Assembly: GCA_021732845.1 (NCBI GenBank)
Contig: JAKFUF010000012.1
Span: forward strand, 1 to 64,000
Source: Planctomycetaceae bacterium
GTDB lineage: Bacteria; Planctomycetota; Planctomycetia; Planctomycetales; Planctomycetaceae
Direction: 5' to 3'
Length of the DNA stretch: 64,000 bases
Made by a program: the position numbers and the translations under genes. Numbering within the stretch: the stretch's first letter is position 1; each line of letters opens with the position of its first letter. This document shows, in pieces, positions 1-64,000 of this stretch. Under the pieces are notes generated by a model. It did no database searches. It saw only the letters and a list, made by a program, of their open reading frames with translations, and was not told the origin of the DNA.

Positions 1-516
1 CTGCCGCCTGCGCCCCCTGTCGCGAAGGCGGGTCCTACCGCGCCCCCGAGCGGTGTTTCCGCAGCCACCGCGCCCTCCGTCGTGCAATCAGAACGGGTGG
101 TGCTGACCCTGAAGCGGCCCGATGCCATTTACGTTGTGTCCACTCGCGAAACGGTGGCTGACCAGAAAGGGTGTTCCCCGAGAAGCGGGGAAACAGTTTT
201 GCCAGCCGCGCCCCGCATCTTGGAGTTGGCGCAGCCGAGTTCGGCGGAGTTGTTGTCGCATTACAAACATCGGCAGGCTGCAACCGACGACTTGGAAGAC
301 GAGGCCGACTGCCAGCCGGCCATGACACTGGAAAAGCCCAACGTGCTGCCCGCTTTACCTCTCATCGCAAGGGAACCCACCGCGCCCCCGATCGCGACCG
401 GCGGCGAGAACCGGGACGGTCCAGCTACCGCGGCCATCGCCGACAGCGAGGTTTTGAAGGGTGCGCCCCCTCTTGCGGAGCAGAAATTTGGATACGCGCC
501 TCGGTACAGTCCCTGA
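1..516 (+). CDS. C-terminal part of a Pro/Ala-rich protein of unknown function (5' end outside window)
   Basis: The frame is open from base 1 and closes at a TGA at 514-516, so about 171 residues of the C-terminus are visible. The first 27 residues are Pro/Ala-rich and look like a linker; the rest (ending FGYAPRYSP) has no recognisable domain, transmembrane segment or catalytic motif. An internal GTG at 82 could be a start, but coding-like composition continues upstream of it, so I read this as a truncated gene. It runs the same way as the beta-helix gene that follows 215 bp later. The function is unknown. The frame is probably real but could not be confirmed by homology. Confidence 0.45.
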   Translation: MPPAPPVAKAGPTAPPSGVSAATAPSVVQSERVVLTLKRPDAIYVVSTRETVADQKGCSPRSGETVLPAAPRILELAQPSSAELLSHYKHRQAATDDLEDEADCQPAMTLEKPNVLPALPLIAREPTAPPIATGGENRDGPATAAIADSEVLKGAPPLAEQKFGYAPRYSP

Positions 517-731
517 AGAAGGCGTTCAACGGTCGGTCTGGCTGTTTGGTGTTCGCCGGACCGTCAGCGATGAGGTCTGGACACCGGCAAATGCCAGCGA
601 CGAAGTTTGGACCTCACCCTCTACGTGAGATCGAGTTTCGCCCTGGTTGGGTGCCACGAAGGCTTTGTGTACAGTGTCGGCACGCTTGCCCTGTCGGCAG
701 GCCGAAGATTCGCGGTCACAAGGCGATCAGC

Positions 732-2138
732 ATGAGCAATGTGCGGGACTTTGGTGCAGTGGGGAACGGGGTCGCCGATGACACGATGACGGTCGAGCAT
801 GCCCTTTCCGCCGGCAACGGGACTCTGGAATTCCCCCGCGGCGAATACAAACTGACCCGGACGATCCGCGTCGATCTGGCCAAGCATGGCCGGTTCGCGC
901 TCTCCGGCAGCGGGGGCACGGCCAGGCTGATCATGGCGGGGGCCGGGCCGGTACTGTCGCTGTTGGGCGGTCATGAGGGTTCTGCCCTGCCCGCGTCCTT
1001 CAAGCCAGAGACGTGGGACCGCGAACGGATGCCGACAGTCAGCGATGTGGAAATTGTTGGCGCGCACCCTGAAGCGGATGGGATTCACATCTCGGGGGTC
1101 ATGCAGCCGACACTGGCGGGCGTGCTGATCCGCGAGGTGCGCACGGCGGTATACATCAACCGCCGCGCCCGCAATGTGCTGGTGAGCCACTGCCACATCT
1201 ACAAGTGCAGTGGCATCGGGATTCATCTGGACCGGTTGAACCTGCATCAGACAATCATCACTGGCTCGCACATCTCTTACTGCCGGCTGGGCGGGATCCG
1301 CATCGAGAAGAGCGAGATCCGCAACCTGCAGATCACGGGCAACGACATCGAGTACAACAACAACCAGGCGCATAAGGTGCCGGACGCTGACGACGTGGCG
1401 ACCGCCGAGATTTACATTGATGCCTCGGAAGGCTCGATCCGCGAGGGGACAATCGTCAGCAATACGATTCAGGCAACGTACAACAAGAACGGCGCGAACA
1501 TCCGGCTGATTGGTCAGGGACCGGATCAGCCCCACAAGGTCGGCCTGTGGATCATTTCCGGCAATCTGATTGGCAGTCAGGAGAACAACATCCATCTGTC
1601 GTCCGCACGGGGCGTGACGATCTCGGGCAACGTGATTTACAGCGGCCACAACCGCAATCTGCTGATTGAGAATTCCCGCAACATCGCCATTGGAGCGAAC
1701 TGCTTCGACCACAATCCGGACTACGAGCCGAACGAGTTGTGTACCGGCATCCGGATTGTCGACAGCGTCGACTGCACATTGACTGGTGTGCTGATACAGG
1801 ACGCCCAGGCCGGGCGGCACACCGTGAAGAACGCCCCGGCGGTGCAGCACGAGGCGCTGCTGGAGCTGGTCCGCTGCCGCCGGATGACGCTCAGTGGACT
1901 GCAGGTGTTGGAGGGGGCACCCTACGGCATCTCCTTGGAAGACTGCCACGACACGTTGATCACGGGCAGCACGGTGCTTGACGCGCGGGAGCCGAAACTG
2001 ATGCGGGCGGCCATCCGCTGGAGCGGCACCTCAACCGGCAGCCAGATTGGCCAGTGCCGGCTCGGCAACGGGTCGGCCACCGCGCTGGAAGTCGATCCCT
2101 CGGTGAAGGTGGTGGACAACCGGCTGGATGGTGCCTGA
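732..2138 (+). CDS. Right-handed beta-helix protein, pectate-lyase / glycosyl hydrolase 28-like
   Basis: The 468-residue product starts MSNVRDFGAVGNGVADDT, which matches the opening of pectate_lyase_3-type beta-helix proteins (FGAxGDGxxDDTxA). It continues with the regular short-strand pattern of a parallel beta-helix, with repeated phrases such as ISGNVIYSGHNRNLLIENS and ITGNDIEYNNN. The frame stays open upstream of 732, but the family N-terminus begins exactly at this ATG, so I chose it. There is no signal peptide and no obvious Shine-Dalgarno site. The substrate is probably a carbohydrate (polysaccharide lyase, hydrolase or phage-tailspike-like fold), but no catalytic residues can be assigned. 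A TGAGCCACG motif overlaps the stop region. Confidence 0.8.
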   Translation: MSNVRDFGAVGNGVADDTMTVEHALSAGNGTLEFPRGEYKLTRTIRVDLAKHGRFALSGSGGTARLIMAGAGPVLSLLGGHEGSALPASFKPETWDRERMPTVSDVEIVGAHPEADGIHISGVMQPTLAGVLIREVRTAVYINRRARNVLVSHCHIYKCSGIGIHLDRLNLHQTIITGSHISYCRLGGIRIEKSEIRNLQITGNDIEYNNNQAHKVPDADDVATAEIYIDASEGSIREGTIVSNTIQATYNKNGANIRLIGQGPDQPHKVGLWIISGNLIGSQENNIHLSSARGVTISGNVIYSGHNRNLLIENSRNIAIGANCFDHNPDYEPNELCTGIRIVDSVDCTLTGVLIQDAQAGRHTVKNAPAVQHEALLELVRCRRMTLSGLQVLEGAPYGISLEDCHDTLITGSTVLDAREPKLMRAAIRWSGTSTGSQIGQCRLGNGSATALEVDPSVKVVDNRLDGA

Positions 2139-2296
2139 GCCACGCGGGACCAGCCGCCGGATGTTCAAGTGGCGCGAGCGGCAAACGCCCCGGGTGACTC
2201 GATGTCTTCGCCATCTTCCAGAATTGGCCGGCTCTGAGCGCGTCTGGACGGTTGCTTCAAATCCCGCGCAACTGAGAGGTACAATGGAGGTGATTG

Positions 2297-2887
2297 ATGT
2301 CATCAGGCAGCGGAGAGCCACAGATGCTGGACTATGGGACGAAGTTCGAAGCAGGGCAGACCTATCAGGCATTCCTTGAGCAATACGGGTCGGCAGACCA
2401 GAAGGCGCGCTGGGCCGCAGTCCATGGCCGGGTGGCTCTGACCGATGCGCAAAAGCAGTTGCTCGCTGGCTTCACCCGCGAGATGAAGATCATCTGTCTG
2501 ACGGGTGCCTGGTGCGGCGACTGTGTCAGCCAATGCCCGATCTTTAACCATTTCGAAGCCGCGAACCCCCTGGTGCGGATCCGCTACTTCGACCGGGATG
2601 CCAATCCCGACCTGGGCGCGGCCCTGTCGGTCTGCGGCGGTGCGCGGGTTCCCGTCCTGCTGTTTCTGAGTGAAGACAATTTTCAGGTCGGATTTTACGG
2701 CGACCGGACACTCTCCAAATATCGGCGGATGGCGGCCGACCAGTTGGGTCCCGCCTGCTCGACGGGAATCGCCCCGGCATCCGACAACCTCTTGGAGTCG
2801 GTGACGCAGGACTGGCTCAACGAATTCGAGCGTGTCCAATTGATTCTGCGCACGTCAGCGCGGCTCCGGCAGAAGCACGGGGACTGA
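2297..2887 (+). CDS. Thioredoxin-family protein with a CGDC active site
   Basis: A 196-residue cytoplasmic protein with no signal peptide. Residues around 75-80 read GAWCGDCVSQCPIF, a thioredoxin-fold redox motif (W-C-x-x-C) of the subgroup that carries CGDC. Downstream, ARVPVLLFL carries the cis-Pro loop expected in thioredoxin folds. The start is the ATG at 2297, preceded by a very strong Shine-Dalgarno GGAGGTGAT at 2287-2295; a TTG just upstream is rejected. Likely a thiol-disulfide oxidoreductase or reductant for an unknown partner. The neighbouring genes give no pathway hint. Confidence 0.85.
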   Translation: MSSGSGEPQMLDYGTKFEAGQTYQAFLEQYGSADQKARWAAVHGRVALTDAQKQLLAGFTREMKIICLTGAWCGDCVSQCPIFNHFEAANPLVRIRYFDRDANPDLGAALSVCGGARVPVLLFLSEDNFQVGFYGDRTLSKYRRMAADQLGPACSTGIAPASDNLLESVTQDWLNEFERVQLILRTSARLRQKHGD

Positions 2888-2932
2888 TTTTACGGTCGCT
2901 CAACGATTGCTGCGGGAATGCACTGTCAAAAG

Positions 2933-3078
2933 AATTTCAAATTTCAGATTTCAAATTTCACAGTACAATGCTTTGTCGCGCCGATCTGATCTCAGCAGAG
3001 AGAGTTCCACTCCCATCGCAGCGACGATCCGACAGTTCGAAGTGAGTGTACAGACTGTGGAATTTGGAAATTGAAATT
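2933..3078. repeat. AT-rich inverted-repeat element, copy A
   Basis: The left arm (2933-2965) is built from overlapping ATTTCAAATTTCAG-type words and ends CACAGTA. The right arm (3050-3078) begins ACAGACTGTGGAATTT and is the degenerate inverse of the left. The left arm is almost identical, over about 33 bases, to one at 60238-60270, and the right arm resembles 60361-60391. It sits between the thioredoxin-like and RbsD-like genes. Much lower G+C than its surroundings suggests a mobile or structural repeat rather than coding DNA. Confidence 0.7.
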
Positions 3079-3152
3079 CACTTTAAATCGTCCAATTCAC
3101 CTCCCAGCCACAGCGTTCTCATCGCACCACCAAAGATCCCGAAAGGAAGTTC

Positions 3153-3596
3153 GTGCTGCTCCACCGTTTGATTCATCCGCAGATCTCGGCCATCCTCGCC
3201 GCGGCCGGGCATCATGCCACCATTCTGATTGCTGACGGCAACTATCCGGCGTCTTCCAAGAAGGGGCCGAATGCGGAGGTGATCAGCCTGAATCTCGCGC
3301 CGGGAATCGTGAACTGCACGCAGGTGTTGGAGGCCGTGCTGTCGGCAGTGCCGATCGAGGCGGTCAAGACCATGATGTATGAAACGACCGGGCAGTATGC
3401 CCTCACCGAAGACCCTCCGGTCTGGGCGCAATACCGGGAGGCCATCAAGGCAGCCGGATTGAAGCTGGAGTTGCAGCCGGTTGAGAAATGGGAGTTTTAC
3501 GACGCCGTGGCGACACCGGATCATGTGCTGACCATTCAGACTGCCGACCAGCAGCGGTATGCGAACATCCTGTTGTCCATTGGCGTGCGGATGTAG
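3153..3596 (+). CDS. RbsD/FucU-family sugar mutarotase (pyranase-like)
   Basis: A 147-residue protein matching the size and N-terminus of the RbsD/FucU family: an early His and the stretch AGHHATILIADGNYP, equivalent to GHGDxIxIADAxFP in ribose pyranase and fucose mutarotase. These enzymes interconvert anomeric or pyranose/furanose forms of free sugars before phosphorylation. The GTG start at 3153 has AAAGGAAG upstream (3142-3149). No sugar kinase or transporter is adjacent, so the sugar is not identified. The next gene begins 36 bp downstream on the same strand, so they may share a transcript. Confidence 0.85.
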   Translation: MLLHRLIHPQISAILAAAGHHATILIADGNYPASSKKGPNAEVISLNLAPGIVNCTQVLEAVLSAVPIEAVKTMMYETTGQYALTEDPPVWAQYREAIKAAGLKLELQPVEKWEFYDAVATPDHVLTIQTADQQRYANILLSIGVRM

Positions 3597-3632
3597 TGAC
3601 GAGTTTCAGTCGTGCAGGGAGGGACGCCGCCG

Positions 3633-6600
3633 ATGTCGAACGCCGCCAGCTCATTGACCCAGCAACAGCGGCAGGCGATTGAAACACGCAATGTGTCCAT
3701 CGGCCTGTCGGCCGGGGCGGGTTCCGGCAAGACCTACGTTCTCACCCGGCGGTTTCTCTCCTATCTCGAGCCGGGGCCAGACTGCTGCGACCTGGGCAGC
3801 CTGGTCGCCATCACGTTTACCGAGCGCGCGGCGCGGGAAATGCGCACCCGCATTCGGGAAGAATGTGCCCGCCGCCTGCAGACCTGCCCCGCGGAGGAGG
3901 TGCCGCACTGGCTCAAATTGGTCCGCGACCTCGACAGCGCCCGCGTGGAAACCATTCACGGCTTCTGTGGCTCAATCCTGCGCGCCAACGCCATCGAAGC
4001 CCGCCTCGACCCGCGGTTCACCCTGTTGGATGACATCACCGGCTCGACCCTCCGCACCAACGCCGTCCGAACCGCGGTCCGCCGGCAGCTTGCCGTCCAA
4101 GACCCAGATTTCATGGAACTGGTCTTCGAATTCGGACTGGAGAAGACTGTCGAGATTCTCGACAAGCTGGTCCTGCAGCGGTTTCGCATCGACTTCCATG
4201 AATGGTCGGAAGTCGCTCCGGCGACGTTGGTGGAGCGCTGGAGGACGATGTGGCAGCAGGAAGCAATTCCCGGAATCATGAACCAGTTTGCCAAGAGTCC
4301 GTTGGTGAAGGAGACGATCGATCTTTTGCGGAAATCCCCCCCAGCCACGCCCGTGCTGCGGGAACGGTGCAATTTCTTGCTGGCAAACCTGCCCAGGCTG
4401 GGCAGCTACAAAGGAGACCCCGCGGCTCTGCTGCATGAGATCAACGAGAACGCCAAGGTGCAGGCACAAGGTTTGAAGACTGCCTGGGACGAGGCGACGA
4501 AGAACCGGATCAAGGCCAAGTTTGAGGACGTGCGGGAGGCGCTGAAGGAGCCGCTCCAATTGCTGGCGGTCGACATGACCCACATCGATTTGGCGGCAGC
4601 CACCGGGCTGCGCGCCCTGCGGGCGACACGTCACGCCGTTCAGGAGTACGAAGCCCGCAAACAGGACGCTGGTTCGTTGGACTTCGATGACCTGCTGCTT
4701 CGCACCCGCAATCTGTTGCGGGATTTTCCGGAAGTCCGCCGTCGCGCCGCGGCTGGGATTTCGTTGTTGATGGTCGACGAATTTCAGGACACCGATCCTG
4801 TCCAGGCGCAGATCGTCCGCGACCTGTGCGGCGAACAGTTGCTGAGCGGGCGGCTGTTTCTTGTGGGTGACCATAAACAGTCGATCTATCGTTTCCGGCG
4901 GGCAGAGCCACGTGTGTTTCATGAACTGCGGCAGGAGTTGCCCGAATCCGGGCGGCTGTCGCTGAGCATGAATTTCCGCAGCCAGCCGGCAATTCTGAAC
5001 TTCGTGAACGCCCTGTTTGAAGACGTGTTGGGGCCGGCGTACGAGCCACTGGTTCCGCACTTCGCGCAGCTCACCCCCCAACCGGCCATCGAGTTCCTGT
5101 TCTCGACGGTGGACGAGGATCTGGCGGCGTCCGTGCATGACGAGGGAAGTCGCGATGAGTCATCGTTGGGCGAGGGCGTCGACGATGAATCAACGCCGGC
5201 CCGCCGGGCGACGGAGGCCGACTGGATTGCGCGGCGGTTGCAGTGCCTGCTGCATGATGGTGTCCCCCGCATTCGTCACCGCAACAAGACAACCGGCGAA
5301 GATGAACTGCGCGTGGTTGAGCCACGGGATATCGTGCTGTTGTTCCGGTCGATGTCGGATGTGCGGTACTACGAAGAGGCGTTGCGGAATTACGACCTCG
5401 ATTACTACGTGGTCGGCGGTTATGCGTTTTACGCTCAGCAAGAGGTCTATGATCTCGTCAACCTCTGCCGCTTCCTGGACGACGCCGACGACCAGATCAG
5501 CCTGGCGGGGGTGCTGCGGTCACCGTTCTTCTCGGTTTCGGATGACGGCCTCTACGCGATGGTCTCGGAGTCCGGCACGCTCTCCGACGCACTGCTGAGT
5601 CCCGCGCCAAACTACCTGGACGCCGCCGACAGGGGCCAGATCGAGCATGCACGCCAGGTGTTGGCGGAACTGCGGGCGAAAAAAGATCGGCTGCCCCTCT
5701 ACGATTTGTTGAACCTGGCGCTGGATCGCACGGGCTGCGATGCGGCGGTGCTGGCGGAATTCCTTGGTGCCCGCAAGCTGGCGAACCTTCGCAAGCTGAT
5801 TGAGATGGCCCGGCAGTTCGACCGGGCCGGCACATCGACACTGGCGGACTTTGTGACGCAGTTGCGGGACGCGGTCAAAGACGAGGCCCGCGAACCGCTG
5901 GCGGCAACCCATCCCGAGTCGAGCAATGTCATCCGCCTGATGACCATTCACCAGTCGAAGGGGTTGGAATTTCCGGTGGTGGTGCTTACCGACATGGACC
6001 GCCGCGCCAACAACCAGATGCCCAAGGCGGCGTTCGACACCCGGCTCGGGCCGCTGGTGCCGCTCGGGTCAAAATTCGGCGAGCGGCGGCAGAACCCCGG
6101 TGCCGAGATGTTCCAGTTGTTCGACCAGCCGCAGTCTCTGGCCGAGGCGCATCGGCTGCTGTACGTGGCCACAACCCGTGCCGCCGACATGCTGCTGCTG
6201 TCGGCCCGCATGCTGACCGGAGGCATGCTGTCACATCCGTGGATGCAACTGCTGGCCAGCCGCTTCGACCTGCAGTCTGGCCAGCCCAAGATTGAAGTTC
6301 TGGCAAAGCACTCGTCCGCGCTGCCAGAGATTCGCGTGCATCATGTCCCGCCGGAAATTGTGCCACGGGGTCCGCGGGAGAAGACCGTCAGGCACATTGG
6401 ACTGGCGGCATTGCGCGATTCCCTGGATGGCGTCGAGCCCGCCCCGCTGCCGCGGACGATGACCATCACGCCGGTGGATGCCACGGCGATCCGGCGCTTC
6501 AATGTGTCGCAGATCGAGCAGGCGGACCAGGAATTGGAGTTCACGCACTCGCCGGGCCGGCGACCAGCGGGTGGACTGTTCAGCGTCCGTGAGTCGGAAC

Positions 6601-7262
6601 TTGGCAAGATCAAGCTGGTGCAGCACGGCGGAACGATCGCGCCGCCCGCGGCGCTGGGCTTCCGTGGACGTGATGCCGAGATGCTGGGAAACATCGTGCA
6701 TCTGGTGCTGGAGCGGATCGAATTCGGCTCGCCGCACAATCTGGAGTCATTGGTCGAAGCCGCGATCCTGTCGCCGGACATTGCAGTTTCCGAAGCGGTG
6801 CGGCGGGAGGCCCATCGTTGCCTGCGGGAACTGCTGGAATCGCCCCTGGCCCGGGAATTGGCGAACGCCAAAGTCTGCCACCGGGAGCTGGAATTCATGC
6901 TCCACTGGCCGCAGCCCGGCACCAACGGTGACACTGTTCAACGGCTGGTCACGGGCACCCTCGACGGGCTGTACGAAGCGGCGAATGGACAATGGATTCT
7001 GTTCGACTACAAGACCCGTGGCTTGCGCGGCGACCCGCAGGCCGCCGCGGCCAAAGTCGCCGCGCACTATGAGGTCCAACTCGGCATCTACTGCCTGGCG
7101 ACGCGGCATCTCTTGGACCGTCTTCCCGATCGGGTGGAATTGGTTCTGCTGCGCGATGGCGTCCATCGTGTCACCTTCAAGCCGACCGAAACGTTTGTGA
7201 ACAGCGTCGCACACCGCGTACACGCGGCCCTCGACCACCTGGCGATGCAGGCTTCAACTTAG
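3633..7262 (+). CDS. AddA/RecB-type UvrD helicase-nuclease
   Basis: A 1209-residue superfamily 1 helicase. It shows Walker A GAGSGKT (residues 28-34), motif II VDEFQDTDP (about 381), LVGDHKQSIYRFRRAEP (about 410), MTIHQSKGLEFPVVVL (about 769) and LLYVATTRA (about 839). The C-terminus carries a PD-(D/E)xK nuclease core with GTLDGLY (about 1108) and FDYKT (about 1126), as in AddA and RecB. The role is double-strand break end processing and recombinational repair. The ATG at 3633 is chosen over an upstream GTG because AGGGAGGG (3616-3623) lies 9 bp before it. No AddB-like or RecC/RecD partner lies next to it. The exact subfamily (AddA versus a solitary UvrD-nuclease) is inferred from the domain order. 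Confidence 0.88.
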   Translation: MSNAASSLTQQQRQAIETRNVSIGLSAGAGSGKTYVLTRRFLSYLEPGPDCCDLGSLVAITFTERAAREMRTRIREECARRLQTCPAEEVPHWLKLVRDLDSARVETIHGFCGSILRANAIEARLDPRFTLLDDITGSTLRTNAVRTAVRRQLAVQDPDFMELVFEFGLEKTVEILDKLVLQRFRIDFHEWSEVAPATLVERWRTMWQQEAIPGIMNQFAKSPLVKETIDLLRKSPPATPVLRERCNFLLANLPRLGSYKGDPAALLHEINENAKVQAQGLKTAWDEATKNRIKAKFEDVREALKEPLQLLAVDMTHIDLAAATGLRALRATRHAVQEYEARKQDAGSLDFDDLLLRTRNLLRDFPEVRRRAAAGISLLMVDEFQDTDPVQAQIVRDLCGEQLLSGRLFLVGDHKQSIYRFRRAEPRVFHELRQELPESGRLSLSMNFRSQPAILNFVNALFEDVLGPAYEPLVPHFAQLTPQPAIEFLFSTVDEDLAASVHDEGSRDESSLGEGVDDESTPARRATEADWIARRLQCLLHDGVPRIRHRNKTTGEDELRVVEPRDIVLLFRSMSDVRYYEEALRNYDLDYYVVGGYAFYAQQEVYDLVNLCRFLDDADDQISLAGVLRSPFFSVSDDGLYAMVSESGTLSDALLSPAPNYLDAADRGQIEHARQVLAELRAKKDRLPLYDLLNLALDRTGCDAAVLAEFLGARKLANLRKLIEMARQFDRAGTSTLADFVTQLRDAVKDEAREPLAATHPESSNVIRLMTIHQSKGLEFPVVVLTDMDRRANNQMPKAAFDTRLGPLVPLGSKFGERRQNPGAEMFQLFDQPQSLAEAHRLLYVATTRAADMLLLSARMLTGGMLSHPWMQLLASRFDLQSGQPKIEVLAKHSSALPEIRVHHVPPEIVPRGPREKTVRHIGLAALRDSLDGVEPAPLPRTMTITPVDATAIRRFNVSQIEQADQELEFTHSPGRRPAGGLFSVRESELGKIKLVQHGGTIAPPAALGFRGRDAEMLGNIVHLVLERIEFGSPHNLESLVEAAILSPDIAVSEAVRREAHRCLRELLESPLARELANAKVCHRELEFMLHWPQPGTNGDTVQRLVTGTLDGLYEAANGQWILFDYKTRGLRGDPQAAAAKVAAHYEVQLGIYCLATRHLLDRLPDRVELVLLRDGVHRVTFKPTETFVNSVAHRVHAALDHLAMQAST

Positions 7263-7280
7263 AATTTCCTTGTACGAGTC

Positions 7281-7312
7281 CGGGACACCGGGACACCGGG
7301 ACACCGGGACAC
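7281..7312. repeat. Short tandem repeat, four copies of CGGGACAC
   Basis: Four perfect head-to-tail copies of the 8-base unit CGGGACAC occupy 7281-7312, between the helicase stop and the small cytochrome-like gene. Such a tract could vary in copy number by slippage. It is about 90 bases upstream of the next start, so an effect on spacing or expression is conceivable but not shown. Confidence 0.9.
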
Positions 7313-7402
7313 CGCCAGCGAATTGCGTTCATCACGCTGGCGGCTGTATGCTGAAGCCGTGTGGTTGATCCATGGCAGGGCACTCGGCTCTGGAGACGCA
7401 TC

Positions 7403-7864
7403 ATGCGAAGTCGTCTGGTGGCGGTGGTGGGGACGTTGCTGATTGCCGTGGCAGCATGGCAGTCACGAACCCCAGTGACGGCTGAAGAGCGGATCCAACC
7501 AGACACCGTGGAGCGTGAGGCAAAGCCCGGCCAGCTTCCCACGATCAAGGAGATCATGCAGGAGTCTCACAAGTGCCGGACTTCCTACCTGAATCTGATC
7601 CGCGAAGAACTCGCACACGAGACGGAAATTCAGTGGCCGGAGGTCGTGGAGAAGAGCCGGAGCCTGATTCACGCCGGGAAGATGCTGGCGCTGAACGATC
7701 CCCCGCGCGGAGCCCGCTCAAGCTGGGAAAAACGCACAACGCTCTATGTGGCCAACGCCGTCCTGATGCATGATGCGGCCGAGCGTCGCAGTGTGGAGGA
7801 TGTCAATTACCACCTGAAAAAGCTTCGGCTGATGTGTGTTAGTTGTCATGGGGAACATCGGTGA
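7403..7864 (+). CDS. Small secreted protein with a C-terminal CXXCH haem motif
   Basis: A 153-residue protein with an N-terminal signal sequence (MRSRLVAVVGTLLIAVAAW, cleavage probably near VTAEE). The body is helical and ends in LMCVSCHGEHR, one CXXCH c-type haem attachment site at the very C-terminus. Length and a C-terminal haem site after a helical bundle recall class II cytochromes c (cytochrome c' type). Likely periplasmic electron carrier or gas/redox sensor. The start chosen is the ATG at 7403 because the signal peptide begins there. The gene is convergent with the permease gene 65 bp downstream. Confidence 0.75.
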   Translation: MRSRLVAVVGTLLIAVAAWQSRTPVTAEERIQPDTVEREAKPGQLPTIKEIMQESHKCRTSYLNLIREELAHETEIQWPEVVEKSRSLIHAGKMLALNDPPRGARSSWEKRTTLYVANAVLMHDAAERRSVEDVNYHLKKLRLMCVSCHGEHR

Positions 7865-7929
7865 AAGCCTATTCGGCGATTCACCCCGTCGCGTTTCGGC
7901 CCTCCATGCCGCTGTGGCGCTCCTCGAAT

Positions 7930-9270
7930 TCATCCGCGGCGAATGGCATCCATCGGCAGCATCCGCGAGGCCCAGATGGCGGGGTACAGGCCCCCCAGCA
8001 GACCCATCGCCGTGCTGAACGCCAGGCTGAAGAGCAGCAGCATGGGACTGGCATACAGGTGGACGCGGGTCGGCCACTGGGCGTTGATCACTTGAGTGGC
8101 CACCCAGCCGAGACTCGCGCCCAGGCAGCCGCCGCCAACACCGATCAGCCCGCTTTCCCAGGCGATCAGCGTCAGCACGTTGCGGTCGGACCAGCCATTG
8201 GCCTTCAGAATGCCGAACTCGATGAACCGTTCGGTGACGCTCATCAGCATCGTGTTCACGATTCCCAGCACGGCGATTGTGATGCCGATGCCGGTCATGA
8301 TCAGCAGAAAAGTATCCAAGTCCGCGCTTAATCGGTCGAACTGCTCTGCCCAATCCTTGCTGCTGCGGATCTCCACCGGCAGTTCGTCTTTTGACTCCTT
8401 GGCATCGCGTCCGGTAGCCGTGGCTTCCGCCTTGGGGCGAGCCACGGGGGTGGAGGCGATGGTCCAGTTTTCGATCCCCTGCGCGAGGATCAGCAGAACG
8501 GCGCTGATCGGATTGCGGGCGGACTGGACCATTTCCCCGGCCAGGGCGGTTTCAGGTTCCCACGAACCAGCGGACCGGCCCCTGAACAGTGTCTTGATAT
8601 CCGCCACGATCTTTTCCCGTTGGGAATCGTCCTCGGGCTCAACATAAAAGCTGCATGCCGACGTGGCGTCGAACCGGCCAATTTTGCGCACCAGTCCCGC
8701 ATCGGTGAGGATCGCCACATCCAGAAGCAGGGAACCGACCTCGTAGATGCCCACGATCGTCAGTTCCACCCCGTCAACTGTGAACGTGTCGCCGACTTTA
8801 CGCTTGAATTCCTCGGCAATGGAGCGGCTGATCACGGTGTTGTTGGACCCGATGTCATTGGATCCCAGAAACCGCCCTTCCTTCATTGCCTCACGGTATG
8901 CTGAATAGCGGAGCCGATTGGCGCGGACGATGTCCACGCCGAACAGCAGGCGGGGCGGACTGACCGTTGGCTGTCCCTCAATGACGTGGGCCCGGGCCCA
9001 AATTTCCGGGTGGATGGCATGGACCCCCGGCAGCTTTTCCAGTTCAAGCCCCCAGCTCATCGGCAGCCGGGAGAAGAGCGGGATTGGGGCACCCGGTTGC
9101 ATCACCACCACGCCGGGGAGCTTGCCAAATGTCGTCCGCACCAGGTCGTCAATCCCTTCGGCGACGGAGAACAGTCCGACCATTCCCATGATGGCCACCG
9201 TCAGGCCACACAATGCGAGCAGACTCCGCAGGGGCCGGGTGAACAGGTTCTTCAGCGCGAATTTCAGCAT
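7930..9270 (-). CDS. MacB/FtsX-like ABC transporter permease
   Basis: A 446-residue inner membrane protein. One transmembrane segment lies near the N-terminus (LRSLLALCGLTVAIMGMVGL). A large periplasmic domain follows (about 40-320), with a typical MacB core (VDGVELTIVGIYEVG). Three C-terminal transmembrane segments contain the FtsX signature (TGIGITIAVLGIVNTMLMSVTERFIEFGILKANGW). These permeases act with an ABC ATPase in lipoprotein or substrate efflux by a mechanotransmission mechanism. No ATPase gene is adjacent: upstream is an unrelated divergent gene, so the partner must be elsewhere. A 60-residue Ala/Lys/Glu-rich insert lies before the second transmembrane segment. Confidence 0.88.
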   Translation of the reverse strand: MLKFALKNLFTRPLRSLLALCGLTVAIMGMVGLFSVAEGIDDLVRTTFGKLPGVVVMQPGAPIPLFSRLPMSWGLELEKLPGVHAIHPEIWARAHVIEGQPTVSPPRLLFGVDIVRANRLRYSAYREAMKEGRFLGSNDIGSNNTVISRSIAEEFKRKVGDTFTVDGVELTIVGIYEVGSLLLDVAILTDAGLVRKIGRFDATSACSFYVEPEDDSQREKIVADIKTLFRGRSAGSWEPETALAGEMVQSARNPISAVLLILAQGIENWTIASTPVARPKAEATATGRDAKESKDELPVEIRSSKDWAEQFDRLSADLDTFLLIMTGIGITIAVLGIVNTMLMSVTERFIEFGILKANGWSDRNVLTLIAWESGLIGVGGGCLGASLGWVATQVINAQWPTRVHLYASPMLLLFSLAFSTAMGLLGGLYPAIWASRMLPMDAIRRG

Positions 9271-9620
9271 GGAGCTTCAGGAATTGCAGCAGGAATTCAA
9301 GCACGGACGGAAACAGTTCTATCCCAACCCACCGAATGTTGCGACACCCGCGAAAATTTACAGTGGATCAGGATTGAGGCGGCTTGGGAGTTCTGCCGAG
9401 TAAATGCCGTGGCTGTCGCCAGCAATGGGAATGGGATGTGTCAACACTGTAAAGGGGTTGTCCAGACCGGCGACGGCAAAATTTGTGAAAATTCTTTTGA
9501 CGCGCTCCCCCACCGCTGCTAGCATCAAATCCCATATGAAGTTTTCATGGTGATTTTGTACGGAAAATCTCCGTTTTTCGTGGCAGGACGCTGGCCTTTA
9601 ACTGATGGAAGAGGTGAGAG
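9271..9620. other. Intergenic region between divergent genes
   Basis: 350 bases separating the minus-strand permease gene from the plus-strand secreted-protein gene. Frames in it are short extensions of shadow frames. The only recognisable content is the sigma70-like promoter at 9497-9525, annotated separately, and a transcribed leader of about 90 bases before the ATG at 9621. Confidence 0.6.
9497..9525 (+). promoter_or_regulatory. Sigma70-like promoter for the secreted-protein gene
   Basis: A -35 hexamer TTGACG (9497-9502) and a -10 hexamer TAGCAT (9520-9525) are separated by exactly 17 bases. Transcription would start near 9532, about 90 bases upstream of the ATG at 9621. The match is good by consensus rules; activity is inferred. 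Confidence 0.5.
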
Positions 9621-10880
9621 ATGCTGCGAATTCGAACCGTTGCCAGCCTCCTGCTGGTGATGACCCTGTGCAGTCTGGCACCGTCGAGTGCCTCGGCACA
9701 GCGTCCAGGACTTCCCCCCCGCATCGGATTTAAGCGGCTCAATCTGTCGTTCGACAATAACATCAACATCTTCGGGTCGCCGAAGTTTCAGGACTTTGTG
9801 CTAGAAGTCCAGAAAATCCGCTCCGACCAGGATATGGCACGGCAGCAGGTCAAACTGGCGCTCCAATATCTGATTCTGAATCGCGACCGGATCATGGCCG
9901 GGCTCGATCCGCTCTACAACCAGGTCTTCGGCGGGTTTTACGATCGGACTAACCGCTTCTTCGGCCAGTACACTGTGGATTCGTCCCACATCGACCGCGT
10001 CATCCGCACGTTCAGCCAGATCGACCAGAGCTTGAACTCGGACACGTTCTACGGGTATGGAACTGGCAACACGCTGACATCTATCTCCGGGCCAATCCTG
10101 GGTGGATTTGACCGTGGTTCCCGCCAGTGGGGCTATTCGAATTCCGACTCGTTGTTGAAGTATGATGCCTACTTCAACACCGGCGGGCCGCAGCCACTGC
10201 GGTGGGACCGGGACAACAACCCCGCCAGTAGTCTCGCAGCTACCGAGCCGTTCCTCCGTCGGTACGCCGCCAGCAATGGGTTCGCGTTCTTCAATCAACG
10301 GCTGGACATTTACGGCGATGTCCAAAACATCCAGCGGCAGTTCATCGGTGGGGTCTTCCTCAGTTCGAACACGGGTGATCCCAGCTTGGACGGAAACGCA
10401 TTCCCACGCAACCGCTACACGGATGGTGGTCTGAACATGGACCCCTTCGCCAACAGCGGTCGGCTCCAACCGTGGAACAGCGGGCGCTTCGGTGGCTTCG
10501 GAGGAGGTGGTGGTGGCTTCGGCAACCTGTTCGATCTGAGCGACTACAACTTCAACGGCAGGTTCACAGGCAATGTGGACCGCTCGCTGCGCCGCTACCA
10601 GTTGATGATCGGCTCATTTTCTGAATACGCCACCGATCTCGACGATCCCCGCGGCGGTGCCTACCATGGTTTCAATGACCTGATCCAACTGCTCGCCTCC
10701 AGCCAGGATGAAGCCGACTTCGCATTACTGTTGGGCATGTCCTTCGACGCCGACAGCTTCGCGATGTTTGCTGAATTCCTGAATGGGGCTGGCTTCAACG
10801 ACCCGCGCAAGTTCCCACCGCGTGGGAAGAACGGCAAGTTCGTGCCTGGTGTGCCGATGTCGACAGCGGCTGGACCCTGA
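9621..10880 (+). CDS. Secreted protein of unknown function, Gly-rich segment
   Basis: A 419-residue protein with a clear signal peptide (MLRIRTVASLLLVMTLCSLAPSSASA, cleavage before QRPG). The mature part is rich in Asn, Asp, Phe, Arg and Gly, with a glycine run FGGFGGGGGGFGNLF near residues 292-306. I do not recognise a family. AGAGGTGAGAG lies just before the ATG. The gene is monocistronic: a promoter lies upstream and a strong terminator downstream. This suggests solid expression of an exported or envelope protein. Confidence 0.8.
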   Translation: MLRIRTVASLLLVMTLCSLAPSSASAQRPGLPPRIGFKRLNLSFDNNINIFGSPKFQDFVLEVQKIRSDQDMARQQVKLALQYLILNRDRIMAGLDPLYNQVFGGFYDRTNRFFGQYTVDSSHIDRVIRTFSQIDQSLNSDTFYGYGTGNTLTSISGPILGGFDRGSRQWGYSNSDSLLKYDAYFNTGGPQPLRWDRDNNPASSLAATEPFLRRYAASNGFAFFNQRLDIYGDVQNIQRQFIGGVFLSSNTGDPSLDGNAFPRNRYTDGGLNMDPFANSGRLQPWNSGRFGGFGGGGGGFGNLFDLSDYNFNGRFTGNVDRSLRRYQLMIGSFSEYATDLDDPRGGAYHGFNDLIQLLASSQDEADFALLLGMSFDADSFAMFAEFLNGAGFNDPRKFPPRGKNGKFVPGVPMSTAAGP

Positions 10881-10908
10881 AAAACACCGCGATTGACTTA
10901 GAGTTTCG

Positions 10909-10948
10909 ACAGACCCCGGTTTTCCAAAAACCGGGGTCTGTGCTTTTT
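10909..10948 (+). terminator. Rho-independent terminator
   Basis: A perfect 15-bp stem ACAGACCCCGGTTTT (10909-10923) pairs with 10927-10941 across a 3-base loop, followed by GCTTTTTG. It lies 28 bases after the stop of the secreted-protein gene and separates it from rsmB. Confidence 0.9.
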
Positions 10949-11051
10949 GCACTCTCTTTCACCACACCGTTCGCCAAACTCTCGCTGCCCGCGTAGAATC
11001 CTTGGTAAATCGACGTTTAAACCAGTTCCTACCGTCGTCGCAGGACGCTTG

Positions 11052-12503
11052 ATGAAACGCGCGTTTCGCCCCCGCCGCAAAGAAGCATCCGCTGCCCTAC
11101 CCGCCTCGCGCACCTATCGCAAGCCTCCGTTGACGGCGCGGGCGATCGCCTACGACGTGTTGTCCCGAGCCGCCCAGTCCGGGCAGTTTGCCACGCGCGT
11201 GCTGGAATCTCGGCTGGATGCGATCAACCCTGCCCCGCAGGAGCGGAAGCTGGCGGTCGAACTGGTGAACGGAGTGGTGCGGCGGCATTCCACGCTCGAT
11301 CTCATCGTCCGTTCGCAATTGATGCGCTCGCAGGAGGATGTCGAAGAAGGACTGATGATCCTGCTGCAATTGGGGGCCTATCAATTGGTTTTCCTCTCGG
11401 GAATTCCAGAACATGCCGCGGTGAACGAAACTGTCGAGGTTGCTAAAGTCTGGGGAGAATCGCGCTGGACCGCCTTTCTCAATGGCGTGCTGCGGTCGAT
11501 TTCCAAGCTGGCCAGCCCGGAATGGGCCACGGTACCAGCGTCGAATCATGTTCCCACGACCGCCAGTTCGTCGTGCGATCCCGCGACGCACAAGTACCGT
11601 GTTCTAAATACGGCGGTCTTTCCTGACCCTGCCCGTGATCCGATCGGGTACTTCACCGCCGCCTTCAGCTTTCCCGCGTGGCTGGCGGAGCGCTGGTTCG
11701 CACGGGTGGGACAGGACGAACTGTACCGGTGGGGGTTCTGGTTCAACACGCCTTCCAAGCTGTGCCTCCGATCCAACTCGATGAAGATCAGCCGCGACGA
11801 GCTGCTGGAGCGGCTGCAAAGCGCGGGGGTCGGTGCCCAGGCGGGCATTGAGCCCCAGTCGATCTGGCTCGACCAGGGCGCGGCCGTCAGCAAACTGCCG
11901 GGCTACTCTGAAGGGCTGTTCACGGTGCAGGACGAATCGGCCATGTCGGCCGCGCGGCGGCTGGCACCGCCGCCAGGGTCTGCTGTTCTGGATCTTTGCG
12001 CCGCGCCGGGCGGCAAGACGGTGCATATGGCCGAACTCATGCAGAATCAGGGGAAAATTACCGCCTGCGACATCGACGGTCAGCGGTTGGGATTGGTCAC
12101 GGACACCTGCAATCGCCTCGGCATGTCGATTGTCGAAACCTGGGCAATCCCCACCCCAACCAACGATCTGCCCCGCGGACCGTTCAACGCCGTGATGGTC
12201 GACGTTCCGTGTTCGAACTCCGGGGTGCTGGGGAAGCGACCGGAGGCCCGCTGGCGGCAGCAGCCAACCGATCTCCAGGAACTTCCGGAACTTCAACACC
12301 GCCTGTTATGCACGGCGCTCGCCCGCACACTCCCCGGAGCCAAAGTGCTGTACTCAACATGCAGCGTCGAACCAGAAGAGAACCGCGCAGTCGTGAACCA
12401 CGCACTGGCTGGGTTTCCCGAGTGGCGGTTGGTCGAGGATGTCTCGTTCGTCCCGGGCGCTCCTGGCGATGGTGGCTATCAGGCGCTGCTGGCCCGTGAC
12501 TGA
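11052..12503 (+). CDS. rsmB: 16S rRNA cytosine-967 C5-methyltransferase RsmB
   Basis: A 483-residue protein with an N-terminal NusB-like helical domain (about 20-160, with GIPEHAAVNETVEVAK) and a C-terminal SAM-dependent RNA m5C methyltransferase domain. Motif I is VLDLCAAPGGKT (about 312). The proline-cysteine motif IV is DVPCSNSGVLGKRPEARWR (about 384), and the catalytic motif VI is YSTCSVEPEEN (about 433). It methylates C967 of 16S rRNA. The usual fmt neighbour is absent here. The ATG at 11052 is chosen because upstream codons are not conserved-looking and overlap the preceding terminator. Confidence 0.93.
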   Translation: MKRAFRPRRKEASAALPASRTYRKPPLTARAIAYDVLSRAAQSGQFATRVLESRLDAINPAPQERKLAVELVNGVVRRHSTLDLIVRSQLMRSQEDVEEGLMILLQLGAYQLVFLSGIPEHAAVNETVEVAKVWGESRWTAFLNGVLRSISKLASPEWATVPASNHVPTTASSSCDPATHKYRVLNTAVFPDPARDPIGYFTAAFSFPAWLAERWFARVGQDELYRWGFWFNTPSKLCLRSNSMKISRDELLERLQSAGVGAQAGIEPQSIWLDQGAAVSKLPGYSEGLFTVQDESAMSAARRLAPPPGSAVLDLCAAPGGKTVHMAELMQNQGKITACDIDGQRLGLVTDTCNRLGMSIVETWAIPTPTNDLPRGPFNAVMVDVPCSNSGVLGKRPEARWRQQPTDLQELPELQHRLLCTALARTLPGAKVLYSTCSVEPEENRAVVNHALAGFPEWRLVEDVSFVPGAPGDGGYQALLARD

Positions 12504-12514
12504 TGCTTGACCGT

Positions 12515-15136
12515 TCACGGTGACTTGGGAAGCGGAAGCGGATGTCCCAGGCCGTCCTGGTTGGCCTTGAAGCCTCCACCATCCACATCCACATAGATGG
12601 GATTGGACAGCGCCACCGGCGGCGTGTCTTTCATCCGCGGTCCAGCCACTGTGCCGAGGATGATGTTCTCACCCGCCGCCACCACGATGACATGGGCGTC
12701 TTCCTTCAATTCGAGCAGCAACCGCTCATCGAACAGCAACCGCTCATCCGATCGAACCGCAGCGCCCGCACGCCGAAATTTCTCCGCGTGCGTGGCTCGT
12801 GAATACTGGTGTGCGGCATGCGGCCGCCCGTTCACCAGCACCGTAACGCGGTCCACATCCAGCCAGTTTGGGCACTGGACCCGCACCTTCAGTTCAATCC
12901 TTCCCGAAGCCGCCGGCAGATCCTCGCCCGGCTGCGCCTCTTTGCTTTGCCCCGCCTCCACACCCGAGACCTCCAGAAACGGTCCATTGGAGACAATGAT
13001 TTGGCCCTGACGCGCTGCGCGAGCAATGTCCAGAGTCTTGATGCTGGCAGGGTCGTCGGTCGAACTGCGGACCCAGTTGCGGTGGCGGCCCGATCCGTGA
13101 AAATTCGTCGGTGTGGTGGAATTGGCCACAGCGGTAATTCTGGCACCGTGATTAAGAAGTTGAAGCCACGCAAACACGGGGTTGGTCACCCGTTGACCGC
13201 TGATCTCTACTGTCGGCTGCAGGCGCAATGCCATCTCGAGTGGCTGAATCTCCAGCAACTGGAATCGTGAAACTCTCTGTGAAAACTCCGCGTCTGGATT
13301 TCCGTCGCCATTCTGGTCATAAAACTGCCAGAGCATACCGGGATCGTTGGCCTGCAGCACCACTTCACCACGGGTGTCCGCAGCGGTCAGACTATCGAAC
13401 TGGAGTGCGGACCCATTCATCGCGGTGGGAGCACCGCCATCCTGCGTGTGCGGGAGCAACTTCAGAGGAAACATATTGACCGACGAATTTGGAGCAGAGG
13501 TGCTGGGACTGGCCAGGCGAATGCCGCTCGCGGTCCCGAGCCACGGGCCGGCCTGGAGGCTTTCCAGCAACGGCGCATAGGACACGATTCGATTCAGTTC
13601 CGTCGACGGGGCGAACTCGATGTGTTCGGCCACCAGGTTCAAAACCCGGCCCTCTGGACTGCAGGTATTGTCCCCGGAGTAGGTGCATTGGCTGTTGAAG
13701 TCCGCGGAAATCCAGCCCTTGGTGTTGACGTTTCGCTCCAACTGCTCCGCCAGTTCGAAGACTTCCCCCGGTTCAATGGTGATTGTCCGGAAGACCGCGC
13801 TGTATTCCGGCCCGTGGCTCAAAGTCAAATTGTAGTCACCCGGCGGCAGCGGTTGTTCGAACGAGCCAACGCAGAAGCGCAGGTTCCGGACACCGAAGTC
13901 TCCGGTCTCCGGCCCAAAGTTCGGCTGTGGCTTGCCGCCGGTCGCCTGAATCTCGACTTTGCAGGGGAGCGGAGCGCCCCGAGCATCGGTGATCCGAGCA
14001 TTGAGTTTTCCAGGGCGATACTGCGGAATCTCAAGTTTGATGGTGCCACCAAGCCCAGCCACAACAATTGCCTTCAGCGGCTTTTCTGGCTTCAACGGCA
14101 GCCCCAAAGTCGACACGGTCGCGGAATAGCTGCCCACGGGCATTTGGGTCTCAAACAGCCCCGCGTCATCTGTCGTGGCTGTGCCGTAAAATATTCCGTT
14201 TCGTTGAAGTGTGATCTCTGCCCGAGGAATCGGTTTTCCACCACCCGTCGCCCGCAGCTTGACCAGTTCCAGGTCGTCACCCTGCAGTTCCAGCACGGCG
14301 GACTTGATGTCCAGCAGGCTTGAGGCGGGCAGGATCCAGCGGCTGAAATGAAAACTGGCCTGGGGTTCCAAGGTCACACTGCTTTGCCCGTTGTTTGCCC
14401 GGTATCTGAGGGAAGTCTCCAAAATCGAGGACTTTGTCATGTCCGGGGACTGCATTTCATGGAGAAGGCTCAGCGAGAATATGCCGTAAGCCTGGTTCCA
14501 ATGCCGGTCGTGCGCCCAGAACAAGGAACCGACGCCGTCGGGAACTTTCTCAAACGACTCCTGGGCGGGATCGAAGCGGATGTCGTCCGCCAGCGGCAGC
14601 GTCATCCGCTTGTCGGACTTGTTGGTGAAGGTGGTGACAACGACCAGCATCGGTTCGTCGGACTCCAAAATGTATTCCACCCGCACTTCCGGCAGCTCTG
14701 CGGTCGCTGCGGAGCTGACCTCCACCCGCAGTTGACTGGGTGAGGAAGATTCGGTCTGCACTTCGGTCCGCTCCTGGTCGAGCATTCGCCACCTGCGAAA
14801 GGCGAACTGCTTTTGTCCGGGGTAGAACGCCTGCAGTTGGTCGCTGCCGTTCACGCGCGTGGCGAGGTCGATCAGCGCGCCGCCCACATCACGGACCCTG
14901 GCGTTGGCATGTCGCGATTCGAGCGGTTGGGCGATCACGGCGGTCAGATAACCGTTGCGTAAGACGATGTCGCCAATGACCGCGTCCACCTCTTTGCCTT
15001 GGGGGACAAATTTCTGCCAGTTCGCTGCCGTCAGTTGGGCCACCTCGGCGAGCGGGCCGTCCCCATCGGCAGCGGCGACCGGCTGAGCCACGCATGCCAG
15101 CAAAAAGATTCCAACGAGACAAGCAGTCCGGTCCAT
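12515..15136 (-). CDS. Secreted protein with carboxypeptidase-regulatory-like domain and degenerate PHP-type segment
   Basis: An 873-residue protein with a signal peptide (cleavage near PVAAADGDG). An N-terminal beta-rich region is followed by a carboxypeptidase regulatory-like beta-sandwich (about 295-345: GKPIPRAEITLQRNGIFYGTATTDDAGLFETQMPVG). A region near 474-516 follows the plan of CehA/McbA-type PHP metallohydrolases. Where active relatives have D-x-H-x-H and a T-E/D-H-N motif, this protein reads SADFNSQCTYSGDN and PSTELNR. The metal-binding histidines are therefore missing. It is likely a catalytically dead, periplasmic relative with a binding or structural role. The assignment is by motif layout only. 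Confidence 0.7.
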   Translation of the reverse strand: MDRTACLVGIFLLACVAQPVAAADGDGPLAEVAQLTAANWQKFVPQGKEVDAVIGDIVLRNGYLTAVIAQPLESRHANARVRDVGGALIDLATRVNGSDQLQAFYPGQKQFAFRRWRMLDQERTEVQTESSSPSQLRVEVSSAATAELPEVRVEYILESDEPMLVVVTTFTNKSDKRMTLPLADDIRFDPAQESFEKVPDGVGSLFWAHDRHWNQAYGIFSLSLLHEMQSPDMTKSSILETSLRYRANNGQSSVTLEPQASFHFSRWILPASSLLDIKSAVLELQGDDLELVKLRATGGGKPIPRAEITLQRNGIFYGTATTDDAGLFETQMPVGSYSATVSTLGLPLKPEKPLKAIVVAGLGGTIKLEIPQYRPGKLNARITDARGAPLPCKVEIQATGGKPQPNFGPETGDFGVRNLRFCVGSFEQPLPPGDYNLTLSHGPEYSAVFRTITIEPGEVFELAEQLERNVNTKGWISADFNSQCTYSGDNTCSPEGRVLNLVAEHIEFAPSTELNRIVSYAPLLESLQAGPWLGTASGIRLASPSTSAPNSSVNMFPLKLLPHTQDGGAPTAMNGSALQFDSLTAADTRGEVVLQANDPGMLWQFYDQNGDGNPDAEFSQRVSRFQLLEIQPLEMALRLQPTVEISGQRVTNPVFAWLQLLNHGARITAVANSTTPTNFHGSGRHRNWVRSSTDDPASIKTLDIARAARQGQIIVSNGPFLEVSGVEAGQSKEAQPGEDLPAASGRIELKVRVQCPNWLDVDRVTVLVNGRPHAAHQYSRATHAEKFRRAGAAVRSDERLLFDERLLLELKEDAHVIVVAAGENIILGTVAGPRMKDTPPVALSNPIYVDVDGGGFKANQDGLGHPLPLPKSP

Positions 15137-15233
15137 GTTCAGCGCTCGATGCGGCCATTGAGTTCAGGCACGATGCCTACGCTGGCAGCATCGTCCACGG
15201 CACGCTGAATCGCAAGTCCGTGTCAGTCGACGT

Positions 15234-18200
15234 TCAAGGCGAGGCGGCCTTGGTCGCCGCTGGCGGAGGGTTGGGTGCCTTGACTGAAATGTTCTTGAAC
15301 CCTGCTTCCTGCAAGAGCGTGAGCCACGCTTGCAGGGACTTGACCGACCCTTCGGGGGCGGCCGTCACCACGACTTTGATGTCCGCGGCGGTGGCTGGTT
15401 CCAGCCCCAAGTCTCTCCGCTTCTGCAGCAGCGATTTCTGATCTTGCTCAATGGCATCTCGTGCCTTTTCGAACCAGACGACGTGAGACCGGCGCATGAG
15501 ATGAAGTTGTCCAGGGATGAGGGTCCCTGGGGGCGTTGTAGGAATGAACAGCTCGTAGGACAGTTCGTTCCGCCTGGCCCGGTCCTCGACATCGATCGAG
15601 TCCAAAGCTTGAGTCACCAGTGGGGTGGCCTGTTTGAGTGGGATGGCGAAACTGAGTTTCTGGCTGCCGGCGCGGACCGCGTACCACAACCCAACTGGGC
15701 TGCCACCTTGATTGACCATCAGTCCACCGCTTTCTCCCAGCGGCAGTGACAAGTCGGTTTGAATTAGGTTTTTCGGGAACTCGTCGCCCAAATCCTGTTG
15801 CAGCGCACTGACAGTTCCGAAACTTCCTTTCCAGGTTGGGGAGGGGACGGCAAGGATTGAGAGACCTTCGTACGGCTTGGCCGCCCCCCGCTCCAGTTCC
15901 ACCGTCGGCAGCGGTTGGGGCGGCGACACTCGGAGCACCACCAGACCGCGCTGATCGTTTGACGCCATGTAGGTTGCCGCCAGTTCGCGGTCGTCTGCCA
16001 AGCGGACGGTTAGAGTTCCGCCCTCAAAATCCTTCGCCACACCTGTGGTCAGGATCAACCCACGGGGATCAAAGACAACCCCCGAATGACGCCACGCCGA
16101 CAGGGTTGCAGCACCTGGTGCCGCCCGCTTCGTCACCGTGACAATGGCCGGCGCTGATCGGCTGACAATTCGGCTGGACTGCTCGTCCAATTTCCTTTCC
16201 GCAGCATTGTTGCGGGAAGGTTCAACCGGAATTGGTGCAGCCGGCGCGGGCTTTACGGCAGGTTCGGCGTCCGGCTGAGGCTCCTCGTCGTCCGCGAGCA
16301 CGTTGACTTTGATCGCCGCCGTCAGTTGGCCCGTCCATTCCTCCTTGTTCTCAATCGGCTGGATGGCATCTTTGGAGAGGTCGCCGAAGGTGTAGCCGAT
16401 CCTAAGAATGTGTTCGCCTGATCCAGTTGTCGCGAAGTATCCCACTCCTTGAGTCGTCGGCTTCTCAACAAACTGAATGGGTGGCATTTGCAGCAGGTCG
16501 CGTTCACCGGGCTTCAGCTTCCAACAGGTTGAATTGACCGGAAGCAAAATGTGGATCGTGTTGATGGGAACGCTGTCGGCCTGCCGGTCAAAGACTTCGA
16601 CGGAACGTCCGACCTCTGTGTAAGAATAAGAGGTGACGTTGATGTCGTGGTCGCTGACATTTTCCACCAGGAGCTGGCAACCGATTTGTTCACCATGCCG
16701 AACTGTGAGCGATGCCGGGACATTTGTTCCCTCCGGAAGATAGTTCCATTCGGTGTTTCCCGCCTCGCGGACCACCACGGCCATTCGCATGCCATCTCGC
16801 GTCTTGCCCCACAGCGAATCGGGTATCTTGGTGGACAGCTTCTTTTGCATGTAGGTGGCCGACTGATATTTCTCGGGTGCTGGACGATCCACCGGTTCGA
16901 GGACGAGAACCACACGGCCGGGAACCAGCTTGAAATCTGCCGGCCGCTTTTCCATTGAACCGGGCTCCGACAGGGCAATCCACAGTTCGTCGCCCTTGAG
17001 GCCATACACGCCAAGGTATGTCGACCCTTTAAACCGCTCGTCGAGTGGTGTGATGTCGATCTGCTTGGGGTCGCCGGCCGGATCGACCTTGTAGGAATAC
17101 TTCACATCGAAGCCATTGACGCCCGTCAGAAGGATCTCCTCGCCTTTGAATTCCACGGCGACATCTGCCGGCGCTTTAGCCTGGCCGGGCAGGCTTGGCC
17201 ATCCAGCGGTTGTGGTGTGTTTCCACTTTCCCTGCAACGATTCGATTTGTGCAGTGATCAGCTCGGACACGCCGGTTGCTGCTGGCGCGGCAGATTCGAC
17301 ATCGGCTTTCGCTGCCATCTGAACCTGCGGAACCTCGATCGAATTTCCATCCTTGATGGCAGGCATGTCGTATTGAAACACCCGGCCCACAACCGGAAGG
17401 TCACTCAGTCCAGGAACAGCCTTGACGTGAGCCTGGCGCCTTCGCTGTTTGAGGTATTCAACATAGTTCGCAACCGAAAGGATGCGGGTGCCATTGGCCC
17501 TGGCCGCAGCGATCATCGTGTGCGCCTCGGCAAGGTGCCGCTTGACGATCAGCCAGTCGACCTCGGTCTTCGCCGCGCTCACATTGGGAATTTTTCCCAT
17601 CACGAGAAACCGTACCTCTTTGGCAACGCCCGAGGCCGGCACGTGTCGCGCGAAATGGTTGGTGGCGAGATGGGGAATCCGCTTTCCGGCTGCGTCCAGC
17701 CGCACATCAATCCGAGTGCCGACATCCGACATTAGCTCCATCAGCGTTGTGTCATGGCCCGAAAGGTCATCATGCTCGACGATCTGATCCGTATTGACCT
17801 CACCCGCCAAGACCACATGGTCAACCGGCAGCACCCAGTACAGTTCATCCAGGAACTCGGGCCATAGTTCCAACGCGGCGTCATTGCGGGTGAACAGCAA
17901 CTGCCCCAGGCGGGTCATGCCCCACGAACCAATCCGCGGCAGAGTCTGGTCGCGGCTGTCGAGAACGGTCGACGACGCAAACCGTTCGGAGAACCAAAAG
18001 GTGATCCGGGCGGACTCGGAATTGGACTTCTCGCTGCGCCCATGCGGTCCGCGAAGCTCGAACGCCAGTTTGTCTCGAATCAGCGTCCAACCCACAGGCA
18101 GCTTCGCTCGCAGAGTCTGTTCCACCGCGACCGCTTCGTCCTTCGCAGCCGGTTGCGCGATCGGGCTGTCGCCCGCGTCTGGTGTCACGGCCACGACATC

Positions 18201-20597
18201 TCCCGCATGCAGGGGTGGGTTGGGTGCCAGGGGACGGGGATGGGATTTGAAGACCGGACCATCCGCCATCCCCAGGAAACGGATGACAGCAACCTTCCCC
18301 TCGGCAGTCTGGACCACCAGTGACGGTGCCCGCTTCCGCACCTTGAGGATGCCGTTTGCAGGATCTCCTTCGGGTTCCATGAACGTGGTCAGCGGAAGGC
18401 TGCTCTGACCCGTGGATTGCAAGAGCTTTTGCAGCTCTTGCAGCGGAACCTGATCGCCCTCGTACCAGGATGCCGCCGGCAGGACGGCGAGCTTGGCACC
18501 CCGGATACCGACCAATTCCGCCGACTTGGCATCGAAAGCGAGGTCGCCCTGGCCCTTGGAGTTGAGCCACGACTCGCGGTCGCTCAGATCCGCCGGGGCC
18601 TCCTCGGCAACGTGAACCATCCGCATCACGTCCGCATAGATCCCCTCCCGTCGACTGTTGAGGTCGGGCAGATCCAGAGAACTGTTGCCTACTTGAGGCA
18701 TCACGATCAACGACCAGCGCAGGTTCTGGCGCTGCGAGCCACGATTCGCGACCGGCCATTGCTGAAGCAGCTTGTCGCGGCGAACGTCGAGGACCGCTTG
18801 ATACAGGCGATTGGAAGCCTGCAGCAGCCGCAGGTCGGAACGGTCGGCACTCATCGCCTTCGCAAACTCAGACTTCACCCGTGTGAAGTCGGCCTCGGAC
18901 CACGGCTCCTGGAAAAACGGGTTCAGCACATCGCCCAGCAGCAGTTCCAGCCTCTCCAACTCGTCTTTGTGTGTCAGCCGATACTTCGCCGATTCCGGGA
19001 GGCGCTGAATCTCAGCCCGCATCCAGTTTCGCTGGTCCGTCTGCCGGGCTGATTCGTCAGTGGTCAGCTCCGGCCGGGCAATGGCGATTCGCAGCTCCCA
19101 CAGAAGGGTTTCAAACCGGTTCCCGAACTCCAGGTATGTGGATTCGCCCTCGGCGGGATCGAACTCGCGGTTGACGAACACGACCACCGCGTCGCGAAGT
19201 TGTTCGCGTCTCGCGTTCGTCAGTGGCTTGATCAGTTGAGGTCCAACCTTCGCTTCGAAATCCTGACGCAGGGCGACAATTTGCTCGTCTTTCAAGAACG
19301 GCAACACTTGATGTTTCAGGGCCTCGCCAAAGGCTTCGCTGAGAACCTTCACATCGGTGCCTTTTCCCGTAACGTTCTCCTGTGCAACCGGTGGCTTCGG
19401 GTCGTCGTTGGCATTAGCGCCGGAAGCACCCCAGTTCACGGCTACCACACAGGCAACTGCGAGCAGGACAAGGCCAGCCGCGGCCGGCCAGCGGTCCGTC
19501 AGCCTCGAACCGGACGGGTCACGGCCGAGGATGCGGCGGACGCGAGACAGCAGCGAGCCATCGGTCGCACCGAGCGCGAGCAGGGTGCCGCGACCGCGCA
19601 GCTCTTCAACGGCCAGCAGAGCGCGGCCATATTCGAGCCGGTTGCCGAGGAGAGCCACAACCACGTCGTCGCAGCAGTGTTCGCGCTCGACCCGAATCTG
19701 CCGCGACAGCCACCAGACCGCAGGATGGTAAAAGAGCAGCGTTTCAAACACCGTCTGCAGCAGATTCACCAGGAAGTCGCGCCGCCGCAAGTGCGCCAAT
19801 TCATGGGCCAGGATTGCCTCCAACTGGGCCGGAGAGATGTTTGCGAGGAGGCTCGCGGGGAGCAGGATGACTGGCTTGAAGTAACCTGCCAGCAGCGGGA
19901 TCTGCACCAGCGTCGATTGCATGACTTGAGCCACCTGGCGCAGGCCCAGTCGCGAAGCGACGCGCTGCAGCGCCAGTCGGGTCTCCTCCGTCACCGGTAT
20001 GAGGCCGATACGCTGCAGCTTCCAAAGCGTGTAACACCCCAGCAGCGGACGTAGCGAGCACAACGCGACGCCCAGCCCCCATCCCGCCACGATCCACGTC
20101 AACCAGGGGCGAAGCCCCGCCTGCAGGGAGTCCCGCCATTGCGGAACCGCCGATGTGGCAGGGGCTGCCGGTGGCTCAGCCAGTGTGGCCATCTCAACCT
20201 TGGTTGCGGTGCTGGCGACCGCTTGCTTCACTGGCTGCACATTCTGGGGATTGACTGCCAGAGTGGGAACCGAAATCTGCTCAGTGTGAACAGCGTTCAG
20301 GTCCCCCGCGGTGCTCACTGCCTTGGAGACTGTCGGCTCCAGGGTGCTCAGTCGGAGCCAGGTCAAGAGCGGAGCCACCGGTGCCAAAGCGAGAGCCGCC
20401 ACGAGGACCCCGTGACGGATGTCGGCGGAGCATTGGCGCAGCAATCGGATCAGGATGGCAGCGACCACGGCCACCAGGGTGAACTGCCACAGCGAATGTA
20501 CCAGCACCCAACCGAGACGCTCGACAACGCCAGCCGGCAGCAGGGACAGGGGTGAACCGATGGCGGCAAGGATCGGCGATACGGCGGGAGCATTCAT
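15234..20597 (-). CDS. Giant BlaR1-type M56 metallopeptidase sensor with C-terminal TIGR03067-like and degenerate HtrA-like domains
   Basis: 1787 residues. The N-terminal 390 residues are a BlaR1/MecR1-like module: several transmembrane segments, the gluzincin motif HELAH (about 265-269) with the downstream EREHCCDD segment, and a last transmembrane helix (about 366-385). In the family this part is an integral membrane zinc protease that relays an extracytoplasmic signal by triggering cleavage of the BlaI repressor. The rest is very long: an uncharacterised region, a TIGR03067-like domain (about 1120-1230, LQGKWKHTTT...), and a trypsin/HtrA-like domain (about 1500-1665). In the last, the Ser motif survives as LGESGG but the His position reads TTGVAKD. 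The start overlaps the blaI stop as ATGA, so the two are translationally coupled. Confidence 0.85.
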   Translation of the reverse strand: MNAPAVSPILAAIGSPLSLLPAGVVERLGWVLVHSLWQFTLVAVVAAILIRLLRQCSADIRHGVLVAALALAPVAPLLTWLRLSTLEPTVSKAVSTAGDLNAVHTEQISVPTLAVNPQNVQPVKQAVASTATKVEMATLAEPPAAPATSAVPQWRDSLQAGLRPWLTWIVAGWGLGVALCSLRPLLGCYTLWKLQRIGLIPVTEETRLALQRVASRLGLRQVAQVMQSTLVQIPLLAGYFKPVILLPASLLANISPAQLEAILAHELAHLRRRDFLVNLLQTVFETLLFYHPAVWWLSRQIRVEREHCCDDVVVALLGNRLEYGRALLAVEELRGRGTLLALGATDGSLLSRVRRILGRDPSGSRLTDRWPAAAGLVLLAVACVVAVNWGASGANANDDPKPPVAQENVTGKGTDVKVLSEAFGEALKHQVLPFLKDEQIVALRQDFEAKVGPQLIKPLTNARREQLRDAVVVFVNREFDPAEGESTYLEFGNRFETLLWELRIAIARPELTTDESARQTDQRNWMRAEIQRLPESAKYRLTHKDELERLELLLGDVLNPFFQEPWSEADFTRVKSEFAKAMSADRSDLRLLQASNRLYQAVLDVRRDKLLQQWPVANRGSQRQNLRWSLIVMPQVGNSSLDLPDLNSRREGIYADVMRMVHVAEEAPADLSDRESWLNSKGQGDLAFDAKSAELVGIRGAKLAVLPAASWYEGDQVPLQELQKLLQSTGQSSLPLTTFMEPEGDPANGILKVRKRAPSLVVQTAEGKVAVIRFLGMADGPVFKSHPRPLAPNPPLHAGDVVAVTPDAGDSPIAQPAAKDEAVAVEQTLRAKLPVGWTLIRDKLAFELRGPHGRSEKSNSESARITFWFSERFASSTVLDSRDQTLPRIGSWGMTRLGQLLFTRNDAALELWPEFLDELYWVLPVDHVVLAGEVNTDQIVEHDDLSGHDTTLMELMSDVGTRIDVRLDAAGKRIPHLATNHFARHVPASGVAKEVRFLVMGKIPNVSAAKTEVDWLIVKRHLAEAHTMIAAARANGTRILSVANYVEYLKQRRRQAHVKAVPGLSDLPVVGRVFQYDMPAIKDGNSIEVPQVQMAAKADVESAAPAATGVSELITAQIESLQGKWKHTTTAGWPSLPGQAKAPADVAVEFKGEEILLTGVNGFDVKYSYKVDPAGDPKQIDITPLDERFKGSTYLGVYGLKGDELWIALSEPGSMEKRPADFKLVPGRVVLVLEPVDRPAPEKYQSATYMQKKLSTKIPDSLWGKTRDGMRMAVVVREAGNTEWNYLPEGTNVPASLTVRHGEQIGCQLLVENVSDHDINVTSYSYTEVGRSVEVFDRQADSVPINTIHILLPVNSTCWKLKPGERDLLQMPPIQFVEKPTTQGVGYFATTGSGEHILRIGYTFGDLSKDAIQPIENKEEWTGQLTAAIKVNVLADDEEPQPDAEPAVKPAPAAPIPVEPSRNNAAERKLDEQSSRIVSRSAPAIVTVTKRAAPGAATLSAWRHSGVVFDPRGLILTTGVAKDFEGGTLTVRLADDRELAATYMASNDQRGLVVLRVSPPQPLPTVELERGAAKPYEGLSILAVPSPTWKGSFGTVSALQQDLGDEFPKNLIQTDLSLPLGESGGLMVNQGGSPVGLWYAVRAGSQKLSFAIPLKQATPLVTQALDSIDVEDRARRNELSYELFIPTTPPGTLIPGQLHLMRRSHVVWFEKARDAIEQDQKSLLQKRRDLGLEPATAADIKVVVTAAPEGSVKSLQAWLTLLQEAGFKNISVKAPNPPPAATKAASP

Positions 20598-20980
20598 GAC
20601 TGGCCCTCCATCTCATCGAGCAGTTTGCGGACTTCCAGAATCTCGGCCTTCGACGCCTTGCCGCCAGCCAGCGCCTGCAGCACGAGGCTCATGGCCGATC
20701 CTTCATAGACCTTCTCAATCAGCTCATTCAGCAGTTTTTTTGCCGCCCGGTCACGCGTGATCGCCGCGCGGTACACATGCGGCGTCGCCTGCTCGTCCCG
20801 CTTGACCAACCCTTTGGTCAGCATCACCGACAGCATCTTGACCGTGGTCGAATAGTTCGTCCCCTTGGCTTCGGCGAGGCGGGCGTGGATCTCCCGCACG
20901 GGACTGGCCCCCAGCTCCCACAGAATTCGTAGAATTTCCAGCTCGACGGCGGTCGGCTGGGAAGACCCCAGTTCGCGCAT
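20594..20980 (-). CDS. BlaI/MecI/CopY-family transcriptional repressor
   Basis: A 128-residue winged-helix repressor typical of the Penicillinase_R family: PTAVELEILRILWELG...VREIHARLAE...NYSTTVKMLSVMLTKGLVKRDE, followed by a dimerisation C-terminus. It is expected to bind paired palindromes and to be cleaved when the adjacent BlaR1-like protease is activated. The stop overlaps the sensor start by 4 bases (20594-20597). Three palindromes directly upstream are the likely operators, so the operon is probably autoregulated. The regulon is unknown; no beta-lactamase lies nearby, as is common in planctomycetes. Confidence 0.92.
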   Translation of the reverse strand: MRELGSSQPTAVELEILRILWELGASPVREIHARLAEAKGTNYSTTVKMLSVMLTKGLVKRDEQATPHVYRAAITRDRAAKKLLNELIEKVYEGSAMSLVLQALAGGKASKAEILEVRKLLDEMEGQS

Positions 20981-21010
20981 GGCCTGATCCCCAGTTGTAC
21001 TCGGCTTGGA

Positions 21011-21034
21011 CGATGGCGAAAGGTTTCGCCATCG
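21011..21034. promoter_or_regulatory. Operator-like palindrome 1 upstream of blaI
   Basis: The 24-base near-perfect palindrome has arms CGATGGCGAAA and TTTCGCCATCG around a central GG. It lies 31 bases upstream of the repressor start. It shares the GCGAAA...TTTCGC core with the two palindromes that follow, so it is probably a diverged operator for the same regulator. Confidence 0.6.
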
Positions 21035-21041
21035 TGATCAC

Positions 21042-21057
21042 AGCGAAAGCTTTCGCT
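21042..21057. promoter_or_regulatory. Operator-like palindrome 2 (AGCGAAAGCTTTCGCT)
   Basis: A perfect 16-base palindrome whose centre is 21 bases, two helical turns, from the centre of the next one. This spacing suits cooperative binding of repressor dimers to one DNA face. It is a probable BlaI-type operator. Confidence 0.7.
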
Positions 21058-21061
21058 AGTT

Positions 21062-21079
21062 TAGCGAAAGCTTTCGCTA
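21062..21079. promoter_or_regulatory. Operator-like palindrome 3 (TAGCGAAAGCTTTCGCTA)
   Basis: A perfect 18-base palindrome containing the same 16-base core as palindrome 2. It is about 80 bases upstream of the repressor start on the minus strand. The sulfatase gene ends just beyond it, so the site most likely controls only the blaI-blaR1 pair. Confidence 0.7.
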
Positions 21080-21129
21080 CAGCAAGGGGGATTCTGGAGA
21101 ATTCCTGCGTCAGACACCGGGAGACGTTT

Positions 21130-22680
21130 CTAAGGAACCCGTGGTCTCAGCGGCGTTCGGCCGTCTTTGCCGACGGGATAGACAGCATTGTGCTGCTCAA
21201 GGCTGGTCACCAGCCCCTGCATCATGCGGCGGAGGTCGTCCGGGTGGGATACGGCGAGGTTCTGCTGCTCGAAGGGATCATCCACAAGGTTGTATAGCTG
21301 GTAGTGCGCGTTTTCGGAGGCTGCCGAGGGAATGTAATGATAGATGACTTTCCACGCGCCGTGGCGGTACGCCGTGAAGTAGTCGCTGCGATGCGGCGCA
21401 TGCGGATAGTGCATCAGGAAGGCTTCCTCGCGGCCGGGGTCGCGCCGACCGGAGAGCAGGGTGTCGAGACGGCTGCCGTCAACCGTATGCATCGCGGGCA
21501 CGGTGGTGCCAGTGAGTGCCAGAATCGTGGGGAAGAGGTCAAAAACCGCGGACTGCTGACTCTGTATGGCGCCGGCAGGAATGGGCAGACGCTGCTGCGA
21601 CGGGTTGCTGGCATTGGCTTTGGACCAGGCGGCGATGAACGGCACGCGCATCCCGCCCTCGTAGTGCGACCCTTTTTTGCCACGCAACGGCGCGGCACAG
21701 GCGACCGCGTGTTCGTGGCCCAGCGGCGCGTCGGTGCCGTTGTCACCGAGGAAGAAGATCAGAGTGTTCTCGGCCACACCCAGGGATTCCAGATGATCCA
21801 GCAGATCGCCCAGCGATTTGTCCATCCCCTCAATCAGCGTGGCAAAAGCCTGCGCGGGCGGCGGCTTGCCAGAGTCGACGTAGTGGGGAGCGTACCGCGG
21901 ATCGGAATTGAAGGGGGCATGCACCGCGTAGTGCGCGAAGTTCAGAAAGAACGGCCGCCCCTCCTTCACGGCAGCAGAGACCTGCGCATTGGCCTCGATC
22001 GTGAGGGCATCGGTGAGAAATGTTTCCGTGCCGTGGTATTTTTCCAGATGTGGCACCGCATGCGGAGCGGCTTTTTTGACGGCCCCGCCAGCGTTGCCGT
22101 AGTTCGCCCTGCCGTGGTAGCTCGCCGGCGCGCCGAAGGCCGCTCCAGCAATATTGACTTCGAAGCCCAGGTTGCGTGGCTCGGCACCTTCAGTCTCACG
22201 GGCTCCGAAATGTCCCTTCCCCACATGGATCGTCCGGTAGCCGTTGGCGCGCAGCAATCGGGCCAACGTCACATCGGCGGACTTCAGTCCCTGCCAGTTC
22301 CACTCTGGCGGGCCTTGAGGGCCGCGGTTGTTGGTTTCCGGATTGATCCAGTTTGTCGTCCGATGGCGGGCGGCGTTCTGTCCCGTCAGGATCGAAAGCC
22401 GCGTGGGCGAACATACGCTCATCGCACAAAAGTTGTTGAAGCGAATGCCCCGCGCCGCCAGACGCTCCATGTTCGGTGTGCGGTAGTAATCATTCAGCGG
22501 ATACCGCTTGGGCTGCCCCGCGGCATCGGTGAGAAACGGCACCGAGGTGTCCATCACACCCATGTCGTCCACGAGAAAAATCACAACGTTCGGCGGTCGG
22601 CCTTCAGCCGCCGGCAAAGTCGTGGCGACCGTGCCAATGGCCACGCACAGCGCAATGAGCAAGCAAAGTCTGTGTTGCAT
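21130..22680 (-). CDS. Secreted type I sulfatase
   Basis: A 516-residue sulfatase with a signal peptide (cleavage near LPAAEG). NVVIFLVDDMG (31-41) supplies the metal-binding aspartates, and the signature CSPTR (Cys90 to Arg94) carries the Cys converted to formylglycine. Further family motifs are VGKGHFG, HAPFNSDPRYAPHYV and FFLGDNGTD. It hydrolyses sulfate esters, probably on algal or host polysaccharides, in the periplasm; planctomycetes carry many such paralogues. GAGGACC precedes the ATG. No matching sulfatase-maturing enzyme or glycosidase is adjacent. Confidence 0.93.
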   Translation of the reverse strand: MQHRLCLLIALCVAIGTVATTLPAAEGRPPNVVIFLVDDMGVMDTSVPFLTDAAGQPKRYPLNDYYRTPNMERLAARGIRFNNFCAMSVCSPTRLSILTGQNAARHRTTNWINPETNNRGPQGPPEWNWQGLKSADVTLARLLRANGYRTIHVGKGHFGARETEGAEPRNLGFEVNIAGAAFGAPASYHGRANYGNAGGAVKKAAPHAVPHLEKYHGTETFLTDALTIEANAQVSAAVKEGRPFFLNFAHYAVHAPFNSDPRYAPHYVDSGKPPPAQAFATLIEGMDKSLGDLLDHLESLGVAENTLIFFLGDNGTDAPLGHEHAVACAAPLRGKKGSHYEGGMRVPFIAAWSKANASNPSQQRLPIPAGAIQSQQSAVFDLFPTILALTGTTVPAMHTVDGSRLDTLLSGRRDPGREEAFLMHYPHAPHRSDYFTAYRHGAWKVIYHYIPSAASENAHYQLYNLVDDPFEQQNLAVSHPDDLRRMMQGLVTSLEQHNAVYPVGKDGRTPLRPRVP

Positions 22681-22873
22681 GAGCGGGTCCTCAAGAGACA
22701 GTCGGCTTCCAGAGCATCACATTGTGGACGTGGGCGAACGCACCAATTGCATCCGATTGGATCTCAGATGCCACGGTAAAGCGTCTTGTGGTGGGATTCC
22801 AGTGATGCCCCGTAGCCACACATCCCGGCTCCGAATCCATGATTGGTCTCACGGAGTGGTGCCGGGCCACGAT

Positions 22874-24025
22874 TCAACTGTTCGGCGCGGCGGCAGTTGA
22901 CGGGTCGGTCACGGTTCGCAGTCTGTGGACCACGCGCGAAATGATGGCAATCGCCTGGTCGATTTCCTGTGTCGTTGTGTCCACTCCCAGGCTGAAGCGG
23001 ACTGAGGCATTGGCAACGGCTTCCGCAAGCCCCATCGCGATCAGGACAGGTGCCGGCTCGGCGGAGCCACTGGCGCAGGTGCTGCCCAGCGAGCAGGCGA
23101 TCCCGGCCAGATCGAGCGCCACCAGCAGCGCTTCGCCTTGCAGACCCGGGAATGCGATGTTCAACGTGTTCGGCAGACGGTGCCTGAGCGAACCGTTGAC
23201 GATGGCCGGAGCAGATCGATTGAACAGCCCCGCCTGCAACCGGTCTCGCAGGGCCTGCACCTGTTGCCGGCGTGCCTCGCCGGCCGCATGGGCCAGTTCC
23301 AGCGCGCGGGCCATTGCGGCGATGAGCGCGACCGGCTCTGTTCCTGGCCGGCGTTCCAGTTCCTGGTGCCCGCCGAACAGCACCGGGGCCAGCTTCCAAC
23401 CCCGCCGCAACAGCAGTGCTCCCACCCCCCGCGGACCGCAAAACTTGTGTGCCCCCAGGGAAAGTGAAGCCGCGTCGAGGGCGTGAAAATCCACCGGAAT
23501 CTTGCCCACGGCCTGGACCGCGTCCAGATGCAATGGAATCTGCCGCTCCCGGCAATGTGCGGCCAAATCAGCCACATCTTGAATGACCCCGGTCTCGTTG
23601 TGGGCCAGCAACACCGCCGCCAGCCGCGTGGCTTCCGGCAGCGGCCGTGGCTCAACAAGCCGCCCCGCACTGTCGATTGGCAGTGAGTGCAGGGTCCATC
23701 CGGCCCCTGTCAAACGCAGCGCCGGTTCCATGACCGAGGGATGCTCGCCCGGTGTCAGCGCCAGGAGACCCGGCTTGCCGCGGGCAAGCCCAAACAAGGC
23801 CAGATTGTTCGCCTCGGTGCCGCCGCTGGTGAAGATCACCTCATCGGGTTCGGCCCCCAACAGGCCCGCCATCGACTCGCGGCTCGACTCCAACACCCGC
23901 CGCGCCCGCCGCCCCAGCGCATGCCGGCTGCCGGGATTGGCGTAATCCTCCAGCAAATGACGCGAGAGAACGTCCAGCGCCTCGGCCGCGATGCGGGTGG
24001 TGGCATTGTGGTCGAGGTTGATCAT
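22874..24025 (-). CDS. Cysteine desulfurase, NifS/IscS class
   Basis: A 383-residue PLP-dependent class V aminotransferase-fold enzyme. It shows LDHNATTR at the N-terminus, FTSGGTEANNLAL, HLDAVQAVGK, the PLP lysine in GAHKFCGPRG (Lys194), and the catalytic cysteine in CSLGSTCASG (Cys317). It moves sulfur from cysteine to a persulfide for Fe-S cluster or tRNA thiolation. No iscU, nifU or mnmA lies beside it. About 190 bases without a gene separate it from the sulfatase. NifS-like and IscS-like subtypes cannot be told apart from this alone. Confidence 0.9.
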   Translation of the reverse strand: MINLDHNATTRIAAEALDVLSRHLLEDYANPGSRHALGRRARRVLESSRESMAGLLGAEPDEVIFTSGGTEANNLALFGLARGKPGLLALTPGEHPSVMEPALRLTGAGWTLHSLPIDSAGRLVEPRPLPEATRLAAVLLAHNETGVIQDVADLAAHCRERQIPLHLDAVQAVGKIPVDFHALDAASLSLGAHKFCGPRGVGALLLRRGWKLAPVLFGGHQELERRPGTEPVALIAAMARALELAHAAGEARRQQVQALRDRLQAGLFNRSAPAIVNGSLRHRLPNTLNIAFPGLQGEALLVALDLAGIACSLGSTCASGSAEPAPVLIAMGLAEAVANASVRFSLGVDTTTQEIDQAIAIISRVVHRLRTVTDPSTAAAPNS

Positions 24026-24104
24026 GTTGAAGGGACGGAATCCCGCGACAACTGCGAAAGGTCAACCCCGACAGTTCTCCTGGAATCACGCAGTGTCATG
24101 TAGG

Positions 24105-24737
24105 CTATTTGTTGTCGGAAACTTTCTCTTTTGCCTTTTCTGCTGCCGCCTTTTCCTGCTCGGCCTTCGCGATCTCACGCTTCGCTTTCAGCAGTTCAAT
24201 TTCCGCATCCAAGCGCAAGAACTGGGCGCTGGCCAGTTCCGATTGCGATGCTCCGCGGGCACCCAGATTCACGAGTTGCTGGATTCTGGTCTCGACGACC
24301 GTGGCCATTTCCAAATGCTTCTGCCGGACGGCAAGTTGTTTCTGCGGATCGTCAAACAGTTCCAGTTCGGCGTCGATCAGCCGTTTGATCTGCGAGTAAA
24401 AGGCGTCCACACTGGACACTCCCGCCTCCCACTCGGCGTTCCGCGCCTGCACTCCCCGCAGTGCGGCGTTGTAGCGCTCGACCCGCAACTGCCGGAGTTC
24501 ATCCGCTCCCGGTTCTGGGGTGACGGCCGGTCCTGCCGGAAGGATTCCCGATTTTGCCCCCAGTCCAGCCGCCGGATTGCCATCCTTCTTCGGCGGAGCC
24601 GCGACTTCAATGGATTTCTTGGGCTTTTCAGATGCAGGTTTGTCGGCCCCACTCGAAACCGTGCCGCCAAACAGGGTCATGATGAGGGTGGCAGTCGCCA
24701 GGCCCATGCCGAACGCCAGAAAGTGCAGGGATCGCAT
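24105..24737 (-). CDS. Secreted coiled-coil protein of unknown function
   Basis: A 210-residue protein. An N-terminal hydrophobic segment (MRSLHFLAFGMGLATATLIMTLFGG) is a signal peptide or anchor. A Pro/Lys-rich linker follows. A long helical, charged region (about 75-205) ends in an Ala/Lys/Glu-rich coiled coil (AKREIAKAEQEKAAAEKAKEK). It recalls the helical hairpin of TolC-like proteins but is too short for one. No function is assigned. GGAG lies about 9 bases before the ATG. Confidence 0.75.
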   Translation of the reverse strand: MRSLHFLAFGMGLATATLIMTLFGGTVSSGADKPASEKPKKSIEVAAPPKKDGNPAAGLGAKSGILPAGPAVTPEPGADELRQLRVERYNAALRGVQARNAEWEAGVSSVDAFYSQIKRLIDAELELFDDPQKQLAVRQKHLEMATVVETRIQQLVNLGARGASQSELASAQFLRLDAEIELLKAKREIAKAEQEKAAAEKAKEKVSDNK

Positions 24738-24845
24738 GCCATGACGCTCCGGGAATGACCAGGCAACTTTGTAACTCGCTGTTCAGTCGGGATTATCAAA
24801 TCTCTGGCAGATTGCGGCAAGACCGGTTGTTGCCATCGAGTCCGA

Positions 24846-25934
24846 TCAACCGGCGGTTTCGTCATCAAGTGGAACACGCATCGCCATTTGTTCCAGCGCC
24901 GTTTCCAGTGCCGATCCATTGCTGGCCACCTGCAGCGAAATCTGGACGGCCCAGAGCGGAACGTCTCCCAACCGCTCCAATTGCAGTTTGACGAGATCCT
25001 TCTGACTGGTCAGCACATGCGTCGCGGAGGTTGACGCCGCCCAGGCAGTCAGGCCCTCGACATCTTCCCGGCTGTAAGGGTGATGGTCTGGAAAGGTCCA
25101 GAAAGCCGCGACAACGGTTCCCAGTTGCCCGAGTGTATTCTGAAAGGCCTCGGGATGACCCAGGCCACAAAAGGCACTGACGTGCTGGCCTTGTACCGAC
25201 TCCAACGGCAGCGTTTCACCCACGGCGTTGATCAGATTCGTGGCGGCAAAGGCGACCTCGACGACGGGAGTGTCTTTGACGAGCTGGGCAATTTGCCGAC
25301 GGAGTATCTCCAGGGTGGCGGCCGAAACTTGATCGACGCGGGTGATCAGCACAAGGCCGGCACGCTTCAAATTGCATCTCGGTTCGCGAAGCAATCCCCG
25401 CGGCAGCAGCGCATCTCCCCCCCAGGGGTTGAGGGCATCAATCAGGACAATGTCGAGGTCGCGATGCAGGCGGCGATGCTGGAAGGCGTCGTCCAGTAGA
25501 AGAAGCTGGCTGTCGAGCTCTTCGTGAGCCACCCGCGCCATTTCGACGCGGTTCGGAGACTGCAGGTGCGGCACGTCCGGGCAAAGCTGCTCCAAGACGA
25601 GAGCCTCGTCGTTCATCTGCCCGGCGGCTGCGCCGTAGCCACGGCTCAACAGGCAAACGCGGATGCCGCGTGCGCGGAACCACCGGGCGATCCACGCGGC
25701 CGTGGGCGTCTTTCCCGTGCCGCCCGTCGTGAGGTTTCCAATGCTGATGACCGGCAGCGAAGCCCGATGAATGCGTTTCCAACCGGCGCTGTAAGCGAGG
25801 TTTCGGCAGGCCACCAAGCCCGCGTAAACCCACGAGGCCACCCGGAGGACCAACCGTAGAAGAATGGCCGGCAAATCGCGGCGGCGGTTGGTCTGGACGT
25901 CTCGAACGTAATCTGACCACGAGTGCTGCGGCAC
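24846..25934 (-). CDS. lpxK: Tetraacyldisaccharide 4'-kinase LpxK
   Basis: A 362-residue enzyme with the LpxK Walker A ISIGNLTTGGTGKTP (residues 64-77) and family motifs LSRGYG, DDAFQHRRLHRDLDIVLIDA and FCGLGHPEAFQNTLGQLG. It phosphorylates the 4' position of the lipid A disaccharide at the cytoplasmic face of the inner membrane. This supports a Gram-negative-type outer membrane with lipid A in this planctomycete. The start is a GTG. A coiled-coil protein gene lies downstream; no other lpx genes are in the window. Confidence 0.93.
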   Translation of the reverse strand: MPQHSWSDYVRDVQTNRRRDLPAILLRLVLRVASWVYAGLVACRNLAYSAGWKRIHRASLPVISIGNLTTGGTGKTPTAAWIARWFRARGIRVCLLSRGYGAAAGQMNDEALVLEQLCPDVPHLQSPNRVEMARVAHEELDSQLLLLDDAFQHRRLHRDLDIVLIDALNPWGGDALLPRGLLREPRCNLKRAGLVLITRVDQVSAATLEILRRQIAQLVKDTPVVEVAFAATNLINAVGETLPLESVQGQHVSAFCGLGHPEAFQNTLGQLGTVVAAFWTFPDHHPYSREDVEGLTAWAASTSATHVLTSQKDLVKLQLERLGDVPLWAVQISLQVASNGSALETALEQMAMRVPLDDETAG

Positions 25935-25976
25935 TGCGACTCCGGTTTCGCTGGGGCGTCAGTCTCAAAATTGCCT

Positions 25977-26057
25977 TGCGTGATTCTGGGACAACGCCAG
26001 TGAAGTCGAAGCGAGCGCCAGCGAGTGGCTTGACGACAGGTGTCCCGGAATCACGCA
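25977..26057. repeat. Inverted-repeat element with 17-bp arms
   Basis: TGCGTGATTCTGGGACA (25977-25993) is inverted at 26041-26057 with one mismatch, spaced by 47 bases rich in GAAGCGAGCGCCAGCG. A related arm (GGAATCACGCAGTGT) is visible near 24082, at the other end of the lpxK/coiled-coil gene pair. It is probably a small dispersed intergenic repeat. Confidence 0.6.
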
Positions 26058-26071
26058 CAGTGCTAGAGTGG

Positions 26072-26110
26072 CCAAACAAAAGAAACCCAGCGCGATTGGC
26101 GGCTGGGTTT
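26072..26110 (-). terminator. Rho-independent terminator of the Spy/CpxP-like gene
   Basis: Read on the minus strand, AAACCCAGC (from 26110) pairs with GCTGGGTTT (to 26083) across a 10-base loop, followed by CTTTTGTTT. It lies 20 bases beyond the stop at 26130. Confidence 0.8.
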
Positions 26111-26129
26111 CGCCAAATTTCAGATCTTC

Positions 26130-26552
26130 CTACGGCTTCTTGGTTGTCGGGGTCGCGGCCGGTTTTGCGGCCTCGCCAGCCGGTGGCTTGGCCGCCGGCT
26201 TCTTCGCCGCCGCCCGCAGTTCGGCCAGTTTCGTTTTCTGTTCGGCGGTCAGCACCGCCTCGGACTCCGATGCCACTTTGGCCTTCAAGTCGGCAAGCTG
26301 CTTTGCGAGCTTGTCCATTTCCTCGTTGTATTTGGCTTGTACGGCGTAGACTTTGACCTTCTGGTCCTCAGTCAAATTCAGCTTGCCATAGTTTCCGGGA
26401 AGCCGTGGCTTGAACTCCGTCGTGGCTTCCGGCTTGGCAGTGGCTTCCGGCTTGGCAGCGGCTTTCGTCGCTGGCTTTTCCTGGGTGAAAGCCGATGTCG
26501 CGCACAAGGTGGCGATGATGGCAATCCCCAAACCTGTTCTAAACCCACGCAT
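26130..26552 (-). CDS. Small secreted Spy/CpxP-like protein with two LTxxQ motifs
   Basis: A 140-residue protein with a signal peptide (MRGFRTGLGIAIIATLCATSAFTQ). A short Lys/Pro/Glu/Ala repeat (KPEATAKPEAT) precedes a helical domain carrying LTEDQ and LTAEQ, the paired LTxxQ signature of periplasmic Spy/CpxP-type chaperones. The tail is Pro/Lys/Ala-rich. The ATG at 26552 is chosen because AGGAG lies about 7 bases upstream and the signal peptide starts there; a longer frame exists. It may act as an envelope stress chaperone, but no two-component system is adjacent. Confidence 0.75.
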   Translation of the reverse strand: MRGFRTGLGIAIIATLCATSAFTQEKPATKAAAKPEATAKPEATTEFKPRLPGNYGKLNLTEDQKVKVYAVQAKYNEEMDKLAKQLADLKAKVASESEAVLTAEQKTKLAELRAAAKKPAAKPPAGEAAKPAATPTTKKP

Positions 26553-26779
26553 GCCCGGCTCCTGAAATTGAGATGTCAAACGCCGCAGTCTCCTACCGCA
26601 AGAAATGATCCTGCATGACTCTAAATCGCGGGAACACCCCTTTCAAGACCATGGGGCGAAATTGCGAGTCTCCTCAATTTCTCGGTCATTGGCCATCGGC
26701 GGATCTCAGTGCGCCGTTGTGATCCGTTGCAGCGGTGCGATACAGTACCTGCGCATCAGTGTCACCGGAGGATCGCAGC

Positions 26780-29215
26780 ATGCGGAACCGGATTTGGTTA
26801 CAGGCCGTGGGGGTTGCCGTGATTGTTTCCAGCATGGTTGCGGCAACACCGGCCGAAGAAAACCGTGGCTACCGCCAGCCGCCGGCCGCCATCCAGGCTG
26901 TGCTCGATGCGCCGCTCACTCCGGCGGTCTCCCTCAGCCCCGGTCGTGACTGGCTGATCTTCGTCCAGCCGGCGTCGTACCCGTCGATCGCGGAACTCGC
27001 CGCGCCGATGCTCCGGCTCGCCGGACTGCGGATTGATCCGTCGCGCTATGGCCCGCATCGTCCCAGCCGCTATCAAGCCCTGACGCTCAAGCGATTATCC
27101 GATGGGCAAGAGTTCCCGCTGGCAGTCCCGGCAAAGCCACTGCTTGGTTTCCCGCTCTGGTCGCCCGATGGAAAACAGTTTGCCTTCACGAATACCGGCA
27201 GCGACGGGATTGAACTGTGGGTCGGTGATCCGCAGACCGCCACCGTGCGGCAGATTCCCGGAATCCAACTGAACGGGGTGATGGGCGATGAAATTCAATG
27301 GCTGCCCGCGCCAAATGCCGGCAGTCTGCTATGCCTCACCGTCCCGCCAGGACGCACGCCGCCGCCTGCGACGCGCGTCCCCGAGGGGCCGGTCATTCAG
27401 GAAAGCTATGGCAAATCGGCACCTGTCCGCACGTTTCAGGACCTGTTGCAGAACCCACACGATGAGGCGCTGTTCGAACATTACGCGACGTCGCAACTCA
27501 TGCAGGTCGACTTGAACCAGAACCGGGTTGCGCCCGTGGGCGAACCCTCCATCTTTTACATTGTGGACCCTTCGCCAAATGGGCTGAACCTGCTGGTCTC
27601 GCGGATCCGCAGACCCTATTCCTACCTGTTGCCACTGGGCGCGTTTCCGCGCGAGGTGGAAGTCTGGAATCTGGGTGACCAGACGCGCACAACGCTCGCC
27701 AAATTGCCCTTGGCCGACCAGGTGCCAATTGAGGGCGTGCCGACAGGACCGCGCGGACATCAATGGATGGCGACCGCTCCCGCCACGATCCTGTGGATTG
27801 AGGCCCTCGACGAAGGTGATCCGAAGAACAAGGTGCCCTATCGCGACAAGGTCGTGGTCTGGCCCGCACCGTTCAGCTCAATGCCGCGGGAGGTCTTAAA
27901 GGTCGAGCACCGCTACAACGGGATCACCTGGGCGGAAGCGCCGGGGCAGGTCTTCCTGCGCGACTACGACCGCGACCGTCGCTGGGGCCGGACATTTCTG
28001 CTGAACCTCAATGACGAGCCACCAGCACCACGGATTGTCTGGGACAAGTCGGTGCAAAACCGCTACGACGACCCCGGCAGCCCGCTGATGCGGACGCTGC
28101 CGACGGGGCGGCAGGTGATGTGGCAACAGGGGCGAACGATCTTTCTCTCGGGGGCGGGAGCCACGCCCGAGGGAGAGCTGCCGTTTCTGGACAAGTTCGA
28201 CCTGACGACGCTGAAGTCCGAACGCTTGTTTCGCTGTGGGTTGGGGCACTATGAAGCGGCGGTTGCCATGCTGCCGGGCGAGACGCCGAACTTCATGACG
28301 CGGTATGAGAGCCGGACAGAGCCACCAAATTATTTTCTGCGGGCGATCGAAGCGGGCGATGCGGTCAAAGTCACCGAACGCCGCGCGGTCACCAGCTTCC
28401 CGGATCCTGTCCCGCAGGTTCACAAGATCCGTAAGGAACTGGTTTCGTACGAGCGGTCCGATGGCGTGAAGCTCTCCTTCACGATGTACCTCCCGCCGGA
28501 CTATGAACCGGGTCAACGGCGGCCGACGCTCATCTGGGCTTATCCGCTCGAATTCAACGACGCCTCGACCGCCGGGCAGGTTTCCGGTTCTCCCAACCGC
28601 TTCACCCGGCTCAGTGGCTCAACCCACCTGTTCTTCACGCTGCACGGCTATGTCGTTCTGGACGGGGCGACCATGCCGGTGGTCGGCGACCCCGAAACGG
28701 CCAACAACACCTTTATCGAACAGGTCGTGGAGAGCGCCAGGGCGGCTGTCGACAAGGCGGACGCCATGGGCGTGACCGACCGCAATCGCGTGGGAATTGC
28801 CGGACACAGCTATGGGGCCTTCATGACCGCCAACCTGCTGGCGCACAGCGACCTGTTCAAGGCCGGCATCGCCCGCAGCGGAGCCTACAACCGCACGCTG
28901 ACCCCGTTCGGATTCCAGAATGAACGCCGCACGCTGTGGGAAGCTCCCGAGATTTACACGAAGGTCTCGCCGTTTATGTACGCGCAGAACATCAAGGAGC
29001 CTTTGCTCCTGATCCACGGCGACGCGGACAACAACCCCGGCACGTTCCCGCTCCAGACCGAACGCCTCTATCACGCCGTCCGGGGCAACGGCGGCAATGT
29101 CCGCTACGTCAGCCTGCCCCACGAATCCCACGGTTACGCCGCGCGCGAATCGATCGAACACACGCTTTACGAAATGCTGGCGTGGTTCGACAAGTATGTG
29201 AAGGGGGCGGAATGA
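26780..29215 (+). CDS. Secreted prolyl oligopeptidase-family (S9) serine peptidase
   Basis: An 811-residue protein. It has a signal peptide (MRNRIWLQAVGVAVIVSSMVAATPA), an N-terminal beta-propeller-like region (about 40-560) and a C-terminal alpha/beta hydrolase with nucleophile motif GHSYGAF (Ser about 676), acid in HGDADN (about 747) and His in PHESHGY (about 781). This layout is typical of S9 dipeptidyl/oligopeptidases, including the glutamyl endopeptidase subgroup. Substrates are exported peptides. GGAGG lies about 9 bases before the ATG at 26780. The stop overlaps the next gene as ATGA. Confidence 0.9.
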   Translation: MRNRIWLQAVGVAVIVSSMVAATPAEENRGYRQPPAAIQAVLDAPLTPAVSLSPGRDWLIFVQPASYPSIAELAAPMLRLAGLRIDPSRYGPHRPSRYQALTLKRLSDGQEFPLAVPAKPLLGFPLWSPDGKQFAFTNTGSDGIELWVGDPQTATVRQIPGIQLNGVMGDEIQWLPAPNAGSLLCLTVPPGRTPPPATRVPEGPVIQESYGKSAPVRTFQDLLQNPHDEALFEHYATSQLMQVDLNQNRVAPVGEPSIFYIVDPSPNGLNLLVSRIRRPYSYLLPLGAFPREVEVWNLGDQTRTTLAKLPLADQVPIEGVPTGPRGHQWMATAPATILWIEALDEGDPKNKVPYRDKVVVWPAPFSSMPREVLKVEHRYNGITWAEAPGQVFLRDYDRDRRWGRTFLLNLNDEPPAPRIVWDKSVQNRYDDPGSPLMRTLPTGRQVMWQQGRTIFLSGAGATPEGELPFLDKFDLTTLKSERLFRCGLGHYEAAVAMLPGETPNFMTRYESRTEPPNYFLRAIEAGDAVKVTERRAVTSFPDPVPQVHKIRKELVSYERSDGVKLSFTMYLPPDYEPGQRRPTLIWAYPLEFNDASTAGQVSGSPNRFTRLSGSTHLFFTLHGYVVLDGATMPVVGDPETANNTFIEQVVESARAAVDKADAMGVTDRNRVGIAGHSYGAFMTANLLAHSDLFKAGIARSGAYNRTLTPFGFQNERRTLWEAPEIYTKVSPFMYAQNIKEPLLLIHGDADNNPGTFPLQTERLYHAVRGNGGNVRYVSLPHESHGYAARESIEHTLYEMLAWFDKYVKGAE

Positions 29216-29868
29216 TGCAGTTAGTGGATGATCAGGCTGCGCGTCGGACGATCCATCGAGTCGAGAACGGCTTGGCGATGGCGGGGGGCGTCGTCCTGGT
29301 CGGTGGCTGGTGGTTCCTGGGATTGGCCATCGCGGCGCTGTTGGCATTTCCGTTGGGAATTTGCTTCTTGACGCTCTCTAAACGAGCACGCGGCGGGTCA
29401 ACATCGAAGACCCTGGCGTTTCTCATTGCCATCGCGTCTTTGGGCCTCACGACAGCCTTTCTGGCAGGCTGGTTGCTGCTCGGAATTGGACCAATCTATT
29501 CGACATCCAAGTGGCCGGATGGGCTGCGAAAGATGGCGAGTGCCGCTCATGCCGATTACTGGGAGATCCAAGCTGAGACTGTGGAATGGGGGTTGCTGGA
29601 TGCACAGCATGTCTGGCGCATCAAGGTTCCACCAGAGAATTTGCCCGCCGCCGTCGCGACACTTGGAATGGCCGAAGTGCAAGTCAAATCCCTGCCAGTT
29701 GCCTTTCGGAGTGCCTTTCCACCCCTCTGGCGACCCACCTTGTCCAAGGAGTCGCGCTGCTTTGCCACTCCGGACTTCACGGACTTCCCACCCGATGGGG
29801 ACAGCTATTTCGCCGTTTACTCGCCGCTCGCGCAGACGCTGTCCGTTTGGCACCGATATAGCTTCTGA
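29212..29868 (+). CDS. Membrane protein of unknown function
   Basis: 218 residues with two or three hydrophobic segments in the first 90: VVLVGGWWFLGLAIAALLAFPLGICFL and TLAFLIAIASLGLTTAFLAGWLLLGI. A soluble C-terminal domain of about 120 residues with no recognised family follows. The ATG overlaps the S9 peptidase stop (29212-29215), so it is translationally coupled and probably made with the peptidase. The function is not known. Confidence 0.75.
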   Translation: MMQLVDDQAARRTIHRVENGLAMAGGVVLVGGWWFLGLAIAALLAFPLGICFLTLSKRARGGSTSKTLAFLIAIASLGLTTAFLAGWLLLGIGPIYSTSKWPDGLRKMASAAHADYWEIQAETVEWGLLDAQHVWRIKVPPENLPAAVATLGMAEVQVKSLPVAFRSAFPPLWRPTLSKESRCFATPDFTDFPPDGDSYFAVYSPLAQTLSVWHRYSF

Positions 29869-29877
29869 ATTGGGCGT

Positions 29878-30930
29878 TCATGTCGCCGGTGGTGTCGGCA
29901 CCGTCGGTGCCGTAGCTGTCGGCGCGGCGACTTTCTGCATCTCTTTCAGATTCTGCCCCAGCCGAAGCTGGAACAACTGATTGTCGATGCGCAGCGTCAC
30001 GGCGTCCTCTTCGATGGAGACGACCACCCCTTCAATTCCGGCCGAGGTAAATTTGCCCCCTTCCTTGAGCAGGATCGAAGCATCCGTCGATCGGTTGTAG
30101 AGCGTGGCATCGGCCTGGCGGGTTGTGGTGCCGCCCTGCTCTGTCAGATACGCGGCAACCGCTCCGACCAGGTACACAAACTCCTTTTCATCCACCATGT
30201 CGGGCTTGGGGGCCTCCGCCACCCTCGGTGGTGCCATCGGTGGGGCAGGCGGCCGCACGGGGGCGGGCGGACCGTTGTAGCCACGGACAAACAGGTTCTT
30301 GGACTGCAAGCTGTCGTACTCTTTCCGTTCTTTGGTCATCGCCACCGGCTTGAGGTCCGCGGCGAGAAGAGACCCTCGCTTGGGCGCGGTCGGCATGGAG
30401 AGCGCTTCGAGTTGGATCTCGACCTCCAACGACGGGTCATCCGCACGCTTCTTGCTCACCAGATCCAGACTCTTAATCTTGTGGAGCAGGCCAGATTTGT
30501 TGAAGTCGTAGACAAAGTCGCGGACCTGGGCCATGGTCCCTTCCGCCTTGATCGTCGTGGGGATCGCCACGTAGGGCGCGGGTTCGGTGCCGCTGCGGGC
30601 TGGGCGGTTGTCGATCCGTCCGGGAGTGACCACCACTTTGCTGAGCTTGGCCTTCGCGGCCTGTTCCAGCAGCCAGGTCTGGTAAAGCGTGGCTGCGGCG
30701 ACTGGATCTGGCGGCAGACTGCGTGTCGAATTGGCCTTCATGTCACGCGTCGATTTGAGGACCAACAGCTTTTTTTTGCGTTTGGTCTCCAGCGAATCCT
30801 CCAAACTTTGTGACCGTCTGCTGAGACTGGAGAGAGGTTCCATGACCCCGTTCACAATCCACGGTCCCACCTGCCACAGAATCAGGAACCCCAACAGGCC
30901 AACCAACAGCGGACGAGTGCGTGCGTTCAT
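29878..30930 (-). CDS. PilO-like type IV pilus / type II secretion inner-membrane protein
   Basis: A 350-residue protein with one N-terminal transmembrane helix (PLLVGLLGFLILWQVGPWIV), a coiled-coil segment, then an alpha/beta region (IKAEGTMAQVRDFVYDFNKSGLLHKIKSLDL) typical of PilO/GspM-like proteins. A Pro-rich linker follows (PAPVRPPAPPMAPPRVAEAPKP), then a small C-terminal domain reminiscent of PilP/GspC (GVVVSIEEDAVTLRIDNQLFQLRLGQ). It would work with the upstream PilM-PilN fusion in the pilus alignment subcomplex. The stop of that gene overlaps this start (30927-30930). No secretin or ATPase is in the window. Confidence 0.7.
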   Translation of the reverse strand: MNARTRPLLVGLLGFLILWQVGPWIVNGVMEPLSSLSRRSQSLEDSLETKRKKKLLVLKSTRDMKANSTRSLPPDPVAAATLYQTWLLEQAAKAKLSKVVVTPGRIDNRPARSGTEPAPYVAIPTTIKAEGTMAQVRDFVYDFNKSGLLHKIKSLDLVSKKRADDPSLEVEIQLEALSMPTAPKRGSLLAADLKPVAMTKERKEYDSLQSKNLFVRGYNGPPAPVRPPAPPMAPPRVAEAPKPDMVDEKEFVYLVGAVAAYLTEQGGTTTRQADATLYNRSTDASILLKEGGKFTSAGIEGVVVSIEEDAVTLRIDNQLFQLRLGQNLKEMQKVAAPTATAPTVPTPPAT

Positions 30931-32627
30931 GGACGACCTCCTTTGGCCGGGGCGGTTGCCGAGGTGGCAACCGGCTGGGCCGTCGCAGGCTTCTTCTCCG
31001 GTTCTGAGGGTTTGACGCTTGTTTTTCCAGTCACGGGCTTCACTTCAGGCTTGGCTTTGTCCGTTGCGTTCTGGACTGGAACACCCTTCGCCGCAGGTTT
31101 TGGACCGGCCACCGCCACGGTGGCAGGCCGCGGCGGCTGGATGACGATTTCCGACTCGAAATGCCAGGGATAGTACTTGTCGTGTGAGCTGCTGGTTTCG
31201 GACGTGGGAGCCGGGGTGATCGGCGCGCCCAGCGGGAAGCGATCCTTCTCCTTGATGAGCGTATCTGTCAGTGTTTCGACATCCTTCCGTTCGCGGGCCA
31301 GCCCCACGGCAACCACTTTGCCAATCGGATCGCCAGGCTTGGGGTTGGGCTGGTTCGCCTCTTCGAACTTCAGTTCGGTGACGAACAGCCGATCGCGTGG
31401 CGGCAGGTGCTGGCCCAGCTCGGCAAACTCATCCAGCCACCCCACGCTGCGTTTGTTCCACTTGTCGAGCTTTCCCGCCGCAGCCACGACTGGCTCGCCC
31501 TTCTTGATGAACTCATTCAATTCGCGATCCTCCGCGATTTGAAGTTCAAGCTGCGCATTGAGCCGCAGGTACTCGTAGGTGTACCAGGAAATTCCCAGTA
31601 GCGCCGCGACCCCCACGCCGATCCCGGCCAGGATCGCCTGCTTCTTCCGCGGGTCCTTCTTCACCGGTGGCTGCCGGGGGGCGAGAAAGTCGATCGACGC
31701 CACCCGGTCGCCGCTTTGGGAGAGCAGGATGCCGACCGGCCCGGCGTACAGCGATGGGTCGGTGGGCCGCGCGACGCGGGATTCAAGGGTGACGGACGTG
31801 AGCGGATCAAGCAGGTTGACTTCGCAGCCGAGGCGGCTCTTCAGCGAGGTCAACAGGCTGGTGTGGTCGCCGGGACTCACCAGGAGCCAGCCACGTTCCA
31901 CCTTCACCGTGGCGTTCAACCCCTTGAGCGCCACCAGCGCGCGGCTGACTTCCGCCAGCGTGGCTTGCTGCTGTTCGTGGGCGGTGTAGTCTTCGGGCAG
32001 TCGCGTGCCATGCGAGAACAACAGCAACTCGCGCCGTAACACAAAGATTTCGAGGCGCTGGCCATGCCGCGAGACGACAATCGAGGTGTGCGGTTCGGTC
32101 TGGCTGACCTCATTGCGGGCGACCAGTTCCGCCAAGGCGACGGGGGTGATTCCCAATGAGGCCAGTTGCAGCCCAGCAGCCGTGCAGACGGCACGAATCT
32201 GCTCGGCCGACTGCTTCGGGTACGTGGCCACCAGCACTTCCCGCGGCAGCCCCTCCCGCCGGGGAGCGGGAAGGAAGTCGAGCATCAACTCGTCGATCGG
32301 TTGTGACGATTTTGCCGCCGCCTGAAAGCGGACCAGAATGGGCAGTTCGTCATCGGGGGCGTCGGGGACTTCCAACCGCTTCACGACGACATCCGAGCGG
32401 GGAAGCGTCACCACCACCTTTTCGCCGCGGACACCCTGCTTGGCCAGTTCGTCTTTGAGCCACGCGCCGATCTGGGCCGGGTCTGCCTTCTCAAGTTCCG
32501 GCGGCTGTTGAAGTTGGAAGCAGCTCCGGATCCTCACGGCCCCAGCACCCGCAGACGCCGCACCGACTGATGCGGTCATCCCCATCAGTTGGTCGCTGCC
32601 CCATTCCAACGCCATCAGGTCTGGCAC
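30927..32627 (-). CDS. PilM-PilN-like fusion protein (pilus alignment complex)
   Basis: A 566-residue protein. The N-terminal part (about 1-310) looks like the actin-like PilM/GspL fold (MALEWGSDQL..., VVVTLPRSDVVVKRLEVPDAPDDELPILVRFQAA). A transmembrane helix (about 328-352, AILAGIGVGVAALLGISWYTYEYL) follows, with a PilN-like coiled coil and periplasmic part. The tail is a Lys/Pro/Thr/Ala-rich low-complexity linker. In most bacteria PilM and PilN are separate. The GTG at 32627 is chosen because GGAG lies 7 bases upstream; a TTG at 32633 and an ATG at 32615 are alternatives. It is coupled by ATGA overlap to the PilO-like gene. Confidence 0.7.
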   Translation of the reverse strand: MPDLMALEWGSDQLMGMTASVGAASAGAGAVRIRSCFQLQQPPELEKADPAQIGAWLKDELAKQGVRGEKVVVTLPRSDVVVKRLEVPDAPDDELPILVRFQAAAKSSQPIDELMLDFLPAPRREGLPREVLVATYPKQSAEQIRAVCTAAGLQLASLGITPVALAELVARNEVSQTEPHTSIVVSRHGQRLEIFVLRRELLLFSHGTRLPEDYTAHEQQQATLAEVSRALVALKGLNATVKVERGWLLVSPGDHTSLLTSLKSRLGCEVNLLDPLTSVTLESRVARPTDPSLYAGPVGILLSQSGDRVASIDFLAPRQPPVKKDPRKKQAILAGIGVGVAALLGISWYTYEYLRLNAQLELQIAEDRELNEFIKKGEPVVAAAGKLDKWNKRSVGWLDEFAELGQHLPPRDRLFVTELKFEEANQPNPKPGDPIGKVVAVGLARERKDVETLTDTLIKEKDRFPLGAPITPAPTSETSSSHDKYYPWHFESEIVIQPPRPATVAVAGPKPAAKGVPVQNATDKAKPEVKPVTGKTSVKPSEPEKKPATAQPVATSATAPAKGGRP

Positions 32628-33031
32628 GCTCAAACTCCACAGTCAGAAAGTCTTGACGATCAAATCATGGCATCTGACTGGTGCAGATGACAAGAGGATT
32701 TGCCCGGCCCACTCACTTCCGGCCAAAATCGCCACCCATACAAAATTAAAGGCCTCCATGCATGCAGACCGCCACCGCAGTCGGTTCCTGTATGAACAGT
32801 GGCACGGTAGAGCCAAACTGGTCTGAAAAAATCTGGTGTTTTAGGGGATTCAGGAAAATTTGCGGCGGGAGTGTGCCTCGTTGCCAACTGCGGCGCTCAG
32901 AGACGGGAAGCCCGGTCCTACGACTCTTTAGCGGCACGGCGCGAGCCGTCCGGTAAGTGATTGTCCTTTGAAATCGCTCACCGGAGGGCTTGCGCCCAGC
33001 CGCTAGCAAGCGCGCGGCGAGCCTGCCGGCA
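32628..33031. other. Intergenic region with a hairpin repeat
   Basis: About 400 bases between the pilus operon and the NUDIX gene. No frame in it looks coding. It holds an A/T-richer tract near 32740-32870 and the imperfect inverted repeat at 32938-32996, listed separately. A promoter for the minus-strand pilus operon should lie here, but I see no convincing hexamer pair. Confidence 0.6.
32938..32996. repeat. Imperfect inverted repeat, GGCGCGAGCC-TCCGGTGA family
   Basis: GGCGCGAGCCGTCCGGT with TGA close by (32938-32960) is inverted at 32978-32996 (TCACCGGAGGGCTTGCGCC) with a few mismatches. The same words GCGCGAGCCCTCCGGTGAG occur at 62932-62950, so this is a dispersed intergenic motif. It lies downstream of the NUDIX gene and could act as a terminator-like hairpin. 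Confidence 0.55.
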
Positions 33032-33565
33032 TCAGGCTCGATGGCGCAGGAAGTACAGAATCGAATACACCTTGGGATCAATCAGGGCACCTTCCTGCTC
33101 GCGGGCTTTGAGCCACCCGTCAATCTCGGTCAGAGGGACTTCGACGACGGCGATCTGTTCACCGGAAATTCCGCCTCCCGCACCAACACGGGTCAGCCCC
33201 TCCGCCAGCACCAGCGCAATCACTTCGTCACACTGGCCGGGAGATGTCGGCCCGGCGGAAAGGACCGAGACCTTCTCTGCGGTATAGCCGGTCTCTTCGA
33301 CAAGCTCCCTCCGCACGCCGTCCTCAGTCGATTCCGACTCCTGACCCTTGGTGTCGCCGATCAGCCCCGCCGGACAGCCGATCACCGTGGCTTGAACCGG
33401 AACCCGGTACTCCTGGGTAACCAGCAATGCCCCCTCGGGCGTGACTGCGCCAATGAACGCCGCGCGAATCGGCCGGGTGCGCTCGACCCATTCCCAACCA
33501 TTGCGGCGGACAAGTCGCAGGAACCGGCCTTCACCCAGAACTTCGCCTGTCTTGTCAGGTGTCAT
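33032..33565 (-). CDS. NUDIX hydrolase, ADP-ribose pyrophosphatase-like
   Basis: A 177-residue protein whose core reads PAGLIGDTKGQESESTEDGVRRELVEETGY, the NUDIX box with E-x7-REL-x-EE-x-G and a short insertion after the first Gly. The following ISGEQIAVVEVPL and AREQEGALIDPKVYSILYFL fit ADP-ribose/nucleoside-diphosphate-sugar hydrolases. The ATG at 33565 is chosen because the extra residues of the longer frame are Arg/Ser-rich and would run into the divergent MoxR gene's leader. It probably hydrolyses nucleotide-sugar diphosphates as a housecleaning enzyme. Confidence 0.85.
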   Translation of the reverse strand: MTPDKTGEVLGEGRFLRLVRRNGWEWVERTRPIRAAFIGAVTPEGALLVTQEYRVPVQATVIGCPAGLIGDTKGQESESTEDGVRRELVEETGYTAEKVSVLSAGPTSPGQCDEVIALVLAEGLTRVGAGGGISGEQIAVVEVPLTEIDGWLKAREQEGALIDPKVYSILYFLRHRA

Positions 33566-33770
33566 CTGCAGTGCCTTATCAATGACCAATTTATTGGACG
33601 CTGGAATCCAATGTTCGTCGCCTGCGTGAGATCGTACAAGTACGGTCAGTGGCAAGCCACTGCGGGAGCGGGAATGCCGGTTGCACAACGCCACGGTTGA
33701 CGGTCAATCGCCGCCACCCGAGAATCGTTCTCAGGCGTTCGCCCACCCATCCTTCCCCGATCGACTGTTC

Positions 33771-34790
33771 ATGCATCTCCTTCCCGCGTTGCCGGACAAT
33801 GACTTGGAGCTTTTGGCACAGGCTCATGCCGGCTATCAAAAGCTGACGCAGGAAGTGGGGAAGATCATTATTGGGCAGGACGATGCCGTCCGGCCGATTG
33901 TGGCCGCGGTGTTTGCCCAGGGTCACACCCTCGTCATTGGCGTGCCGGGTCTGGCCAAGACGTTGCTGGTCAAGACATTGGCGCAAGTGCTGGGCTGGAG
34001 CTTCAAGCGGATCCAGTTCACACCTGACCTGATGCCCGCCGACATCCTGGGGATGGAGTTGCTGCAGGAAGACCCAGCCACGGGTGCCCGCAGCATGAAG
34101 TTTGTGCCGGGTCCGATCTTTGCCCAAATCATTCTGGCGGACGAAATCAACCGCACCCCGCCAAAGACGCAGGCCGCACTTCTGGAGGCGATGCAGGAGT
34201 ACACGGTCACCAGTTTGGGAAAATCTTACCCGCTGGAACGGCCGTTCCTCGTGTTTGCCACACAAAATCCGATCGAGCAGGAGGGCACGTATCCGCTGCC
34301 GGAAGCCCAGCTCGACCGGTTCATGTTCAGCCTGTGGATGACCTACCCTTCATTTGACGAAGAAGCGTCGATCGTCGCCGCCACCACGGAAGACAACACC
34401 GCCACCGTGGCTCCCGTCTTCACCCAAGAGCAGATGATCGCCTTCCAGCATCTGGTCCGCCGAGTGCCGGTCTCGCGGCATGTTGTGCATTACGCGGTTT
34501 CGCTGGCGCGGGCCACCCGTCCGAGTGACCCGCTCGCCACCGATTTCGTGAAAAACTATGTCTCTTGGGGTGCCGGCCCGCGCGGCAGCCAGAATCTCAT
34601 CCTGGCCGCCAAAGCTCTGGCGGTGCTGGATGGCCAGTCAACCGTGAATGCCGAACATGTCCGGCAGGCGGCCACCCTGGTCCTGCGGCACCGTGTGCTC
34701 CCCAATTACAATGCCGCGGGCGATGGCATCGACGCGGCACAAATTGTGACGCACATCATCGAAAAGCTGGACGAGCCGATCTATGAATGA
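33771..34790 (+). CDS. MoxR-family AAA+ ATPase
   Basis: A 339-residue MoxR ATPase: Walker A GVPGLAKT, Walker B IILADEINR with RTPPKTQAALLEAMQEY, sensor 1 VFATQNPIEQEGTYPLPEAQLDRFMF, and the C-terminal lid. MoxR proteins act as chaperones for metal-cofactor or membrane-complex maturation, usually beside DUF58 and VWA-domain genes. Here those partners are absent within the window: the next gene is a DUF1501 protein 309 bp away. The ATG at 33771 is preferred; the upstream in-frame extension looks non-coding. Confidence 0.92.
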   Translation: MHLLPALPDNDLELLAQAHAGYQKLTQEVGKIIIGQDDAVRPIVAAVFAQGHTLVIGVPGLAKTLLVKTLAQVLGWSFKRIQFTPDLMPADILGMELLQEDPATGARSMKFVPGPIFAQIILADEINRTPPKTQAALLEAMQEYTVTSLGKSYPLERPFLVFATQNPIEQEGTYPLPEAQLDRFMFSLWMTYPSFDEEASIVAATTEDNTATVAPVFTQEQMIAFQHLVRRVPVSRHVVHYAVSLARATRPSDPLATDFVKNYVSWGAGPRGSQNLILAAKALAVLDGQSTVNAEHVRQAATLVLRHRVLPNYNAAGDGIDAAQIVTHIIEKLDEPIYE

Positions 34791-35099
34791 GCGAAATGGA
34801 ACTCGATAGGTACTTGACGCTCATCAACTGGGCTCGGTAACATATGTAAAAGCTTTGATGAGCCGATTTGTCCGGTCGCTGGATTTTCGCTCAAAACCGC
34901 GATAGAAACAAATCCCCAGCGTAACGAAACTGGGAGTCTTGCCAATACACTGCAGCCCCACGACAAAAAGCTGTCGCCCCCGCCTGAATCGAGAAAAAAC
35001 AAACTCTGTGGCATCCCGTATGCTGCAGCTTTGTGTGCCAGCGCAGTAGAACCTGCCTGTGGCTCCCACCTTGTTCATTCCTTCCCAGACCCACAAACC
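34791..35099. other. Intergenic region with a candidate promoter
   Basis: 309 bases between the MoxR gene and the DUF1501 gene with no coding-like frame. TTGACG (34814-34819) and TAACAT (34838-34843), spaced by 18 bases, form a plausible sigma70-type promoter for the downstream gene, with a long leader of about 250 bases. I see no terminator with a T-run. Confidence 0.4.
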
Positions 35100-36407
35100 A
35101 TGGCCAATCGTAACACCATTGACCGGCGAAGTTTCCTGACGGTCGGTGCTTTGGCAGGTGCCGGCAGCCTGACGCTCGCCGACCTGCTTCGCTGCAAGCA
35201 GGCGCAGGCCGAGCAGAAGAACTATGCTGCGTTCGAAGGCACCGCCAAGTCGGTCATTCACATTTTCCTCCCTGGCGGGATGGCGCATCAGGAATCGTTC
35301 GACCCCAAGCCCTACGCCCCAATCGAATACCGCGGTGAAATGCGGCAGATCGCCACCAAGATTGATGGTGCGCAATTCGGTGAAACGCTGGTCCAAACCG
35401 CACAGATTGCTGACAAGCTCACGATCTGTCGCTCGATGACCCATGGCGAAGCTGCCCACGAGCGTGGCACGCACAACATGTTCACGGGCTATCGTCCGAG
35501 CCCGGCACTCACGTTCCCGAGCATCGGGTCGGTGGTGAGCCACGAGTACGGTCCGCGCAACAATCTGCCGCCGTATGTCTGCATCCCCAGTCAGCCCAAC
35601 GAATTCGCCGGCACGGGCTACCTGAGTTCCTCGTTCTCGCCGTTCAGCCTGGGTAGCGACCCCGCGCAGGGCGGCTTCAAGGTGCGTGACCTGTCTCTGC
35701 CGAACGGCATTGACGACTCGCGGTTCGCCACCCGCCGCAGCATGCTGGCCGCCGTCAACCAACACTTCGCCAAGAAGGAGAAGGCCGACGGACTGCAGGC
35801 AATGGACACGTTCTACGACCGGGCCTACAGCCTGATCAGTGCTCCGCAAGCCCGTGAAGCGTTCAACATCGAGGCCGAGCCCGCCGCCGTTCGCGATGAA
35901 TACGGTCGTGGGACAGCCGGTGCCCGCATGTTGCTGGCCCGCCGTCTGGTTGGTGCTGGCGTTCGCCTGGTCAATCTGACGTTCGGTGGCTGGGACATGC
36001 ACAACAACATTGTGCAGGGTTTCCGCGGGCAGATGCCAGAATTCGACAAGGCATTCGCCACGCTGATTCGTGACCTGGAGCGGACGGGTCTGCTCAAGGA
36101 AACGCTGGTCATGATCTCGTCCGAATTCGGACGGACGCCCAAGATCAACGCCCAGGCCGGCCGCGACCACTGGCCCAAGGTGTTCAGCGTGGTCTTGGCC
36201 GGTGGTGGCATCAAAGGCGGCCAGATCTATGGCTCCTCCAATTCCACCGCCTCCGAGCCCGAAGAAGACGCGCTCGACCCACAGGATCTGTTTACCACGG
36301 TCTACCACTGCCTCGGCATCGTGGCTGATAAGGAACTGATGGCTCCTGGCGACCGCCCGATCGAAATCATCGACGGTGGCAAGGTGCGCAAGGAACTGCT
36401 GGCCTAA
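35100..36407 (+). CDS. DUF1501 protein with twin-arginine leader
   Basis: A 435-residue protein beginning MANRNTIDRRSFLTVGALAGAGSLTLADLLR, a Tat signal (RRSFL). The body shows DUF1501 landmarks: SVIHIFLPGGMAHQESFDPKP, RSMTHGEAAHERGTHNMFTGYRPSP, NLTFGGWDMHNNI and MISSEFGRTPKIN...GRDHWPKVFSVVLAGGGIKGGQIYG. DUF1501 proteins are exported sulfatase/alkaline-phosphatase-superfamily relatives, abundant in planctomycetes and usually encoded with DUF1549/DUF1553 cytochrome-like proteins, as here. The biochemical role is unknown. A strong terminator follows the stop. Confidence 0.92.
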   Translation: MANRNTIDRRSFLTVGALAGAGSLTLADLLRCKQAQAEQKNYAAFEGTAKSVIHIFLPGGMAHQESFDPKPYAPIEYRGEMRQIATKIDGAQFGETLVQTAQIADKLTICRSMTHGEAAHERGTHNMFTGYRPSPALTFPSIGSVVSHEYGPRNNLPPYVCIPSQPNEFAGTGYLSSSFSPFSLGSDPAQGGFKVRDLSLPNGIDDSRFATRRSMLAAVNQHFAKKEKADGLQAMDTFYDRAYSLISAPQAREAFNIEAEPAAVRDEYGRGTAGARMLLARRLVGAGVRLVNLTFGGWDMHNNIVQGFRGQMPEFDKAFATLIRDLERTGLLKETLVMISSEFGRTPKINAQAGRDHWPKVFSVVLAGGGIKGGQIYGSSNSTASEPEEDALDPQDLFTTVYHCLGIVADKELMAPGDRPIEIIDGGKVRKELLA

Positions 36408-36416
36408 ATTTCGATC

Positions 36417-36455
36417 AGGAGAGGCCCGGCGCAGTTCGGGCCTCTCCTGCTTTTT
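36417..36455 (+). terminator. Rho-independent terminator
   Basis: A 12-bp perfect stem AGGAGAGGCCCG (36417-36428) pairs with 36437-36448 across an 8-base loop, followed by GCTTTTT. It ends the DUF1501 transcript, so the PPC gene downstream must have its own promoter. Confidence 0.9.
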
Positions 36456-36669
36456 ATCTGCCGCAAGGCGTCGTGGCATGGGCCGCGACTGGGTTTTCGG
36501 CCATTTCGACACGGATGTCGCTGTCGCCTGATTCTTCAGGAAGCATGTTGAGCGATCGCAGGACTGCTTGACGTCCGTGGTCTTCGAAGGTCAGAATCAA
36601 GCCCTCCCCCAATCGCGGTTGAACCGCGGCCCCGTTGAGACCATTGCCAGCCACCAGGCGCTGGGTCAA
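36454..36669 (-). CDS. Doubtful short ORF between DUF1501 and PPC genes
   Basis: A 71-codon frame with a TTG start and no Shine-Dalgarno site. The product (ending AHATTPCGR) has no recognised domain, but its stretch GLILTFEDHGRQAVLRSLNMLPEESGDSDIRVEM has ordinary protein-like composition. It occupies almost all of an otherwise empty 298-base gap. It may be a small gene, a remnant of a larger one, or chance; I lean towards remnant or chance. Confidence 0.25.
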   Translation of the reverse strand: MTQRLVAGNGLNGAAVQPRLGEGLILTFEDHGRQAVLRSLNMLPEESGDSDIRVEMAENPVAAHATTPCGR

Positions 36670-36705
36670 GTTTCAGCGGATGCTTAGTCATTACCGGGAT
36701 GCACC

Positions 36706-39243
36706 ATGCGTATGACTTTAGTCCCTGTTTCCTGCCGTACCGCAGTCGTGGCCATGTTGATGGTCATCGGTGTTCTTGCCTCTGGGGCGGTAGAGGCGGC
36801 TCAACCCAACTTGGGGGGGACCACGCCGCGCGGTGCCCAGCGCGGGACGGAAGTCGAAGTCACCCTGTCCGGGGCACGCCTCGAAGACGCTGAAGAAATC
36901 CTGTTCTACGAACCGGGCATCGAAGTCACAAAGCTGGAAGTTGTGAATCAAGGGGCGGTCAAGGCGACATTCAAAATCGCCCCTGATGCCAAACTCGGCA
37001 ACCATCGCCTGCGCCTGCGAACGGAAACGGGAATCAGCGAGCTGCGCCCCTTTTCGATCGGCGTGCTGCCGGAAGTGGTGGAGAAAGAGCCCAACAGCGA
37101 CTTCGTGGCTCCCCAGCCAATCGCCATGAATTCCGTGGTGAACGGCACTGCCGACAACGAAGATGTTGACTACTACGTGGTCGAGGCGAAGAAAGGTGAC
37201 CGGATTACCGCGGAAGTCGAAGGCATTCGCCTCGGAATCACGCTGTTTGACGTGTATGTCGCGATCATGAATGAGGCCCGCTTCGAGCTGGCGGCCAGTG
37301 ATGATTCGGCACTCGTTTACCAGGATGGCATTGCTTCGATTGTTGCGCCGGAAGATGGCAAGTACATCATCCAGGTTCGAGAGAGTTCCTATGCGGGGAA
37401 TGGCTCGTGCCTGTACCGCGTTCACGTTGGCAATTTTCCCCGTCCAATGGCGACCGTTCCGGCCGGTGGAAAGCTGGGTGAAGCGACGGCTGTGAAGTAT
37501 CTCGGTGATGTGCTGGGTGATCCGGTCGAGACGGTCACGCTTCCAACCCTGATGGAGCCCAACTTCAGCCTGTTCGCCAAGGACCAGTTCGGCATTGCCC
37601 CCTCAGGCAACGTGTTTCGCTTGTCAGGTTTCGGCAATGTGATTGAACAGGAGCCGAACGAGACTCCCGATACGGCGACAAAGTTCACCGCCCCGCTGGC
37701 ATGCAACGGAGTCATTGGCACTCCGGGCGATGTTGACGAATTCCGCTTTCCCGCCAAGAAGGGGGAAACCTACGACATTCGCGTCTTTGCCCGCTCGCTG
37801 CGGTCTCCCCTGGATTCGGTGCTGACGATTCTGAACAGTGGTGGTGGTGGACTCTCTGGCAACGATGACAGCGGTGGACCCGACAGCTACATCCGCTTTG
37901 GAGTTCCCGCAGACGGAGATTATGTCCTGCAAATTCGTGACCATCTCGGCAATGGTGGCCCGTTCTACGCCTACCGCATCGAAGTGGCTCCGGTGAAACC
38001 GGCCCTGACGCTGACTGTGAATGAGTTTGTCCAGTATGTGCCGCCGGTTGTGGCGGTTCCACGCGGTTCCCGTGTCGGTATTGTCCTCTCCGCCCAGCGC
38101 TTTGACTTCGGCGGCCCACTGGCCATTCGTGGCGAGAACCTGCCCGCTGGCGTGACCATGGATTCGCCGGGCATGGCGGCCAACATGACAGTCGTGCCGG
38201 TCATTTTTCAGGCTCCCACGGAAACCGAACTGAGCGGCAAACTGTCAGGGATCATTGGCTCACTCAACGATCCGATGCGGCCGGATCTGAAGATCGAAGG
38301 CTCCGTGAGCCAGCCGATCGTCTTGGTCCGCGGCCAGAACCAGATTCCGTTCCGCACAGAACCAACGACCGCCATCCCGGTGGCCGTGACGGACGAATCC
38401 TTCTACGACCTCCAAATCGTCGAGCCCAAGGTACCCTTGGTGCGCGGCGGACAGATGGAGTTGAAAGTCGTCGCCACCCGCAAGGATGGCTTCAAGGGTC
38501 CCATCAAGATCGACATGCTGTGGCTCCCGCCCGGCGTTTCAGCCAGTGGATCAATCTCCATTCCTGAAGGCCAGAACGAGGCGGTCATTCCGATGAACGC
38601 AGCCGGCAATGCCCCGTTGGAGACCTGGAAGATCGCCGTGCGTGGCCAGGCGTCGATGAACGCCGATGGACGGCCAATGGGCCGTCGCCGTCGCCGTGGC
38701 CCAGTCGATGCCATTGAGGTGTGCACACCATTCGCCAACCTGCGTGTGGCGGACATGTATCTGACGCTCGCCTTCGACGCCGCTGCGGTCGAGCAGGGCA
38801 AAGAGACCGAAATGGTTGTCCATATGACCAAGCAGTTCGACTTCCCTGGCACGGCCAAAATCGAAGTCTTCGGCTTCCCGAACAAGGTGGTTTCGCCAGC
38901 ACAGGAGATCACCAAGGACACCAAAGACATCGTCTTCAAGATCACGACCGACATGACCAGTCCGGCGGGAAATCACAACAACCTGTTTTGCCGGGTGATT
39001 GTGACGGAAAATGAAGAGCCGGTGGTTCACAACATTGGCACTGGTCGCCTGCGAATCGACGTGCCGCTGCCTCCCAAGAAAGACGCCCCGCCGCCTCCAC
39101 CGATGCCAGCCGCCGCACCAGCCGCTCCTGCAGCCCCCACCGCCGAACCGCCCAAGCGGCTGACCCGCCTGGAACAACTGCGCCTCGAACAGGCAGAGAA
39201 GGAAAAGGCACGGAAGGCAGCGGAAGCGGCACCGAAGCCGTAG
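36706..39243 (+). CDS. Secreted protein with pre-peptidase C-terminal (PPC) type domains
   Basis: 845 residues. It has a signal peptide (ending SGAVEAAQP), an Ig-like N-terminal domain (TTPRGAQRGTEVEVTLSG), and two PPC-like beta-sandwich domains marked by EPNSDF...NGTADNEDVDYYVVEAKKGDRITAEVEG and QEPNETPDTATKF...GDVDEFRFPAKKGETYDIRVFA. Further beta-domains follow, then a Pro/Ala- and Lys/Glu-rich tail (RLEQLRLEQAEKEKARKA). It is an exported adhesion or carbohydrate-binding protein encoded in the usual planctomycete DUF1501/DUF1549 neighbourhood. Confidence 0.85.
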   Translation: MRMTLVPVSCRTAVVAMLMVIGVLASGAVEAAQPNLGGTTPRGAQRGTEVEVTLSGARLEDAEEILFYEPGIEVTKLEVVNQGAVKATFKIAPDAKLGNHRLRLRTETGISELRPFSIGVLPEVVEKEPNSDFVAPQPIAMNSVVNGTADNEDVDYYVVEAKKGDRITAEVEGIRLGITLFDVYVAIMNEARFELAASDDSALVYQDGIASIVAPEDGKYIIQVRESSYAGNGSCLYRVHVGNFPRPMATVPAGGKLGEATAVKYLGDVLGDPVETVTLPTLMEPNFSLFAKDQFGIAPSGNVFRLSGFGNVIEQEPNETPDTATKFTAPLACNGVIGTPGDVDEFRFPAKKGETYDIRVFARSLRSPLDSVLTILNSGGGGLSGNDDSGGPDSYIRFGVPADGDYVLQIRDHLGNGGPFYAYRIEVAPVKPALTLTVNEFVQYVPPVVAVPRGSRVGIVLSAQRFDFGGPLAIRGENLPAGVTMDSPGMAANMTVVPVIFQAPTETELSGKLSGIIGSLNDPMRPDLKIEGSVSQPIVLVRGQNQIPFRTEPTTAIPVAVTDESFYDLQIVEPKVPLVRGGQMELKVVATRKDGFKGPIKIDMLWLPPGVSASGSISIPEGQNEAVIPMNAAGNAPLETWKIAVRGQASMNADGRPMGRRRRRGPVDAIEVCTPFANLRVADMYLTLAFDAAAVEQGKETEMVVHMTKQFDFPGTAKIEVFGFPNKVVSPAQEITKDTKDIVFKITTDMTSPAGNHNNLFCRVIVTENEEPVVHNIGTGRLRIDVPLPPKKDAPPPPPMPAAAPAAPAAPTAEPPKRLTRLEQLRLEQAEKEKARKAAEAAPKP

Positions 39244-39446
39244 GGGATTTTCGATTTTCGAAGACGGATTTTCGATCGGAATTGTCCGGTCGAGTTTCGG
39301 GATGCCGATTCAGCACTCTCAATGACGCTTTGAACAGCGAAACAATGCCCAAAGTGTTCGTCCGAGTCGCCCTGAAGGTTTTGCGCGAAAACATTGGTCA
39401 TTGACTCATTGGACATTGAGTCATTCCCTCACTCTAAGGATTCGTC

Positions 39447-41942
39447 ATGGCCCGCCTTCGCGTGCTGTTTGCCCTGTTGATCGCTGGCGTCGCCGGAGTC
39501 GTTCACGCTGAGGACGCGGCACCTGCAGCGGCTGTCACCGCAACGGTGCCAGCCGCGATTCCCCCCCAAGGACCGGCACCGACAACGGGTGTCGATTCGT
39601 TGCGGGTCTACCCAGAAGCGGTGAATCTGCTGACCAGCAAAGACCGTCAGTTGGTGGTGGTCCAGGCGGTCTATACAAACGGCCTGACTCGGGATGTGAC
39701 CGGCGAGTCCACATGGACCTTCGCCAACCCGGCCCTTGTGCGACGCGATGCGAATACCTTGTGGGCGGCCGCTGATGGTGCCACCGAGTTGAAGGTGGAG
39801 TTTGGCGGAAAAATGCTGACACTGCCGGTCAAAGTGGAGCAAGCCACGGCTCCGCGCCCGATCAGCTTCAAGTTGGACGTGATGCCGATCTTCATGAAGG
39901 CTGGCTGTAACACCGGCAGTTGCCATGGGGCTGCCCGCGGCAAGGATGGCTTCCGGCTCTCGCTGTTTGGCTACGATCCCGATGGTGACCACTTCCGCCT
40001 GACCCGTGAGATCCCCGGTCGTCGTCTCGATCTGGCCGTGCCGGCGAAGAGCCTCGCGATTGAGAAATCCACGGGTGCCGTGCCGCACACGGGCGGCAAG
40101 CGGTTCACCCCAGAGTCCGAAATGTTCAAGGATTTCACGGGCTGGATCGCGGACAACTGTCCGCTCGATGCCGCGACTGTCCCGACCTGCACCAGTTTGG
40201 AGATTTATCCCAAGCAGGCGGTGCTGGATGGCGAAGGTGCGACACAGCAGGTCACCGTTCTGGCCAAGTACAGTGACGGAACCGACCGCGACGTGACCTC
40301 GCTGGCCCTGTTCATGTCGAACAATGACAACTCGGCGGCGATTGTCGACAGCGGCCTGGTGACCGCAGGCAAACGCGGCGAGGCGTTCATCATGGCCCGC
40401 TTCTCCACGCACACGGTCGGGTCACAGTACATCGTGCTGCCGAAAGACCTGCAGTTCACCTTCCCGCAAGAAGCCCCAGTCAACTACGTCGATGAACTGG
40501 TCAACGAAAAATTGAAGAAACTGCGGATCGCGCCTTCGGGCATCTGCAGCGACGAGGTTTTTCTGCGGCGAATCTATCTCGACCTGACCGGCCTGATGCC
40601 AACGTACGACGAATACACGCGTTTCATGACGAGTGCCGACCCCGAAAAGCGGAACCAGTTGATCGATGAATTGCTGAACCGCAAAGAATTCACCGAGTTG
40701 TGGGTGGGATACTGGGCTGAGTGGCTGATGGTTCGGTCGAACAACCAGATCAGCTACAAATCGATGCTGTTGTATTACAACTGGCTGTCGGAGCAGATTG
40801 GCAAGAACGTTCCACTCGACAAGATGGTGCAAAACCTGCTGTCCGCGAGCGGCGGGACCTTTAAGGTTCCGCAGACAAACTACTACCAGAACGAAACCGA
40901 CACTTTGAAGGTGGCCGAAAACGTGGCCCAGGTGTTCATGGGGATGCGAATTCAGTGCGCCCAGTGCCACAACCATCCCTTCGACCGCTGGACCCAGGAT
41001 GACTATTACAGCTTCGCCGCGTTCTTCTCGCAGATCGGCCGCAAGGGGGCCGAAGACTACCGCGAAACCATCATCTTCAACAGCGGCGGCGGTGAGGTGG
41101 CGCATCCTGTTGGCGGCCGCGTGATGAAGCCCAAATTTCTCGGCGGGGCCTATCCGGAACTGCCCGGCAAAGACCGGCGACAACTGATGGTCCAATGGAT
41201 GGCCTCTCCAGAGAACCCCTACTTCGCATCCAACTTTGCCAACCGTGTGTGGGCGCATTTCTTCGGCAATGGGATCATCGATCCGGTGGACGATGTTCGC
41301 ATCAGCAACCCCGCCTCCAATCCAGAATTGCTCGCCGAACTGGCGAAGCGGTTCACGGCGACCAACTACGACTTCAAGCAGCTCGTCCGGGACATCTGCC
41401 GCTCCCACACATACCAGCGGTCGACCGAACGGAACGAGACCAATGCCACCGACGAGCTGAACTTTGCCCACGCCAACCTGCGGCGAATCAAGGCGGAATC
41501 GCTGCTGGACTGCATCTCCGAGGTCACCAACACCCGCGACAAATTCCAGGGGCTTCCCCTGGGAGCCCGGGCCGTCCAGATTGCCGACGGGAGGACCAGC
41601 ACATACTTCCTGACCACCTTCGGCCGCGCCACCCGCGACACGGTCTGCTCCTGCGAAGTCAAGATGGAGCCCACGCTCTCCCAGGCGCTGCACCTGCTGA
41701 ATGGTGAAACGTCCAATGACAAGATCCGCGGGGGCCGGGTGGTCGACGTGCTGCTGGAGCAGAAGGTGGAACCGCTGCAGATTGTCGAGCGGTTGTACAT
41801 CGCCTGCTTCGCCCGCAAGCCGACCCCGGAAGAGCTGGAGGTCTTCAAGCCCCTGCTTGCCGATCCGGCAAACGCCAAGGTGGTACTGGAAGACCTCTTC
41901 TGGTCGCTGCTCAACAGCCGGGAATTCTTGTTCAACCATTAA
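39447..41942 (+). CDS. DUF1549/DUF1553 protein with bacterial Ig-like domains
   Basis: 831 residues with a signal peptide (MARLRVLFALLIAGVAGVVHA). Two BIG_2-like Ig domains (RVYPEAVNLLTSKDRQLVVVQAVYTNGLTRDVT and EIYPKQAVLDGEGATQQVTVLAKYSDGTDRDVT) flank a cysteine site CNTGSCHGAARGKDGF. DUF1549 (VDELVNEKLKKLRIAPSGICSDEVFLRRIYLDLTGLMPT) follows, then CAQCHNHPFDRWTQDDYY and DUF1553 (PYFASNFANRVWAHFFGNGIIDPVDD). The cysteine/histidine motifs suggest c-type haem or metal binding on the cell surface. AAGGATTC precedes the ATG. It lies in the same gene order as in other planctomycetes. Confidence 0.92.
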   Translation: MARLRVLFALLIAGVAGVVHAEDAAPAAAVTATVPAAIPPQGPAPTTGVDSLRVYPEAVNLLTSKDRQLVVVQAVYTNGLTRDVTGESTWTFANPALVRRDANTLWAAADGATELKVEFGGKMLTLPVKVEQATAPRPISFKLDVMPIFMKAGCNTGSCHGAARGKDGFRLSLFGYDPDGDHFRLTREIPGRRLDLAVPAKSLAIEKSTGAVPHTGGKRFTPESEMFKDFTGWIADNCPLDAATVPTCTSLEIYPKQAVLDGEGATQQVTVLAKYSDGTDRDVTSLALFMSNNDNSAAIVDSGLVTAGKRGEAFIMARFSTHTVGSQYIVLPKDLQFTFPQEAPVNYVDELVNEKLKKLRIAPSGICSDEVFLRRIYLDLTGLMPTYDEYTRFMTSADPEKRNQLIDELLNRKEFTELWVGYWAEWLMVRSNNQISYKSMLLYYNWLSEQIGKNVPLDKMVQNLLSASGGTFKVPQTNYYQNETDTLKVAENVAQVFMGMRIQCAQCHNHPFDRWTQDDYYSFAAFFSQIGRKGAEDYRETIIFNSGGGEVAHPVGGRVMKPKFLGGAYPELPGKDRRQLMVQWMASPENPYFASNFANRVWAHFFGNGIIDPVDDVRISNPASNPELLAELAKRFTATNYDFKQLVRDICRSHTYQRSTERNETNATDELNFAHANLRRIKAESLLDCISEVTNTRDKFQGLPLGARAVQIADGRTSTYFLTTFGRATRDTVCSCEVKMEPTLSQALHLLNGETSNDKIRGGRVVDVLLEQKVEPLQIVERLYIACFARKPTPEELEVFKPLLADPANAKVVLEDLFWSLLNSREFLFNH

Positions 41943-41953
41943 GACGCCTGCGG

Positions 41954-41992
41954 CAATGACCCAATGACCAAGCACCAATGACCAATTGGTGC
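41954..41992. repeat. CAATGACC short repeats with a small palindrome
   Basis: Three copies of CAATGACC start at 41954, 41962 and 41976. GCACCAAT (41972-41979) is inverted as ATTGGTGC (41985-41992). A related arrangement, TGACTCA at 39402 and TGAGTCA at 39417, precedes the DUF1549 gene, so both ends of that gene carry such words. Possibly regulatory or a decayed repeat. Confidence 0.5.
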
Positions 41993-42039
41993 ATTACGAC
42001 CATCTTCTGAAGATTTTGCACCCTGACGGTGTCTCAGAT

Positions 42040-44094
42040 ATGCGCTGTACACAATTTCTGCTCTGCATCAGTGTGGCAGTGGCTCTCTCCAACGTGGCCC
42101 ATGCCGCCGATGAGAAGGTCAATTTCGATGATCATGTCCTGCCCATCCTGCGCGCCAAATGTGGCACATGCCACAGCGCGGGCGAAGCCAAGGGCGGACT
42201 TGTGCTGGAGAGCTTCACTGCGGCCATGGCCGGCGGCGCGTCTGGTGCGGTCATCGAACCGGGTGAATTGGAAGACAGCCGCCTGTGGCTCCTGGTGACC
42301 CACAAGGAACAGCCGCAGATGCCTCCCAAGGAGAAGCTGCCGGATGAAACGCTGGCGGTGATCAAGAAATGGATCGATGGCGGAGCGCTGGAAAACAAGA
42401 CCAGCGTTCCCAAGGCGAAAAAGCCCAGAGCCAACATGGCGATTCAAGAGGTCACCGGCGACAAGCCGGAGGGACCTCCCGCCATGCCTGAAGGGATCTG
42501 GGCCGATCCACTCGTGTTGTCTGCGCGTGGCAACGCCGTGACCGCGCTGGCCACAAGCCCATGGGCTCCGCTCGCCGCCGTGGCGGGTCACCAGCAGGTG
42601 CTGCTGTACGACCTGCAGGATTTCACTCTCGCCGGTGTCCTGCCATTCCCGGAAGGCACTGTGAATGTCCTCCGCTTTAGCCGTAACGGCTCGTTGTTGA
42701 TGGCCGCAGGTGGACGCGGCGGACAGTCGGGTAAGGCGATCGTGTTCGATGTGAAGACCGGCAAACGCGTCGCCGAAGTCGGTGCCGAATTCGACGCCGT
42801 GCTGGCGGCGGACATCAGCCCCAACCACCGGTTCATCGCCCTGGGCGGACCCAAGAAGCTGGTTCGTGTTTACTCCACACAGGATGGCGAACTTCAATTC
42901 GAATTGAAGAAACATACGGATTGGATCACCTCGATCGAATTCAGCCCGGATGGCGTGCTGCTCGCCACCGGCGACCGCAGCAACGGCTTGTTTGTCTGGG
43001 AAGCCGATACAGGGCGCGAGTTCTACAACCTGACCGGACATACCGGCACGATCACCGGTGTGAGCTGGCGGGCCGATGGAAACTTGCTGGCGAGCATCAG
43101 CGAAGACACCACCGCCAAGCAGTGGGAAATGACCAACGGCTCGCAGGTCAAGAACTGGGGAACACATGGCGGCGGCGGAGCATCCATTCAATTCCTGCGT
43201 GATGGCCGGATGGTGACCACCGGTCGTGACCAGGTGACCAAGCTGTGGGACCAAAACGCCGCTCAACAGCGGGCGTTCCCCGCCTTCGGCGACCTGGGTT
43301 TGAAAGTCGCCTACAACGAGCCAACTGGACTGGTGTTGGGCGGTGATTGGGCCGGTCGGGTGCGCGTGTGGAATGCTGCGGACGGTGTCGAACGCTCGCT
43401 GTTGGTCACCAACCCGGCAGCACTGGCTGTTCGCCTGGAAGAAGCCACCAAGGCCCAGGCCGCTGCCGATGCCGTTGCGGCTCAGGCCGCCGCTCAAGTC
43501 GCGGCCCAGGAGAAGGCGCTTGCCGACAAGAAGACCGCCGCCGTGACAGCGGCCAAAGCCTATACCGATGGCGACGCGGCCGCCAAAGCGGCCGAGGCCG
43601 CCAAGGTGGAAGCGGACAAGGCCGTCGTTGCTAAAACCGAAGCAATGAAAGCAGCCGACGCCGCGCTCGTGGCTGCCAATGCCGCCCTCGACAAAGCCAA
43701 GGCCGACAAGGAAGCTGCGGAGAAAGCTGAAGACAAGAAGGACGTGCCGGCAGCCACGGAAGCGTTCGTGAATGCCGAGAAGGCGGCCGTCGCCGCCAAG
43801 GCCGCAGCAGAAAAAGCCACGGCTGACAAGGCCGCCGCCGACAAGGCGGCTGTCGATGCCGCCGCCAAAGCCAAGGCCACGCTCGATCAGGCTGCGGCTC
43901 TAAAAGTGGCTTCGGACAAAGCCACCGCGGAAGCGGTTCCGACACCGGAAATCCAGAAGGCCCTGGCCGATGCGATGGCCGCAGCCAAAGCAGCAGCCGA
44001 TGTCGCAGCTGCCAAGAAGGCTCTGGTCGCCAAATTGACACTCCAGAAGGCGATTCCGGCTCCGCAACTTCCGCAACAGGTTGCCACCCCCTGA
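42040..44094 (+). CDS. Planctomycete cytochrome c fused to WD40 repeats and an Ala/Lys-rich helical tail
   Basis: A 684-residue exported protein (signal MRCTQFLLCISVAVALSNVAHA). The N-terminal PSCyt1-type domain contains CGTCHSAGEAKGGL and the distal PQMPPKEKLPDE. About six WD40-like repeats follow (residues about 150-460; for example HTDWITSIEFSPDGVLLATGDRSNGLFVWEADTGREF). The last 220 residues are almost pure Ala/Lys/Asp/Glu and predicted helical, resembling a rod or coiled coil. It probably forms a surface-exposed redox or scaffold protein with the DUF1549/1553 protein. An upstream GTG extension is rejected because the signal peptide starts at 42040. Confidence 0.88.
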   Translation: MRCTQFLLCISVAVALSNVAHAADEKVNFDDHVLPILRAKCGTCHSAGEAKGGLVLESFTAAMAGGASGAVIEPGELEDSRLWLLVTHKEQPQMPPKEKLPDETLAVIKKWIDGGALENKTSVPKAKKPRANMAIQEVTGDKPEGPPAMPEGIWADPLVLSARGNAVTALATSPWAPLAAVAGHQQVLLYDLQDFTLAGVLPFPEGTVNVLRFSRNGSLLMAAGGRGGQSGKAIVFDVKTGKRVAEVGAEFDAVLAADISPNHRFIALGGPKKLVRVYSTQDGELQFELKKHTDWITSIEFSPDGVLLATGDRSNGLFVWEADTGREFYNLTGHTGTITGVSWRADGNLLASISEDTTAKQWEMTNGSQVKNWGTHGGGGASIQFLRDGRMVTTGRDQVTKLWDQNAAQQRAFPAFGDLGLKVAYNEPTGLVLGGDWAGRVRVWNAADGVERSLLVTNPAALAVRLEEATKAQAAADAVAAQAAAQVAAQEKALADKKTAAVTAAKAYTDGDAAAKAAEAAKVEADKAVVAKTEAMKAADAALVAANAALDKAKADKEAAEKAEDKKDVPAATEAFVNAEKAAVAAKAAAEKATADKAAADKAAVDAAAKAKATLDQAAALKVASDKATAEAVPTPEIQKALADAMAAAKAAADVAAAKKALVAKLTLQKAIPAPQLPQQVATP

Positions 44095-44168
44095 GCTGAC
44101 GACCCTGTGAATCTCGACGGCCATCGATTCAAATCGCAATGGCCTGACATCAACCTGCGAGGTGCCCG

Positions 44169-44621
44169 GTGGCGAAAAAAGCAGCCAAGCCACGGGTGCC
44201 GCGGCATGTCGTGGTCGATTCGCTCAGTCTCCAAAACAAGGACGGTGAAATTGTCGCCGTACTCCGCACGAACGAAGCCACGGGGCTGGCCGAGTTCGTC
44301 ATGCTCGATGGCGGCGTGCCGCGGATCTTTATCGGCTTCGACGAGCAGGGTGCCGCTCGCATCGAAGTCATGTGTGCCGAAGGCTGCCATCGCGCAGAAA
44401 TGTCGGCCTCCGAAACGGACGGAGCGCGTTTCACCGTCAACACCGACGTGGCCGATCGGCAGGTCTGCGTCGAAATGTGCGACACCGGCCTCGTGAAGAC
44501 GAGTACGATTCCGGCTGTCGGCGGTACGTCCACCACAACAGTGGAGCGTTCGGTGCTGGTGGATGCGGGACCTCATTGCCGGCAGATGGATCATCCGCTT
44601 CCGAACTCGGGCGAACACTAA
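44169..44621 (+). CDS. Small beta-rich protein, paralogue of the next gene
   Basis: 150 residues with no signal peptide. It opens with a basic segment (MAKKAAKPRVPRHVVVDSLSLQNKDGEIVAVLRTN) and continues as short alternating strands. GAGGTG precedes the GTG start. The opening motif (Lys/Ala-rich, then R/xxLVVxSLxxR) is shared with the gene that follows, so the two form a diverged pair. The function is unknown; a beta-helix or tail-fibre-like fold is possible from the strand pattern but not demonstrated. Confidence 0.7.
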   Translation: MAKKAAKPRVPRHVVVDSLSLQNKDGEIVAVLRTNEATGLAEFVMLDGGVPRIFIGFDEQGAARIEVMCAEGCHRAEMSASETDGARFTVNTDVADRQVCVEMCDTGLVKTSTIPAVGGTSTTTVERSVLVDAGPHCRQMDHPLPNSGEH

Positions 44622-44632
44622 CGGGAGCCACT

Positions 44633-45127
44633 ATGGAGAAGGAGTCCGCAAAGCCTGCTCGGAACGATCTCGTCGTGTCCAGCCTCGTGGTCCGCACTCC
44701 CATGGCGAAGAGGTCAGCAAAGGCAACTCGCAATGATCTCGTTGTCTCCGGCCTGGCGCTCCGCGCTCCTGGGCACGCTTCGCTTGTGCTGAGTGCAGGT
44801 CATTCTGGCAAGCCGACTCTGTATCTGATGGGCAAATGCTCCAACGTCGTCACGGTCGCGATCGACACAGATGGTCGCTGCAGCGTGGTCGTCTCCAAGG
44901 AAGAGGCGACCAACAGTACTGGTGCGGGCCTCGCTGTCGACGTTTTTGGCGCTGGAATGGGCGTAAGCGTGCATCAAGGCCATCGAGTTAAGGCGGTGTG
45001 TCTGGAAGAGTGCGGCCTCGTCGCGGATTCGTCGATCGGCGAACCCGATTCCGCAGGGCGTCTGCGGGGTATCAGCCATCACGGACGGATGTCGCCGGTT
45101 TCACCGCCGAAGACCGTGGACGCCTGA
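44633..45127 (+). CDS. Small protein with an internal tandem duplication at its N-terminus
   Basis: 164 residues. The N-terminus has two copies, 22 residues apart, of the same unit: SAKPARNDLVVSSLVVRTP and SAKATRNDLVVSGLALRAP. The unit also starts the preceding protein. The rest is beta-rich (LVLSAGHSGKPTLYLMG, VVTVAIDTDGRCSVVVS) with cysteines. ACGGGAG precedes the ATG, 11 bases after the previous stop, so the two are one operon. No family is recognised. Confidence 0.7.
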   Translation: MEKESAKPARNDLVVSSLVVRTPMAKRSAKATRNDLVVSGLALRAPGHASLVLSAGHSGKPTLYLMGKCSNVVTVAIDTDGRCSVVVSKEEATNSTGAGLAVDVFGAGMGVSVHQGHRVKAVCLEECGLVADSSIGEPDSAGRLRGISHHGRMSPVSPPKTVDA

Positions 45128-45247
45128 GTCCGTCCCGACACCCCTTTTGCAGTCGCAGGTTTTGGTCGTCATCAACTGCATTTGCTAAACTGGCTGACCA
45201 AGAGCCGGGAAAAATGTGCCGGCTGAAATCTTGCCAAAGGTCAGCTC

Positions 45248-45871
45248 ATGCCGGATGCCGTCGACAAACCGGCGCTCTCTGCCAACCCCTGGAACCTGCC
45301 GAATCTGATCACGCTGGTTCGGCTGGGGATGTCGTTGGTGTTGTTTGGGCTGATGGACTTCAACACCGCCTGGGCGATTTGTGCCACGGTGTTTGCGGTG
45401 GCGGCGGGCACCGACTTTCTCGACGGCTACATCGCCCGCAAATACAAGCTGGTCACTGTGCTGGGCCGGATCCTCGATCCGTTCGTCGACAAGGTGATCG
45501 TCTGCGGGGCGTTCCTGTTCCTGCTTCCGCACGTCAATTCCGGCGTCACCGCCTGGATGGCGCTGGTCGTCATCGGCCGCGAGATGCTGGTGACGCAGTT
45601 GCGAAGCTGGCTCGAGCAGCAGGGACGGGATTTCTCCGCCGCCTGGATCGGCAAGCTGAAGATGCTCCTGCAGTGCGTCGCGCTGGTGGTGGCCATGCTG
45701 CTTCTCGACCCCGCCATAACGGCGTGGCTCAAAGACCAGCAGATGGCAACCGCCGCCACCATCTCCCGCGACCTCCTGCTGTGGACGGCGACCGGCATCA
45801 CCGTCTACAGCGGCGCGATCTATGTGCTGCGCGGCATCAGCATCTATCGCGAAATCCAGCGCGGTGCCTGA
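45248..45871 (+). CDS. pgsA: CDP-diacylglycerol-glycerol-3-phosphate 3-phosphatidyltransferase
   Basis: A 207-residue membrane enzyme with the complete CDP-alcohol phosphatidyltransferase motif D59-G60-x2-A63-R64-x8-G73-x3-D77-x3-D81 and about five to six transmembrane helices. NLPNLITLVRLGMSLVLF at the N-terminus is typical of PgsA. It makes phosphatidylglycerophosphate, the first committed step to phosphatidylglycerol and cardiolipin. AAAGG lies 7 bases before the ATG. It converges with serA, with stops 10 bases apart. Confidence 0.9.
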   Translation: MPDAVDKPALSANPWNLPNLITLVRLGMSLVLFGLMDFNTAWAICATVFAVAAGTDFLDGYIARKYKLVTVLGRILDPFVDKVIVCGAFLFLLPHVNSGVTAWMALVVIGREMLVTQLRSWLEQQGRDFSAAWIGKLKMLLQCVALVVAMLLLDPAITAWLKDQQMATAATISRDLLLWTATGITVYSGAIYVLRGISIYREIQRGA

Positions 45872-45880
45872 TTCGGGCTC

Positions 45881-47509
45881 TCAGCGCGGACTCACCGCCC
45901 ACGGCAGGGCGGCCCCTGCGGCAGGCAGTTTCACGAGTTCGATGCCGGTCACATCCGGGTGCTTTTGGACCTCTTCCAGGGCTTCCGCTGGCGGGTTGCT
46001 GTCCAGGTTGAGAATGGCGACCGCATCGCCGCCGGGTTCGTGTCGGCCGACGGCCATGTGCGCGATGTTGACCTTGTGCTTGCCAAACACCGTCCCGATG
46101 TAGCCGATCAGGCCCGGCACGTCTCGGTGCCGATAGATCAGCATCAGTCCGTCGAGATACGCATCCAGGCCGAAGTTCCCGATTCGGACCAACCGCAGGA
46201 ACTGCTTGCCGAAAATCGTGCCCGAGGCGGTCACTTCGCCCTGGTCCGTCTCGACCGTGGCCTTGATCAGCGTGGAAAAATCGCTGGTCTCGCTGGATGC
46301 CGACTCCGTCACGCGGACACCCCGTTCACGCGCCAGCATCTCGGCGTTGACGATGTTGACGCTTTCATCGAAGGCCGATTCGAGCAACCCGGCGGCAAAG
46401 GCGCTGGTCAGCAGCTTCGTGTTCTTGGTCGCCGCTTCGCCACGGAACGACAGATTGGCCGACCGCACAGCGCGGCCCTTCGACTGCTGCGCGAGCAACA
46501 GCCCCAGCCGGCGGGCGAGGTCCAGCGAAGACTTGAGTTCCGACATTTCCGCGGCGGAAATCGGGGCAATGTTCACGGCATGGCGGATTTCACCCCGCAT
46601 CAGGAATCCGGAGATGATCTCGGCCGCTTCCAGGGCGACCAGTTCCTGAGCCTCGTCGGTGGAGGCCCCGAGGTGTGGCGTCGTCAGCAGATTGGGAGCC
46701 TTGAGCAGCGGCAGGTCGCCAGGAGGTTCGTTGACGAACACGTCAATCGCCGCCCCGCCCACCTGTCCCGACTGCAGAGCCGCCGCGAGGTCGGCCTCGT
46801 CGACGATGCCGCCACGGGCGCAGTTGATGATCCGCACCCCCTTCTTCATCTTGGCCATGCGGTCGGCGTTGATCAGCCCCCGCGTCTCGTCGGTCATCGG
46901 CGTGTGGACCGTCAGGAAATCGCACTGGGTCACCACGTCATCCACATTGCGGTAGACTTCGATCCCCAGCTCGGCTGCCTTGGCGGGAGAGAGGAACGGG
47001 TCGTAGCCCACGACCTTCATTTCCAGGCCAATCGCCCGCTTGGCGACAGAGATGCCAATGCGGCCCAAGCCGACAACACCCAGTGTCTTCCCGGCGAGCT
47101 GCGTCCCGGTGAACGATTTCCGGTCCCATTTACCGGCCTTCATGCTCGCGGAAGCGGGAGCGATATTGCGGGCCAGCGACATCATCATGGCCACCGTGTG
47201 TTCGGCGGTGCTGGTGGTGTTGCCCGCCGGCGTGTTCATGACCACGATCCCCTCGCGCGTGGCTGCGGGCAGATCGATATTGTCGACACCCACGCCCGCC
47301 CGCACGATGACCTTCAGCCGCTTCTGATCCTTCAGCAGTTCCGGCGTCAGGGTGGTGCGGCTGCGGATGATGATCCCGTCCACCGTCTGCAACACCTCGC
47401 GGAGTTCCGCCGCCTTGATTCCCGTGCGGTCGTCCACAGTCAGCCCCGCCGCCTTCAGCGCCTGGATTCCCGCGGGAGACAGATCATCTGCAATGAGTAC
47501 CGTCGGCAT
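45881..47509 (-). CDS. serA: D-3-phosphoglycerate dehydrogenase
   Basis: A 542-residue, long-type SerA. NAD-binding G-L-G-R-I-G lies at 147-152. The catalytic residues of the family are visible as Arg232 (CARGG), Glu261 (NEPPG) and His279 (TPHLGAST). The C-terminal half holds the allosteric substrate-binding (ASB) domain and an ACT domain (RHRDVPGLIGYIGTVFGKHKVNIAHMAVGR) that senses serine. It commits 3-phosphoglycerate to serine synthesis. The ATG at 47509 is chosen over the adjacent upstream GTG because AGGTG spacing fits better. Confidence 0.95.
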   Translation of the reverse strand: MPTVLIADDLSPAGIQALKAAGLTVDDRTGIKAAELREVLQTVDGIIIRSRTTLTPELLKDQKRLKVIVRAGVGVDNIDLPAATREGIVVMNTPAGNTTSTAEHTVAMMMSLARNIAPASASMKAGKWDRKSFTGTQLAGKTLGVVGLGRIGISVAKRAIGLEMKVVGYDPFLSPAKAAELGIEVYRNVDDVVTQCDFLTVHTPMTDETRGLINADRMAKMKKGVRIINCARGGIVDEADLAAALQSGQVGGAAIDVFVNEPPGDLPLLKAPNLLTTPHLGASTDEAQELVALEAAEIISGFLMRGEIRHAVNIAPISAAEMSELKSSLDLARRLGLLLAQQSKGRAVRSANLSFRGEAATKNTKLLTSAFAAGLLESAFDESVNIVNAEMLARERGVRVTESASSETSDFSTLIKATVETDQGEVTASGTIFGKQFLRLVRIGNFGLDAYLDGLMLIYRHRDVPGLIGYIGTVFGKHKVNIAHMAVGRHEPGGDAVAILNLDSNPPAEALEEVQKHPDVTGIELVKLPAAGAALPWAVSPR

Positions 47510-47697
47510 CACACACCTGAAGATTCAAAAGGGAAATCCGCCTGCCACAATGCCGCGACGAGGGGCAAATAGGGAGGCGGACCGTGTTCGTATTTGCGGG
47601 TATAGTCTGCGGCGTTCCTCGCCTGCAAGACCGATTGAAATTCCCGCCGCTGCCATCAGTCAGTTTCGATCCGTCTTCGACCTTCGAATGGCTCTGT

Positions 47698-48087
47698 TCA
47701 GTCAATCTCTGGATCGCCGTTCAGTGGCTTGGTGGGCGTGTGAAATTCCTCCCAGCGCTCCCAAGCGTAGCTCCATTCCATCCACATCCGCATGAAGGAC
47801 CACAGGATCCGGACACGGGGATGGGCCAAATTGTTCGGTCCCACTTGCTTGGCCAGATTCCAGCGTTCAGAAAGCACGCGAGCAATATGATCCGAAGACA
47901 GGTCAGGATCGGCCCCGTCTTCAAGTCCGCCCGCCGCATCCGCCATCACAAACAGCTCGAACAGCGCCTTTCGCTGCGGATCGACCTCCAGCGGAGCCCC
48001 AGCCTGCTCCGCCGCCAGAATGACCTCTTCGATCTGTTGAATCAGGTTTTGAGCCAGACTTTGCGTAACTGAGGCGTGTACCGACAT
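47698..48087 (-). CDS. Small helical protein of unknown function
   Basis: A 129-residue acidic, helical protein with no signal peptide. The C-terminus is Trp/Glu-rich (ILWSFMRMWMEWSYAWERWEEFHTPTKPLNGDPEID). The frame continues upstream into the hairpin repeat at 48216-48303, but that part is repeat-derived, so I start at the ATG at 48087. No family is recognised and no Shine-Dalgarno site is clear. Confidence 0.6.
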   Translation of the reverse strand: MSVHASVTQSLAQNLIQQIEEVILAAEQAGAPLEVDPQRKALFELFVMADAAGGLEDGADPDLSSDHIARVLSERWNLAKQVGPNNLAHPRVRILWSFMRMWMEWSYAWERWEEFHTPTKPLNGDPEID

Positions 48088-48215
48088 GCAGCGATCCGTG
48101 GTGAATAGGGCGAGGCTCAAACCTTCCTTCGAGCTTGAATTCGTCACGTCCAAGTTAACACCGGCTGTGAATGACTGACAACTGACCGCCCCTGATCCTG
48201 TGGCTGCCCGTGACC

Positions 48216-48303
48216 TCGCCCGCGAGCGAGGAACCCCGACAGCGGATGAGGCAGGGGGCGCAGCCACCCATCCGCGCCAGGGGTTCCGCAGCGAGCAAAA
48301 ACT
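48216..48303 (-). repeat. Single inverted copy of the 81-bp hairpin repeat, touching the SDR stop codon
   Basis: Read on the minus strand, it begins with the GGTAAG that contains the SDR stop codon. It continues TTGCTCGCTGCGG, ACCCCTGGCGCGGATGGG, then GGGGTTCCTCGCTCGCGGG. These are the words of the tandem array at 53116-53452, in opposite orientation. Its strong internal stem could serve as a 3' hairpin for the SDR transcript. Confidence 0.85.
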
Positions 48304-49112
48304 TACCAGTGCATCACATACCCGCCATCGACATTGATTGTCTGCCCCGTCACCTGTTCGGCCCGCGGCGAGGACAAAAAGACCACCATGTCAGCGATGT
48401 TCCGTGGCTGCTGCCAGCGGCCGAGGGGTACGATTTTGCTGACCTTCTCCGAGGCCCAATCCTCGTAGGTGCGGCGGAGTTCGGGTGGCTGGCTGTCGTG
48501 CCAGGCCTTCCAGACACTCTGGTTGAGCGGCGTCTGGACCATGCCGGGGTTCACGGTGTTGACGCGGACTCCATGCGGAGCCAGGTCTTTCGCCAGGCAC
48601 TGGGCGAAGTTGATCCCCGCCGCCTTCGCCGCGCTGTAAGGCGGATCGGTCTGCGAACCAATTTGACCGGCCACGCTCCCGAGAAATACCAGAGTTCCGT
48701 CTCGACGGCTCACCATGTTGGGGGCAAGGGCATGAGCCACATGGACCATCCCCATGATGTTCACATCCAGCGTTCGACGCCAATCAGCGGGGCTGAGGTT
48801 GGTGAAAGGAAACCCAAACTTGCCCGAGCCGATCGCCGCCGCGTGCGCCAGATGCTGCACGGCGCCCAGTCGCGATTCAGTCTGGCTGGCTGCCGTTTTG
48901 ACTTGGGCTTCGTCCGTGACATCAACGGTCAAGCCAACTGCGGGAACAGTGAACTTCAAAGCGATTTCACGGGCGACCACTTCCACAGACGTGGACAAGT
49001 CCCAGATGGCGACCGACACCTTTTCAGCGGCAAAGCCTTCGGCGATCGCCCGCCCAATTCCACTGGCTCCGCCGGTGACCACCGCGACATGTTGTTGAAG
49101 CTGCAGGTCCAT
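48303..49112 (-). CDS. Short-chain dehydrogenase/reductase
   Basis: A 269-residue classical SDR: cofactor motif TGGASGIG (13-20), structural NIMG (118-121; the family usually has NNAG/NxxG earlier), and catalytic Ser146, Tyr159 and Lys163 in GSVAG...YSAAK. The C-terminus has NTVNPGMVQTPL and VTGQTINVDGGYVMHW. It is an NAD(P)H-dependent oxidoreductase of unknown substrate. The stop codon lies inside the first bases of a hairpin repeat. Confidence 0.9.
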   Translation of the reverse strand: MDLQLQQHVAVVTGGASGIGRAIAEGFAAEKVSVAIWDLSTSVEVVAREIALKFTVPAVGLTVDVTDEAQVKTAASQTESRLGAVQHLAHAAAIGSGKFGFPFTNLSPADWRRTLDVNIMGMVHVAHALAPNMVSRRDGTLVFLGSVAGQIGSQTDPPYSAAKAAGINFAQCLAKDLAPHGVRVNTVNPGMVQTPLNQSVWKAWHDSQPPELRRTYEDWASEKVSKIVPLGRWQQPRNIADMVVFLSSPRAEQVTGQTINVDGGYVMHW

Positions 49113-49143
49113 GTAGTTCGCCCAAACTGTTGGTCAAATCAAA

Positions 49144-49177
49144 GACAACGCCCAGTCCTCCATGACCGGGCGTTGTC
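49144..49177 (-). terminator. Terminator-like hairpin after the TlpA-like gene
   Basis: On the minus strand GACAACGCCCGGTC pairs with GACTGGGCGTTGTC across a 6-base loop with one mismatch, followed by TTTGATTTG. It lies 24 bases after the stop at 49201 and before the SDR start. Confidence 0.75.
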
Positions 49178-49200
49178 TGCAACATGTCAGCTCAATCCGT

Positions 49201-50352
49201 TCACTTCGAAGCGGTCTGTGGCTCGGCGAGCAACTGCTGGACCTTTTGTTCCAGCTCCTCGCCATGCGTGTTGAGGGCGGCAACGCGCCCCTGACGGTCG
49301 ATCAGCAACGTTGTGGGTACCGCGGAAACGCCGAACTGGATGGCGCGGGGGTCGTTCCAGCCACGGCTGGCCGGGTCGGCGCTCATCAGGTTGGTCCACG
49401 GCACCTCCTGTTGAGCCAGGAACTGCTTGACTTTGGCCAGGTCCTCATCCAGCGGCACGGCGATGATCTCAAAACCGCGGGCGCGGTCGCGGGCGTAGAG
49501 GGCCTTGAGTGCGGGCAGTTCGGCGTTGCAGGGGCCACACCAGGTCGCCCAGAAGTCGACCAGCACGACCTTGCCCTTGTAGCTCGACCAGTCAAGCTCT
49601 GCGCCGGAAAGTACTTCACCGGAGATTTCGACCGATTTTCCGATGAGCCGCAACCGGGCGGCGGCACCCGTCATGCGGTCGCCTTCCAGAGCCACAACCC
49701 GGTCCTGATGTGCCACGAAATGGGCACCGAGGGCGTCGTAGGCTTGGGCAGCCGCGCTGGGATCGCGTTTTTCAATGCCCTGGCAGACGGCGATCGCCAC
49801 GTTCATGTGAGCACGGTCGACCTTCAGCGGGGCCAGAAAGTCATCCAGGTCTTGGACCAGTTTCTGCAGTTCTTCCGTGGAAAGATTCGCCACATTGTCC
49901 GCACGGAGGCCGAAGTAAATCAGCGAGCCTTCGGCGGCGAGACCACGGCGCGTGTCCTTGCGAAGTTCGGCTGCCAGTTTCAACAGGCGGGTGCGGGCCA
50001 CGCTGTCTCCAGCCGCGGCCAGCTTTCGCAGAGCCCAGGCTTTGGCCCGGACGCCATGCACCAGGGTCATTTCGTCTCGTGCGCCCACCAGCACTTTTTC
50101 AGAGGCGGACAGAACGGCCATTTGCACCGTTTGCGCGGGTGCCTCGCGTTCTGCCTGGAGTTTGTTGATGTAGACCAGAAGCTGGGCCGGGCTGCCATCG
50201 GGGACACTGTTGGGGTCGACGCGGTTGCTCTCTTGTGAGCGGGTGACTGCGGATTTGCCGTCTGCGGCGTTTAAGGCTGATGTAAGCGACAGACTGACAA
50301 CGGCGAAACTTGCCAACCGCCAAAACGTGGCGGTCCCCGAATGAGACTCCAT
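49201..50352 (-). CDS. Exported TlpA/ResA-like thioredoxin-domain protein
   Basis: 383 residues. It has a signal peptide (ending TSALNAADG), a helical N-terminal domain of about 200 residues, then a TlpA-like domain with VVLVDFWATWCGPCNAELPALK (active site WCGPC near residue 270), a cis-Pro loop in VSAVPTTLLIDRQGRV, and the usual ending. It is a periplasmic thiol-disulfide reductase, possibly for cytochrome c maturation; the DUF1549/cytochrome proteins in the window would be candidate clients (inference). GGAGT precedes the ATG. Confidence 0.88.
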   Translation of the reverse strand: MESHSGTATFWRLASFAVVSLSLTSALNAADGKSAVTRSQESNRVDPNSVPDGSPAQLLVYINKLQAEREAPAQTVQMAVLSASEKVLVGARDEMTLVHGVRAKAWALRKLAAAGDSVARTRLLKLAAELRKDTRRGLAAEGSLIYFGLRADNVANLSTEELQKLVQDLDDFLAPLKVDRAHMNVAIAVCQGIEKRDPSAAAQAYDALGAHFVAHQDRVVALEGDRMTGAAARLRLIGKSVEISGEVLSGAELDWSSYKGKVVLVDFWATWCGPCNAELPALKALYARDRARGFEIIAVPLDEDLAKVKQFLAQQEVPWTNLMSADPASRGWNDPRAIQFGVSAVPTTLLIDRQGRVAALNTHGEELEQKVQQLLAEPQTASK

Positions 50353-50619
50353 TCAACACTCCATGACATGGGAACGAAATCGTCCAGCGCCCCCAGCCAG
50401 AGCGCGCCAGAGCCGGATTGTAGCCCCCGCCATCCGGGATCGCTAGGAAGCCGGTCCCGCAGGTGCCATGTCCCGTCGCTAACCGTTTTGGTGTAAAACG
50501 ATCCGTCGAGCGGCAGGCCTTTTGATTTGCAGGAGCAGGACCCTGTGAGCCACGCGCGGGGCGTGCCGAACTCCCTTGAAATCGTTGCCTGTCAATGACC
50601 ACTTCTTCGAGCCGCCATG

Positions 50620-53001
50620 TCATCGCGGTGGCCAGTTCAGGTGCTTCTCCAGGAACCGGAAAGTTCCCTGGCCATTGATCGTGTGCGGGCCATTGAAGAA
50701 TTCGATCTCGGTCTTATCTGCCAGGCCCATTTGCACGTACAGGCGGCGGACCTTGGCGTATTCGGAGGCCACCCACTCGTCGGGAGCCACGCCGTCGGTG
50801 TGGCCGCGTTCGACCATGAACGGACGGGGCAGCATCAAGGCCGACATCTCGAAGTAGTTGAATGTCGAGCCGAGGTTGAAGTAGGGCATCTCCCACTCGA
50901 CCGTGAACATGAAGCTGTACTTCGCATCGGTCGCCGTGATCTTCCGCGCCCAGTCATTGAAGTCCGCCGAGCAGATTGACAGGCAATAGCGTTCCAACAG
51001 TGGCGGCACGCGGACCGCCGTCTCGCCTCCGTAGCTCAGACCATAAAACGCGATGCGGTCGGGGTCGACCTGCGGCAGCGACTGCAGCCAGTTCAGGATC
51101 TGCTCATGTTGCGCGAGGATGAACGAGAACAGCGTGCAGCCGAACTGGTTCGCCTTGCGGTTCAGGTCGCGGTACTTGTCCTCGCCGCGATAAGGGTTGT
51201 GCGGGGCAAAGACAATGAACCCCTTCTCACACAGCTTCGCGGCGAAATCATGATAGGCGGGAACATCGCCTTCGATGGTGTCCTTGGGCACACCGTTGCG
51301 GCCATGCTGGCAAACCACCACCGGCCGCTTCTCCCCCGGCTTCAAATCCTTGGGCAACAGCAGCACGCCCCAGGCGAAGACATCCGGGAACACGTCGAGT
51401 TGTACGTCGTAGCCGACCCACTTTTCGCGGTCGTAGATCTTGCGGGTCCGCGGGTTGGCCGGCAGCATCGGATCATCGAGCTTTCCGAAGAGTTCCCGCC
51501 ACAGACGTTCGCGCTGTGGCTTGGCGTTCTCCGTGAACGTCTTTAATGACTTCGGCTCGGGCGCAACTTTGGAGAGAAACGTCTGGTCGCGGACGAAGTC
51601 GGAATCGTGGACCAGTTGCTGGACATGCTGTTCGAGTTCCCGGACCTGTCGCTTCTGCCGGGCAGCGGAGCTGGCCTGCAGTTGGGTTTTGACCGCATCT
51701 GACACACTCTCGCTGGAGGGATTCTGCGCCACGGTGAACTTCAACGTCTCGCCAAACCTCTCCAAGGCGTTGAACATGGGAAGCGCGACCCGCTTCGGAT
51801 CGGGAACGTGAATGAACTGGGCTGATTTTGACTTCGCGGGAAAGAGTAAGGCGATCTTCTTGAACTCCGCTTCGACGCTGGCAAAATCCGCCTGCGTGAT
51901 TGCTCCGTGCGCGGCACCACCACGACGGCCGGGTCGCACGGCGGGCGGTCCGCTGAAGTTGGGCACCAGGCCGCGCTCAATCAGCAGCGGACATTCCACC
52001 AGGGCGGCCAGTTCCGCATCACCAAACTTCAACGACCAGCCAAAGACGTTGCGATACAGCGGCTCATTCCATGGCTCGGGATGCGGCCCGAAATATCCGC
52101 TGACCAGACATGCCGCCAGCGCGGGCTCGGGTGGGCCGTTGAGCGCCGCCGTACACAGGGCGATCAGCCCCCCTTCGCCGTTGCCGGCGATCGCCACCGG
52201 GAGTGTTGCCGATCCATGCGCCTTCAGACACTGGATGGCAGCCAGCATCTTCTCCACTTCATAGCCGATCACATGCCGTCCCATGTGATACGCCTGGCGG
52301 TAAATCCACTCGCGGTGTGGCTGGTTTGTAAACGCCACCCGCGGATTGCCAGACCATTCGTCATCCCGGTCAATCAGCGCCGGTACCAGCACCAGCACGT
52401 CGGCTTCCGCCAGCCGCAAAGCCCACGTCATCACATTGGACAGGTTGCCGAGTCCGAGAATCCCTTCTGGTGTCTGTCCGGCATCCGGCAACGCGATCAC
52501 GGCCGCCTTCGCCACACCGCGTGGCTCTACCAGCAACCCCTCGCCGTGCACTCCCTCCAGAACAGGCCACCGCACCTGCCAGACGCGAAACTTCGCCGTC
52601 TCCCAGACGAGTCCGCCATCACTCAACCCACCGAAGCGTTCGAAGTGTCGAATCCGATGAGGGTTCAAGTCCGTGTATCGTGGATCCGCCGCATTTGGCT
52701 CCAGCCAGCGCGGGTCGACACCGAGGCCATGAGCCAGAGAAAGGCGGGCAGTAGCCCGAAACGCTTGATGGTCTTCCGGCGTCTTGAGCGACGCCTTCCA
52801 CAACGCCGCCCGCTGTTCATTGGTCTGGGCAAACTTGCGTTCGGCGAACCGATGCAGACCCGTCATCATCAAATCTGCCAGGTCGCCCGTCTCGACGAGC
52901 GGAGCGGAGTTGGGCAATTCGTCAGCGAAAGATGGCCAACCGAGCCACAACAGTGCGATGGTCAACAGCCACGAAACCCGCGATTCTTTGAAGGTCATCA
53001 T
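50620..53001 (-). CDS. Secreted two-lobe alpha/beta hydrolase (acetyl xylan esterase/dienelactone hydrolase-like)
   Basis: 793 residues with a signal peptide (WLLTIALLWLGWPSFA). Two hydrolase-like lobes are visible. The first has a degenerate nucleophile elbow GNGEGG (about residue 280). The second has a complete one, YGLSYGGE (about 660), preceded by RPVVVCQHGRNG and followed by a late His in NGPHTINGQGTF. The second lobe resembles acetyl xylan esterase-type enzymes; the first is probably inactive. AAGGATCG precedes the ATG at 53001; a longer frame to 53031 exists. The tandem hairpin array lies 115 bases upstream. Confidence 0.8.
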   Translation of the reverse strand: MMTFKESRVSWLLTIALLWLGWPSFADELPNSAPLVETGDLADLMMTGLHRFAERKFAQTNEQRAALWKASLKTPEDHQAFRATARLSLAHGLGVDPRWLEPNAADPRYTDLNPHRIRHFERFGGLSDGGLVWETAKFRVWQVRWPVLEGVHGEGLLVEPRGVAKAAVIALPDAGQTPEGILGLGNLSNVMTWALRLAEADVLVLVPALIDRDDEWSGNPRVAFTNQPHREWIYRQAYHMGRHVIGYEVEKMLAAIQCLKAHGSATLPVAIAGNGEGGLIALCTAALNGPPEPALAACLVSGYFGPHPEPWNEPLYRNVFGWSLKFGDAELAALVECPLLIERGLVPNFSGPPAVRPGRRGGAAHGAITQADFASVEAEFKKIALLFPAKSKSAQFIHVPDPKRVALPMFNALERFGETLKFTVAQNPSSESVSDAVKTQLQASSAARQKRQVRELEQHVQQLVHDSDFVRDQTFLSKVAPEPKSLKTFTENAKPQRERLWRELFGKLDDPMLPANPRTRKIYDREKWVGYDVQLDVFPDVFAWGVLLLPKDLKPGEKRPVVVCQHGRNGVPKDTIEGDVPAYHDFAAKLCEKGFIVFAPHNPYRGEDKYRDLNRKANQFGCTLFSFILAQHEQILNWLQSLPQVDPDRIAFYGLSYGGETAVRVPPLLERYCLSICSADFNDWARKITATDAKYSFMFTVEWEMPYFNLGSTFNYFEMSALMLPRPFMVERGHTDGVAPDEWVASEYAKVRRLYVQMGLADKTEIEFFNGPHTINGQGTFRFLEKHLNWPPR

Positions 53002-53972
53002 TCGATCCTTGGGGCCGTCCAACCGCGACACGGCACGATGGCCGATCTGCGGAAGTCGCGATTGTCGGTCGCCAAATTCGAATGAACAAGTGACAAGCCC
53101 AGCGGTTCCTCGCGCGGGTAAGTCTTGCTCGCTGCGGAACCCCTGGCGCGGATGGGTGGCTGCGCCACCTTCCTCATCCGCTGTCGGGGTTCCTCGCTCG
53201 CGGGTAAGTCTTGCTCGCTGCGGAACCCCTGGCGCGGATGGGTGGCTGCGCCACCCATCCGCTATCGGGGTTCCTCGCTCGCGGGTAAGTCTTGCTCGCT
53301 GCGGAACCCCTGGCGCGGATGGGTGGCTGCGCCACCCATCCGCTATCGGGGTTCCTCGCTCGCGGGTAAGTCTTGCTCGCTGCGGAACCCCTGGCGCGGA
53401 TGGGTGGCTGCGCCACCTTCATCATCCGCTATCGGGGTTCCTCGCTCGCGGGTCCGCATAAATTGCCCAGTGTGAAGAACCGTCGCGGTGGGTTGAATGG
53501 GCAGTGAAATTATTCGCAGACGAATAGATTTTTCTGAACTTGAAGTTGTGCGCCGTCAGAACTTAGAGAGAATTGGGGTTGGCCACGAATTGACGCAAAA
53601 TGGAAATTTTGTTGTTGACATTTGATGCGAAAAATCAAAGAATCCATGAAGAAGCGATCGGATGGTTTTGAAGGAGCGCCCTGCTCCACTGGGTCGATCG
53701 GATGTCGGCTCCTGCCATCGGCACAACGGTCGCTTTCCTGCCACGGACGGCTCCCCGGTACTACGATTCTGCGGTAGCCCGTTTTTCTGCAGTAGCGATT
53801 CTCCCATGCGTTTGTCCTTCGCTCATCCCACTGAGCTGGACACGTCGATTCAATCAGTCCGTTCATCAGCACGGAATCAAACTTACAGAGACCGGTCCAC
53901 CAGACTCGGGCTTGTCCTTCGTTTTGGTGAATTGGTTTCTGCCTTCCTCAACTTCACGTCGGAGCGTTAGTG
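53002..53972. other. Long non-coding interval with repeat array
   Basis: 971 bases between divergent genes. The first third is the tandem hairpin array listed separately. The rest (53455-53972) is lower in G+C, with no convincing frame: overlapping frames of 80-120 codons on both strands have no protein-like features. A perfect -35 word TTGACA sits at 53615-53620 but the best -10 is only AAGAAT. A small stem TATTCG/CGAATA followed by T-rich bases lies near 53512-53535. Confidence 0.6.
53116..53452 (+). repeat. Tandem array of an 81-86 bp hairpin repeat, four copies
   Basis: Copies begin at 53116, 53202, 53283 and 53364, each starting GGGTAAGTCTTGCTCGCTGC, with periods of 86, 81 and 81 bases. 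Inside each central copy, GCGGATGGGTGG is followed by CTGCG and its exact inverse CCACCCATCCGC. This stem is nested in a GGAACCCC/GGGGTTCC outer stem. The first and last copies have CCTTCCTCATCC/CCTTCATCATCC in place of the inner right arm. One further copy lies inverted at 48216-48303. No unique spacers exist, so this is not CRISPR. Confidence 0.95.
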
Positions 53973-54287
53973 ATGGCTAAGGATCTCGGGGTTTCCTCGG
54001 ACCTCGATTCGCAACTGGATGTCGACCTCGACTACGATCTGGATGTAACCGCCGATCAGTTGGACTATGAGGACTTTCTCGCCATGGGTATTGATCCGGT
54101 CCGCCCCACGCACGCCCGCCCGGGCTCAGAAGAAAAAGTGCTGATGCTGTCGGCACGATATGCCGCCGGCGTGCCGCTGTGGCACGATTCCGACTGCTAC
54201 GACCACGGTCCCCGCGAGAGCGAACTGATGGGCTCAGCCCTGAATTTCCCTCCGGCACCGCTGTCACCCACGGATCTCGATGACTGA
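53973..54287 (+). CDS. Small acidic protein of unknown function
   Basis: 104 residues, very rich in Asp and Glu in the first 45 (DLDSQLDVDLDYDLDVTADQLDYEDFLAMG), then a more ordinary C-terminus (RPGSEEKVLMLSARYAAGVPLWHDSDCYDHGPRESELMG). There is no signal peptide. CGGAGCG lies 7 bases before the ATG. A strong terminator follows, so it is transcribed alone. No family is recognised. Confidence 0.65.
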   Translation: MAKDLGVSSDLDSQLDVDLDYDLDVTADQLDYEDFLAMGIDPVRPTHARPGSEEKVLMLSARYAAGVPLWHDSDCYDHGPRESELMGSALNFPPAPLSPTDLDD

Positions 54288-54317
54288 TTTGTGACATCGG
54301 AACCCTCCATACCATGC

Positions 54318-54348
54318 AACCGGCCCTCAGCGAGGGCCGGTTTTCTTT
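54318..54348 (+). terminator. Rho-independent terminator
   Basis: An 11-bp perfect stem AACCGGCCCTC (54318-54328) pairs with 54332-54342 across a 3-base loop, followed by TTCTTT. It lies 30 bases after the stop of the small acidic-protein gene. Confidence 0.9.
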
Positions 54349-54536
54349 GGCCACCATGGTGCATTTGGACGGCGCATCGGCCGAACGGTTGACCACGGTT
54401 GCCATTGCTCGCGGCTCTGGAGGACCAGCGCCCTCCCGCCTCGTCAACTGGCGATCCCAAATCCCCTCGCCACATGAATTGGTGTGTGATTTTTGATAGG
54501 ATGGCTCCTCGCCAATCAATCCCCGTGAGCGATTCC

Positions 54537-55985
54537 ATGTACAATCTGCAGCTTCCTACCCGGCGCCGATTCTTGAGCGATGCCGGTCTTGGATTTGGAT
54601 CGCTGGCACTGGCCAGCATGCTGCATCAGCAGAGCGCGGCGGATCTGCTCACCGCGAAGTCTGCGGTTGTCGATCCGCTCGCGCCCAGGACGCCGGACTA
54701 CGCGCCGAAAACAAAGGCGATTATCTGGCTGTTCATGACTGGCGGTCCCTCGCAGGTCGATACCTGGGACTACAAGCCGGAACTGCAGAAGCGCGACGGT
54801 CAGGAACTGGCCGGGGCCGATGCGAAAACCGGGTTCTTCAGCACCAGCGGCAAATGCCTGAAGTCGCCGTTCAAGTGGGAGCAGCACGGACAGTCGGGCA
54901 CGTGGACCCCCGAAATCTTCCCGCAGTTGTCACAGCACGTCGACAAGATGACGTTTCTGCATTCCATGCATCTGCGGCAGAACAACCACGCGCCGGCCTC
55001 CATCGAATTGATGTGTGGCACAAACCGACCTGGCCTTCCCGCACTCGGGGCATGGCAAACCTACGGGCTCGGTTCAGCGAATCAGGATCTGCCTTCCTAC
55101 GTTGTCCTGCACGAAACCCGGCCGCGCGGTGACGATCAGATCTGGTCCGCTGGGTTTCTTCCCAAGACCTATCAGGCATTGGCTCTGGATGCCCGCCGCA
55201 ACGAGGCGATCGACAACCTGTCGCGCGATGCAAAACACAGCGATGCCCAGCAGCGGGCGCAGCTCGATTTGATCCGGCAGCTCAACCAGGAACATGCGGT
55301 GGGCCGCCCCGCCCAGGCCGATCTGGCGGCGCGGATCAACTCCTTTGAACTGGCCTACCGGATGCAGATGGCCGCGCCCGAAGCGATCGACCTGACCAAG
55401 GAATCGGCGGCCACCCACAAGGCCTACGGGTTGGACCTGCCCCATTGCGCGACATTCGCCCGGCAATGTCTGATCGCCCGGCGTCTCGTGGAGCGCGGCG
55501 TGCGGTTTGTGCAGATTTTTGCCGGCAAGGGCGTGGGCGGCGACGGCAGCGTCAACGATGTGCCGTGGGACGCCCATTCCGACATCGACGTCAACCATCG
55601 CTCCTGCGGTCTCCACACCGATCAGCCGGCTGCGGCACTCCTGGCCGATCTGGAGGCTCAGGGGCTGCTGGAAACGACGATGGTTATCTGGGGGGGCGAG
55701 TTCGGCCGGACGTCCGATTCACAGGGTTCGAAGGGCCGCGATCACAACCCGAACGGCTTCACGATCTGGATGGCGGGTGGCGGGGTGAAGGGTGGCTACC
55801 ATCATGGAGCCACGGACGAGTTTGGCTACAAGGCGGTTCACAACAAGGTTCATGTCAACGACCTGCATGCCACGCTGCTGCGACTGCTCGGGCTGGAACA
55901 CACCACGCTGACGCACCGCTTCAATGGACGGGACTTCCGTTTGACAGATGTCGCGGGCGAAGTGATCACCGACATCATCGCGTGA
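54537..55985 (+). CDS. DUF1501 protein with twin-arginine leader (second copy)
   Basis: A 482-residue Tat-exported protein: MYNLQLPTRRRFLSDAGLGFGSLALASML (RRRFL). Landmarks are TKAIIWLFMTGGPSQVDTWDYKP, MHLRQNNHAPASIELMCGTNRPGLPALGAWQTYGLGS, GVRFVQIFAG...WDAHSDIDVNH, VIWGGEFGRTSDSQGSKGRDHNPNGFTIWMAGGGVKGGYHHGATDEFG and LLGLEHTTLTHRFNGRDFRLTDV. It belongs to a different DUF1501 branch from the protein at 35100. Its usual DUF1549/1553 partner is not adjacent. An ATG at 54501 is an alternative start. Confidence 0.92.
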   Translation: MYNLQLPTRRRFLSDAGLGFGSLALASMLHQQSAADLLTAKSAVVDPLAPRTPDYAPKTKAIIWLFMTGGPSQVDTWDYKPELQKRDGQELAGADAKTGFFSTSGKCLKSPFKWEQHGQSGTWTPEIFPQLSQHVDKMTFLHSMHLRQNNHAPASIELMCGTNRPGLPALGAWQTYGLGSANQDLPSYVVLHETRPRGDDQIWSAGFLPKTYQALALDARRNEAIDNLSRDAKHSDAQQRAQLDLIRQLNQEHAVGRPAQADLAARINSFELAYRMQMAAPEAIDLTKESAATHKAYGLDLPHCATFARQCLIARRLVERGVRFVQIFAGKGVGGDGSVNDVPWDAHSDIDVNHRSCGLHTDQPAAALLADLEAQGLLETTMVIWGGEFGRTSDSQGSKGRDHNPNGFTIWMAGGGVKGGYHHGATDEFGYKAVHNKVHVNDLHATLLRLLGLEHTTLTHRFNGRDFRLTDVAGEVITDIIA

Positions 55986-56218
55986 CAGTCGTAAAATGGC
56001 CTTCCCAGGCCGTTCGGTGGGCGGTTGACATCCCCTGGCCGAAAAACCTCGGAATCGAGCATCGATAGTCCATCGCGACGGCCTCGGAAGGCCATCGTAC
56101 GGTCGGCAACCGCGCGGTTTGATCGCAACTGGTCTTCTCCAGATTTCCCAGTTCTGGCATACTTCGCGCGGTGTCGGGCTCTTCCCGTGCTCAGGCTTTC
56201 GCCGCAGGACTTTCTTCA

Positions 56219-57424
56219 ATGTACTACGACCTGATCTGTCTTGGCGTACTCTTGTTCGCAGCGATTCGTGGTGCCGCCAAGGGCATGGCCTGGCAACTGG
56301 CGGCCATCGCCAGTCTGGTGCTGTGCTTCCTGTTCGCCACGCCGCTGTCACTGACACTGATGCCCCTGATTCAGGTTGATCCGCCGCTCAACCGGTGGAT
56401 CGCCCTGCTGGCGATCTACGTCCTGTTCTCGTTCGTCTGCTTCGGGGTGGCGCGTGGGTTCCGCAGTTGGCTTGAAAAGGCCCGCTTTGTCGAATTCGAC
56501 AAGCACCTCGGGTTTATCTTCGGCGCACTGAAGGGGGCCACGATTTGCATGGTTGCCACCTTCTTTCTCGTCGGCATGTCGGATGCGGCCGAGCAGTACA
56601 TCATGACCACCAAGACCGGTTACATCTCTGCCGTCGTGGCCAGCAACCTGCGACCAGTGATCCCCGCGGAACTCGCCGACCTCGTGGCTCCGTACATCAA
56701 CCGCCTGCCGGCTCCCGACACCAGCAATGTCCTCGATCCCGAGGAAGCCACGGCCTCCGGCTGGCGTCCCGCGACGGACGGCAAGAACCGCTACCAGCCA
56801 TCCAATGAATTCCGCGGCAACAATCGCTCTGAACGGACGAGCGCCCCCAACAACGCGCCGGCCACCGGGGCAATCTCTCTGGAGGGGCTGGCCAATCAGA
56901 TTTCTGGCTTAATCCAAAAGAAGGTTGAAGACGGCTTTACTGACGCGCTGAACAGCACGCTGCCCGAATCCGAGCAGCCACAGTCGCCGCCACCGGCGGC
57001 CGGTGACCGCGAGGAGCGAGAGAATCCGGAAGGTTTGCCGAATGGCCTGCCGGGCGAACGGCGTCCGCGCGATCGGGGGGAACGCCGCTCGGGTGAGCCA
57101 CGCCAGGATCGGCGGGAAGCGCGGAGTGACGGAGCCTCCCGCGAGGCGCTGGCCCAGGGGATCGGCGGACTGTTCTCCGACAAGCGCCGCAGCGATGTCG
57201 AATCGCGGATCGAGCAACTGCTGAAGGATGTGCCGGAAGATGTCTCCAAGCGGGCTCTCCTCGACTGGCATTCCGACCTGATGGGCAAGCAGCCCGATCC
57301 CGATCCGGAAACCGACGTCACCGCCCCGCTCGAACGCCGCCTGCGCCGGCAACTGGAACAGGCCGGCATTTCCCTGCGAAGCCTGCCGCCTGAAGTACAG
57401 GAGCGGCTGAAGGCGGTGCGCTGA
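56219..57424 (+). CDS. CvpA-like membrane protein with a charged C-terminal extension
   Basis: 401 residues. The first 165 form a CvpA-type membrane domain with four hydrophobic helices (MYYDLICLGVLLFAAIRGAAKGMAWQLAAIASLVLCFLFATPLSL...GFIFGALKGATICMVATFFLVGM). CvpA proteins are linked to colicin V production and envelope stress. The remainder is hydrophilic, with a Pro/Arg/Glu-rich disordered stretch (about 255-320) and a small helical C-terminus. An in-frame extension to 56171 lacks a membrane-protein start, so the ATG at 56219 is used. Confidence 0.82.
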   Translation: MYYDLICLGVLLFAAIRGAAKGMAWQLAAIASLVLCFLFATPLSLTLMPLIQVDPPLNRWIALLAIYVLFSFVCFGVARGFRSWLEKARFVEFDKHLGFIFGALKGATICMVATFFLVGMSDAAEQYIMTTKTGYISAVVASNLRPVIPAELADLVAPYINRLPAPDTSNVLDPEEATASGWRPATDGKNRYQPSNEFRGNNRSERTSAPNNAPATGAISLEGLANQISGLIQKKVEDGFTDALNSTLPESEQPQSPPPAAGDREERENPEGLPNGLPGERRPRDRGERRSGEPRQDRREARSDGASREALAQGIGGLFSDKRRSDVESRIEQLLKDVPEDVSKRALLDWHSDLMGKQPDPDPETDVTAPLERRLRRQLEQAGISLRSLPPEVQERLKAVR

Positions 57425-57462
57425 ACCTGAGGCCTCTCATGGCCTGTGCAAGGTGACACCAT

Positions 57463-58449
57463 ATGAAAACCGGACTATGTTGCCTGCTGGTTCTGACGTT
57501 TGCCGCCTCGGTGGCAAAGGCGCAGGAGAAGCCGGTTGACGTTCCGATTTCGTCGGACGGGAAGTCGCTGTATCGGCTGATCGGGAAACTGGGCGAGCCA
57601 CTGGGAACCGTACTCACCGTGCAAGGAATGGTTGTCGGGACTGGTCACAGAAGCACGGACAATGTGCTGTTCTTTCTTGTGCAACGGATCAACGACCGGG
57701 CGACACAAGAACAGATTCAGATTCCACTTTCCAAACAAAGTGCATTATTAAGCGGAAGAGATGGCTTCCCCGAATTGATCGAGGGTAATTCTTACGAGTT
57801 CCAAGCCTTCGAAAGCGGAGCGTATGTCGGTCTGCCGGATGAGGCCCGCGGAACAGCCTGGCGCTCTGCATCTGGATTCCATTTCAGGAACGAGCTTCAG
57901 GCCTTCAAAGGAAAACTGATTTCACCAGTCGTGTTCGCACCTGCCGATTTCGTAAACCGGTCGGCGACCTTGCGCGGTCGCGCGGTGTCACTGGACAACA
58001 AAGCCTACATGCAATCGACCGACGAGGCAGGCCTGCTGGGGCAATCCCGTCCGGAAAAGTGGCGTTTACAGTTGGATGCCAATGGTCCCTGGCCCGCTGC
58101 CATTGCCGGGAAGATCGTCGAGGCGACGGGCATTGTCCGCAAGGCTGACGGGGACGGCGAATACTTGCAAGAAAACAGTCTGACCTTCCTGCCGCAGTTG
58201 GAGGGTCAGGTGGGATGTCGGATCTCTCTACGAGGGGGCACATTGGACAACCGCGCTTGGTGGTTCAGAAATCCCAGCGGCGGTCTCCGTGCCGAAAATA
58301 TCGAAGACGTGCAGGTCCGGGCACGAAATCGATCTGCCAATCCAATTTCCGACACATTGCTCCAGGACGCATTGCCCGCTCCGCTCACCATCGACAGGCC
58401 AGTCTTCGAGCAGGAGACAATAATTTCTCCCGTCGGGCAACCGAAATAA
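57463..58449 (+). CDS. Secreted protein of unknown function
   Basis: 328 residues with a signal peptide (MKTGLCCLLVLTFAASVAKAQ). The body is beta-rich with two OB-fold-like stretches (EPLGTVLTVQGMVVGTGHRSTDNVLFFLVQRIN and NRSATLRGRAVSLDNKAYMQ...AIAGKIVEATGIVRK). This is a hint only. AAGGTGA lies 7 bases before the ATG and 38 bases after the CvpA stop, so the two may be co-transcribed. Confidence 0.75.
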   Translation: MKTGLCCLLVLTFAASVAKAQEKPVDVPISSDGKSLYRLIGKLGEPLGTVLTVQGMVVGTGHRSTDNVLFFLVQRINDRATQEQIQIPLSKQSALLSGRDGFPELIEGNSYEFQAFESGAYVGLPDEARGTAWRSASGFHFRNELQAFKGKLISPVVFAPADFVNRSATLRGRAVSLDNKAYMQSTDEAGLLGQSRPEKWRLQLDANGPWPAAIAGKIVEATGIVRKADGDGEYLQENSLTFLPQLEGQVGCRISLRGGTLDNRAWWFRNPSGGLRAENIEDVQVRARNRSANPISDTLLQDALPAPLTIDRPVFEQETIISPVGQPK

Positions 58450-58497
58450 TAGAGATGGCACGGAGCGCGACCTTGGCTGCGGGTTGCCGGAGAACCG

Positions 58498-59331
58498 CTA
58501 CTCAAACGCCACGACCCCCAGCTTCGCCAGTTCCCGGCAGAGTTCATCCAGTGCCGCGGGCGGGCTGTCCACGGTGTCGTCGGCGATGGCGCGGTGAGTG
58601 AACCATTCTTCCCGCGTGCAGGGTGCCCAGTCGGTCAGTTGGCGGATGACTGCGGCGGCATGTGGGGAGGGGACGGCGGAGCTGATTCCGCTGGCGACCG
58701 CGAAAAAGATCACATCGGCCGGAGCCCGCGCGGCACCGGCTAGCAGCGTGTTGGTCTCGAACCGAGTCCAGACGTGGATCGGGTTGACGCGGATGTTGAG
58801 TTCCGGATTCTCGCCGAACTCGGGAGCCAACTGCTCCACCAGGGTCCGCAGGTCCTGAAAGTGGATGTGGTCGACCCGATGGCGGCGGGCGCGGGCTTCC
58901 ACGGCGAAGCGGGCCTGCTGGCAGGCGACGTAGTCGCTTTGTTTGGGCTTGAGCGTCTTGTGATCAGTGAGCCACGTGAGGAAGTGGTCGGCGTCTTCCG
59001 AAGGCGATGCGAGAGCCCGGTAGGGCACATCGACCACATAGTGGCTCAACAGGTGCTCAAAGTCCTTGAAGGCTGGCTCGACAAATTCGAGCAGCTTCGC
59101 CAGCAGTTGGAACCGTTTCTCGGTGTTGCTGTCGATGAAGGACTCAATGGCGTCCAGGGTCGTGCCTTCGTCCACCACATTGGCCACGGCATCGGGATTG
59201 GCAGTGCTGAGGGCATGGGCGATACGGTTCAGTTCGTCGCGGTAGGCGATCAGCTCGGCCTGTTCGGCGGCGTTCTCCAGAACCACGGTTTCGTCCTGGT
59301 CTCGGAGCACAGTCTTTTTGCGAAGGCTCAT
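58498..59331 (-). CDS. MNIO partner protein of a RiPP pathway (BufC/HvfC/MbnC-like role)
   Basis: 277 residues, mostly helical, no signal peptide. Its start overlaps the MNIO stop by 4 bases (ATGA, 59328-59331), so the two are translationally coupled. In DUF692 pathways such a partner binds the precursor leader and stabilises the oxidase. Here the helical N-terminal half (AIESFIDSNTEKRFQLLAKLLEFVEPAFKDFEHLLSHY) and the ending ALDELCRELAKLGVVAFE suit that class. The assignment rests on position and architecture, not on a motif I can name with certainty. Confidence 0.65.
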   Translation of the reverse strand: MSLRKKTVLRDQDETVVLENAAEQAELIAYRDELNRIAHALSTANPDAVANVVDEGTTLDAIESFIDSNTEKRFQLLAKLLEFVEPAFKDFEHLLSHYVVDVPYRALASPSEDADHFLTWLTDHKTLKPKQSDYVACQQARFAVEARARRHRVDHIHFQDLRTLVEQLAPEFGENPELNIRVNPIHVWTRFETNTLLAGAARAPADVIFFAVASGISSAVPSPHAAAVIRQLTDWAPCTREEWFTHRAIADDTVDSPPAALDELCRELAKLGVVAFE

Positions 59332-60173
59332 GATTCAGCTCCCGACAGTGTGCCAGCGGAAACCGCTTCGGCGATCTCCCGGGCGTGCTGGACTTCACTC
59401 CGCCAGCCGTCTTCCGTCGGGAAATTGTCGTCGCGTTCAATAAACACGGCGTCGACCTTGCCATGCGCCAGTTCCAGGGCGAACCGGTACAAGTTCCACA
59501 CCTCATCCGGAATCGGTTCGGAGTGGCTGTCGATGTATGCGTTTGCTTCGTGATCGAAATAGCCGCCTGCCAGGTGCATCTGCATCCGTTCCGCGACGGG
59601 CACCACCTGGCGAATGAAGTCGTACGCGTCATACCCGTGGTTCTGGGCGTTGGCGTAGACGTTGGTGACATCAAGCAGCCAGCCACAGCCGGTGCGGCTC
59701 AAAACTTTGGACAGAAAATCCGCCTCGTTCATTTCGCCCTTGAAGCGAAACATGTAGGCGATGTTTTCGAGGTAGAACGGCAGACCATCGAAGAATTTCT
59801 GGACATGGTCGACGTTGCGGCAGACAGCACCCAGCGCCGCGAGGCTGAACGGCGGTGGGGCGAAGTGTCCCATCCCCACCTTGTGGACTGTGTCGCGTGT
59901 GAAACCCAGATGGTCGCTGACGGCGACGACACCGTTCTCCTCGACAATTTCCTGCATCGCTTCCAGGTACGAGCGTGGCACCAGGTCGGCGCTGGCGATC
60001 GACATCTCCAGCCCATGCAGGCTGACATAATCAAAGTCGCGCCAGCCGACAAAGCGGTCGATGCGCAGTGGCTCGTCCGCGTTCTCAAAGGTGATCTCGA
60101 CACCGTTGATCGCCGGATCGTCGAGGATCAACCGGTTTTCTTTGCGGATGCCGTAGCCGATGGCGGGAACCAT
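59328..60173 (-). CDS. DUF692 / MNIO family multinuclear non-haem iron oxidase
   Basis: 281 residues, the normal DUF692 length. Signature motifs with likely metal ligands are SLHGLEMSI (His53), SDHLGF (His88), LENIAYMF (Glu136, Asn137), LLDVTNVYANAQNHGYD (Asp168, His179), MHLAGGYFDHEANAYIDSHSEP (His200, His217), WNLYRF and FIERDDNFP (Glu246). Related enzymes (MbnB, TglH, BufB) use two or three irons and O2 to remodel Cys or Asp residues of peptides. The ATG at 60173 has CAGGG about 8 bases upstream; an extension to 60245 runs into the AT-rich element and is rejected. The Cys-rich precursor gene lies upstream on the same strand. Confidence 0.92.
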   Translation of the reverse strand: MVPAIGYGIRKENRLILDDPAINGVEITFENADEPLRIDRFVGWRDFDYVSLHGLEMSIASADLVPRSYLEAMQEIVEENGVVAVSDHLGFTRDTVHKVGMGHFAPPPFSLAALGAVCRNVDHVQKFFDGLPFYLENIAYMFRFKGEMNEADFLSKVLSRTGCGWLLDVTNVYANAQNHGYDAYDFIRQVVPVAERMQMHLAGGYFDHEANAYIDSHSEPIPDEVWNLYRFALELAHGKVDAVFIERDDNFPTEDGWRSEVQHAREIAEAVSAGTLSGAES

Positions 60174-60199
60174 GATTGTGCCCTGTGTTGCGTTGTTTT

Positions 60200-60410
60200 G
60201 ACGTGTCCGACAAGAGTGCATTCGCTGATCTTGATGCAATTTCAAATTTCAGATTTCAAATTTCACAGTAAAATACTTTTGCGCGACGTCGGGCCTTCCG
60301 GTCGAGGGTTATGTACTTCGCTGCGGAGGCGTGGCCGCTGGTTCGATTTAGTCGCACAGACTGTGAAATCTGAAATTTGAGATTTGAAATTAACTTTTGT
60401 CGGACACGTC
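60200..60410. mobile_element. MITE-like element, with AT-rich repeat copy B inside
   Basis: Perfect 14-base inverted termini GACGTGTCCGACAA (60200-60213) and TTGTCGGACACGTC (60397-60410) bound a 211-base segment. TGTTTTG lies immediately at both ends (60194-60200 and 60411-60417), as a possible 7-base target duplication that overlaps the left terminus by one base. Inside is copy B of the AT-rich inverted repeat (60238-60391), whose left arm matches 2933-2965. There is no transposase frame. It sits between the precursor gene and the MNIO gene. Confidence 0.6.
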
Positions 60411-60496
60411 TGTTTTGCGTTTTGACGGCCTAAATTGCCGGATCAATCGCGGAACGCCGAACGAACCCAGCGGTCGGTGTTTCGCGAGTGATCCGC

Positions 60497-60521
60497 ACGC
60501 GGGGGCGGCTGGCCCCCGCGT
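60497..60521 (-). terminator. Hairpin directly after the RiPP precursor
   Basis: A perfect 10-bp stem ACGCGGGGGC (60497-60506) pairs with GCCCCCGCGT (60512-60521) across a 5-base loop, 11 bases beyond the precursor stop on the minus strand. There is no T-run, so it may be a partial terminator or mRNA stabiliser that lets the peptide be made in excess of its enzymes. Confidence 0.6.
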
Positions 60522-60532
60522 CGGAGTCTGGA

Positions 60533-60673
60533 CTAGCAGCGGCAGCGGCGACAGCGCCGGCAACTGCGGCAACGACGGCAGCCGCGACAAAAACGCGAGA
60601 CCGCGGAGGCACTCGTCTTGAGAGCGGCAAGCTCCGTCACTTTCAGTTCCGTGTTCGTGACTTTGGTCTTCAT
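60533..60673 (-). CDS. Candidate Cys/Arg-rich RiPP precursor peptide
   Basis: 46 codons. Residues 1-28 are a charged, Ala/Thr/Lys-rich leader starting MKTKVTNTELKVTEL, with no secretion signal. Residues 29-46 are CRGCRRCRSCRRCRRCRC: seven cysteines at 29, 32, 35, 38, 41, 44 and 46, with nine arginines. The gene ends in TAG. GAGG lies about 8 bases before the ATG at 60673; the longer frame to 60772 has no such site. It lies upstream of the MNIO and partner genes on the same strand. It lacks the Sec signal seen in BufA-type precursors and does not resemble methanobactin precursors. I know of no named family with this core. Confidence 0.8.
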   Translation of the reverse strand: MKTKVTNTELKVTELAALKTSASAVSRFCRGCRRCRSCRRCRRCRC

Positions 60674-61099
60674 GATGGATCCTCTCTGGGAAGACTTTGA
60701 GCAGGCGAGCCACACGTGTTTCGAAGCCGATCTGTGGCTGCCGAGACATTGCCCAATATCAGCAGCCCGCATGCCAATCTGACTCGCAGTCGATCAATTC
60801 ATCTAAGTTGCCAATGTCAAGCAGTTTCCGGGCTTGGGCGCACCTCCAGCGGCGGTCGGGTGAAAACTCAGTCATCAAAGTTTGGACGGTGCGCCGTCGC
60901 TTTGATGGCACTGCATGCGCGTTGATGGGCCAGTGCAATTGCATTTTGTTTAGCCGCTGACGTGACACAGTCCACCCTTCCCTGCTCTGATACTCGTCCT
61001 GCCTCGACGGTCGGTGCGTGCATTCGTGCGGCTTTGGCAAATTGCCTGTACAATTCACACGCGGTTTCTCTCTTCAAACTCACACCTTCGGGTTGCTTC
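60674..61099. other. Intergenic region upstream of the RiPP operon and methyltransferase
   Basis: About 425 bases between divergent genes. The minus-strand promoter of the RiPP operon should lie here: a perfect -35 word TTGACA is present on the minus strand (60820 to 60815), but the best -10 at 16-18 bases is poor. On the plus strand the methyltransferase frame is open back to a GTG at 60962, so part of this interval could be coding. Confidence 0.5.
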
Positions 61100-62911
61100 G
61101 TGCCTCGTCGTTCGCGCTCAGACACCTCCAGCACGGTTTCCACCTCTCGTGCTTCCAGCAATATTCCTTTTCCGCGAAACACGATCCGGCAAGGGGACTG
61201 CGTTGCCGGATTGAAGGCTTTGCCGGCAGAGACTGTGGACCTGGCCTTTGCCGATCCGCCGTTCAACATTGGGTATGACTACGATGTGTACAACGACCAG
61301 CAAGAGCGCGAGGCATACCTGCGCTGGTCACGCGAATGGATCGCCGGTGTGTACCGGGCCTTGAAGCCGACGGGGACATTCTGGCTGGCCATCGGCGACG
61401 AATACGCCGCCGAACTGAAAGTGACCGCACAGGAAGTGGGATTTCACTGCCGCAGTTGGGTCGTCTGGTACTACACGTTCGGTGTGAACTGCAAATACAA
61501 ATTCAGCCGCTCCCACGCGCATCTGTTTCACTTCACCAAAGACCCGGCCGAGTTCACCTTCAACGGGCCGTCAATCCGCGTCCCTTCCGCGCGGCAACTG
61601 GTGTATGGCGACAGCCGCGCCGCAGCCACAGGACGTTTGCCGGATGACACCTGGATCCTGCGGCCGCAGGATCTGCCCGATGGCTTTTCCGTGGCTGAAG
61701 ACACTTGGTACTTTCCCCGCGTGGCGGGCACATTCAAGGAGCGTGCTGGCTTTCACGGGTGCCAGATGCCCGAACAACTCCTGGGGCGGATCATCCGCGC
61801 CTGTTCGAACCCCGATGAACTGGTGCTGGACCCGTTCTCGGGCAGCGGAACGACGCTGGTAGTCGCGCGAAAACTCGGGCGCGACTGGCTCGGTTTCGAA
61901 CTTTCAGAGGACTATGCGACTCGCGGTTTGGCGCGGGTTGAAGCGGCGCGGCGAGGGGATCCCTTGGAGGGCGCGCCTGAGCCACAGGTGAGCGCGCCGG
62001 CCACGCCGACCGATCCGACGCTGACTCGCGCCAAGCAGATCTCGAAGTCGAAAAACGTCATCAAGGTCTCTCCTCAAAAAGAAGCGAAACTCCTCGCGGC
62101 GCAGCAGGCACAACAACAGGCCGCCGATCAGATGCGGGAGGCGGTGCTGGCCGCCTTTCAGGAAACGAACTCCGGCTGGTCGGTGGACCGTGTGCTGGCC
62201 GACCCGGAACTGCACCGGCCGCTCTGGGAAGCCTGCAGCCGGCGCGGCGCGGCGGGAGATGCACGCTCGTGGAGTCATCTGCTGTTCCGGCTGCGCCACG
62301 CCGGGCAGTTGGGAGACATCACCCCGACTCAACACGCAGAAATGAATTGGGAGCAGTGCGACCCGTTTCTGTACGCCGTGGACATCGCCCTGGCGGAAAT
62401 CCACCAGCAGATGACAGCGTCGACACGGGAAACACTGACGGTCGAGGATCTGCTCTGTGAGCCACCGCTCGCCGAACAGCTTGATCTTCGGGCAGCCGAG
62501 TTTGCACCGGGCTTCTCACCCTTTCAATACCGCTGGGCCGCACTCAAACTCTACAAAGAGAACAAAGTCGTGCGGACCCGCGCTGCCTGCCTGGAAGCTC
62601 CCCGGCTAAGTCCCGTGCAACCGCTTTCCATGTATCTCAGAAATGACTGGTCCACGGTCTTTGAGGTGCCCGGGGCTTACCTTGTCTCGTCCGACAAACA
62701 GGCCCTGTATGCAGGGGCGACCCTCAACCTCCGCGCGCGATTGAGTCGGCAGTTTGGGCCTGCGGTGCTTGCACAGTGGACAGAGCGAGGACAGGAACTG
62801 ACCCTCCGCCTGTTTCCCGCCGAGGACGATCCCGTCAACCTGCTGGCATATCAGTCGCTCCTGGTGAAGAAGCACAAGACGCTGATGAACCTTCAGATGC
62901 CGCTCAAATGA
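61100..62911 (+). CDS. Beta-class DNA adenine methyltransferase fused to a GIY-YIG-like domain
   Basis: About 603 residues. The N-terminal methyltransferase has motif IV DPPFNIGYDYD and, later, motif I LDPFSGSGTTLVVARKLGRDWLGFELSEDY. This order (IV before I) is that of beta-class N6-adenine or N4-cytosine methyltransferases. A charged linker and a helical middle region (about 370-500) follow. The last 80 residues (AYLVSSDKQALYAGATLNLRARLSRQF ... LLVKKHKTLMNLQMP) look like GIY-YIG, with AYL for GIY, YAG for YIG, the conserved Arg, and Gln where the catalytic Glu is expected. No separate restriction enzyme is adjacent. The start is uncertain: GTG at 61100 is a guess and GTG at 60962 is also possible. 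Confidence 0.82.
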   Translation: MPRRSRSDTSSTVSTSRASSNIPFPRNTIRQGDCVAGLKALPAETVDLAFADPPFNIGYDYDVYNDQQEREAYLRWSREWIAGVYRALKPTGTFWLAIGDEYAAELKVTAQEVGFHCRSWVVWYYTFGVNCKYKFSRSHAHLFHFTKDPAEFTFNGPSIRVPSARQLVYGDSRAAATGRLPDDTWILRPQDLPDGFSVAEDTWYFPRVAGTFKERAGFHGCQMPEQLLGRIIRACSNPDELVLDPFSGSGTTLVVARKLGRDWLGFELSEDYATRGLARVEAARRGDPLEGAPEPQVSAPATPTDPTLTRAKQISKSKNVIKVSPQKEAKLLAAQQAQQQAADQMREAVLAAFQETNSGWSVDRVLADPELHRPLWEACSRRGAAGDARSWSHLLFRLRHAGQLGDITPTQHAEMNWEQCDPFLYAVDIALAEIHQQMTASTRETLTVEDLLCEPPLAEQLDLRAAEFAPGFSPFQYRWAALKLYKENKVVRTRAACLEAPRLSPVQPLSMYLRNDWSTVFEVPGAYLVSSDKQALYAGATLNLRARLSRQFGPAVLAQWTERGQELTLRLFPAEDDPVNLLAYQSLLVKKHKTLMNLQMPLK

Positions 62912-62919
62912 AAGCGGAA

Positions 62920-62941
62920 GGGCTCGCGCTGGCGCGAGCCC
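62920..62941. terminator. Bidirectional hairpin between convergent genes
   Basis: GGGCTCGCGC (62920-62929) pairs perfectly with GCGCGAGCCC (62932-62941). It lies 8 bases after the methyltransferase stop and 25 bases from the stop of the convergent DUF1559 gene. There is no T-run. It is followed by TCCGGTGAGCCACGCG, linking it to the repeat at 32938 and to the octamer motif. Confidence 0.6.
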
Positions 62942-62965
62942 TCCGGTGAGCCACGCGGGCGGCGA

Positions 62966-63868
<903 letters not shown>

Positions 63869-63877
63869 GGAAGAACC

Positions 63878-64000
63878 TTATGTCACCTTGGCCGCCAGGT
63901 AGGGAATCTCGTCGCCGGCATCATCCGGACGATGCACGAACAGGACAGTGCGGCCGCCACGGCGGTTGGGGCGCAGATGTTTGCCAACGTCGACCAGACC
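63878..64000 (-). CDS. C-terminal end of an unidentified protein (5' end outside window)
   Basis: The minus-strand frame is open to the window edge and stops with TAA at 63878-63880, 9 bases before the DUF1559 start. The 40 visible residues begin GLVDVGKHLRPNRRGGRTVLFVHRP and end DDAGDEIPYLAAKVT. The tight spacing and protein-like composition suggest a real gene co-transcribed with the DUF1559 gene. Too little is visible to name it. Confidence 0.6.
   Translation of the reverse strand, partial: GLVDVGKHLRPNRRGGRTVLFVHRPDDAGDEIPYLAAKVT

Follow-up and report, generated by a model that had tools for sequence, protein, structure and literature searches.

The planctomycete cassette described here very probably makes a short Cys/Arg-rich peptide and chemically rewrites its cysteines. 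It appears to be a new family of RiPP systems built around an MNIO (multinuclear nonheme iron oxidative enzyme), because the tested markers of bufferins and other captophorins, namely the profile cut-offs and DUF2063, are absent; the adjamnio families were compared by description. New peptide chemistry is being found at a growing pace in MNIO enzymes, whose best characterised substrates with repeated Cys are the exported bufferin/oxazolin types. The features found in the window, meaning the whole 64-kb stretch of DNA analysed, are as follows.

60680..60687, minus strand: probable ribosome binding site AGAGAGGA, directly 5' of the precursor ATG (upstream sequences of 36 precursors)
60533..60673, minus strand: precursor gene for a 46-aa peptide, leader plus Cys/Arg core (translation, MKTKVTNTELKVTELAALKTSASAVSRF + CRGCRRCRSCRRCRRCRC)
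60590..60673, minus strand: leader, 28 aa, MKTKVTNTELKVTELAALKTSASAVSRF, its boundary to the core placed from the first Cys
60536..60589, minus strand: core, 18 aa, CRGCRRCRSCRRCRRCRC, with seven Cys, six followed by Arg (translation and shuffle test)
60201..60409, no strand: MITE-like repeat between precursor and MNIO that does not belong to the system, with inverted ends ACGTGTCCGACAA
59328..60173, minus strand: MNIO, 281 aa (PF05114, AlphaFold2 model, VIA-align)
59328..59331, minus strand: ATGA shared by the stop codon of the MNIO and the start codon of the partner, a 4-nt overlap also present in L036, L039, L041 and L043
58498..59331, minus strand: partner, 277 aa, with a helical domain at the N terminus and an RRE-like winged-helix domain at the C terminus (AlphaFold2, Foldseek, VIA-align)

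The 46-codon reading frame with its own ribosome binding site, on which the initial annotation had built its case, is present, and AGGA, GGAG or GAGG lies within 20 nt 5' of the ATG in 34 of 36 precursors, including that of the window. The proposed placement of Cys at every third residue is likewise borne out: across all six frames of the window this is the single run of at least five Cys with that spacing and 100 dinucleotide shuffles produced none, so the C-x2-C run is not attributable to chance. The (CRR)n pattern suggested for the core describes the window peptide and fails as a family pattern, the relatives being mostly (CCR)n. The core DNA is itself repetitive. In an alignment with 25 relatives, the leader stretch VTELAALKT falls on the family motif [VI]REL..LRT, with Thr replacing Arg, which makes it a divergent member of the family. 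By eye, no hydrophobic stretch or signal peptide was evident in the 26 aligned leaders. The profile search returned no Pfam or NCBIfam match for the window precursor. TIGR04117 (Cys-Xaa-Xaa-Xaa radical SAM targets) matched one of the 26 precursors (3e-05), not the window precursor, and TIGR04222 (MNIO-associated proteins), a member of which from the planctomycete Pirellula staleyi was modelled in PMC12452194, had no match listed for the 26 at E up to 1. The end of the MITE-like repeat occurs in 91 copies in the genome, several as inverted pairs ~200 nt apart.

The complete DUF692/MNIO oxidase that had been placed on the same strand was recovered with PF05114 at 3.3e-57 (194.2 bits, cut-off 25). 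Its AlphaFold2 model (pLDDT 87.3) has a predicted MbnB/TglH-type TIM-barrel fold, with VIA-align Z scores of 27.9 to TglH, 26.3 to MbnB and 25.1 to 3bww, followed by other TIM barrels at 18.6; sugar-epimerase matches of the model were discounted as reflecting TIM barrels in general. Ten residues are invariant in 11 MNIOs of the clade (H53, H88, E136, D168, N171, H200, D215, H217, E246 and D248), most of them within stretches aligned to 3bww, TglH or MbnB, and we take the invariant His, Asp, Asn and Glu to be iron ligands. D248 would correspond to the catalytic-base Asp described for captophorin enzymes (PMC13097082). In the Cys-Lys captophorin MNIOs the residue after this Asp is a second Asp, which a model places against the Lys of the substrate (PMC13097082). 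The window MNIO, whose substrate is Cys-Arg, also carries Asp here, while other members of the clade have Ala with CRRG and CRS cores, Glu in one CCR enzyme and Gln in 36 of 40 MNIOs; judged from these sequences, the match to captophorin enzymes is not general in the clade. On the NCBIfam profiles the window MNIO stays below every cut-off, scoring 163.5 bits for BufB (cut-off 310), 145 for HvfB (360), 63.6 for ApyH (400), 46 for ChrH (600) and 33.4 for MbnB (325). The Cys-modifying BufB and HvfB profiles thus score far above the other three, and because all five cut-offs are missed the ring type could differ from those of the named families. The same genome encodes two further MNIOs, which reach 359.2 and 355.5 on BufB.

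The partner overlaps the MNIO as ATGA, in agreement with the initial annotation, and a homologue adjoins the MNIO in 38 of 39 named loci. MNIO partners were the top three matches to its model (pLDDT 86.5) in both Foldseek (E 5.5e-4 to 7.1e-3) and VIA-align, where Z reached 13.4 for TglI and 12.9 for NGO1945, with the next at 8.2 and MbnC at 5.0; values around 13 come close to the range for which VIA-align gives a warning on helical proteins. None of 11 partners matched PF09836 (DUF2063, the mark of PME-type 1) at E up to 1; a captophorin-like operon elsewhere in the window genome does match it. By predicted fold the partner is of PME-type 2, being TglI/NGO1945-like, lacking the DUF2063 signature and encoded after the MNIO.

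The window MNIO falls in a planctomycete clade of 40 loci (39 named loci and the window), and in 34 of them a short ORF bearing a related leader (approximately [VI]REL..LRT) lies upstream of the MNIO. Among the six loci lacking a local precursor, four have one elsewhere in the genome, a fifth ends with its contig, and the sixth, L075, is without a partner as well; in the L083 and L075 genomes no convincing precursor was found elsewhere (best E 0.14 and 0.99). It had been proposed that failure to find the short ORF beside this MNIO clade would count against a separate RiPP system that depends on an MNIO and has a precursor built of leader and core. Since the ORF is conserved beside the MNIO, with a related leader aligned in 26 peptides, and co-occurs with it when unlinked, that objection falls away, and the loci together with the co-occurrence across genomes support the proposal. 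Excluded from the 40 loci are four Verrucomicrobiota loci (L089-L092, 33-35% identity), the G474 locus (L176), which had no match when scanned for the membrane protein described below, and L044 and L045, two distant planctomycete MNIOs of 43 and 41% identity with neither a partner match nor a recognisable precursor beside them. A contig scan with the window MNIO as a single sequence gave no match, an alignment query being required, and the tree, built without L068 (its precursor is identical to that of L065), leaves many forks open.

The cores vary more than the leader. Most are (CCR)n, with CRR in the window and CRS, CRRG, LERCGR and CHGCH elsewhere, and lengths range over ~7-42 residues; Cys is the residue that all observed core types share. 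Codon changes among the precursors of seven close relatives of another genus are mainly synonymous, with nine synonymous and no non-synonymous changes between the L074 and L079 cores, a pattern that points to selection on the coding sequence. Some pairs of close relatives differ by one or two core residues. The identities of MNIO and partner correlate at 0.69 in a mirror comparison, as expected from shared ancestry alone.

Co-occurrence was scored with limits chosen post hoc (430 bits for a strict MNIO, 250 bits for a strict membrane protein, E 1e-10 for the precursor), below which fall G026, G028 and G474 for the MNIO, G015, G338, G469, G470, G471 and G502 for the membrane protein, and G014, G432 and G509 for the precursor. 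Across 170 genomes of the family, 29 carry both MNIO and precursor, two the MNIO alone, two the precursor alone and 137 neither; counted by genus, the numbers are 14, 2, 0 and 42. The two genomes with the MNIO alone are G016, at a contig edge, and the window genome, where the precursor is present and was missed by the profile, even though the profile was built from the same peptides, in a scan that scored only part of its candidates. Among 392 genomes sampled across the phylum, four have the precursor, all of them within the five strict-MNIO genomes, the fifth being the window genome. Most precursor-bearing genomes have one match to the precursor profile. The DNA pattern CCRCCRC matched 52 of the 392 genomes and was not taken as evidence by itself, since a reversed control pattern also matched many genomes. 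P0002 matches 353 PLSDB plasmid records, with best places all <60% identity (five listed at 36-38%), and the clade was therefore not found on PLSDB plasmids.

A fourth co-inherited gene, encoding an ABC_membrane_3 membrane protein, had been overlooked. Of the 31 MNIO genomes, 27 have it; among the 139 others none reaches 250 bits. The statement that no transporter is present is correct at the locus and incorrect for the family; in the window genome the gene lies on another contig, unlinked to the cassette. In 15 of the 39 named loci it was not seen downstream of the MNIO, including four that stop too early for a verdict. A 126-residue match (56% identity) in G502, a genome without strict MNIO or precursor, is by its sequence probably a true relative, and weaker relatives in L211-L214 are not beside an MNIO. 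Only the MNIO, the partner and the membrane protein recur widely near the cassette, and by eye no protease, ATPase or DoxX-like gene was recognised among the recurrent neighbours.

The captophorins (bufferins, oxazolins and fontiphorin; BufABC, HvfABC and FonABC) share with the window system the order of the genes (precursor, MNIO, partner), the repetition of Cys beside basic residues and a two-domain partner with an RRE, and BufB and HvfB are the nearest NCBIfam profiles to its MNIO. Unlike them, the window system has no signal peptide evident by eye, no DUF2063 in the partner and no recognised DoxX-like gene, its MNIO lies well below the BufB score of two MNIOs in the same genome, and its family adds the ABC_membrane_3 protein as a fourth gene and the [VI]REL..LRT leader motif. 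The pearlin/3-thiaglutamate system (TglA-TglHI) has a leader without signal peptide, as seems to be the case here, and its TglH and TglI are the closest folds to the MNIO and partner. Its single C-terminal Cys, however, is added to TglA by a tRNA-dependent ligase, whereas the repeated Cys here are ribosomally encoded and no extra gene besides the membrane protein recurs widely near the cassette. Methanobactin (MbnA-MbnBC) is alike in its MNIO fold and, as far as the eye can judge, in its signal-peptide-less precursor, and the Cys oxidation known there would apply here as well; conversely, the window MNIO scores far below the MbnB cut-off and the partner resembles TglI rather than MbnC. Adjamnio families with PME-type 2 partners combine Cys precursors without signal peptide, an MNIO and such a partner in what appears to be the same way (PMC12452194), and differ in their stated features, adjamnio-I having 122-293 residues with 8-21 Cys and adjamnio-7 a CxxC motif. 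The planctomycete family, set apart by these stated features only, may overlap with some adjamnio entry. A small cluster within the ChrH subfamily is also noted to include Planctomycetota (PMC12636315). Among the matches listed from the open-access literature there was no report of these core strings or of this planctomycete precursor family, and none on ABC_membrane_3 concerned MNIOs as judged by title and the start of the abstract.

The mechanism that we favour, and consider rather probable as a whole, joins delivery by leader and partner in an MNIO-RiPP cassette to Cys oxidation, a soft-metal-binding cationic product and handling by the membrane protein. A short cytosolic precursor would combine the conserved leader with a variable, Cys-repeated and mostly Arg-rich core; the RRE-like domain of the partner would hold the leader and deliver the core to the MNIO, which with iron and O2 would oxidise the Cys one after another. 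The most likely product would be 5-thiooxazole, with 4 H lost per Cys at up to seven Cys in the window peptide, as the Cys of the EGKCG motif becomes 5-thiooxazole (PMC13097082) and the relative core (LERCGR)n resembles that motif. Such modification would yield a cationic array of soft sulfur ligands that could bind Cu(I) or a similar metal, and the ABC-exporter-like membrane protein, which has no ATPase of its own, might move, anchor or sense the product.

A different Cys chemistry in the same system (oxazolone-thioamide, carbon excision, thioaminal or macrocycle), yielding a signal, antimicrobial or other non-metal agent, is a realistic possibility that we do not favour. MNIO reactions on Cys are diverse (PMC12636315, PMC12452194), the partner fold is closest to TglI of the carbon-excising TglHI, and in three genomes of one genus (g4) an unlinked precursor lies near a related GAF-type histidine kinase gene, followed in L161 and L162 by a response-regulator gene (Pfam on the L162 pair only). 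Against this, the highest scores belong to BufB and HvfB, whose families modify Cys, and many evenly spaced Cys would resemble metal-ligand arrays more than single-site TglH or ChrH substrates. It is improbable that Arg or some other residue is the target of the MNIO and that the Cys stay free thiols in a small, metallothionein-like ligand with modified Arg: Asp, Asn, Phe or homocitrulline are indeed targets of some MNIOs (PMC12636315; PMC13174530) and Arg is frequent in most cores, yet the FCHGCHA cores of L050 and L053 have no Arg between Cys and the L084 repeat is LERCGR, leaving Cys as the common denominator. These same three cores are not strongly cationic by eye, which also weakens the idea of a protamine-like, nucleic-acid-binding Arg/Cys peptide, modified or unmodified, whose cross-linking the MNIO tunes. 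That idea draws on CCR cores, whose Arg/Cys composition is presumably like that of protamines, and on the lack of an evident signal peptide; with short cores, mostly one profile match per genome and a co-inherited membrane protein, it is very unlikely. A chance low-complexity, GC-rich ORF beside an unrelated MNIO would suit the repetitive core DNA and the missed window copy, and can be practically dismissed, as the comparative sequence data (leader conservation in 26 peptides, synonymous-dominated change, co-occurrence across genomes and the empty shuffles) already contradict it.

Returning to the favoured mechanism of leader-guided Cys oxidation, we tentatively add a speculative extension, which we think doubtful as it stands: a constant-leader, free-core platform in which a [VI]REL..LRT-type leader and one RRE-MNIO pair tolerate Cys periods of 3, 4 or 6, so that new oxidised-Cys arrays arise by core replacement. 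With both Cys of (CCR)n modified, linked thiooxazole pairs would be split by Arg and handled by the ABC-exporter-type membrane domain without ATPase. Such a product would be a cationic heterocycle ribbon, of a kind not seen in the captophorins considered here. More generally, the system is approachable in a named strain, since the Gemmata sp. IIL30 record (L062) carries it. If the proposal is correct, planctomycetes would have a family of their own, distinct in leader and partner type and equipped with a membrane component, in which natural core-swapping would make substrate rules directly testable within one enzyme clade, and fully modified CCR cores would be compact polycationic sulfur-heterocycle ligands.

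The cassette comprises three reverse-strand genes, all found where the initial annotation had placed them:

60533-60673 (-), precursor ORF, translated as MKTKVTNTELKVTELAALKTSASAVSRF-CRGCRRCRSCRRCRRCRC
59328-60173 (-), MNIO (multinuclear nonheme iron oxidative enzyme), PF05114 match at 3.3e-57
58498-59331 (-), partner, its start codon within the MNIO stop codon (ATGA)

A scan of all six frames of the window gave a single run of at least five Cys placed at every third residue; 100 dinucleotide shuffles gave none.

Among 59 related genomes (window genome included), orthologues of the window MNIO occur in 10 others at 57–63% identity, along with two more distant planctomycete MNIOs, L044 and L045 (43 and 41% identity), in whose vicinity neither a match to the partner nor a recognisable precursor was found. 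A search of a named genome collection with an alignment of 11 clade MNIOs identified 43 loci, 39 from the Planctomycetota at 56–67% identity (including Gemmata sp. IIL30) and four from the Verrucomicrobiota at 33–35%; the 39 and the window constitute the 40 loci counted here, several of which coincide with contigs of the related genomes. An MNIO tree of 47 rows, which omits L068, set the clade containing the window apart from two BufB-type MNIOs of the window genome (99/97 support); the window was the first branch of this clade, though its exact place is unsure because the fork after it is left open (98/77). L176 is a further distant planctomycete MNIO. At the verrucomicrobial locus L092 (Opitutia), several ORFs with Gly-Cys-rich tails upstream of the MNIO are possibly TIGR04222-like substrates.

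Conservation of the short ORF beside this MNIO clade, on which the initial annotation had staked its proposal, is evident in 34 of the 40 loci, where the MNIO has upstream of it a short ORF whose leader is related. Four loci without a local precursor (L072, L078, L080 and L082) have a copy elsewhere in their genomes (G036, G462, G463 and G003, respectively); the contig of L083 ends 147 nt upstream of the MNIO and its genome holds no convincing precursor elsewhere (best E 0.14), and L075 has neither a local precursor nor a partner, and no convincing precursor copy elsewhere (best E 0.99). One locus (L038/L063) carries three tandem copies. In an alignment of 26 peptides, R, E and the second L of the [VI]REL..LRT leader are at least 90% conserved, and the window leader aligns as VTELAALKT, with Thr for Arg. 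The majority core type is RCCRCCRC(C)R and that of the window CRR, with minority cores (CRS)n in L069, CRRG/CNRG in L062, FCHGCHA in L050 and L053, and (LERCGR)n in L084. In the last, upstream of the MNIO, the family leader precedes seven LERCGR-like repeats (Ala replaces Cys in one) that resemble the EGKCG repeats of the oxazolins. On the tree, where many forks are open, L069 and L084 sit within the CCR group, most of which excludes the isolated-Cys types (window, L062, L050 and L053). Codon differences among seven close relatives are mainly synonymous (between L074 and L079, for example, 7 synonymous and 2 non-synonymous in the leader and 9 and 0 in the core; in pairs involving L067 or L071, one or two changes in the core are non-synonymous), and Cys and Arg codons vary across 30 CCR cores. 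The 26 precursors scanned are not accounted for by any Pfam or NCBIfam family, with isolated matches to TIGR04117 (one, 3e-05), TIGR04114 (one, 0.99), DUF2477 (two, best 0.0037) and DUF7919 (one, 0.06).

Across 170 family genomes (window genome included), a strict MNIO (at least 430 bits) and a precursor (E 1e-10 or better) were each present in 31, with both in 29, MNIO only in 2, precursor only in 2 and neither in 137 (by genus 14, 2, 0 and 42), counts that reflect limits chosen after the tables were seen, a precursor profile containing these same peptides, genomes of shared ancestry, the scoring of only some first-look candidates (up to 41 per genome here and up to 17 in the phylum sample) and the omission of three genomes with weaker precursor matches (E 7e-4 to 7e-3). 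The MNIO-only cases are G016, where the contig ends, and the genome of the window, in which the profile misses the divergent precursor. In one precursor-only case (G496) the contig measures just 3,118 nt and the precursor is close to its end; the other (G495) has a precursor-like ORF, L165:8818-8949 (+), whose core has lost Cys (RCDRCCRCSRCW), in a genome lacking any match to the strict MNIO or the membrane gene. This ORF is probably a decaying orphan, for which such Cys loss would be expected. In a phylum sample of 392 genomes, strict MNIOs occurred in five, four with a precursor and the fifth being the window genome; no precursor was found in G028, which has a distant MNIO.

The MNIO model (pLDDT 87.3) aligns with TglH, MbnB and 3bww well above other TIM barrels. 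All its profile scores fall below cut-off (BufB 163.5 bits, HvfB 145, ApyH 63.6, ChrH 46 and MbnB 33.4), while two other MNIOs of the window genome pass that of BufB. PMC13097082 reports that the residue after the catalytic Asp governs selectivity, being Phe in Lys-Cys enzymes and Asp in Cys-Lys enzymes, the latter modelled against the substrate Lys. We equated these two positions with D248-D249 in the window MNIO (ERDD). The second position is Gln in 36 of the 40 clade enzymes, Ala in L062 and L069, Glu in L085 and Asp in the window, where the fit to a substrate that is Cys-Arg throughout is suggestive for this enzyme only; L062 and L069, with Ala enzymes but C-R cores, speak against a general rule.

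The window partner has no sequence match in Pfam, NCBIfam or PDB at E up to 1. Its AlphaFold2 model (mean pLDDT 86.5) is helical in its N-terminal part and of strand-helix type in its C-terminal part, and Foldseek placed TglI (8hci, 8hi7) and NGO1945 (3dee) on top (E 5.5e-4 to 7.1e-3). VIA-align gave Z 13.4 with TglI (rmsd 4.5 over 224) and 12.9 with NGO1945 (rmsd 4.0 over 190), followed by NO66 and TbtB (8.2) and then by ThcOx and TbiB1, which bear an RRE (6 to 7); helical models can attain such Z through arrangement alone, yet a TglI/NGO1945-like fold is predicted because all three top rows are MNIO partners. DUF2063 had no match in any of the 11 partners scanned, and by its modelled fold the window partner is PME-type 2 as defined in PMC12452194. 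Partners diverge faster than MNIOs (mean pairwise identity 37% versus 68% in 11 genomes), and a homologue follows the MNIO in 38 of the 39 named loci.

The initial annotation's statement that no transporter is present holds for the window cassette but not for the genome, where a related membrane gene (54% identity) lies unlinked on contig 34. This fourth gene encodes a protein of ~305 aa that matches ABC_membrane_3 (PF13748, 5.4e-50) and is limited to an ABC exporter's transmembrane part, and it follows the partner in 24 of the 39 named loci; four of the 15 others have ~1 kb or less of sequence past the MNIO. At 250 bits or more, 27 of the 31 MNIO genomes carry it and 0 of the 139 others, with a partial match below that limit in G502 as the exception, and in several genomes it is on other contigs or 16–18 kb away. 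A MITE-like element (60201-60409, inverted ends ACGTGTCCGACAA) sits between precursor and MNIO in the window; because one of the 91 copies of its end sequence in the genome is just upstream of the unlinked membrane gene, such elements may have contributed to the break-up of the cassette. No further family recurred in more than five of 37 neighbourhoods (some from one genome), which by eye held mostly one-genus synteny, sulfatases and DUF1501-like proteins, and no recognised ATPase or protease. Neighbours of unlinked precursors included, by eye, a histidine-kinase/response-regulator group: in L160, L161 and L162 (one genus) the precursor is near a related GAF-type histidine kinase gene, with a Fic-domain ORF in between in L160 and a response-regulator gene next in L161 and L162 (SpoIIE-type in L162, the only pair scanned), which hints at a signalling link.

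Speaking against assignment to the bufferins are the lack of DUF2063 in the partner, of a recognised DoxX and, by eye, of an evident signal peptide, together with an MNIO under the cut-off. The window genome offers an internal contrast in a captophorin-like operon (L181, contig 6, ~67 kb) with a Cys-rich precursor (weak BufA2 match, 28.7 of 60 bits), a BufB-class MNIO, a DUF2063 partner and DoxX; the genome's third MNIO, on contig 199, is also above the BufB cut-off. At another locus, peptide P0004 (L047:5538-5933 (-), C-terminal end GGHGGHHCHHCHRCHRCHNCHHCHHCFF), ~2 kb upstream of the MNIO L047:2169-3302, may be a counterpart of the Cys-repeat core built on His; of 170 family genomes, only its own gave a match.

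Neither these precursors nor such a planctomycete family are described among the open-access literature matches listed, and the cassette is therefore rated a new MNIO-RiPP family with no new principle, as judged against the text descriptions of families in the available part of PMC12452194, which models a Pirellula TIGR04222 protein; PMC12636315 mentions Planctomycetota MNIOs within the ChrH subfamily. The combined evidence supports a leader-guided MNIO-RiPP. The MNIO would oxidise the core Cys, favoured because every core type seen shares this residue, and the product would be a 5-thiooxazole, the ring made by the nearest MNIO families and suggested by the (LERCGR)n likeness to EGKCG. The resulting cationic sulfur array would serve as a ligand for Cu(I) or comparable metals; moving, anchoring or sensing the product would fall to the membrane protein.
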